Virus record (IMG/VR): IMGVR_UViG_3300035701_000197
Span: 1 to 29,375 of that record
Origin: a virus
Direction: 5' to 3' (one strand)
Length of the DNA: 29,375 nucleotides
The position numbers and the translations under genes are program-made. Under the pieces are notes generated by a model, which searched no databases, had not been told where the DNA came from, and saw only the letters and a program-made list of their open reading frames with translations. This document shows, one piece after another, positions 1 through 29,375 of the stretch (positions within the stretch are counted from its first letter, which is position 1; every line of letters begins with the position of its first letter).

Positions 1-1
1 A

Positions 2-1807
2 CCTACTACACGAGTTATTAAAGTTGCAACTGTAGGTCCACAAGGACCAGCAGGTCTTGATGGAAATAGTTTTCCATACACAGGATCAGCACAAATAACA
101 GGTTCTTTAGGAATAACAGGATCTATTACACTAAATCCAGCAGTAAACACAAATGGATTAAATATAAATACAGCTTATGATGAAACCGAACCTGTATCAA
201 GAGGAATAAATATAGTTTCAGCCGGAGAAAATTTCGGTATATATGTAGATAATCCAGTAAACGGTAATGCTATCTATGCACAAGGTAATGGCAACGCTTC
301 TACTATTAGTATTAACGGTGGAGACACTGGAATTGGAATGCAAAATATGGGCGGTACAGGAATATCTATTTCTGGAAATAGCGACCCCTCTATTTATATA
401 TCCAATCCAAGTGGGCCGAAAGGCATTGATATAAACGTAAATTCAGGTTCAGCTATTGTATTAAATTTAGGAACTGTAGCAAAAGGACTTGTAGTTAATA
501 GCGGTGCATCATCAACTGGTAATTTTATTGAATTAAATAAAAATGGAGTTGATAAAGTAGTAATAAATCAAGAAGGAGCAATAACCGCAACTTCCTTTAC
601 AGGTTCTTTACTTGGTACTTCATCATTTGCACAAACAGCTTCTTTTGCACCTTCCTATCTTCCTCTAACAGGAGGAACAGTAAATGGAAACGTAACAGTA
701 GCAGGAACAGCTTCAATTGCATATCTAAACGTAACTTTTGAATCAGCCTCAGTAATATACTCCTCAGGTTCAAATATATTTGGAGATGCTACTAATGATA
801 CTCAGACTTTAATTGGTACAGTTTTAGTTTCTGGTTCACAACAAATAACAGGATCTTTAACAGTATCAGGTTCAAATACTACTCAACTTTTAGTAGGAAC
901 TAATTCATTATTTATTTCATCAAGTGAGAATATAGGAATAGGAAAAACAACACCAAATGCAAAACTAGATGTAAACGGTAATACCATTATAACAGGTTCT
1001 TTAACTACTACTAATACAATAACAGCAGGAGGAACACCAACTTCTTTAATTGTAAATCCAGCAGCTGTCATAACCGACCTTAGCATTATAAATGTAGGTG
1101 GTGGAAGAGCTTTTTTTGGGTATAATGGAGCTGGAAGTACTCAATACACAACCATTCAAGCATCAACTGGGAAAGGAATCGAGTTCAATGTAAATAATGA
1201 AACATTTGGATCAGGCTCAGCAATGACTATATCTCCTACAGGTAATGTAGGAATAGGTAAAACAAATCCAAGTACAGCCCTAGATGTAAGTGGTAGTGTA
1301 AGTGTAACAGGTTCACTATTAGTAACAGGTTCAACTACAGTAGCAGGAAATATAATACCTTCGACAACTGCAACCTATGATTTAGGAACAACTAGTATAA
1401 AATTCCGAGATGGTTGGTTTAGTAGAAATTTACATGCTGGTAATACTTGGACAAATAACATAGCTTTTGAAACAACAGATCTAACTGTATATAATTCAAG
1501 TGGAACTCAAATTACTGGAAAATGGTTTGGTGCAACAGGAAATTTATCACTACAATCAGGAAGTGCAACTGCACCAACAGACGATAGAGTAAACAGACTA
1601 CAGGTATCAGGTTCAGCCAGAATAACAAATGGATTAACAGTATCAGGTTCTTTATTAGTAACAGGTTCCTTAATAATGTCACCTAGTAGTTCCTTTATAT
1701 TACCATTATCAGCATCATCTGCACCAGCAATAGGAAGTGCTTATTGGTCAGGATCATTCCTATTTGTACATAACGGAACAAGGTATATGAGTGCTAGTTT
1801 CTTCTAG
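2..1807 (+). CDS. Tail fibre protein, 5'-truncated by window edge
   Basis: Probable tail fibre or receptor-contact protein; the frame is open from base 2 with no stop, so the gene begins outside the window and the ATG at 338 is internal. The first visible residues carry a short collagen-like GPQGPAG stretch. The rest is made of short Gly/Ser/Thr-rich beta modules: TGSLLGTSSFA, repeated V(S/T)GSLLVTGS units, two NVGIGKTxP..LDV(N/S)G motifs, and a TATYDLGTTSIKFRDGWFS segment. Such modules are common in fibre proteins of T4-like phages of marine and Bacteroidota hosts. The C-terminus (SAYWSGSFLFVHNGTRYMS) looks like a small beta tip ending the fibre. It shares modules with the fibre at 5688-8147. 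The receptor cannot be read from the sequence. Confidence 0.8.
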   Translation, partial: PTTRVIKVATVGPQGPAGLDGNSFPYTGSAQITGSLGITGSITLNPAVNTNGLNINTAYDETEPVSRGINIVSAGENFGIYVDNPVNGNAIYAQGNGNASTISINGGDTGIGMQNMGGTGISISGNSDPSIYISNPSGPKGIDINVNSGSAIVLNLGTVAKGLVVNSGASSTGNFIELNKNGVDKVVINQEGAITATSFTGSLLGTSSFAQTASFAPSYLPLTGGTVNGNVTVAGTASIAYLNVTFESASVIYSSGSNIFGDATNDTQTLIGTVLVSGSQQITGSLTVSGSNTTQLLVGTNSLFISSSENIGIGKTTPNAKLDVNGNTIITGSLTTTNTITAGGTPTSLIVNPAAVITDLSIINVGGGRAFFGYNGAGSTQYTTIQASTGKGIEFNVNNETFGSGSAMTISPTGNVGIGKTNPSTALDVSGSVSVTGSLLVTGSTTVAGNIIPSTTATYDLGTTSIKFRDGWFSRNLHAGNTWTNNIAFETTDLTVYNSSGTQITGKWFGATGNLSLQSGSATAPTDDRVNRLQVSGSARITNGLTVSGSLLVTGSLIMSPSSSFILPLSASSAPAIGSAYWSGSFLFVHNGTRYMSASFF

Positions 1808-1817
1808 GACTTATTGC

Positions 1818-1826
1818 TATTTATAA
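1818..1826 (+). promoter_or_regulatory. Putative late promoter element TATTTATAA
   Basis: TATTTATAA followed by ATAAAATAAAG, ending 12 bases before the ATG of the gp13-like neck gene. The same 9-mer recurs upstream of sheath, tube, tape measure and a baseplate gene. Its use as a promoter is inferred from position and recurrence. No Shine-Dalgarno sequence is present. Confidence 0.45.
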
Positions 1827-1838
1827 ATAAAATAAAGT

Positions 1839-2996
1839 ATGGCTAATATTTCTATATGGAACGGCAGTTCTACCTTTGCAGCCGGACAAACCCCTTTTGG
1901 TTTTTATGATGCAGATACAACCTTTGTTGCAGAAGCAGATAAGGTTGCAAAATTCTGTGCTATCCGTCTAGGGTATCCTCTAATGGATGTAGAATTAAAC
2001 TCAGGATCATTTTATGCTTGTTTTGAAGAAGCTGTTACTACATACGGAAATGAAGTCTACCAAGCACAAGCAGTACAAAATTACTTATCACTTGAGGGAG
2101 GATCAACCTCTACAGTATTAAATGAAGCAGTAATCTCTCCAACTCTACAGAATATTATTAGATTATCCTCAGGATATGGAACTGAAGCAGGAGTAGGAGG
2201 ATCAATAACAAAGTATTCAGGGTCTATAATGGTTGGTTCAAATGTACAAGAATACGACCTAAACCAATGGGCAATAGACGAAGGTATTCAAGGAAGAATA
2301 GAAATTCAAAAAGTATTCTACCAAGCACCTCCAGCAATTATGAGGTATTTTGATCCATATGCAGGTACAGGTACAGGTATTCAATCTCTTATGGATGCAT
2401 TTGATTTTGGATCATTCTCACCAGGGGTAAACTTCTTACTAATGCCAATTTCTTATGACTTATTAAAAGTACAAGCTATAGAATTTAATGACCAAGTAAG
2501 AAAATCAGCATATTCTTTTGAAATAGTAAACAATCATTTAAAACTATTTCCAACCCCTAAGACTGCTGGATTAATATGGTTTGAATACTATTTAGTAAAT
2601 GACAAACAAGCTTTAGACGACTCAGCAAATACAGCAGGAGGAATAGGAGGATCTATCTCAAATATATCAAACGTTCCTTATGAAAATCCAAGTTACGGTA
2701 CTATAAATTCTATAGGAAGACAGTGGGTATATAGGTATGCTTTGGCCTTAGCAAAAGAATTACTAGCTTATGTTAGAGGCAAGTACACAACAGTACCAGT
2801 TCCTGGATCAGAAGCTACCCTAAATCAAGCAGATTTATTAGCAGATGCTAGGTCGGAAAAAGAAGCATTAATTACTAACTTGAGAGAGATTTTAGAATCA
2901 ACATCAAGGGTAAATCAATTAGAAAGAAAATCTCAAGAGGCTGGGTATTTGCAGACAGTATTGAAAGAAGTTCCAATGGTAGTATATATAGGATAA
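1839..2996 (+). CDS. Neck protein, gp13-like (head completion/connector)
   Basis: Probable T4 gp13-type neck protein, which closes the filled head and forms part of the head-tail joint. The 385-residue product has an N-terminal helical segment with FCAIRLGYPLMDVEL and FYACFEEAVTTYGNE, a pattern I associate with gp13-like proteins of marine T4-like phages. A middle beta-rich part follows (roughly 150-270, including FEIVNNHLKLFPTP and LIWFEYYLVND), then a C-terminal helical region rich in Ala, Leu and charged residues. It is followed by a small gene and then gp14- and gp15-like genes, so apart from that insertion the T4 order 13-14-15 is kept. It starts after a TATTTATAA element and ends in a TAATG overlap with the next gene. 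Assignment rests on pattern recall and gene order. A portal-proximal adaptor of another family is the main alternative. Confidence 0.6.
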   Translation: MANISIWNGSSTFAAGQTPFGFYDADTTFVAEADKVAKFCAIRLGYPLMDVELNSGSFYACFEEAVTTYGNEVYQAQAVQNYLSLEGGSTSTVLNEAVISPTLQNIIRLSSGYGTEAGVGGSITKYSGSIMVGSNVQEYDLNQWAIDEGIQGRIEIQKVFYQAPPAIMRYFDPYAGTGTGIQSLMDAFDFGSFSPGVNFLLMPISYDLLKVQAIEFNDQVRKSAYSFEIVNNHLKLFPTPKTAGLIWFEYYLVNDKQALDDSANTAGGIGGSISNISNVPYENPSYGTINSIGRQWVYRYALALAKELLAYVRGKYTTVPVPGSEATLNQADLLADARSEKEALITNLREILESTSRVNQLERKSQEAGYLQTVLKEVPMVVYIG

Positions 2997-3301
2997 TGAA
3001 AATAAAAAAATTACTTAGCGAGATAGCTTTTTCAATGTATCAGGGATTGGTACGAGTAGGGCATACAGATGAAATAACAGCTTCAGAAGTAGCTGACTTT
3101 GTAAGAGCTATGCCAGGTGTTACAAGAGTGACTGCAATTGATTCAAACGAAGATACAAATGTAGTAGTATTAAAAGTAAAAATATTAACTGCAAAACCAG
3201 GTACTGCTGTATTTGAGAAGTTAAAGCAGGATACTTTTAAGTTAGTACCGAATATTAAGAAGGTAGAACTTTCTTTAAAGTCAATTGAAAAAATAGAATA
3301 A
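2996..3301 (+). CDS. Small protein of unknown function in neck operon
   Basis: I do not recognise this 101-residue protein. The N-terminal 20 residues are basic and amphipathic (MKIKKLLSEIAFSMYQGLV). The remainder alternates strand and helix: ITASEVADFVRAMPGVTRVTAI, then VVVLKVKIL, a helix, and IKKVELSLKSIEK. This suggests a small beta-alpha-beta-beta-alpha-beta, ferredoxin-like fold, but that is inference from the pattern. It has no cysteine and no obvious catalytic motif. It is joined to both neighbours by TAATG stop/start overlaps, so it is probably made in step with the neck proteins. T4 has nothing between genes 13 and 14, so this is an extra, perhaps structural or assembly, component. 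Confidence 0.7.
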   Translation: MKIKKLLSEIAFSMYQGLVRVGHTDEITASEVADFVRAMPGVTRVTAIDSNEDTNVVVLKVKILTAKPGTAVFEKLKQDTFKLVPNIKKVELSLKSIEKIE

Positions 3302-3789
3302 TGATATTTGGAAGCCAGAGAGATTTTAGACTGCTTGTTGGAATTAATAGAGAACTAGTCTCTAACGTAGTGGAGCAAGAAGTTCTTTACTACAAGCATT
3401 CTACTGAACAAACTCAAGTAAATATCTACGGAGAGGGTATGGAAAAAGTATTCTGGTCACCGGTAAAGTTTAACTGCCTTATTGATAGAGGAGATCAGCA
3501 GACAACAGTTGATGATTTTGGACCAGACTCAACAAGAGATACTCAGTTTAAATTCGTAAGACAAGATCTTAAAGATGCAAATACCTTTCCTGAGGTAGGA
3601 GATATCATACAGTGGAATGAAGATTACTACGAAGTAGATAACACTACAGAGAACCAGCTATTCTTAGGGAAAGACGAGAATTATAACCTGACCAGTTACG
3701 GACCAGATTTTGGAGGAACATTATCTATTATCTGTATTTGTCACTTAACAAGAGCAGACAGAGTAGGAGTACTAAGACAAAGAATATAA
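3301..3789 (+). CDS. Neck / head-closure protein, gp14-like
   Basis: Likely head-tail connector protein in the position of T4 gp14. The 162-residue product contains RELVSNVVEQEVLYYK near the N-terminus, NIYGEGMEKVFWSPV, a DRGDQQTTVDDFGPD loop, and the segment GDIIQWNEDYYEVDNTTENQ. A G-D-I-I-x-W-x-x-x-Y-Y-E-V block is typical of head-closure and neck proteins, and T4 gp14 has a comparable GDLIYFPMDNSLFEI stretch. The C-terminal part (LSIICICHLTR) is beta-rich. It is shorter than T4 gp14 (about 256 residues). Its place between the gp13-like and gp15-like genes supports the call. It starts at a TAATG overlap with no ribosome binding site. Confidence 0.6.
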   Translation: MIFGSQRDFRLLVGINRELVSNVVEQEVLYYKHSTEQTQVNIYGEGMEKVFWSPVKFNCLIDRGDQQTTVDDFGPDSTRDTQFKFVRQDLKDANTFPEVGDIIQWNEDYYEVDNTTENQLFLGKDENYNLTSYGPDFGGTLSIICICHLTRADRVGVLRQRI

Positions 3790-3790
3790 C

Positions 3791-4657
3791 ATGACACAAC
3801 GCAGGAAACCTATACCAAAGTCACAAGTTGAGTTATCTCAAGAGACAATTACCCCTTACCTAAACCAAGGGAAAGCTCCTGTACCTGCAAATAAAAAAAG
3901 AGAAAACCAAATATCTGTAAAAGAAGATGAGGTAAAACAATTCTCAGTAGGACTAAAAGACGTAGATGAAGCAATATTTTTTTATTTTAACAACGTAATT
4001 AGACCTTCAGTAATACAAAATAGTACAAAACTAAACGTACCGGTCCTTTACGGTTCACCAGAAAGATGGGCAGCAGTTCAAAAAGATGGTTATTATAGAG
4101 ATAACAATGGAAAAATACAGACACCTCTTATAATGATTAAGAGAGATTCTGTAGATAAGAATAGGACACTAGGAAATAAAATGGATGCAAATAATCCTAT
4201 ACATTTTGGTGTTTTTGAAAAAAAGTATTCTAAGAAAAACTTCTACGATAACTTTGCAGCATTAAATAACAGAGAACCAGTAAGAGAATTTTACGGAGTA
4301 ATTATGCCCGACTACATAGATGTAGTTTACTCCTGTACAATCTTTACAGAATATGTAGAGCAAATGAATAAAATAGTTGAATCAATTAACTATGCTTCAG
4401 ATGCTTACTGGGGAGATCCTGAAAGATTCAAATTTAGAGCCTCAATTGATAACTACACAACAGTAACTGAACTTGTTCAAGGAACAGATAGAACAGTTAA
4501 GACAACTTTTCAAATAAAGATGGCAGGATATGTAGTATCAGATACTATAAATACCTCTGTAGCTAATCCAAATAAATTCTTTTCAAAAGCAGCAGTGCTC
4601 TTTAATATGGAAACAGTAGGGTCGGCTGAAATACTAGGTACATCGAGAGGTGTTTAA
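3791..4657 (+). CDS. Tail terminator / sheath stabiliser, gp15-like
   Basis: Probable gp15 homologue: the ring that caps the tail tube and sheath and joins the tail to the neck. The product is 288 residues, close to T4 gp15 (272). After a charged, probably flexible N-terminus (1-55) comes AIFFYFNNVIRPSVIQ and VPVLYGSPERWAAVQKDG, which parallels the T4 block in which a strand and the VPITYASKEHF segment lie near the start of the fold. The segment DYIDVVYSCTIFTEYVEQMN followed by KIVESINYAS matches the T4 arrangement IYELSIFTRYEDDMFQIVEQ in pattern. The C-terminal part (TTFQIKMAGYVVSD) fits the remaining strands. One base separates it from the upstream gene. Confidence is fairly good from both the internal motifs and the gene order. 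Confidence 0.75.
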   Translation: MTQRRKPIPKSQVELSQETITPYLNQGKAPVPANKKRENQISVKEDEVKQFSVGLKDVDEAIFFYFNNVIRPSVIQNSTKLNVPVLYGSPERWAAVQKDGYYRDNNGKIQTPLIMIKRDSVDKNRTLGNKMDANNPIHFGVFEKKYSKKNFYDNFAALNNREPVREFYGVIMPDYIDVVYSCTIFTEYVEQMNKIVESINYASDAYWGDPERFKFRASIDNYTTVTELVQGTDRTVKTTFQIKMAGYVVSDTINTSVANPNKFFSKAAVLFNMETVGSAEILGTSRGV

Positions 4658-4776
4658 AGAGTACGTTCAACAGCAGTATTACTAAAAGCAAATTACTGGT
4701 AAGTATATTGTATATTATTTGTAATAAGTCATCCTAGGTTTGATTTCTAAAAAGAATTGACTATATTAATAAGTAA
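4658..4776 (+). other. Intergenic stretch of about 120 bases, no gene
   Basis: AT-rich spacer without an open reading frame or clear terminator. It contains TAGGTTTG (4735-4742), which fits the Bacteroidota -7 box TAnnTTTG, with TTTG at 4718-4721; the 13-base gap is shorter than the usual spacing. A degenerate late-like TATATTAATAA lies just upstream of the next ATG. Either could start transcription of the next unit; neither is convincing alone. Confidence 0.25.
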
Positions 4777-5100
4777 ATGATTAAAACACCTTTTACATGG
4801 AATAGTGCAAATTTTGCTTGGAATTCAAATCCGTTTGGTACCTCGCAAAGTACGAATCCATTTATATGGGATGATGTAGCTTTAATAGAAGGAGCAGCAG
4901 CAGCATTAGCAGGAGGTAAGTCTCAAGTAAATGAGTACTTTAAGGATGAAGAAAAGAGAAAGAAGTTTCGAAAAATCATCTGCATGGTACAGGGGATAGA
5001 GTACAAAGAGACAAGAGAAATAATAGACAGAAAGATAACAATCTCAGAAGTCAAATTAGTAATAAAAGAAGCTACTAGTACAGTTAAATTAATATTATAA
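4777..5100 (+). CDS. Small conserved-looking protein, unknown function
   Basis: Unrecognised 107-residue protein. The N-terminus repeats an aromatic Trp/Asn/Phe pattern (PFTWNSANFAWNSNPF, then NPFIWDDVALIEGA), followed by an Ala/Gly stretch and a charged C-terminal half with KRKKFRKIICMVQG, EYKETREI and a strand-like VKLVIKEATSTVKLIL end. The tandem W/N/F motif suggests a docking peptide that binds another virion protein, which is inference. The two genes 4777-5681 overlap by TAATG and lie between the tail terminator and the fibre gene, so a structural or fibre-assembly role is likely. No enzyme motif is visible. Confidence 0.7.
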   Translation: MIKTPFTWNSANFAWNSNPFGTSQSTNPFIWDDVALIEGAAAALAGGKSQVNEYFKDEEKRKKFRKIICMVQGIEYKETREIIDRKITISEVKLVIKEATSTVKLIL

Positions 5101-5681
5101 TGTATAAACTATTTACAGACAAAACCGAAATATTTGAATGCAATGTTCAAATCGAAGGAGCATCCTTAGAGAAGAGCGTAGCTAGAATTGTAGTTGAATC
5201 AGAAGAGTTAAATTTAATGTTCAACGGAACAATTGATAAGAATGGAAAATGTCAAATTCCAATTAAAAAATTAAGAGGAATTCTAGGAGAGAATATTAAA
5301 GGAAATCTTAAATTAGAAGTAATAGCTGAAGATGCATACTTTGTACCTTGGTCATCTGCCTTTACAGTAGAGGCTGCAAAAAAAGTTACTGTTGAAGTAA
5401 AATCTCAAAATGCAAATACGATAGTGGAAAGTGCTCCAAGAGTGGCAGTAACGGGTATTCCTGCTAAGAACCAACCTAAACAAGCAGTAGCAGTTCCAAT
5501 CCAAGAACACATTGCAAAATTAGTATCAATATTAATCAGAGAGGATTTTGATTTGTATAATTTAAAGATAAAAAAAGATAGATTAAATAATATTATTGGA
5601 ACATATTTGCAAAAAAACCCAATAAAAGAAAATCAAAAACCTGCACTAATCCAGGGAATAATTAATAAGTTACCAAAATAA
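5100..5681 (+). CDS. Two-domain structural-like protein, unknown function
   Basis: 193-residue protein, not assigned. Residues 1-95 look all-beta (YKLFTDKTEIFECNVQIEG, then VARIVVESEELNLMFNG, GNLKLEVIAE, FVPWSSAFTVEA), like an immunoglobulin-type or small virion beta domain. Residues about 100-140 form a Pro/Ala/Val-rich linker. Residues 140-193 are helical and basic (LVSILIREDFDLYNLKIKKD to the PKALIQGII-type end). The architecture suggests a virion or scaffold-associated protein rather than an enzyme. It starts on the TAATG of the upstream gene and is followed seven bases later by the large fibre gene, so the three genes are probably co-translated. Confidence 0.7.
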   Translation: MYKLFTDKTEIFECNVQIEGASLEKSVARIVVESEELNLMFNGTIDKNGKCQIPIKKLRGILGENIKGNLKLEVIAEDAYFVPWSSAFTVEAAKKVTVEVKSQNANTIVESAPRVAVTGIPAKNQPKQAVAVPIQEHIAKLVSILIREDFDLYNLKIKKDRLNNIIGTYLQKNPIKENQKPALIQGIINKLPK

Positions 5682-5687
5682 TAAGTT

Positions 5688-8147
5688 ATGGCATTACCTG
5701 ATTTAACAGGCCTCAATATACAGGACTCCTATCAAAGAGTTGTTCATACAGATGGTACGGATTACTATGATGGTACTGGATCACTGCTTAATATTGGAGG
5801 CGGTGGTGGTAGTAGTTTTAATACTGCAACAGGATCATATGGATCGTTTTACTCTACTCAAACACAAACAAATATAGCAAGTACCGCTCGCTCAATGTCA
5901 CTTAACATAACAGACATTACAAATGGTGTATCTATTTCCGGTTCAACAAATCCATATAACACATATATTAAAACACAAAACGCTGGTGTATATGATATTC
6001 AATTTTCTGCCCAAGTAGATAAAACAGATTCAGGTACAGATGAGATATGGATATGGCTTAAAAAAAATGGAACTGATGTTGATGATTCTGCAACATCAGT
6101 ACAATTAACCGGTAATGGGGCTCATTATGTAGCAGCATGGAATTTCTTTGTAAATGCAGCAGCAAATGATTACTTCCAATTAATGTGGTATTCGCCAGAT
6201 GCTAATGTACGTTTACACGCAGAACCTGCATTTGGAGTAGTACCAGGTATTCCTTCCTTAATAGTAACAGCAAATAGAGTAGACCAATTTCTAAGCAATA
6301 CAGGTTCATTTAGTGGATCCTTTACAGGACAATTTACAGGTTCATTATTTGGAACTTCATCAAGAGCTACCTCAGCATCGTGGGCTCCTATGAGACCTGG
6401 AGGACCAAATACATCCATTCAGTATAATTTTAACGGCACACTTGCTGGTGCTTCTGAGTTTACTTTCAATAATACAAACTACAGTTTAACACAAGGAGAC
6501 AATACCAAGGCAGTAGGAAATTTTTCTCATGCCGAAGGGAAAAATACGTTAGCACAAGGAATAGCAGCACATGCAGAAGGCTATTTTACAACAGCATCAG
6601 GAGACTACTCACATGCAGCAGGAAATAATACAGTAGCATCTGGCAGTTATCAATCAGTAATAGGACAATACAACATATCGTCATCAGTACAGTCAGCTTT
6701 TATAGTAGGAAGTGGTACATCAGATACAGCTAGGTCAAATCTAATATTTGCAGCAGGTAGTACGGTACAAGTAACAGGATCACTTAGAGTAACAGGAGGT
6801 GTAACAGGATCATTATTTGGAACTTCATCATTTGCAATAAGCTCTTCAAGAGCTGTATCAAGCTCCTATGCTTTAAATGCTACCAATGCAACAACTGCCA
6901 CAACTACTTCAAATATCTCATCTGCCATTACAAATAATGTAGATAATTATTTACTAACTGCAACAGGTGGAGGTACAGTAAATGGTGAACCAAGCCTAAC
7001 ATTCGATGGAACTACGCTTATAGCTAATTCAAGATTTCAACAAGGAAACAGTACTTCAGCAACAGGAGACAACTCACATGCTGAGGGAAACAGTACAAGT
7101 GCAACAGGAGTTAGCTCACATGCAGAAGGAAGAGGTACAATATCATACAGTAACTACTCACATACAGAAGGACTAGAAGCTAAAGCAGGAATTACAACTG
7201 CATTTAAAGCAACAGTAAATTCAGGAATTTTTAATATAGAATCCGGATATGGAGATATAACAAGTATCTTTACAATTGGAAATACCCTTATATCGGATGA
7301 TACAGCATATGATAATACATACGGAAGACAGCTGTATATAATATCAGATGTATCTTGGGATGGTACAGAAACTAGAGTAACAATTACAGACAGTTCAGTT
7401 AACACAACCTACTCAAACATAGGAGACCCTAATTACTTATTTCAATGGAAGGATTATAATGGTAATCAACCAATATATAGTGAGTATTCACATGCAGAGG
7501 GAACGAGTACAGTAACCATAGGAGCTTATTCACATGCAGAAGGAAATAGTACAATAGCAGTAGGAAATACTTCACATGCAGAGGGAACAAGTACAATAGC
7601 ATTAGGAGATTCTCAACACGTACAAGGACGTTTTAATATACCACTCACAACATCATATTCTTTTATTCATGGAAATGGTATAGATAATGTAAATAGGTCA
7701 AACTTAATACACGCATACGATTCTACAGTAGAAATAACAGGATCTTTAAATGTATCAGGTTCAATAACAGGTTCTTTATTTGGAACTGCTACAAATGCTA
7801 TTCAAGCTACTCAAGCAGATTATGCTACAAGTGCAGGATCTGCTATAAATGCAGATAATGCTGGATATGCAGCAAATGCTGGAAGTACACTATTTGCAGC
7901 AACAGCTTCATACGTCAATACTCTAAACCAAAATGTAGTAGTAACAGGATCTCTAAATGTAACAGGTTCAACCACACTTAAAGATGTTCTAATACTTGTA
8001 TCAAGATCAACAGCACCAGCACCTGGAGTTGCAGTAACAGGTAGTATTATAATGTCAGGAAGTTTAGGAGCAAATTTAAACCTATATGTATATACAGGAG
8101 GTAATACAGCAGCAGGAAACGGATGGGGAAAAATTACAATAACATAA
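5688..8147 (+). CDS. Large tail fibre protein with HAEG repeats
   Basis: 819-residue fibre protein. Residues about 60-190 look like a beta-sandwich domain (QTNIASTARSMSLNI, IQFSAQVDKTD, AWNFFVNAAANDYFQLMWYS), resembling C1q/TNF-like fibre domains. Then come TGSLFGTSS modules and a GGPNTSIQYNFNG element. Two blocks, about 278-330 and 460-650, carry roughly ten (S/A)HAEG-like motifs separated by about 14 residues or insertions, the pattern of YadA-head-like or phage-fibre beta-rolls, each block ending in an IxGxxxxxNVNRSNLIHA-type cap. A second set of VTGSLNVTGS modules leads to a beta C-terminus (LNLYVYTGGNTAAGNGWGK). It shares modules with the fibre at 2-1807. It probably contacts the host surface; which fibre is the receptor binder is unknown. 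A terminator follows. Confidence 0.85.
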   Translation: MALPDLTGLNIQDSYQRVVHTDGTDYYDGTGSLLNIGGGGGSSFNTATGSYGSFYSTQTQTNIASTARSMSLNITDITNGVSISGSTNPYNTYIKTQNAGVYDIQFSAQVDKTDSGTDEIWIWLKKNGTDVDDSATSVQLTGNGAHYVAAWNFFVNAAANDYFQLMWYSPDANVRLHAEPAFGVVPGIPSLIVTANRVDQFLSNTGSFSGSFTGQFTGSLFGTSSRATSASWAPMRPGGPNTSIQYNFNGTLAGASEFTFNNTNYSLTQGDNTKAVGNFSHAEGKNTLAQGIAAHAEGYFTTASGDYSHAAGNNTVASGSYQSVIGQYNISSSVQSAFIVGSGTSDTARSNLIFAAGSTVQVTGSLRVTGGVTGSLFGTSSFAISSSRAVSSSYALNATNATTATTTSNISSAITNNVDNYLLTATGGGTVNGEPSLTFDGTTLIANSRFQQGNSTSATGDNSHAEGNSTSATGVSSHAEGRGTISYSNYSHTEGLEAKAGITTAFKATVNSGIFNIESGYGDITSIFTIGNTLISDDTAYDNTYGRQLYIISDVSWDGTETRVTITDSSVNTTYSNIGDPNYLFQWKDYNGNQPIYSEYSHAEGTSTVTIGAYSHAEGNSTIAVGNTSHAEGTSTIALGDSQHVQGRFNIPLTTSYSFIHGNGIDNVNRSNLIHAYDSTVEITGSLNVSGSITGSLFGTATNAIQATQADYATSAGSAINADNAGYAANAGSTLFAATASYVNTLNQNVVVTGSLNVTGSTTLKDVLILVSRSTAPAPGVAVTGSIIMSGSLGANLNLYVYTGGNTAAGNGWGKITIT
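6522..7640 (+). repeat. HAEG-coding repeat blocks within fibre gene
   Basis: Imperfect DNA repeats of the type TCACATGCAGAAGGAA encode the HAEG beta-roll units, in two groups separated by fibre modules and a unique insert (about 7165-7480). Repetition at the DNA level could allow gain or loss of units by recombination. Confidence 0.7.
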
Positions 8148-8158
8148 TAGGATATAAG

Positions 8159-8190
8159 AAAGAGGAGTCAAGTGGTTTTGACTCTTTTTC
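8159..8190 (+). terminator. Rho-independent terminator after fibre gene
   Basis: Stem GAGTCAA (8165-8171) / TTGACTC (8178-8184) with loop GTGGTT, extended by A/T and G-T pairs to AAGAG..CTTTTT, followed by a T-tract. It ends the neck/fibre transcription unit just before the tail sheath gene. Confidence 0.8.
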
Positions 8191-8244
8191 CCTATTTATT
8201 AACGAATAGGAACCCTCTACATATATAACGGGTTATCAAAACCC
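8191..8244 (+). other. Paired inverted repeats upstream of sheath gene
   Basis: CCTATT (8191-8196) / AATAGG (8205-8210) form one small hairpin. AACCC (8211-8215), GGGTT (8230-8234) and AACCC (8240-8244) allow two mutually exclusive hairpins. They lie between the terminator and the putative late promoter. They may be a second stop, an operator, or chance structure. Confidence 0.35.
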
Positions 8245-8249
8245 CAAGA

Positions 8250-8258
8250 TATTTATAA
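8250..8258 (+). promoter_or_regulatory. Putative late promoter element TATTTATAA
   Basis: TATTTATAA followed by TAAATTAAAATTAATTAAATAAAAC, ending 25 bases before the sheath ATG and directly after a terminator, where a new promoter is needed. Function is inferred from position and recurrence. Confidence 0.5.
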
Positions 8259-8283
8259 TAAATTAAAATTAATTAAATAAAAC

Positions 8284-10077
8284 ATGGCAGAAGCAATTAT
8301 CTCTCCAGGAATTTATGCAAGAGAAAACGATATCTCTTTTATCAATCCAGCTCCACAAGCAGCAGGAGCAGCGTTTATCGGACCAACAGTAAAAGGACCT
8401 GTAGAAGAACCAACCATTGTTACTTCATATAGTGATTATTTAAGAACGTTTGGTGAAACTATTACATCAGGATCAAAACAATACGAATACCTAACATCAG
8501 TAGCAGTAAAAGGTTATTTCCAACAAGGAGGTAATACGGCTTTAGTAACAAGAATCGTATCAAAATCTGTAGACTATACAAGAGCAACCAGTACATTTAT
8601 TTCATCATCAGCAAAAGGAAGTACTCAGCCATTTACTTTAGAGACTTTAGGTAAAGGAGTTAGCTTTAATAATGCAACATCTTCTCTAGCAGGATTAGTA
8701 GGGAATACAGTAGGGTATCTTAACACTGACGGATCTTTAGTATCTGGATCGTCTGATAACTTAAGATGGGAAGTTAGTAATAATAACAACGCATTAGGTA
8801 CATTTTCACTAGTTGTGAGAAGAGGGGATGATAGCACAAATAATAAAACAATATTAGAGACATTTAATAACGTATCTTTAGATCCAAACTCACCTAACTA
8901 TATTGAATCAGTAATTGGTAACCAGTTTGTAACAGTAGCTACAGATGCAACATCAGGAGTATCTTATAATTACAAAGCAGGAAATTTCCCTAACAAGTCA
9001 GATTATATTAGAGTAGCAGCAGTTAACTTACCTACAAACTACTACCAAGCAGCAGATGGAATAACAGTTAATACAGACGGAACAAACTCATATTCAGCAT
9101 CTCTACCTCAATCAGGTTCAGGTTCATTTTATAATGCAACAGGAAATAACGTTTCAGCTTCAGCAGCTGTTACATTCTTTGATGCAATAACAACTGCAGC
9201 AACTAACGTACAAGGGGTAGTAGGAGCAAGCTATAACACAGCAATTTCTCTTCTATCAAATAAAGATGATTACCAGTTTAACATTATATCAACACCAGGG
9301 TTAATCGCATCAAATACAGCAGCAGGAGCTCAATCAGCAATTAACTCAGTTATTGCTTTAGCAGAAAACAGAGGAGACTGTATTGCAGTAGTAGATCTAG
9401 TACCAACTGGATCCACAGTAGGAGTAGTAACATCTCAAGCAGCAGGATTTAATAGCTCATACGCAGCAACTTACTGGCCATGGGTACAAGTAAGATCAGC
9501 TACAGGAAGAAACGAATGGACACCAGCAGGAACTCTAGTACCAGGTATCTATGCATTCACAGATGCTATTGCAGCACCATGGTTTGCACCAGCAGGACTT
9601 GTAAGAGGAGGAATTCCAGGAGTAATTCAAGCAGAAAGAAAAATTACTAAAGGAGAAAGAGATACTTTATACGCAGGAAAAATTAATCCAATCGCTACAT
9701 TCCCAGGAACAGGTATTGCAGTATTCGGACAAAAAACATTGCAAACAAAAGCATCAGCTTTAGATAGAGTAAACGTAAGAAGATTATTAATCACTCTTAA
9801 GAAATTTATTGGTGATCAAGCTAGAACTTTAGTATTCGAACAAAATACTTTAACTACTAGAAATAAATTCTTATCAATAGTAAATCCATATTTACAATCA
9901 GTAGTACAGAGACAAGGTCTTTATGCCTTCAGAGTAGTAATGGACGACTCTAACAACACAGCAGATTCAATTGATAGAAATCAATTAATAGGACAAATTT
10001 TAATTCAACCAACTAAAACAGTAGAGTTCGTAGTATTAGATTTCACAATTGCACCAACAGGAGCAACGTTCTCATAA
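8284..10077 (+). CDS. gp18: Tail sheath protein (gp18-like)
   Basis: Contractile tail sheath protomer. The 597-residue product (T4 gp18: 659) begins with the typical ISPGIYARENDIS and AAFIGPTVKGPVEEPT block, followed by a YSDYLRTFGE segment and VKGYFQQGGNTALVTRIV. The variable middle domain (about 90-350) is Ser/Asn-rich. The conserved C-terminal domain shows YWPWVQVR, WFAPAGLVRGGI, LDRVNVRRLLITLKKFIGD, FRVVMDDSNNT and the final strand TVEFVVLDFTIAPTG, which interlock sheath subunits. Sheath is a major late product; it has its own terminator upstream and a TATTTATAA element, and tail tube follows after 43 bases. The assignment is secure. Confidence 0.96.
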   Translation: MAEAIISPGIYARENDISFINPAPQAAGAAFIGPTVKGPVEEPTIVTSYSDYLRTFGETITSGSKQYEYLTSVAVKGYFQQGGNTALVTRIVSKSVDYTRATSTFISSSAKGSTQPFTLETLGKGVSFNNATSSLAGLVGNTVGYLNTDGSLVSGSSDNLRWEVSNNNNALGTFSLVVRRGDDSTNNKTILETFNNVSLDPNSPNYIESVIGNQFVTVATDATSGVSYNYKAGNFPNKSDYIRVAAVNLPTNYYQAADGITVNTDGTNSYSASLPQSGSGSFYNATGNNVSASAAVTFFDAITTAATNVQGVVGASYNTAISLLSNKDDYQFNIISTPGLIASNTAAGAQSAINSVIALAENRGDCIAVVDLVPTGSTVGVVTSQAAGFNSSYAATYWPWVQVRSATGRNEWTPAGTLVPGIYAFTDAIAAPWFAPAGLVRGGIPGVIQAERKITKGERDTLYAGKINPIATFPGTGIAVFGQKTLQTKASALDRVNVRRLLITLKKFIGDQARTLVFEQNTLTTRNKFLSIVNPYLQSVVQRQGLYAFRVVMDDSNNTADSIDRNQLIGQILIQPTKTVEFVVLDFTIAPTGATFS

Positions 10078-10093
10078 TAAATTAAATAATAGA

Positions 10094-10102
10094 TATTTAT
10101 AA
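10094..10102 (+). promoter_or_regulatory. Putative late promoter element TATTTATAA
   Basis: TATTTATAA within ATATTTATAATAAAATAAAT, ending 18 bases before the tail tube ATG. There is no terminator between sheath and tube, so it would add tube transcripts to those reading through from sheath. Confidence 0.45.
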
Positions 10103-10120
10103 TAAAATAAATAATAAAAA

Positions 10121-10609
10121 ATGGCAGTATTAGATCCAAACGAAATAATGTTCAGAGCCTTTGAACCAATGGTTCAGCACAGGTTTGTAATGTACATAGA
10201 TAATATCCCATCGTTCATGGTTAAGAACGTCAAAGCACCAGGTTTTACCGATGCCATGATTAAACTTGATCACATTAACTCTTACAGAAAAATAAGAGGT
10301 AAAAGAGAGTGGCAAGATATGGATATGACTTTATATTCTCCAATTACACCTTCAGGAGCTCAAGCAGTAATGGAGTGGGCACGTCTAGGTCATGAATCAG
10401 TAACAGGTAGATCAGGATACTCAGATTTCTATAAAAAAGATTTAACTCTTAATATTTTAGGTCCTGTAGGAGATATCGTAGGGGAATGGATTATCAAAGG
10501 AGCATTCTTAACAAAAGGAGATTTCGGACAATTTGACTGGACTTCTGCTGAGGGAATTGTAGAGATAGGAATTACAATAGCAATGGACTACTGTGTATTA
10601 AATTACTAA
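10121..10609 (+). CDS. gp19: Tail tube protein (gp19-like)
   Basis: Major tail tube protein, the hexameric ring subunit that forms the DNA conduit inside the sheath. At 162 residues it matches T4 gp19 (163) almost exactly. Characteristic segments are NEIMFRAFEPMVQHRFVMYI, VKNVKAPGFTDAMIKLDHIN, YRKIRGKREWQDMDMTLYSP, and the C-terminal EWIIKGAFLTKGDFG and IGITIAMDYCVLNY. It sits directly after sheath and before the chaperone and tape-measure genes, the usual order for myophages. A strong terminator follows. Assignment is secure. Confidence 0.95.
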   Translation: MAVLDPNEIMFRAFEPMVQHRFVMYIDNIPSFMVKNVKAPGFTDAMIKLDHINSYRKIRGKREWQDMDMTLYSPITPSGAQAVMEWARLGHESVTGRSGYSDFYKKDLTLNILGPVGDIVGEWIIKGAFLTKGDFGQFDWTSAEGIVEIGITIAMDYCVLNY

Positions 10610-10625
10610 TAGTATTGAAATAAAT

Positions 10626-10660
10626 TAACAAGCCTGGCAATCGTCAGGCTTTGTTGTTTT
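10626..10660 (+). terminator. Rho-independent terminator after tail tube gene
   Basis: Stem AGCCTG (10631-10636) / CAGGCT (10645-10650), loop GCAATCGT, with flanking AACA / TGTT pairing, followed by TTGTTGTTTT. It separates the abundant sheath and tube transcripts from the chaperone gene. Confidence 0.8.
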
Positions 10661-10678
10661 AAAAAAGTTTTAATCGTA

Positions 10679-10687
10679 TATTTATAT
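10679..10687 (+). promoter_or_regulatory. Putative late promoter element TATTTATAT
   Basis: One-base variant of the TATTTATAA element, directly downstream of a terminator and 29 bases before the chaperone ATG. Confidence 0.4.
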
Positions 10688-10716
10688 ATAGAAAAAGTTA
10701 CTAACAAATAAAATTT

Positions 10717-11463
10717 ATGGAACAGAAATTTAAACTACCAACCGAGGTAGTAGAATTACCCTCAAAAGGAAAGCTATACCCAGCAGACTCTCCACTAGCT
10801 TCAGGAAAGGTTGAGATGAAGTACATGACTGCAAAAGAAGAAGATATTCTAACAAATGCAAATTATATCAGACAAGGAGTTGTTATTGATAAATTACTTC
10901 AATCACTAATCATCTCAGATGTAAACTACAGCGATATCTTAGTAGGAGACAAAAATGCAATGATGGTTGCAGCACGTATTCTAGCTTACGGAAAAGATTA
11001 TGAATTCGAATATGACGGAGTAAAGCAAACTGCTGACTTAAGTAATATAGAAGCAAAACCCTTAGCACCGGAATTAGAAAAAGCAACTGAGAATGAATTT
11101 TCGTTTACTCTTCCAAGTACAGGAAATGTAATTACCTTTAAACTACTAACTCATGGTGAGGATGTAAAAATTGACCAAGAAGTAAAAGGGTTACAGAGAA
11201 TTAACAAAGATAGCGTTAGTGAGGTTACAGTAAGACTTGCACATCTTGTTACTTCTATCAATGGAGTAAGAGATCAAAAAGATATTAGAGATTTTGTAAA
11301 TAACTACTTCCTTGCAAGAGATGCTAGAGAATTTAGAAAATATTATAATACTCTAAATCCAGATTTAGATATGAGTACTACTGTTACTAATTCAAACGGC
11401 GAAGAGGAGGACGTCGACCTGCCGATTGGTCTTACGTTTTTTTGGCCTGACGCCCGAGTATAG
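10717..11463 (+). CDS. Tail assembly chaperone / baseplate assembly protein (gp26-like)
   Basis: Member of the T4 gp26-like family (Pfam T4 baseplate protein type), which in many phages sits between tail tube and tape measure and acts in tail or baseplate hub assembly. The 248-residue product starts with VVELPSKGKLYPADSPL, then VEMKYMTAKEEDILTNANYI, VVIDKLLQSLIISDVNY and NAMMVAARILAYGKDYEFE, all hallmark stretches. The CxxC zinc knuckle seen in some relatives is not visible. The C-terminus is acidic (EEEDVDLPIGLTFFWPDARV). The last 12 codons overlap the next reading frame across seven T residues, so a second, longer product made by frameshifting is likely, as for lambda G/GT. Its position supports a tape-measure chaperone role. 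Confidence 0.8.
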   Translation: MEQKFKLPTEVVELPSKGKLYPADSPLASGKVEMKYMTAKEEDILTNANYIRQGVVIDKLLQSLIISDVNYSDILVGDKNAMMVAARILAYGKDYEFEYDGVKQTADLSNIEAKPLAPELEKATENEFSFTLPSTGNVITFKLLTHGEDVKIDQEVKGLQRINKDSVSEVTVRLAHLVTSINGVRDQKDIRDFVNNYFLARDAREFRKYYNTLNPDLDMSTTVTNSNGEEEDVDLPIGLTFFWPDARV

Positions 11464-11465
11464 GC
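11405..11465 (+). other. Probable programmed ribosomal frameshift site
   Basis: T7 run at 11437-11443, read ACG TTT TTT TGG in the chaperone frame. A +1 or -2 shift here enters the downstream frame (TTT GGC CTG ACG) and gives a fusion of about 330 residues. The local sequence is GC-rich (25 of 40 bases at 11397-11436 by hand count), unlike the AT-rich surroundings, with GTC, CTG and CCG codons otherwise little used. A possible upstream hairpin is ACG/CGT plus GACC/GGTC (11411-11437); a weak downstream one is GCCT (11445-11448) / AGGC (11462-11465). AGGAGG lies at 11405-11410. No experimental proof. Confidence 0.6.
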
Positions 11466-11704
11466 TTGCAGTCTTTACACAAATACATGACATAGTCTTT
11501 TTTGGAAAAGGAGGTTATGATTGGGATACAGTCTACAATATGCCTCTTTGGTTACGGAAGTTTACATATAATAAACTAGTCGAACACTATCAGGAAAAGG
11601 AAAATAACAATACTGATAAAACAATACAAGAAGGAATAAAAAAAGCTCTTATAGAGAGACAGGCTAAAGAAGCCACATATACAACAAAGGCATCAAAAAA
11701 CTGA
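11426..11704 (+). CDS. Chaperone frameshift extension (GT-type / gp51-like)
   Basis: Reading frame open from 11375 to 11704 that has no ATG in its 5' part; the only candidate initiator near the overlap is TTG at 11426. The protein part downstream of the T run (GLTPEYRLAVFTQIHDIVFF, GKGGYDWDTVYNMPLWLRKF, YNKLVEHYQEK, then a charged tail) resembles the small assembly proteins found between chaperone and tape measure in T4-like phages, with a YNMPxWLRxF core. Because the protein resemblance starts right at the overlap and the frame lacks a good start, expression by frameshift from the upstream gene is the favoured reading. Independent initiation at TTG by coupling is the alternative. A terminator overlaps its stop codon. 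Confidence 0.75.
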   Translation: MVLRFFGLTPEYRLAVFTQIHDIVFFGKGGYDWDTVYNMPLWLRKFTYNKLVEHYQEKENNNTDKTIQEGIKKALIERQAKEATYTTKASKN

Positions 11705-11711
11705 TGCCTTT
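11686..11711 (+). terminator. Hairpin overlapping stop codon of chaperone extension
   Basis: Perfect 10-base inverted repeat AAAGGCATCA (11686-11695) / TGATGCCTTT (11702-11711) with loop AAAAAC. The right arm contains the TGA stop codon. The U tract is short (TTTACC), so termination may be partial, or the stem may act with A-rich flanks as a bidirectional-looking terminator. Confidence 0.65.
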
Positions 11712-11714
11712 ACC

Positions 11715-11723
11715 TATTTATAA
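11715..11723 (+). promoter_or_regulatory. Putative late promoter element TATTTATAA
   Basis: TATTTATAA immediately after the hairpin terminator, 16 bases before the tape measure ATG. Confidence 0.45.
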
Positions 11724-11739
11724 GTAAACCACATAGTAG

Positions 11740-14403
11740 ATGGCAACCAATAAAAGTACTGTTTCAGCAGCAGATTTAAAAAACCTAAAAGACTTCAATA
11801 AAGAAGCTTCTAGCCTAACGACTGTTCTTAAAGAATTAGCAGACGCATTAGGTAAAAATGCAAAAGAAGCTGCTAAGTTTACAGGAGAGTCTGCAGCAGC
11901 ATACGAAACTTCTTTTTCAAACGCTGTTAGTTCAGCAAAAGAGTTAGCTGGATATACTGCAAAGCAGTTAGCAGATACTAAAAAAGAAGCAGAGTTTAAT
12001 AAAGCAGTATTAAAGACAGAACAAGATCGAGCTAGAGTTCAAGCAAAGATTTCAGAATTAAAAGATAAGCAAATGCATGCAAGTGCGGCAGAACAGCCGT
12101 ACATTGAAAAAGCTTTAAAAACTCTTGAAGATGTAGATGATGCAATAGCATCACAACTAAAGCATGCAGAAGGTCTAAAGAAGAAGTATGAAGAGATATC
12201 TAAAGTAGATGTCTTTGCTCCTTTTAAAGAGATGATGGGAAGAATCCCATACTTAAATAAAGCTCTTCCGGAGATGACCAAAGCCTCTCAGGCTTTTAGA
12301 GACAGTCTAGCAGAAGGAAATAGTAAGATGAAGTCTCTTGGACAAGGAGCAAAAGTACTTACAAATGGATTAGGTCAAGCAGCATTAGGAGGAGTTTTAG
12401 GTGCCTCTGTAGATTTCTTTGTACAGCTTGATGAGAGATCAGTAGCGCTGCAACACAACTTAGGAGTGTCTTCATTAGAAGCCTATAAGATGCAGGACTA
12501 CATGATGAGAACTTCTCTAGCTACAGGAAAAACATGGTTTAACTCAGAAAGATTTCTAGAAGCACAAAATGAAGTAAATAAAACATTAGGAAGTAATGGT
12601 GCAATTTCTGTTGATATGGCAGAAAATTTTGCAGCTTTACACCACCAAATGGGCCTTAGTACAGAAGAAGCTACACAGTTTAGCTTAGCTTCTATGAATA
12701 TGGGTAAGAACGCTAAAGACTATACAGCAAGTATTACCGTTCAAACTAAGTTATTAAATGGTCAGAAAAAACTTCAAATAGATAATAGAGAGATCATAAA
12801 AGGGGTAGCAGGCACTTCTTCACGTGTTCAACTGAGCTTTAAAGCATCAGGACAGAATCTAGCACAAGCAGTATATCAAGCAAAAGCACTTGGGCTAAAC
12901 ATGGCACAGGTTGAAAAAACAGCAGACAGTTTATTAGATTTTGAATCATCTATCGCAAATGAATTAGAAGCAGAATTACTATCTGGAAAAGAATATAACC
13001 TAGAGAAAGCAAGATCGTATGCATTAACCAATAATATGGTCGGGCTTACTACAGAGCTTAAAAATCAAGGAATTACAGCAGCATCGTTCGGTAAAATGAA
13101 TAGAATTGAGCAGGAATCAACTGCTAAGATGCTTGGAATGTCTGTTGATGAATTAGGGAATTCATTAACCTTACAAGAGCAGTTAAAAACAGTTGCAAAA
13201 GAATCTGGATATAGAGATGCACAGTCTTTAGAAGATCTTCAAAAGAAAGTTGCTCTAAAAGCAAGAGAGGTAGATAAAAATGGAAAGATGTTGGGGTATG
13301 AAGAAGCTCTAAACCAAATAGGAGATGAAAAACTAAGAAACCAAGTTGATGCAAATACTCTAGCAGAGCAAATGCAACTTAAGCAAACTAAAGCACTGGA
13401 AAAGCTGGCCGTAGCTGCAGGACCAGATAAGCTAGATAAGTCTGTAAAGCTTCTTAACAGCGGTATTGATCAGTTAATACTTGCAATAAAGCTTTTAGCA
13501 GCAATGCAATTAGTAAACACTTTCCGAAGTGTTGTTAAAGATGTAAGATCTGCAGGACAGTTTATGAAGTCTATGAAAGGTCCAGGTGCAGGTAATGTTG
13601 CAAATCAAGCAGCAGGTCCGATGACAAAAGCAGGAAAACCTGATATGAGATTTTCAGCTAATAAACCAGGAGGCGGTAAAGGGCTCTTTGGAAAAGTAGG
13701 AAGCTTCTTTGGAGGTATAGGGGATAAGATTGCAAATAGCGGAGTAGGTAAGTTTGTAGGAAAAGCTGCAGCCGGAGTTAAAAATGTAGCAGGTAAGTTA
13801 AATCCATTAAAAGGAGCAGGAGATGCAGTAAAAGGTCCATTAAAAGCAATGGGTAAATTCTTAGGACCTATTATGAGTATAGCATCTTCTATTGGAAGTG
13901 TATATGGTGATGTTACAGAAGCAAGATCCCAACAAGCTACAGGACAGAAAGTTAATACAGGAGATTTAGGAAAGAGAATAGTACAAGGAGCTGCTTATCC
14001 GATCATTAACGGAGCTATGAACTTTATACCAGGATTTGGAACTGCCATATCTATAGCAGATGGACTACTGGGAGCAATTGGAATGTCTCCTCTTAAATGG
14101 ATATCAGATAACTTAATTGACCTAGTTCCAACAGATATGTTCTCAGGGTTAGGTAAGTATGCTTTGAATCCATCAGGACCAGCAAAAGAGACTAAAAAAA
14201 TGGCAACTGGAGGTATTGTAAACGGAGCAAGAAATGCAATAGTAGGAGAAGCAGGACCAGAAGCAGTAGTACCATTAACAGCTTTCTATGCTAAGATAGA
14301 TGAACTTATAGCAGCAGTTAAACAAGGAGGAAACATTTATGTTAACCAGCAAAAATTAAACGAGTCAGCAGGACTTAATATGTACCGTTTAGGTGACAAA
14401 TAA
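11740..14403 (+). CDS. Tail tape measure protein
   Basis: Tape measure protein that sets tail length and is carried inside the tube. The 887-residue product is the longest in the window. Residues 1-200 are rich in Lys/Glu/Ala and predicted coiled coil (KFTGESAAAYETSF, ARVQAKISELKDKQ, LKKKYEEI). A central helical region follows. Residues about 600-800 hold Gly/Ala-rich hydrophobic segments (AAGVKNVAGKLNPLKG, INGAMNFIPGFGTAISIADG) that could insert into the host membrane. The C-terminus has the tape-measure signature ATGGIVNGARNAIVGEAGPE and AVVPL. At about 0.15 nm per residue a tail near 130 nm is expected, which is inference. It follows the chaperone genes, as is usual. Confidence 0.93.
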   Translation: MATNKSTVSAADLKNLKDFNKEASSLTTVLKELADALGKNAKEAAKFTGESAAAYETSFSNAVSSAKELAGYTAKQLADTKKEAEFNKAVLKTEQDRARVQAKISELKDKQMHASAAEQPYIEKALKTLEDVDDAIASQLKHAEGLKKKYEEISKVDVFAPFKEMMGRIPYLNKALPEMTKASQAFRDSLAEGNSKMKSLGQGAKVLTNGLGQAALGGVLGASVDFFVQLDERSVALQHNLGVSSLEAYKMQDYMMRTSLATGKTWFNSERFLEAQNEVNKTLGSNGAISVDMAENFAALHHQMGLSTEEATQFSLASMNMGKNAKDYTASITVQTKLLNGQKKLQIDNREIIKGVAGTSSRVQLSFKASGQNLAQAVYQAKALGLNMAQVEKTADSLLDFESSIANELEAELLSGKEYNLEKARSYALTNNMVGLTTELKNQGITAASFGKMNRIEQESTAKMLGMSVDELGNSLTLQEQLKTVAKESGYRDAQSLEDLQKKVALKAREVDKNGKMLGYEEALNQIGDEKLRNQVDANTLAEQMQLKQTKALEKLAVAAGPDKLDKSVKLLNSGIDQLILAIKLLAAMQLVNTFRSVVKDVRSAGQFMKSMKGPGAGNVANQAAGPMTKAGKPDMRFSANKPGGGKGLFGKVGSFFGGIGDKIANSGVGKFVGKAAAGVKNVAGKLNPLKGAGDAVKGPLKAMGKFLGPIMSIASSIGSVYGDVTEARSQQATGQKVNTGDLGKRIVQGAAYPIINGAMNFIPGFGTAISIADGLLGAIGMSPLKWISDNLIDLVPTDMFSGLGKYALNPSGPAKETKKMATGGIVNGARNAIVGEAGPEAVVPLTAFYAKIDELIAAVKQGGNIYVNQQKLNESAGLNMYRLGDK

Positions 14404-14413
14404 TAAAACAAAC

Positions 14414-14422
14414 TATTTATAA
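14414..14422 (+). promoter_or_regulatory. Putative late promoter element TATTTATAA
   Basis: CTATTTATAATAAATTAAAA, ending 20 bases before the next ATG; nearly the same context as the sheath element at 8250. It would serve the baseplate gene block. Confidence 0.45.
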
Positions 14423-14442
14423 TAAATTAAAAAACAATAACC

Positions 14443-14667
14443 ATGGGATTAATAGATTTACTACCAACATCAAATTTAGGACTTGACGGAGCAACACCAG
14501 CAAACATACCAAGCTCTAATCCAGCATCAACACTACACTTTCAGTCGTCAATTACCGATATACCAAATATTCCACAAACCCCATCAGGACTGGATTTAAG
14601 CGGGGTACCGCCAACAACATCACCAACTGGTCAACAATTACCATACACCGCTCACCTACCAGGATAA
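14443..14667 (+). CDS. Small Pro-rich repeat protein, unknown function
   Basis: 74-residue protein that I cannot assign. It is low in charge and rich in Pro, Ser, Thr and Leu. Two related units are visible: LGLDGATPANIPSSNPASTL followed by HFQ, and LDLSGVPPTTSPTGQQLP followed by YTAHL, both beginning L-x-L-x-G-x-x-P. This suggests an extended peptide that decorates or bridges subunits rather than a folded enzyme. It has its own late-type element upstream and lies 11 bases before the large baseplate gene, so it is probably a minor virion or baseplate assembly component. Confidence 0.65.
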   Translation: MGLIDLLPTSNLGLDGATPANIPSSNPASTLHFQSSITDIPNIPQTPSGLDLSGVPPTTSPTGQQLPYTAHLPG

Positions 14668-14678
14668 AAAATCACTAA

Positions 14679-16358
14679 ATGGCAAACGGACTCTTAAATC
14701 TCCAAACAAACCTAAAAAGTCTTCGTTATGGAAGCGATCAACCCTACGTTACTAAGGACATAAACGACCCTCCTTCAAGTAACGGTCTCTCTATGCAAAT
14801 AACTAAGAGAGTGGATGATTTGACCCGTATTGCTAAGATGATGATCGATAAGCCGGGGTTAAGCTTTTTAGGAAACGAAGCTCTATTAATGCAAACTGAC
14901 TTATTAAAAAAGTTAGAGAAAGCAGATAGTAAAGGAGCATTTGCATTAAAACAAGCAAAAGATACTGCAATACAGGTAATAAAGACGGCAGCAAGTACCT
15001 TAGCACAGGTTCCGGTAGAGGGTACAGGATTACACTTCTTAAGATCTTTTACAACAAATACATACCTTAGACCTCCTGGAGATGATTCTACTTTTTTAGA
15101 AGAGTTAGTAGGAAGAGGAGGAGTAGAAGGAGCACCTTCTGCTTTAAGAGGTTATGAAATAGCGAGTGATCCAAATAGCGGATACGTACATAACTCTAAA
15201 CTATCACCACAAGACTCAAATTATACTCCTTTCTCAGATACTGATGAAGTTCTACCTTTTGGTAATAGCTTTGATGGACAAGGTGGAGTAGATAATTTTG
15301 GAATTAAGGATACTTATTTAGCAACTAAAGTAAAAGAACCTACCTTAAATCAAAATGTAACAAAAGAAGCAAGAGTTAGGTTAGGGGATCAAGGAGCTAG
15401 AAAAGGTCCAGCAAAGGCTTTAAATCAATACTGGTTTGCAAGTACCCCTGTTGATATTTCGAATAAAGTCTTTGCAGATGAAACTGATAAGATAAACGCT
15501 TTAGATATTCAAGATACAAAAGTAAAAGGAGAAACAGAAGGAAGAGATTTAATTAAATTTAGGTTTCATATAGTAACACCAGATACTACAAGAATACTCT
15601 ACTTTAGAGCATTTCTAGATTCTTTTGCAGATAATTACTCAGCAACCTGGAATGGAGTAAAATACCTAGGTAGAGCGGAAGATATGCAAGTATATGGTGG
15701 CTTTGGAAGAAAAATTTCCTTATCTTTCAAGATAGCAGCAGCTACTAGAGCAGAGATGAAACCTCTATACAGAAAAATGGTTTACTTAGCTTCAGCTACA
15801 GCACCTACATATGGACAATCAGGGCAATTTATGAGAGGTACTATAACTAAGCTGACAGTAGGGGATTATGTGTATGAGTTACCAGGTGTACTTAATAGTG
15901 TAAACTTTACATGGCAACAGGATTACCCATGGGAGATCGCTATGAAAGAACCGGAGGCAATAGATGCAAACGGAAATCCGATACCAGGTACAGATAAGAC
16001 TATGCAGGAATTGCCAATGGTGATGGATTGTTCAATAGATTTTACACCAATACATACTTTTACACCAGAAACAGGATTAAAACAATACTTTACATCAGGA
16101 TTAGAAAATGTACTAGATGCAGGAGAGGATAGTTTAGGAGGAGGATTTTTTAAAGACGATAAGACATTAGGAGGAGATCCTCTTGCGAATGAAAAAAATG
16201 GAAGTAATAGCGGTAATGCAAACAAAGGAGCTCTATCAACTGCACAGACAACAACACCGGCTGAACCTACACAGTTAGCAGATGTAGTTATAAAAGGCCC
16301 TACTAAAGCAGAAAAAGCAGCAAACGCTCTAGCAAGTTTTTCGAATAGACCGATATAA
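14679..16358 (+). CDS. Baseplate protein, tail-tube-initiator-like
   Basis: 559-residue probable baseplate component. The N-terminus (NLQTNLKSLRYGSDQPYVTK) is of a type seen in large phage baseplate proteins. Residues about 55-130 are helical. Residues about 285-460 contain a beta domain resembling tail-tube-fold proteins: DLIKFRFHIVTPDTTRILYF, FRAFLDSFADNYSATWN, GRAEDMQVYGGFGRKISLSF, TITKLTVGDYVYELPGVLNS and MVMDCSIDFTPIHTF. Such folds occur in proteins that cap the hub and start tube assembly (the role of T4 gp48 and gp54). The tail after 480 is Asn/Gly/Ser/Ala-rich and probably disordered. The neighbouring LysM and hub genes support the baseplate call. Equivalence to gp48 or gp54 is not proven. 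Confidence 0.65.
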   Translation: MANGLLNLQTNLKSLRYGSDQPYVTKDINDPPSSNGLSMQITKRVDDLTRIAKMMIDKPGLSFLGNEALLMQTDLLKKLEKADSKGAFALKQAKDTAIQVIKTAASTLAQVPVEGTGLHFLRSFTTNTYLRPPGDDSTFLEELVGRGGVEGAPSALRGYEIASDPNSGYVHNSKLSPQDSNYTPFSDTDEVLPFGNSFDGQGGVDNFGIKDTYLATKVKEPTLNQNVTKEARVRLGDQGARKGPAKALNQYWFASTPVDISNKVFADETDKINALDIQDTKVKGETEGRDLIKFRFHIVTPDTTRILYFRAFLDSFADNYSATWNGVKYLGRAEDMQVYGGFGRKISLSFKIAAATRAEMKPLYRKMVYLASATAPTYGQSGQFMRGTITKLTVGDYVYELPGVLNSVNFTWQQDYPWEIAMKEPEAIDANGNPIPGTDKTMQELPMVMDCSIDFTPIHTFTPETGLKQYFTSGLENVLDAGEDSLGGGFFKDDKTLGGDPLANEKNGSNSGNANKGALSTAQTTTPAEPTQLADVVIKGPTKAEKAANALASFSNRPI

Positions 16359-16364
16359 AGATAG

Positions 16365-16661
16365 ATGAATAGATACGAAAATATACCAGAACTTAAATCC
16401 CCTTCAGGAAAAATTTACAGAAGAAATGTAATATACCCAGAAGTACCTTTAAGTGGAAAAGATTATTATGTAATAACTACAGCAGGAGACCGTTACGATA
16501 CTCTTGCCCAGCAGTTTTACAATGATTATAGTTTATGGTGGATTATAGCAGCAGCTAATAATTCAGAGAGAGCATCGCTGGTGGTAGAGCCAGGAATACA
16601 GTTACGAATACCGACAGATATTGAAAACATTATTAATAATTTTAATAACACTAACAAGTAA
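16365..16661 (+). CDS. LysM-domain baseplate protein (gp53 / gpX-like)
   Basis: 98-residue protein made almost entirely of one LysM-type domain: DYYVITTAGDRYDTLAQQFY, then NDYSLWWIIAAANN and LVVEPGIQLRIP. The YxITxxGDRxDxLAxxFY...LWWIIAxxN...PGxxLRIP pattern is that of phage tail protein X and the LysM part of T4 gp53, a baseplate wedge protein. These domains bind baseplate partners rather than peptidoglycan. It is shorter than T4 gp53 (196 residues), so it may act like the small gpX hub adaptor. It sits between the tube-initiator-like and hub genes, six bases after one and one base before the other. Confidence 0.8.
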   Translation: MNRYENIPELKSPSGKIYRRNVIYPEVPLSGKDYYVITTAGDRYDTLAQQFYNDYSLWWIIAAANNSERASLVVEPGIQLRIPTDIENIINNFNNTNK

Positions 16662-16662
16662 T

Positions 16663-17982
16663 ATGGCTAGTGGAAAAGTTATAGGAGGTCCTTTTGATGA
16701 AAAAGTACTAAAGCAATTAGAAGTAAGAAGTAATCTTATGTCTAAGCCTAATAGAGATGATAACACATTACGTTATCTAGCCTCTAGAACAGGTTGGGTA
16801 AAGATGACCTCTAGCGTACAGTTTAAGGGAGATGATACTTTAGCAAAAAAGTATATACTTATTGGCGGTACTTACGGAAGAGTTGGTGAAAATACATATT
16901 CAACTTTTCGTAATGGAAAAGGATTTAGACCAATGCCAGGTATTACAGGAGTTGATATAAAAGCAATTAATAAATTTGGATTACTAAAAGAAGCTACAAT
17001 AACATACAACTGCTGGGATGTAGGTCAGTTGGAAGAGCTAGAACAACTCTTTATGAGACCGGGATATAGTGTACTACTGGAGTGGGGACATAGTATCTAC
17101 TATACGACAGATAAGAACTACGTTAGTACACCTCAAACAATTACAAGCTTCTTTAAAGCAGGAACTACAAAAGAGCAGCTTTATGATCAAATAGATACAT
17201 TAAAAGAACAGAGCGGGTATAACTACGACGCTATTTATGGTTTTATTAAAAATTTCTCATGGAGCTTTAGAGCAGATGGAGGATATGATTGTGTAACAAC
17301 TCTTACCTCAATTGGAGAAATAATAGAGTCTTTACAGATTGATATAGATAATCCAATAAATGACGGAAGACCGCCAGAAGAGGTAACCAAAAGTACAGAT
17401 GAAATAGTATCTGCTGCTGCTCAAAAAGCAAAAGCACTTGAAAAAAATCCTGAAACTGTAGCGGGTAAAGCAACACCTTTAGAGTACATAGCAATTGGAG
17501 ATTCACAAACAAAGTATTTAGCAGACCACTCATCAGTAGTTAAAATGATTAATGCAGTAGACGGAATACCTTACTTACATAAAACAGGTTGGTTCTTTAA
17601 AGATTTATTATCAGCAGTACAGATATACCCGAAAAGTGATACAGTAAAAGGTATAGTTATCTGTATAGGAACAAATGGAGGTTTTAATAAGAATGACGAT
17701 GTAGTAACATTAAAATTAGCTTTAAATAGAATTTTTCCTAATGCGACAAAACTACTAGTAGTCCAAGGTTCTTGGAACTGGGGTAGTAATATAGCAAAAA
17801 ATAAAGTAACAGCAGAATCAGTAACAGCTTATTACGATTTATATAGAAACGCAGGATTTACAGTATTAAATCCAGCTATTGGGGATATGCTTAAGTACAA
17901 AAAATATGGAGGAGATCCACATAACGGAAAGATCCCTACATATAAAATAATAGGAGAAGGAATAGATAAGTTTATTAAGTAA
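16663..17982 (+). CDS. Baseplate hub-like protein with C-terminal SGNH hydrolase domain
   Basis: 439 residues when started at ATG 16663, one base after the upstream stop; a TTG 14 codons earlier would run into the LysM gene and is rejected. Residues 1-240 look like a baseplate or hub domain (SVQFKGDDTLAKKYILIGG, FGLLKEATITYNCWDVGQLE, MRPGYSVLLEWGHSIYY, GFIKNFSWSFRADGGYDC). After an Ala/Lys linker (about 245-270), residues 272-439 resemble an SGNH/GDSL hydrolase: IAIGDSQT with Ser281 (block I), VICIGTNGG with Asn338 (block III), and GGDPHNG with Asp418/His420 (block V, here DxH not the usual DxxH). It would act as an esterase or deacetylase on surface glycans or peptidoglycan at the tail tip. 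The substrate is unknown. The next gene starts at a TAATG overlap. Confidence 0.7.
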   Translation: MASGKVIGGPFDEKVLKQLEVRSNLMSKPNRDDNTLRYLASRTGWVKMTSSVQFKGDDTLAKKYILIGGTYGRVGENTYSTFRNGKGFRPMPGITGVDIKAINKFGLLKEATITYNCWDVGQLEELEQLFMRPGYSVLLEWGHSIYYTTDKNYVSTPQTITSFFKAGTTKEQLYDQIDTLKEQSGYNYDAIYGFIKNFSWSFRADGGYDCVTTLTSIGEIIESLQIDIDNPINDGRPPEEVTKSTDEIVSAAAQKAKALEKNPETVAGKATPLEYIAIGDSQTKYLADHSSVVKMINAVDGIPYLHKTGWFFKDLLSAVQIYPKSDTVKGIVICIGTNGGFNKNDDVVTLKLALNRIFPNATKLLVVQGSWNWGSNIAKNKVTAESVTAYYDLYRNAGFTVLNPAIGDMLKYKKYGGDPHNGKIPTYKIIGEGIDKFIK

Positions 17983-19943
17983 TGGCAAAAAGTTCAACAT
18001 CACAAACACCTAAAGCTACCCTAGTACAAGCCGTATTAGAGGTCCTAAAAGGTGTACCACAGTGGTCAGTCTTAGAACAAGTATTCCCGGATTTTACAGC
18101 AAAATATGCACTATTAAACAATAGTAAAACGATAGACTCTTTTAGGGTAGGTCTTGCTTCAAATACAGCAGTTACAGGTAAGAACGTAGAAGATGTATGT
18201 CATTACTATATATCACTTAGAGATTTTTGTAGAATAATTAATGCAATACTTCTAGTAGATCAGAATAATAAACCAATAGTACAGATCAATACAAGCACTA
18301 GACCTGCAAACGATGCTACCTCTAAAATTCCAACTAGTAAATACAGAACGTTCGACTACCATATGTCAGCAGATCCAGGAATATGTATCATACCGAATAC
18401 AAATGGTTGGCCAATAACAGATTTTGCTAAAACTACTATGCAGTCTTACACCCAAGGAGACCCTACTGAGATATTAAATATTTTTGTAAATTTTAATTTA
18501 CTAGAAAGTCAGATGAAATCTCTAGTAGATAGTTCAAAAGAACAGAGAACAGTTTACAATTTATTTGATCCAATTTTTGCTGCTATAAACGACGCAATGG
18601 GAGGAATAAATCAACTAGGCTTCCACTATGAGGAATCTCAGCAAACCTTCTACTTGGTCGATAGATCGATTCAAGTTGAGAAAAAAGAAGATATACCTAT
18701 TTTAAATATTACAGGACTTAAATCCTCTGTAACACAGTTTGACTTTACAACAAAACTGTCACCTGCCATTGCAACGATGGTTGCAGTATCTGCACAAGCA
18801 GCAGGGGAAGATGTAGGAATGGAAGCAGAGGCTTTATTTAGATGGAACGAAGGGTTGACAGATAGAATTACAACTAAGAGAAAACAGAGCATAAGCCCGT
18901 CAGGTACCACAGCAGCGGAAAAAGAAGCTACTCATCAAGCAAACCTCAAACTACAACAGGGAAGAATTAATAGTATAACAAAGACTTTAAATACAGTATG
19001 GGTTGATAAAGTATATGACGGTGATGATGTTAAGAATGCAGTAGTACAGTACCAAGCATACACAGCATATTACTTACAATCTTTTAAAGATAAAGCCCCT
19101 TCAGGAGGGCCAGCAGGAATTGTTCCTTTTGAAGTAAGTATAGATATGGACGGTATTTCTGGTATAAAAATTGGACAAGCTTTTCAAATTAATGAAGGAA
19201 TAATGCCTAAAAAGTACTACGGTACAATTGGGTTTATTGTAACAGGGGTAGAGCATTCAATTTCAAACAATAGGTGGACTACTAAACTAAAAGCACAGAC
19301 AATAGTACTTGAAGGATCAGCAGATAAATCAACAGCACCAAATCAAACAGCTAACCCAGTAACAGGAGTTAATACAGAAGAAGAATCAGGTATTAAATCA
19401 AAACCAACCGTAACTCCACCAGACGAGTTAGTAAAAGCTATGAGAGATTACGGTATAACAGATCCAAAAGAAAGAGCACACTTCCTTGCACAATGTGCAC
19501 ACGAATCAGGAGGCTTCAGTACTAAGAAAGAGATCTGGGGTCCAACAGCAGCACAAAAAAACTACGAAGGTAGAAAAACGCTAGGGAATACTGAAACAGG
19601 TGATGGTAAGAAATATAGAGGTAGAGGGTATATACAGCTTACGGGTAGAGCAAATTATACAGCATACAATAAATCACTCCTTGCTAGAGGAATAAAAGAT
19701 GATGTAGTAACAAATCCTGACCTTGTAGCAACTAAATTTGCAGCAGACGCATCTTGTTACTGGTGGAAAAATATAGGAACTGGATTAACAAAACTATCAC
19801 TAGCAGGAACTGCAGACTCGAATGTTAAAAAAGTTTCAACAAGGGTTAACGGAGGATCTCCATCTAACGGAGAATCAGATAGAATAGCAAGATTCAAAGG
19901 ATACTGGGCATCAATCTCAGAAGATAACTCAAAATACGCATAA
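17982..19943 (+). CDS. Baseplate hub protein with C-terminal GH19 lysin domain
   Basis: 653 residues. Residues 1-430 form a hub-like structural part (VLEQVFPDFTAKYALLN, VCHYYISLRDFCRIINAILL, VSIDMDGISGIKIGQAFQIN, YYGTIGFIVTGVEHSISNNR, with WTTKLKAQTIVL), whose last strands resemble the final hub domain of gp27/gpD-like proteins. A Thr/Pro/Asn-rich linker (about 445-475) leads to a glycoside hydrolase family 19 domain: HFLAQCAHESGGFSTKKE with Glu508 and Glu517 as likely catalytic pair, then YRGRGYIQLTGRANYTAYN, the family signature. This is the analogue of the T4 gp5 lysozyme: it opens peptidoglycan during injection. Functional motifs are intact. Starts by TAATG coupling. Confidence 0.85.
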   Translation: MAKSSTSQTPKATLVQAVLEVLKGVPQWSVLEQVFPDFTAKYALLNNSKTIDSFRVGLASNTAVTGKNVEDVCHYYISLRDFCRIINAILLVDQNNKPIVQINTSTRPANDATSKIPTSKYRTFDYHMSADPGICIIPNTNGWPITDFAKTTMQSYTQGDPTEILNIFVNFNLLESQMKSLVDSSKEQRTVYNLFDPIFAAINDAMGGINQLGFHYEESQQTFYLVDRSIQVEKKEDIPILNITGLKSSVTQFDFTTKLSPAIATMVAVSAQAAGEDVGMEAEALFRWNEGLTDRITTKRKQSISPSGTTAAEKEATHQANLKLQQGRINSITKTLNTVWVDKVYDGDDVKNAVVQYQAYTAYYLQSFKDKAPSGGPAGIVPFEVSIDMDGISGIKIGQAFQINEGIMPKKYYGTIGFIVTGVEHSISNNRWTTKLKAQTIVLEGSADKSTAPNQTANPVTGVNTEEESGIKSKPTVTPPDELVKAMRDYGITDPKERAHFLAQCAHESGGFSTKKEIWGPTAAQKNYEGRKTLGNTETGDGKKYRGRGYIQLTGRANYTAYNKSLLARGIKDDVVTNPDLVATKFAADASCYWWKNIGTGLTKLSLAGTADSNVKKVSTRVNGGSPSNGESDRIARFKGYWASISEDNSKYA

Positions 19944-19949
19944 TAATTC

Positions 19950-21155
19950 ATGGCAAATATATCAGTTAATTCGTTTACTTTTAAGTCTGTATTAGATAAA
20001 GGTACTATTACAGTAACAGTATTTGCAGACGGAAAACAAATAAAAGACCTAGAATTTTCAGCAGCAGGATATACCATAGCTTCAGCAGAAGCTTCAGTAC
20101 AATTTTCAGCTGAGAATTTTGGAATTTTAGGACCAGGTAATGTAGATTTATATGAAAAAGGTAAATCAACACCACCACCAACACAGGAGGTTTCCGCTAC
20201 CACAGTTTACAAGTATGATATAAAGAAGTACGGACCACAGAAGTATATTGTAGTTTACGAAATTAGAAGTACGGGTGAGAAGCAAATCTTTGAAGGAAAT
20301 AAGTTAATTGGAGTTTCAGACGATAACCTTATACAGACAGCTAAACTAGGACTACAAGGACAGTATCCAGGAGTAGTTAACATGACAAGGAAGACACCAG
20401 CTCCTTCTCCAGTACCTACAACTGAATCACCAATTACTCCACCACCTTCTTCACTTCCAGAAAAATTACAGACAACCGATCCGCCAAAATACTTACCTCA
20501 AGCTAAGTATAAAAAAGCAAAAAAGACACCAGGAAAAGAGTTTATAGTAAAAGCTACAGGAGAAGATTATAGAGGGTCCTATATAGAGACTTATAAAAAG
20601 CAATACTTTGCAGGAGAGACTCCTGAACAGAACGGAGTAGAGTTAGAGAAGTTAGAAAGATCCTCCCTGACTAATTCACAAGGAAACGCCTTATTTGCTT
20701 TAGGACTATCTTTACTAGCTCTATTACAGTCAGCTTTTAAAAAACAATTAACTCAAGATGAAATAAATAAAGGAATTGCAAAAAGATATTTCGTACAAGA
20801 TAATAGAGATAAAAAAATATCAGAAACCTCAGAGGATCTATTTGAACAAGGAAAAAAAGATCTTCCAAGCTTTACATACACAGAAGTACCCTGGCATATT
20901 TCAAACCCAGTAGAAGATATAGTTATTAATGGAATCAAATTTCAGGGTTCGGAATCTAGAAATAAAGAAATAATTAAAAATCTAGAAAATACAGTACCGG
21001 GAATTTCTAAATTTGTAACAGATTACAGGTATTTAACAGTTGACCCGCCAACACCTCCAACAGAAGAGGAAGTAACAGCACAAACGCAGGTTATAAAAGA
21101 TCCTAATACAGCAAGGGAAGAGTTTAACAAAGCTAGTTTCGACTTAAGAAAATAA
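19950..21155 (+). CDS. Unknown protein ending the baseplate block
   Basis: 401-residue protein, not recognised. Residues 1-70 look beta-rich (SFTFKSVLDKGTITVTVFAD). A Pro/Thr/Ser-rich linker spans about 145-180 (TPAPSPVPTTESPITPPPSS). The middle has a YRGSYIETYKKQYFAGETPE motif that recalls small virion-associated phage proteins. A hydrophobic stretch at about 246-262 (ALFALGLSLLALLQSAF) could be a membrane segment or buried helix. The C-terminus is charged, with a TPPTPPTEEE-like linker. Linkers and position directly after the hub-lysin gene and before a terminator suggest a virion protein, perhaps a tail-tip or needle-associated component. No enzyme motif is visible. Confidence 0.65.
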   Translation: MANISVNSFTFKSVLDKGTITVTVFADGKQIKDLEFSAAGYTIASAEASVQFSAENFGILGPGNVDLYEKGKSTPPPTQEVSATTVYKYDIKKYGPQKYIVVYEIRSTGEKQIFEGNKLIGVSDDNLIQTAKLGLQGQYPGVVNMTRKTPAPSPVPTTESPITPPPSSLPEKLQTTDPPKYLPQAKYKKAKKTPGKEFIVKATGEDYRGSYIETYKKQYFAGETPEQNGVELEKLERSSLTNSQGNALFALGLSLLALLQSAFKKQLTQDEINKGIAKRYFVQDNRDKKISETSEDLFEQGKKDLPSFTYTEVPWHISNPVEDIVINGIKFQGSESRNKEIIKNLENTVPGISKFVTDYRYLTVDPPTPPTEEEVTAQTQVIKDPNTAREEFNKASFDLRK

Positions 21156-21174
21156 GAAAAAATAAAATAAGATA

Positions 21175-21206
21175 AAAGAAAGCTTGCCTGTGCAGGCTTT
21201 TTTTCT
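21175..21206 (+). terminator. Rho-independent terminator closing the tail gene block
   Basis: Stem AGCTTGC (21181-21187) / GCAGGCT (21192-21198) with one G-T pair and loop CTGT, flanked by AAAAGAA and a TTTTTTTCTT tract that extend the pairing. It marks the boundary between structural and replication genes. Confidence 0.85.
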
Positions 21207-21216
21207 TATATTATAA
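21200..21216 (+). promoter_or_regulatory. Putative replication-gene promoter element
   Basis: TTTTTCTTATATTATAA, overlapping the terminator T-tract and lying 15 bases upstream of the polymerase-like gene. Fifteen of the first 16 bases match an element upstream of gp32 (23049). A promoter role is inferred only. Confidence 0.35.
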
Positions 21217-21231
21217 AAAAGGTTATAAGAT

Positions 21232-22557
21232 ATGTTCTATATTATAGAAACAGAGGAGCAAATACAGCTTCTAAAAAATTTAGGTAGGAAAGGAGGGTAT
21301 GTAGGAGTTATTTCTTCAAACGATAACTACCATCCACTTCTAACAACTACCGTAGCAATATACCTAAGGCCTCTAGATCACCACGAAGGATACATTATCC
21401 CAATAAGCCATGACGAAGGATTAAACTTAACAAAAGACTGTGTCTCCGACATATTAAAAGAATACACAACCCTTTATACCTTTGATAAGAAAGAATTGAT
21501 GTATCACTTCATATTGAAGGATGTTATAGATCTTTCCTTGCTTCATTCAATGACTTCCTATAATAGACTTGAACTTCCAAGATCTAATTCAACTTGTAAT
21601 TGGTATTATAATCGCTTTCATGATTTTAAAGAAATAAATGCTATAATTCCAATATCGAAGCTATTTGAAAAATGTGAAGAGAATTATAAGTCTTTAGAGA
21701 AGATATTGCATATTGCAATACCCAATGGCTTTGATTTTTATAATAAAACTGCAACGTCTGTTTTCTTTATGATTGAGAGAGCTGGATTGAGAATAACCTA
21801 CCAATCTTTCTTAGAATTATTTAAACCAAACAATCCTGTTTACAGTATTGATAATAACATTATTTATACTTCATATAATTTATATAATACGACTTCTCGT
21901 CCAACAAATGCTTTTAATTCAGTAAATTTTGCCGCTATTCCAAAAGCACCTGAATTTAGAAAAGCTATTATTCCTCAGAACGATGTATTTGTAGAGATGG
22001 ATTTTGATGGATACCATTTAAGACTATTATGCGAGCAAATTGGATATGAATTAACAGATGAATCTGCACACGTTCAATTAGCAAGACTTTACTTCGGTAA
22101 AGATGAAATAGCTGAGGATGAATATGCAAAAGCAAAGCAAATTAACTTCCATGCCATTTATGGAAAGATTCCACCTGAGTATGCATTTCTTAAAGTATTT
22201 GAAAAAATAGATCAATACATAAAAATGCTTTGGAAACAATTTAATGAACTTGGATATGTAGAAGATCCAGTATCAGGTAAAAGATTCACACAAGATCTTC
22301 CAGATATGCATCCGCAGAAGCTAATGAATTATATGATGCAAAGCTTGGAAACCTCAAGAAACATTCTTATATTAAAAGATGTGCTTATGTTTCTTCAAGA
22401 TAAGAAAAGTAAGTTAACACTTTATACCTACGATGCTTTTATATTTGATTTTGATAAATCAGACGGAAAAGAAACATTAGAGTCTTTAGAAAAAGTAATG
22501 AATCAGGGAGGAAAATATCCTATAAAATTCAAATACAGTAGTAACCTAGTTTTGTAA
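21232..22557 (+). CDS. Divergent family A DNA polymerase-like protein
   Basis: 441 residues, shorter than T7 gp5 (704) or PolI. The C-terminal half keeps the family A order: TTSRPTNAFNSVNFAAIP (TTGRLSS..LQNIP-like), motif A VEMDFDGYHLRLL with Asp257, motif B YAKAKQINFHAIYG with Lys302, Phe306 and Tyr310, and motif C LYTYDAFIFDF with Asp401. Both catalytic aspartates survive, but the motif A Glu is His262, the motif B Arg is Tyr298, and HDE is YDA. The N-terminal half resembles a 3'-5' exonuclease in outline, yet no DxE motif is seen (YVGVISSNDN instead), so proofreading is probably lost. It could be a repair or specialised polymerase, or an inactive replisome part. T4 relatives normally replicate with family B gp43, which is not in this window. 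Confidence 0.75.
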   Translation: MFYIIETEEQIQLLKNLGRKGGYVGVISSNDNYHPLLTTTVAIYLRPLDHHEGYIIPISHDEGLNLTKDCVSDILKEYTTLYTFDKKELMYHFILKDVIDLSLLHSMTSYNRLELPRSNSTCNWYYNRFHDFKEINAIIPISKLFEKCEENYKSLEKILHIAIPNGFDFYNKTATSVFFMIERAGLRITYQSFLELFKPNNPVYSIDNNIIYTSYNLYNTTSRPTNAFNSVNFAAIPKAPEFRKAIIPQNDVFVEMDFDGYHLRLLCEQIGYELTDESAHVQLARLYFGKDEIAEDEYAKAKQINFHAIYGKIPPEYAFLKVFEKIDQYIKMLWKQFNELGYVEDPVSGKRFTQDLPDMHPQKLMNYMMQSLETSRNILILKDVLMFLQDKKSKLTLYTYDAFIFDFDKSDGKETLESLEKVMNQGGKYPIKFKYSSNLVL

Positions 22558-22567
22558 AATAAAAACA

Positions 22568-22576
22568 TATTTATAA
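22568..22576 (+). promoter_or_regulatory. TATTTATAA element abutting a start codon
   Basis: Exact copy of the late-type 9-mer, but it runs straight into ATG at 22577. If it works as a promoter, transcripts would begin inside the gene as called. It may be chance in AT-rich DNA. Confidence 0.25.
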
Positions 22577-23032
22577 ATGATACAAATTAATGTAGCGCCA
22601 ACAATGTTCGATTACGATATCGAATATAATTTTAATGCAGCCGACATGAGCAACAAGTTATTTTGTACATTCTCTTCAGAACAACAACTAGATGAGATTT
22701 TAAGTACAATACAAACTAAATACAAGATCATTTATAATAAAATCTTCGTTCTTTATTCAAAGAGTCAAGATGAATATATCTGTACATATAACGTAGAATT
22801 TGGAAACGTTTCTAATTTCTTAGAGAATACTATTTTAGTTCATAGAAAAAAAGAGTCAAATACCCTATACACAATCAATTCACTAAACCGTCTAATCGAA
22901 TCCTTAAACGGAGGAGTATTAGATACAAACTTCAGAGTAGAGTGGAATGACTATCAAAACTGTATACTATTGACAAAAGGAGCAGAACTAAAGAGAGTCA
23001 ATACAAAATTATTTAGAATAATAGAATTATAG
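22577..23032 (+). CDS. Unknown protein in replication block
   Basis: 151-residue protein with no family that I recognise. It is mixed alpha/beta: FDYDIEYNF, LFCTFSSEQQLDEILSTI, YKIIYNKIFVLYSKSQDEY, ICTYNVEFGN, YTINSLNRLIESLNGG, FRVEWNDYQNCILLTKG. It holds three cysteines (in LFCTF, YICTY and QNCIL) but no metal-binding pair. The start at 22577 directly follows a TATTTATAA element; Met10 at 22604 is an alternative start. It lies between the polymerase-like gene and gp32, a place where T4 relatives carry replication or late-transcription accessory genes, so a role such as helicase loading or transcription coupling is possible but unsupported by motifs. Confidence 0.65.
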   Translation: MIQINVAPTMFDYDIEYNFNAADMSNKLFCTFSSEQQLDEILSTIQTKYKIIYNKIFVLYSKSQDEYICTYNVEFGNVSNFLENTILVHRKKESNTLYTINSLNRLIESLNGGVLDTNFRVEWNDYQNCILLTKGAELKRVNTKLFRIIEL

Positions 23033-23053
23033 TTGGAATATTAAACTATTTTT
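23029..23053 (+). terminator. Weak possible terminator before gp32
   Basis: ATAGTT (23029-23034) / AACTAT (23044-23049) with a 9-base loop followed by TTTT. The stem is short and A/T-rich; it overlaps the stop codon of the upstream gene. Confidence 0.35.
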
Positions 23054-23070
23054 CTTATCTTATATAAATA
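23049..23070 (+). promoter_or_regulatory. Putative gp32 promoter element
   Basis: TTTTTCTTATCTTATATAAATA, 28 bases before the gp32 ATG; TTTTTCTTATnTTATA is shared with the element at 21200. It also contains TATAAATA, the T4 late -10 sequence, which may be coincidence in this AT-rich spacer. Confidence 0.4.
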
Positions 23071-23098
23071 AAAGTTTTAATTAAAAATCAGTTACACT

Positions 23099-23950
23099 AT
23101 GGACATTAATGCTATCAAAGCTAAATTGGCCGCTTTAAACAGCACCGGAAATCAAGACCGTGAAAAAGTAGACTTCGATAAGATCTACTGGAAACCAGCA
23201 AACGGAAAATCAACAATCAGAATCGTTCCTTCAGCATTTAATCCTGCGGACCCTTTTACAGAGTTGAAACTACACTACAACATTGGGAAGTTCCCTATGA
23301 TGTCATTGTCGAATTACGGCAAACAAGATCCAATTGAAGAATTCGTAAAAGAATTAAGAAAAACTTCTGACAAAGATAATTGGTCTTTATCTGGAAAGTT
23401 GTCACCTAAGTCTAGATTCTTTGCTCCTGTTATTGTAAGAGGAGAGGAAGAAAAAGGAGTTCGTCTTTGGTCATTCGGAGTTAACATCTACAAAGCATTA
23501 CTTGCTTTAGCAGAAGATGAAGACATCGGAGATTTCACAGACGTAATGAGTGGATGGGATATGGTTGTAGAAAATACACCAGCAGCAGGACCAGGTCAAT
23601 TTCCAACTACAACGGTTCGTATCAAACCAAAACAAACAGTATTATCAGAAGATGATAGTAAAGTAAATGCTTGGTTAAAAGATCAACCAAACGCACTAGA
23701 AGTACAGACTCAGTACGACTATGAATACATCAAGAAAAAATTACAAGAGTACCTAAACCCAGGAGAAGAGGTAGCAACTGCAGCTCCAGTAGCAGCAGAG
23801 TCAATTGCACCAGTATCTACTCCTTCAGCAGAAGCTGAACCAACAGATTTAACAGCAGCTTTAGGAAGTCATAAAACAGACTTTACTTTAGAGACTGCAG
23901 TTGAGGGTAACAAAAGTACAGTAAATAAATTCGACGATTTATTCAAATAA
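23099..23950 (+). CDS. gp32: Single-stranded DNA-binding protein (gp32-like)
   Basis: T4 gp32-type helix-destabilising protein that coats ssDNA during replication, recombination and repair. 283 residues (T4: 301). The N-terminal basic/helical part (MDINAIKAKLAALNS) supports cooperative binding; REKVDFDKIYWKPANGKSTI and RIVPSAFNPADPF open the OB-fold core; DDVMSGWDMVV-type and TTTVRIKPKQTVLSEDDSKV segments complete it. An Ala/Pro/Glu linker (about 222-255) leads to an acidic end KFDDLFK that should recruit partners. The protein has no cysteine at all, so the zinc knuckle of T4 gp32 is absent. It has its own promoter-like element and is followed three bases later by uvsX, its functional partner. 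Confidence 0.92.
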   Translation: MDINAIKAKLAALNSTGNQDREKVDFDKIYWKPANGKSTIRIVPSAFNPADPFTELKLHYNIGKFPMMSLSNYGKQDPIEEFVKELRKTSDKDNWSLSGKLSPKSRFFAPVIVRGEEEKGVRLWSFGVNIYKALLALAEDEDIGDFTDVMSGWDMVVENTPAAGPGQFPTTTVRIKPKQTVLSEDDSKVNAWLKDQPNALEVQTQYDYEYIKKKLQEYLNPGEEVATAAPVAAESIAPVSTPSAEAEPTDLTAALGSHKTDFTLETAVEGNKSTVNKFDDLFK

Positions 23951-23953
23951 GAA

Positions 23954-25033
23954 ATGGCAGTTAAAAAAACAGCCCCTAAGACCGCTAGCGAAATAATCAA
24001 AGGCGGTTTTAGTCTTGATAATTTTAAAAAGAACAAAGGATTTTCAAATACCTCAGTGAAATTTAAAACTCAAGACTGGATTAAAGTTTCAGATGCTTTT
24101 ACAGAAGTAACATCTCTTAAGGGAATTCCTATGGGACATATTACTCTTTTGAGAGGGCATTCGGATACAGGCAAAACTACCTTACTACTAGAAGCAGCAG
24201 TTAATGCTCAAAAACAAGGAATTCTTCCAGTATTTATTATTACTGAGATGAAATGGTCATGGCCACATGCTCAAATGATGGGTCTTGAAGTTGAAGAAGT
24301 AGTTGATGAAGAGACAGGAGAAATAACTGACTATAAAGGATTTTTCTTATACGCTGATAGAGGAACTCTAAACACTATAGAAGACGTAGCAGTTTATATC
24401 TTAGACTTAATCGACGAACAAAAGAAAGGTAATCTTCCTTATGACCTACTATTCTTATGGGATTCAGTTGGATCAGTACCAAGTGACTTATCAGTAAGAT
24501 CAAATAAGAATAATAACGAATGGAATGCTGGAGCAATGTCCACTCAATTCGGAAATAACGTAAATCAAAAAATTATGTTATCAAGAAAAGAAGCAAGCAA
24601 GTATACAAACACTTTAGTAGCTATTAATAAGGTCTGGACTGCAAAACCTGAACATCCAATGGGACAACCTCGATTGGAAAACAAAGGAGGAAAGACTATG
24701 TGGTATGATGCTACAGTTATTATTACTTTTGGAAACATTACTAACTCGGGTACTTCTAAAATCAAAGCTGTAAATAAAGGAAAGGAGTATGAATTTGCTA
24801 AAAGAACTAAAGTTCAAATAGAAAAAAATCATATCGACGGAGTACAATCAAGAGGAGCTATTATTATGACAAGTCATGGATTTATTGCAGATGATAAAAA
24901 AGCAATTGATACCTATAAAGATACTCATAAAGGATCTTGGGCAAACACTCTAGGGTCTACAGACTTTACAGTAACAATAGAGGCCGAAGTAGGAGAAGAT
25001 ATAAGAACCGATATGGAAATGCTCGATGAATAA
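23954..25033 (+). CDS. uvsX: RecA-like recombinase UvsX
   Basis: Phage strand-exchange ATPase that forms filaments on ssDNA and drives recombination-dependent replication. 359 residues, near T4 UvsX (391). Walker A is GHSDTGKTT (68-76) with Lys74; Walker B lies in LLFLWDSVGS with Asp170. WNAGAMSTQFGNNVNQKI and TLVAINKVWTAKPEHPMGQP (L1 region) and KGGKTMWYDATVIITFGN (L2/beta region) fit UvsX. The C-terminus is acidic (EVGEDIRTDMEMLDE). It follows gp32 by three bases and its last codons overlap the nuclease gene by eight bases (ATGAATAA), indicating coupled expression. Confidence 0.94.
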   Translation: MAVKKTAPKTASEIIKGGFSLDNFKKNKGFSNTSVKFKTQDWIKVSDAFTEVTSLKGIPMGHITLLRGHSDTGKTTLLLEAAVNAQKQGILPVFIITEMKWSWPHAQMMGLEVEEVVDEETGEITDYKGFFLYADRGTLNTIEDVAVYILDLIDEQKKGNLPYDLLFLWDSVGSVPSDLSVRSNKNNNEWNAGAMSTQFGNNVNQKIMLSRKEASKYTNTLVAINKVWTAKPEHPMGQPRLENKGGKTMWYDATVIITFGNITNSGTSKIKAVNKGKEYEFAKRTKVQIEKNHIDGVQSRGAIIMTSHGFIADDKKAIDTYKDTHKGSWANTLGSTDFTVTIEAEVGEDIRTDMEMLDE

Positions 25034-26048
25034 TTATTTAGACATACTAAATAAAATCGAACAAAAACCAGACAGAAAACTAAACGACCATGTTTTAATT
25101 GTAGATAGCATGAATACCTTTATAAGGTCTTTTGCAATGCTACAAGCAATGAATCCCCAAGGCCATCACACCGGTGGTCTTGTTGGTTTCTTGAGATCGT
25201 TGGGATTCTTGATGAGAACAATTGACCCTACTAGAATTATTTGTGTGTTTGACGGACAAGCTTCTTCCTCAAGTAGAAAGAGTATTGATCCTGAATACAA
25301 AGCAAATAGAAATATTAAGAGGATTACCAATTGGGAAATATTCGATGATAAAGATGATGAATTCCAAAGCATGACAATGCAAATGGGACGATTGGTTGAG
25401 TACCTACAATGCTTACCTCTAACTCTAATCTCTATTGATAAGATAGAAGCAGATGATACTATATCTTACCTATCTCAGAAATTTGGAGCTAATAATAAAA
25501 AGGTAACAATTGTTTCTTCTGATAAAGATTTTCTTCAGATAGTAGATGAAAACATTGAAGTTTATTCCCCTATCAAGAAAAAAACTTATGGAAAAAAAGA
25601 GGTACAGGAAGAAATAGGTTTACTTCCTGAGAATTATTTAGTTATGAAAGCATTACTAGGTGATAACTCAGACAACCTTACAGGGATAAAAGGGTTAGGA
25701 CCTAAAACACTTTTAAAAGAGTTTCCAGGACTAGTAAAAGATCCTTTATTTGATTTAATCGATATTCATAAAATTTGTAATGAAAAATTACAGACTAAGA
25801 AAATATTCGCACAAATACTGTATGATTGGAAAAAAGTAAAAACTAACTATGATTTGATGAATCTTTTAGAGCCGAGGTTGGGAGATTACGAAATAGTTCA
25901 TATATTAGATAAGATAAAAGAGCCAACACCTGCTCTACAGGCAGTTACTTTTTTAAATATGTTAGAGGCAGATCAAATCGAAGCTCTAAACAAAAACGTT
26001 GAAGGATGGTTAGAAATATTCAGACCGCTTTCAACATATAAAAAATAA
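25026..26048 (+). CDS. rnh: 5'-3' exonuclease / RNase H (T4 Rnh-like FEN)
   Basis: Flap endonuclease-family 5' nuclease that removes lagging-strand RNA primers. 340 residues (T4 RNase H: 305). Metal-binding acidic residues are visible in order: IVDSMNTF with Asp27, ICVFDGQ, KIEADDTISYL with Glu141, Asp143 and Asp144, VSSDKDFLQIV with Asp166 and Asp168, and LLGDNSDNLTGIKGLGPKTL with Asp213 and Asp216 followed by the helix-hairpin-helix. All key residues are present, so it should be active. The start ATG lies inside the last codons of uvsX; the gp41 helicase gene follows after 20 bases. Confidence 0.92.
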   Translation: MNNYLDILNKIEQKPDRKLNDHVLIVDSMNTFIRSFAMLQAMNPQGHHTGGLVGFLRSLGFLMRTIDPTRIICVFDGQASSSSRKSIDPEYKANRNIKRITNWEIFDDKDDEFQSMTMQMGRLVEYLQCLPLTLISIDKIEADDTISYLSQKFGANNKKVTIVSSDKDFLQIVDENIEVYSPIKKKTYGKKEVQEEIGLLPENYLVMKALLGDNSDNLTGIKGLGPKTLLKEFPGLVKDPLFDLIDIHKICNEKLQTKKIFAQILYDWKKVKTNYDLMNLLEPRLGDYEIVHILDKIKEPTPALQAVTFLNMLEADQIEALNKNVEGWLEIFRPLSTYKK

Positions 26049-26068
26049 GTTATAATAAAATAAGTTAC

Positions 26069-27421
26069 ATGACATCATTAGCAAAACTATCTTCCTACGG
26101 AAAAGGGTTCCAATTAAAAGTATTGGGAGCATTATTAACAGACAAAAAATTCTTGCTTAACACAAGAGATTTACTACGACCAGATTATTTTGATTCAGAT
26201 GCTCATAAATGGATTCTAGAAACTACTATCAAGTATTATGATAAGTATCATACTACAATTTCTTTAGAAGCATTAAAAATCGAATTACAAAAAGTAGAGA
26301 ACGATATTCTACAAGTAGCAGTTAAATTAGAATTGAGAAATTGTTATGAAGCAACTCAAGAAGATCTAGCATACGTTGTAGAGGAGTTTACTACCTTTGC
26401 CAAAAACCAAGAACTTAAAGCAGCATTACTAAACTCAGCAGATCTATTAAACCAAGGAGACTTTGATGGAATTAGAGGATTGATTGAAAGAGCTATGAGA
26501 GCTGGTATGGATAAGAATATGGGTCATGAGTATAATAAAGATGTAGAGAGCCGTTATAGAGAAAACTACAGACCAACTATTCCAACACCTTGGCCAATAA
26601 TGAACGAAACCATTGGAGGAGGATTCGGACCTGGAGATTTAATTATTATGTTCGGTAATCCAGGAGGAGGAAAGTCTTGGACGATGGTAGCAGCAGCAGC
26701 TCATGCAGTTCTAATGGGGTATAATGTAAATTACTATACCTTAGAATTAGGAGAAGATTATGTAGGGAAGCGATTTGATTGTTACTTTACAGGATACGGA
26801 ATCGAAGAAGTAAACAAACATAGACCAGAAGTTGAGAAGATTGTAGGTAAGTTGAAAGGAAAACTAATTGTAAAAGAATATCCACCAAAAGGCGCTTCAA
26901 TCAATACAATTAAATCTCATATTCAGAAATGTATTGATATGGATCATAAACCAGATATGATTGTTATTGATTATGTCGATTATTTGAAAGCACCTTCGAA
27001 ATCTCGTTTCACAGAGAGAAAAGACGAAATAGATGATGTATTCATTGCAACAAAAGGATTAGCTAAGGAATTACAAATCCCTATTCTAACACCATCTCAA
27101 GTTAATAGAATGGGAGCAAAGGATTCTGTTATTGAAGGAGATAAGGCAGCAGGTTCTTACGATAAGATGATGGTAGCAGATGTTTGTTTATCTCTATCAA
27201 GAATGAAAGAAGATAAGGTCTTAGGGACAGGAAGAATTCACGTTATGAAGAACAGATACGGAATGGACGGAATGACTTGGGATGCAAAAGTCGATACAAA
27301 TAATGGTCATATTGAGATTCTAGGTAACATGTTAATAGACGAATCAGGAGACAAGCAAAGAGGGAGTTACAAAGATATTGCTAATAAGTTCTTCGAATTA
27401 GAGTCTCAAGTTCCATTCTAA
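26069..27421 (+). CDS. gp41: Replicative DNA helicase (gp41 / DnaB-like)
   Basis: Hexameric 5'-3' helicase of the replisome, DnaB superfamily 4. 450 residues (T4 gp41: 475). Residues 1-150 form the helical N-terminal domain (FQLKVLGALLTDKKFLLNTR, DYFDSDAHKWILE). The RecA-like motor has Walker A GNPGGGKSW (196-204, Lys202), YTLELGEDYVGKRFD, Walker B MIVIDYVDYLKAP with Asp301, and the sensor segment LQIPILTPSQVNRMGAKDS. RIHVMKNRYGMDGMTWDAKV is the arginine-finger-containing region near the C-terminus. Preceded by TTATAATAAAATAA (26050-26063), which is identical to the 3' part of the tube-gene promoter element. Confidence 0.94.
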   Translation: MTSLAKLSSYGKGFQLKVLGALLTDKKFLLNTRDLLRPDYFDSDAHKWILETTIKYYDKYHTTISLEALKIELQKVENDILQVAVKLELRNCYEATQEDLAYVVEEFTTFAKNQELKAALLNSADLLNQGDFDGIRGLIERAMRAGMDKNMGHEYNKDVESRYRENYRPTIPTPWPIMNETIGGGFGPGDLIIMFGNPGGGKSWTMVAAAAHAVLMGYNVNYYTLELGEDYVGKRFDCYFTGYGIEEVNKHRPEVEKIVGKLKGKLIVKEYPPKGASINTIKSHIQKCIDMDHKPDMIVIDYVDYLKAPSKSRFTERKDEIDDVFIATKGLAKELQIPILTPSQVNRMGAKDSVIEGDKAAGSYDKMMVADVCLSLSRMKEDKVLGTGRIHVMKNRYGMDGMTWDAKVDTNNGHIEILGNMLIDESGDKQRGSYKDIANKFFELESQVPF

Positions 27422-27426
27422 AAGCC

Positions 27427-27435
27427 TATTTATTT
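27427..27435 (+). promoter_or_regulatory. Degenerate late-type element upstream of nrdB
   Basis: TATTTATTT, a two-base variant of TATTTATAA, in the 53-base spacer between helicase and nrdB. The rest of the spacer holds no clear terminator. Weak evidence. Confidence 0.2.
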
Positions 27436-27474
27436 CTACAGTCATAATCTATAACAATTATTAAAAAAACCAAT

Positions 27475-28452
27475 ATGAGTTTAAAAGACGAACGCATAGT
27501 CTACAAGCCCTTTGAATACCCACAAGCACACGATTACTGGCTAAAAGCACACCAAGCTCATTGGTTACATACAGAAGTTCCAATGTCGCAAGACGTAACA
27601 GATTGGAATTCGAACCTTAAACCGCATGAAAAAAATGTTATAGGAGGAATCTTAAAAGGATTTGCTCAAACAGAAACAGTTGTAAATGATTACTGGACAT
27701 CTTTAGTGACAAAATGGTTTAGGAAGCCTGAAATTATTATGATGGCAGTCACTTTTGGAGCTTTTGAAACAATCCATGCTGAAGCATATGCTTTACTAAA
27801 CGAACAATTAGGATTAGATAATTTTGCAGAATTTCTAGAAGACGAATCAACTGCAGCTAAAATCCAATCTTTAATGGATGTTCGTGATGGAAATGCAGGG
27901 GAAACAGATTGGCATGAAGCAGCTAGGTCTCTAGCAATATTCTCAGCATTTACCGAAGGAGTAAACCTATTCTCTTCTTTTGCAGTTCTGTTATCATTTA
28001 AAATGAGAAATAAACTAAAAGGAGTAGGACAAATAGTTGAATGGTCTGTAAGAGATGAATCACTTCACTCAGAAGCAGGATGCTGGTTATTCAGAGAACT
28101 AATGAATGAGTATCCTGAATTAAAAACAGAAAAACTTATTAAGGACATCGAAGAAGCAGCAACTCTTGCTCTTCAATTAGAATTTAATTTTATTGATAAG
28201 ATCTTCGAAATGGGAGATTTAGAGAATTTATCTAAGAATGAACTAAAAAACTTTATTAAACACAGAGTAAACACTAAGATGGGAGATTTAGGATTAAAAC
28301 CTTTAATACCTTCAGATCAAATCGATAAAGGAGCTTTAAAACAAATGTTATGGTTTGATGCAGTAGTTGCAGGTAAACAACATACAGATTTTTTCGCATC
28401 AAGAGTAACGAATTATGCCAAAGGGCATATGGATTGGGACAACGCATTTTAA
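27475..28452 (+). CDS. nrdB: Class I ribonucleotide reductase, small (beta) subunit
   Basis: NrdB supplies the radical that lets NrdA reduce ribonucleotides to deoxyribonucleotides, feeding phage DNA synthesis. 325 residues. Metal-site residues in order: Glu67 (AQTETVV), Glu98 and His101 (FETIHAEAY), Glu161 (FTEGVNLF), Glu195 and His198 (RDESLHSEAG). The first ligand is Glu, where E. coli NrdB has Asp84. Tyr105 in ETIHAEAY matches the radical tyrosine (E. coli Tyr122), so a canonical tyrosyl-radical enzyme is expected. nrdA follows after nine bases, so both subunits are co-transcribed. Confidence 0.95.
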   Translation: MSLKDERIVYKPFEYPQAHDYWLKAHQAHWLHTEVPMSQDVTDWNSNLKPHEKNVIGGILKGFAQTETVVNDYWTSLVTKWFRKPEIIMMAVTFGAFETIHAEAYALLNEQLGLDNFAEFLEDESTAAKIQSLMDVRDGNAGETDWHEAARSLAIFSAFTEGVNLFSSFAVLLSFKMRNKLKGVGQIVEWSVRDESLHSEAGCWLFRELMNEYPELKTEKLIKDIEEAATLALQLEFNFIDKIFEMGDLENLSKNELKNFIKHRVNTKMGDLGLKPLIPSDQIDKGALKQMLWFDAVVAGKQHTDFFASRVTNYAKGHMDWDNAF

Positions 28453-28461
28453 TTTAATTTT

Positions 28462-29375
28462 ATGGGAGTAGATTACAGTACCTGGAAATCCGGTGTGGAT
28501 TATCCAGAGTGGATGAACGAAGTATCTTTGGCTACAATTTCAAATGGGTATTTATTACCTGATGAGAATCCAAAGAAAGCTTACAAGAGAGTTGCTGATG
28601 CAGTAGCTAAGAGATTAGATCGTCCTGATCTAGCAAATAAATTTTTTAAATATATGTGGAAGGGTTGGTTAAACCTAGCTTCACCTGTATTATCAAACAC
28701 TGGAACTGATAAAGGATTACCAATCTCATGTTTCGGTATAGATACTCCTGATTCAATCAGAGGTATAGGATTAACTAATGCAGAACTGATGAGACTTACC
28801 TCTTTAGGAGGAGGAGTTGGAATTGGATTAGGTAGAGTTAGAGGAAGAGGAAAGAAGATCGCAAATGGCGATACAGGTAACTCAGAAGGAATAGTACCTT
28901 GGGCTAAGATTTATGATTCAACTATCATTGCTACAAATCAAGGATCAGTTCGTAGAGGAGCAGCTTCAGTAAACCTAGATATTAATCACGAAGATATAAA
29001 AGAGTTTTTACGTATCAGAAGACCTCAAGGAGATCCAAACCGTCAGTGTTTAAATTTACACCAATGTGTTTCTATTGATGATAAATTTATGCAGAGATTA
29101 GAGCATAGAGATCCAGAAGCAATGGAACTATGGGTTGAGATTCTCAAGTCCAGAGTTGAAACAGGAGAACCTTATATTATGTTTAAGGATAATGTTAATA
29201 ACGCTAACCCGCAAGCATACGTAAAGAATAACTTAGATGTAACAATGACTAATATCTGTTCGGAGATTGCATTACATACTGACGAAGAGCATTCATTTGT
29301 ATGCTGTTTATCTTCTTTAAATATTACAAGATATGATGAGTGGAAAGATACTGACTCAGTTGAGACAGCAATTTA
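28462..29375 (+). CDS. nrdA: Class I ribonucleotide reductase, large (alpha) subunit, 3'-truncated
   Basis: The frame runs open from ATG 28462 to the window end (304 codons), so the C-terminal part lies outside. NrdA binds nucleotide substrates and carries the active-site thiols. Visible catalytic features: LPISCFG with Cys90 (E. coli Cys225), TNICSEIALH with Asn264, Cys266 and Glu268 (Asn437, Cys439, Glu441), and FVCCLSSLN with Cys281 (Cys462). A Gly-rich LTSLGGGVGIGLGRVRGRGK precedes the catalytic barrel. The first catalytic Cys is only 90 residues from the start, so the N-terminal ATP-cone that senses dATP is absent. Follows nrdB by nine bases without a Shine-Dalgarno sequence. Confidence 0.95.
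   Translation, partial: MGVDYSTWKSGVDYPEWMNEVSLATISNGYLLPDENPKKAYKRVADAVAKRLDRPDLANKFFKYMWKGWLNLASPVLSNTGTDKGLPISCFGIDTPDSIRGIGLTNAELMRLTSLGGGVGIGLGRVRGRGKKIANGDTGNSEGIVPWAKIYDSTIIATNQGSVRRGAASVNLDINHEDIKEFLRIRRPQGDPNRQCLNLHQCVSIDDKFMQRLEHRDPEAMELWVEILKSRVETGEPYIMFKDNVNNANPQAYVKNNLDVTMTNICSEIALHTDEEHSFVCCLSSLNITRYDEWKDTDSVETAI

Follow-up and report, generated by a model that had tools for sequence, protein, structure and literature searches.

divPolA1, a family A polymerase-like protein with a reduced thumb and a fixed set of active-site replacements, in the replication module of T4-like aquatic phages

The divPolA1 locus and its replication module

The window, i.e., the whole 29,375-nucleotide stretch of DNA analyzed here, is a 29-kb virus fragment related to Flavobacterium phage vB_FspM_immuto (160 kb, genus Immutovirus; hereafter, immuto). 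Downstream of tail and baseplate genes, it contains an ORF encoding a 441-aa protein that is 93% identical to immuto gp001 over residues 1-441 (Table 1). This first gene of immuto is annotated as DNA polymerase family A, and its family was named divPolA1 in 2024, with members in 14 phages including immuto (PMC11348598; Virol J 2024;21:200). It is nearly certain that the window ORF belongs to divPolA1. The terminator-like hairpin that separates this ORF from the upstream tail gene is the single consensus match, a number to be read against the approximately one match that shuffled sequence yields by chance. Further upstream, a baseplate-region protein (positions 17982-19943) carries a C-terminal glycoside hydrolase family 19 (chitinase/lysozyme-like) domain (E=1.2e-7), and is probably a tail-associated cell-wall enzyme.

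Table 1. Positions of divPolA1, its motifs and domains, and the neighboring features in the window
Feature	Position	Strand	Details
Hairpin resembling an intrinsic terminator, between the tail gene upstream and divPolA1	21175..21204	+	13-pair stem, loop of 4, T-run
divPolA1, short family A polymerase-like protein, 441 aa	21232..22557	+	ATG at 21232, stop at 22557
Vestigial 3'-5' exonuclease-like domain, residues 1-110, DxE lost	21232..21561	+	Pol I alignment and fold match
Location of the Pol I thumb, residues 182-223, reduced to 23-41 residues family-wide	21775..21900	+	Segment lengths
Motif A (DFDGYHLR), residues 257-264; Asp257 kept, His262 in place of Glu710	22000..22023	+	D257, D259 and H262 in 82/82
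Motif B (O helix), residues 298-311; Tyr298 in place of Arg754, Lys302 and Tyr310 kept	22123..22164	+	Y298, K302, Y310 and G311 in 82/82
Motif C, residues 400-402 (YDA); His881 replaced by Tyr400, Asp401 kept	22429..22437	+	Y400 in 81/82, D401 in 80/82
151-aa protein, function unassigned, constant module member	22577..23032	+	68/70 divPolA1 loci
gp32-type single-strand DNA binding protein (SSB)	23099..23950	+	Pfam gp32, E=1.6e-10
UvsX/RecA-type recombinase	23954..25033	+	PHROG 97, E=2.3e-16
5'-3' exonuclease/flap nuclease (T4 RNase H or Pol I N-domain type)	25026..26048	+	Pfam 5_3_exonuc_N, E=2.8e-33
DnaB/gp41-type replicative helicase	26069..27421	+	PHROG 19, E=1.4e-77
NrdB, ribonucleotide reductase small subunit, adjoining the module	27475..28452	+	Pfam, E=1.3e-63
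NrdA, ribonucleotide reductase large subunit, running off the window end	28462..29375	+	Pfam Ribonuc_red_lgC, E=1.5e-51

The original prediction, made from the sequence of the window, placed the ORF in a T4-type replication block, and the downstream genes bear this out: those for a gp32-like SSB, a UvsX/RecA-type recombinase, a 5'-3' exonuclease and a DnaB-type helicase are followed by those for NrdB and then NrdA. The same order on one strand is found throughout the family. When only loci with enough DNA are counted, divPolA1 is followed by the small protein in 68/70 loci, SSB in 50/53, RecA in 44/47, the 5'-3' exonuclease in 35/36 and the helicase in 31/31; NrdA was left out of these counts. 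With the small protein as query, divPolA1 lies upstream of it in all 33 loci that have at least 4 kb of upstream DNA. A control search seeded with the flap nuclease recovered the whole module in 19/19 loci, indicating that the pair of the small protein and divPolA1 is no tighter than the module itself; the idea of a specially tight pair was thus rejected. The module behaves as a single unit.

The small protein has a mixed alpha/beta AlphaFold2 model (pLDDT 83) and invariant HxK and N-x2-YTxN-x2-N residues. It matched no PHROG or PDB sequence family, and a fold search gave only weak matches (Z <7), among them the SV40 T-antigen origin-binding domain (Z ~6.5), as well as a match to one uncharacterised phage protein; none of these is relied on here.

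Fold, active-site residues and family of divPolA1

The ORF product had been predicted to be a shortened family A polymerase-like protein, and the Pfam match, a joint alignment and the predicted fold all agree with this assignment. Pfam DNA_pol_A (PF00476) matches residues 207-428 (E=1.4e-9; 37.9 bits against a curated cut-off of 34.3). The fold, on which the original prediction let its assignment depend, is that of the Pol I large fragment in the AlphaFold2 model (pLDDT 93.2, pTM 0.90). The best fold match in the PDB is M. smegmatis Pol1 (Z 27.5, 406 residues, rmsd 3.6), with the Bst large fragment just behind, and Pol I large fragments including the exonuclease domain match over residues 1-441 (Z ~27). 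In sequence searches, PHROGs gave no match for the 441-aa window protein, and the divPolA1 family profile matched no PDB chain. The model and its fold match indicate a resemblance to family A polymerases far beyond chance.

Residues were mapped in an alignment that also included E. coli Pol I, T7 gp5 and further PolAs from phages, with E. coli Pol I numbering; two sequences in wrong reading frames (L318 and L319) were excluded. As predicted, both catalytic Asp residues are kept, D257 and D401 mapping onto D705 and D882, respectively. The residues that contact the primer, the template and the nucleotide (R668, K758, F762, Y766, N845 and Q849) are all retained, as R223, K302, F306, Y310, N366 and Q370, respectively. 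The substitutions pointed out in the original prediction are likewise recovered: H262 of motif A lies on E710, Y298 of motif B lies on R754, and Y400-D401-A402 lies on H881-D882-E883, the HDE sequence of motif C. All 15 ordinary PolAs compared have E, R and H at positions 710, 754 and 881, respectively. Ordinary phage PolAs do vary at the third HDE position, where Q, S or E occurs, and so A402 is a weak oddity. This leaves the replacements at E710, R754 and H881 as the only true departures in the catalytic motifs. divPolA1 has the residues that characterize the family A superfamily (two catalytic Asp, and Lys302 and Tyr310 of the O helix), and departs from a canonical replicative or proofreading PolA, with its full thumb and active 3'-5' exonuclease, in the His/Tyr/Tyr replacements and in the absence of the thumb and the exonuclease DxE.

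E. coli Pol I has a thumb segment of 127 residues and other phage PolAs have one of 191-237, whereas that of divPolA1 is 23-41 residues long. The fingers, measured between Y766 and the motif C Asp, are also shorter (91 vs 116 residues). The loss of DxE, also noted in the original prediction, is seen in the alignment with Pol I, in which the equivalent strand reads VISSND. In the sequence alignment, exonuclease motif III D501 has no counterpart and the motif II Asp position corresponds to D85. Bst Pol I likewise has a vestigial exonuclease domain, to which that of divPolA1 can be likened. Overall, divPolA1 is similar to E. coli Pol I in whole-length fold, catalytic Asp and contact residues, but differs in the thumb, the fingers and the three pocket residues, and in that the 5'-3' nuclease is encoded by a separate gene.

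A profile scan of IMG/VR identified at least 585 divPolA1 loci. Among 82 members with <90% identity to each other, pairwise identity is 31% at the median and 20% at the minimum. Thirty-three of the 441 columns are at least 95% conserved, and these include 11 of the 12 known active-site positions (hypergeometric p ~8e-13); R223 and Q370 are invariant. Conservation of active-site columns at such a low median identity points to purifying selection. As the altered residues are invariant together with the catalytic residues, they are a family signature rather than decay, and the possibility of a decayed gene is ruled out by the invariant active-site columns. In one relative (L323; contig G037, 146109-147437), a 466-aa frame contains an in-frame TAG, which may reflect stop-codon reassignment, an extension of the frame or an error.

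In a tree with other PolAs, divPolA1 forms one clade with a long stem and 100/100 support, with long branches that leave its exact place among PolAs unsure. A recent duplication of the phage's own large PolA was rejected, as the two form separate clades with 100/100 support. A host-derived gene was also rejected: when 84,980 bacterial and archaeal species were searched, matches were confined to one contig in one metagenome-assembled genome, and thus divPolA1 looks phage-restricted. A search seeded with a large metagenomic relative (L086) alone yielded nothing new.

The original prediction considered, among other options, a new polymerase subfamily or a repair enzyme. This holds in substance in that the family is one long-stem clade with its own invariant signature, but the family had already been described as divPolA1 (PMC11348598). 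In that description, divPolA1 is a PolA that supplements a regular polymerase, which may belong to family A, B or C; its palm residues are kept, its thumb is truncated, its exonuclease is inactivated and its replication neighborhood is conserved. The published reading of its activity and exonuclease loss agrees with the present one (PMC11348598). The window protein and immuto divPolA1 are alike in homology, downstream replication genes, truncated thumb and palm residues, and the window protein shows no difference of substance from the published family. The text of PMC11348598 contains no discussion of the His/Tyr/Tyr replacements or of mechanism, and in a literature search the name divPolA1 was used only by that paper and its preprint. 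The family itself had thus been published, and what is added here is the locus count (at least 585 IMG/VR loci vs 14 phages), the invariance of the replacements, the thumb lengths, and the constancy of the module with a varying partner polymerase.

Partner polymerases in divPolA1 genomes

divPolA1 is the sole PolA in the window record. In immuto, a second, complete PolA (KNV73_gp199, 777 aa) with exonuclease and polymerase domains starts ~37 kb downstream of divPolA1. The two proteins belong to the same superfamily and occur in the same genomes, but KNV73_gp199 differs from divPolA1 in its length, its exonuclease domain, its canonical E710/R754/H881 and its separate clade, and is no recent paralogue. 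A full PolA is present in 11/13 immuto-type records, immuto itself included. In the other two (G006 and G013), divPolA1 is only ~4 kb and 25 kb, respectively, from the downstream contig end, which is too near to hold the PolA gene, and hence these are no real exceptions. Among 16 records chosen by their large PolA, 10 also encode divPolA1.

Distant relatives have other partners. PolB is encoded in two distant divPolA1 genomes, the 484-kb LR756508 and Microcystis phage Mel-JY01. PolB is also found in 4/15 and PolC in 1/15 further divPolA1 records, many of which are short fragments, and PolB in 9/9 additional records. In LR756508.1 (260623-266900), PolB matches in pieces, with frames of 1022 and 625 aa lying ~4 kb apart, for which a split gene, an intein and an intron are candidate explanations.

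The presence of a separate full polymerase suggests that divPolA1 is an addition rather than a fragment or a replacement, and that the main polymerase varies. The original prediction had noted that T4 relatives normally use the family B enzyme gp43, which is right for most of the wider divPolA1 family but not for the window's own clade, in which a full PolA replaces gp43. It had also proposed a search for gp43 or a second PolA fragment: the second PolA of immuto turned out to be complete, and distant relatives to have a full gp43-type PolB or a PolC. These results refute another of its suggestions, a split polymerase with divPolA1 as one part and the remaining half encoded elsewhere. Such a split would be consistent with the short length and absent thumb; however, the other family A gene of immuto is complete, which rules out a split for a PolA half, and the distant relatives pair divPolA1 with PolB or PolC, making this explanation extremely improbable.

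By its description, barbavirus divPolA2 is, like divPolA1, an extra, exonuclease-less and thumb-altered PolA beside a regular polymerase, and, unlike divPolA1, it has a variable gene neighborhood and an unrelated N-terminal domain (PMC11348598). As a separate observation, immuto genes annotated QueC, QueD, QueE, FolE, QueF and DpdA (NC_055915.1, 18607-37015) suggest 7-deazaguanine-modified DNA, which is possibly relevant to the substrate of the immuto polymerases.

Possible roles of divPolA1

The likeliest role, for which we consider the chances about even, is that of an accessory polymerase that fills gaps together with the neighboring flap nuclease, in a distributive manner and without proofreading. 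In this view, a large lineage of T4-like aquatic phages would have divPolA1 as an accessory DNA polymerase of family A. We infer that it is catalytically active, because residues of this kind are not retained in enzymes that have lost their function. The thumb of Pol I grips the primer-template, and divPolA1 would accordingly have low processivity. Against this role, a thumbless polymerase should bind the primer-template poorly unless a partner helps. Also against it, R754 of Pol I contacts the triphosphate of the incoming nucleotide, and its universal loss in divPolA1 could mean weak or altered dNTP use. In the cell, Pol I carries out short-patch synthesis, with polymerase and nuclease activities in one chain. 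The phage would carry this function as separate polymerase and nuclease genes, and would leave bulk replication to the large PolA, PolB or PolC. Together with the 5'-3' flap nuclease and SSB, divPolA1 might fill Okazaki gaps or perform recombination-repair synthesis in short patches, a more specific role at which only the gene neighborhood hints. Constancy of the module while the main polymerase family changes fits a job that is independent of the particular replicative enzyme.

A different emphasis on the pocket would make divPolA1 an active enzyme with a changed substrate, such as ribonucleotides or damaged or modified nucleotides, i.e., a primer-making, RNA-incorporating or lesion-bypass enzyme depending on the His/Tyr pocket. 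The steric-gate residue E710 reportedly excludes ribonucleotides in Klenow (Astatke et al. 1998 PNAS). In contrast to the ordinary PolAs, all 82 members have His at this position and Tyr in place of R754, and 81 of the 82 have Tyr in place of H881. That these replacements are coordinated and fixed suggests that a new property has been selected for. Single-subunit RNA polymerases also share a superfamily with family A polymerases. However, His is bulky and may still exclude the 2'-OH, immuto has its own DnaG-type primase, and RNA polymerases are absent from the best 50 structural matches to the divPolA1 model, although this says only that the closest relatives of divPolA1 are DNA polymerases. 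We regard a changed substrate as possible but less likely than the gap-filling role. It is unlikely that divPolA1 represents a new functional class of thumbless enzyme, in which the fixed His/Tyr/Tyr pocket would take a non-standard substrate and a module partner, e.g., the 151-aa protein, would provide the grip on DNA.

Loss of the thumb and the exonuclease DxE, replacement of R754 and E710, and the constant company of helicase, SSB and recombinase might also be explained if divPolA1 does not polymerize, and binds primer-template or nucleotides as a structural or regulatory subunit of the replisome. Pseudoenzymes normally lose metal-binding and contact residues first, but at 31% median identity the metal-binding Asp pair, K758, Y766, R668 and Q849 show little or no variation, and a non-catalytic role is quite unlikely.

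The constant place of divPolA1 in the module has implications for phage replication. To our knowledge, T4 does without an additional enzyme of this kind, a point that also counts against the accessory role. An extra polymerase kept at the module head in a very common aquatic phage lineage, while the main polymerase changes between families A, B and C, would point to a replication step that T4 manages without it. The invariant pocket replacements lead to specific predictions about nucleotide choice, and divPolA1 may serve as a compact natural tool polymerase.
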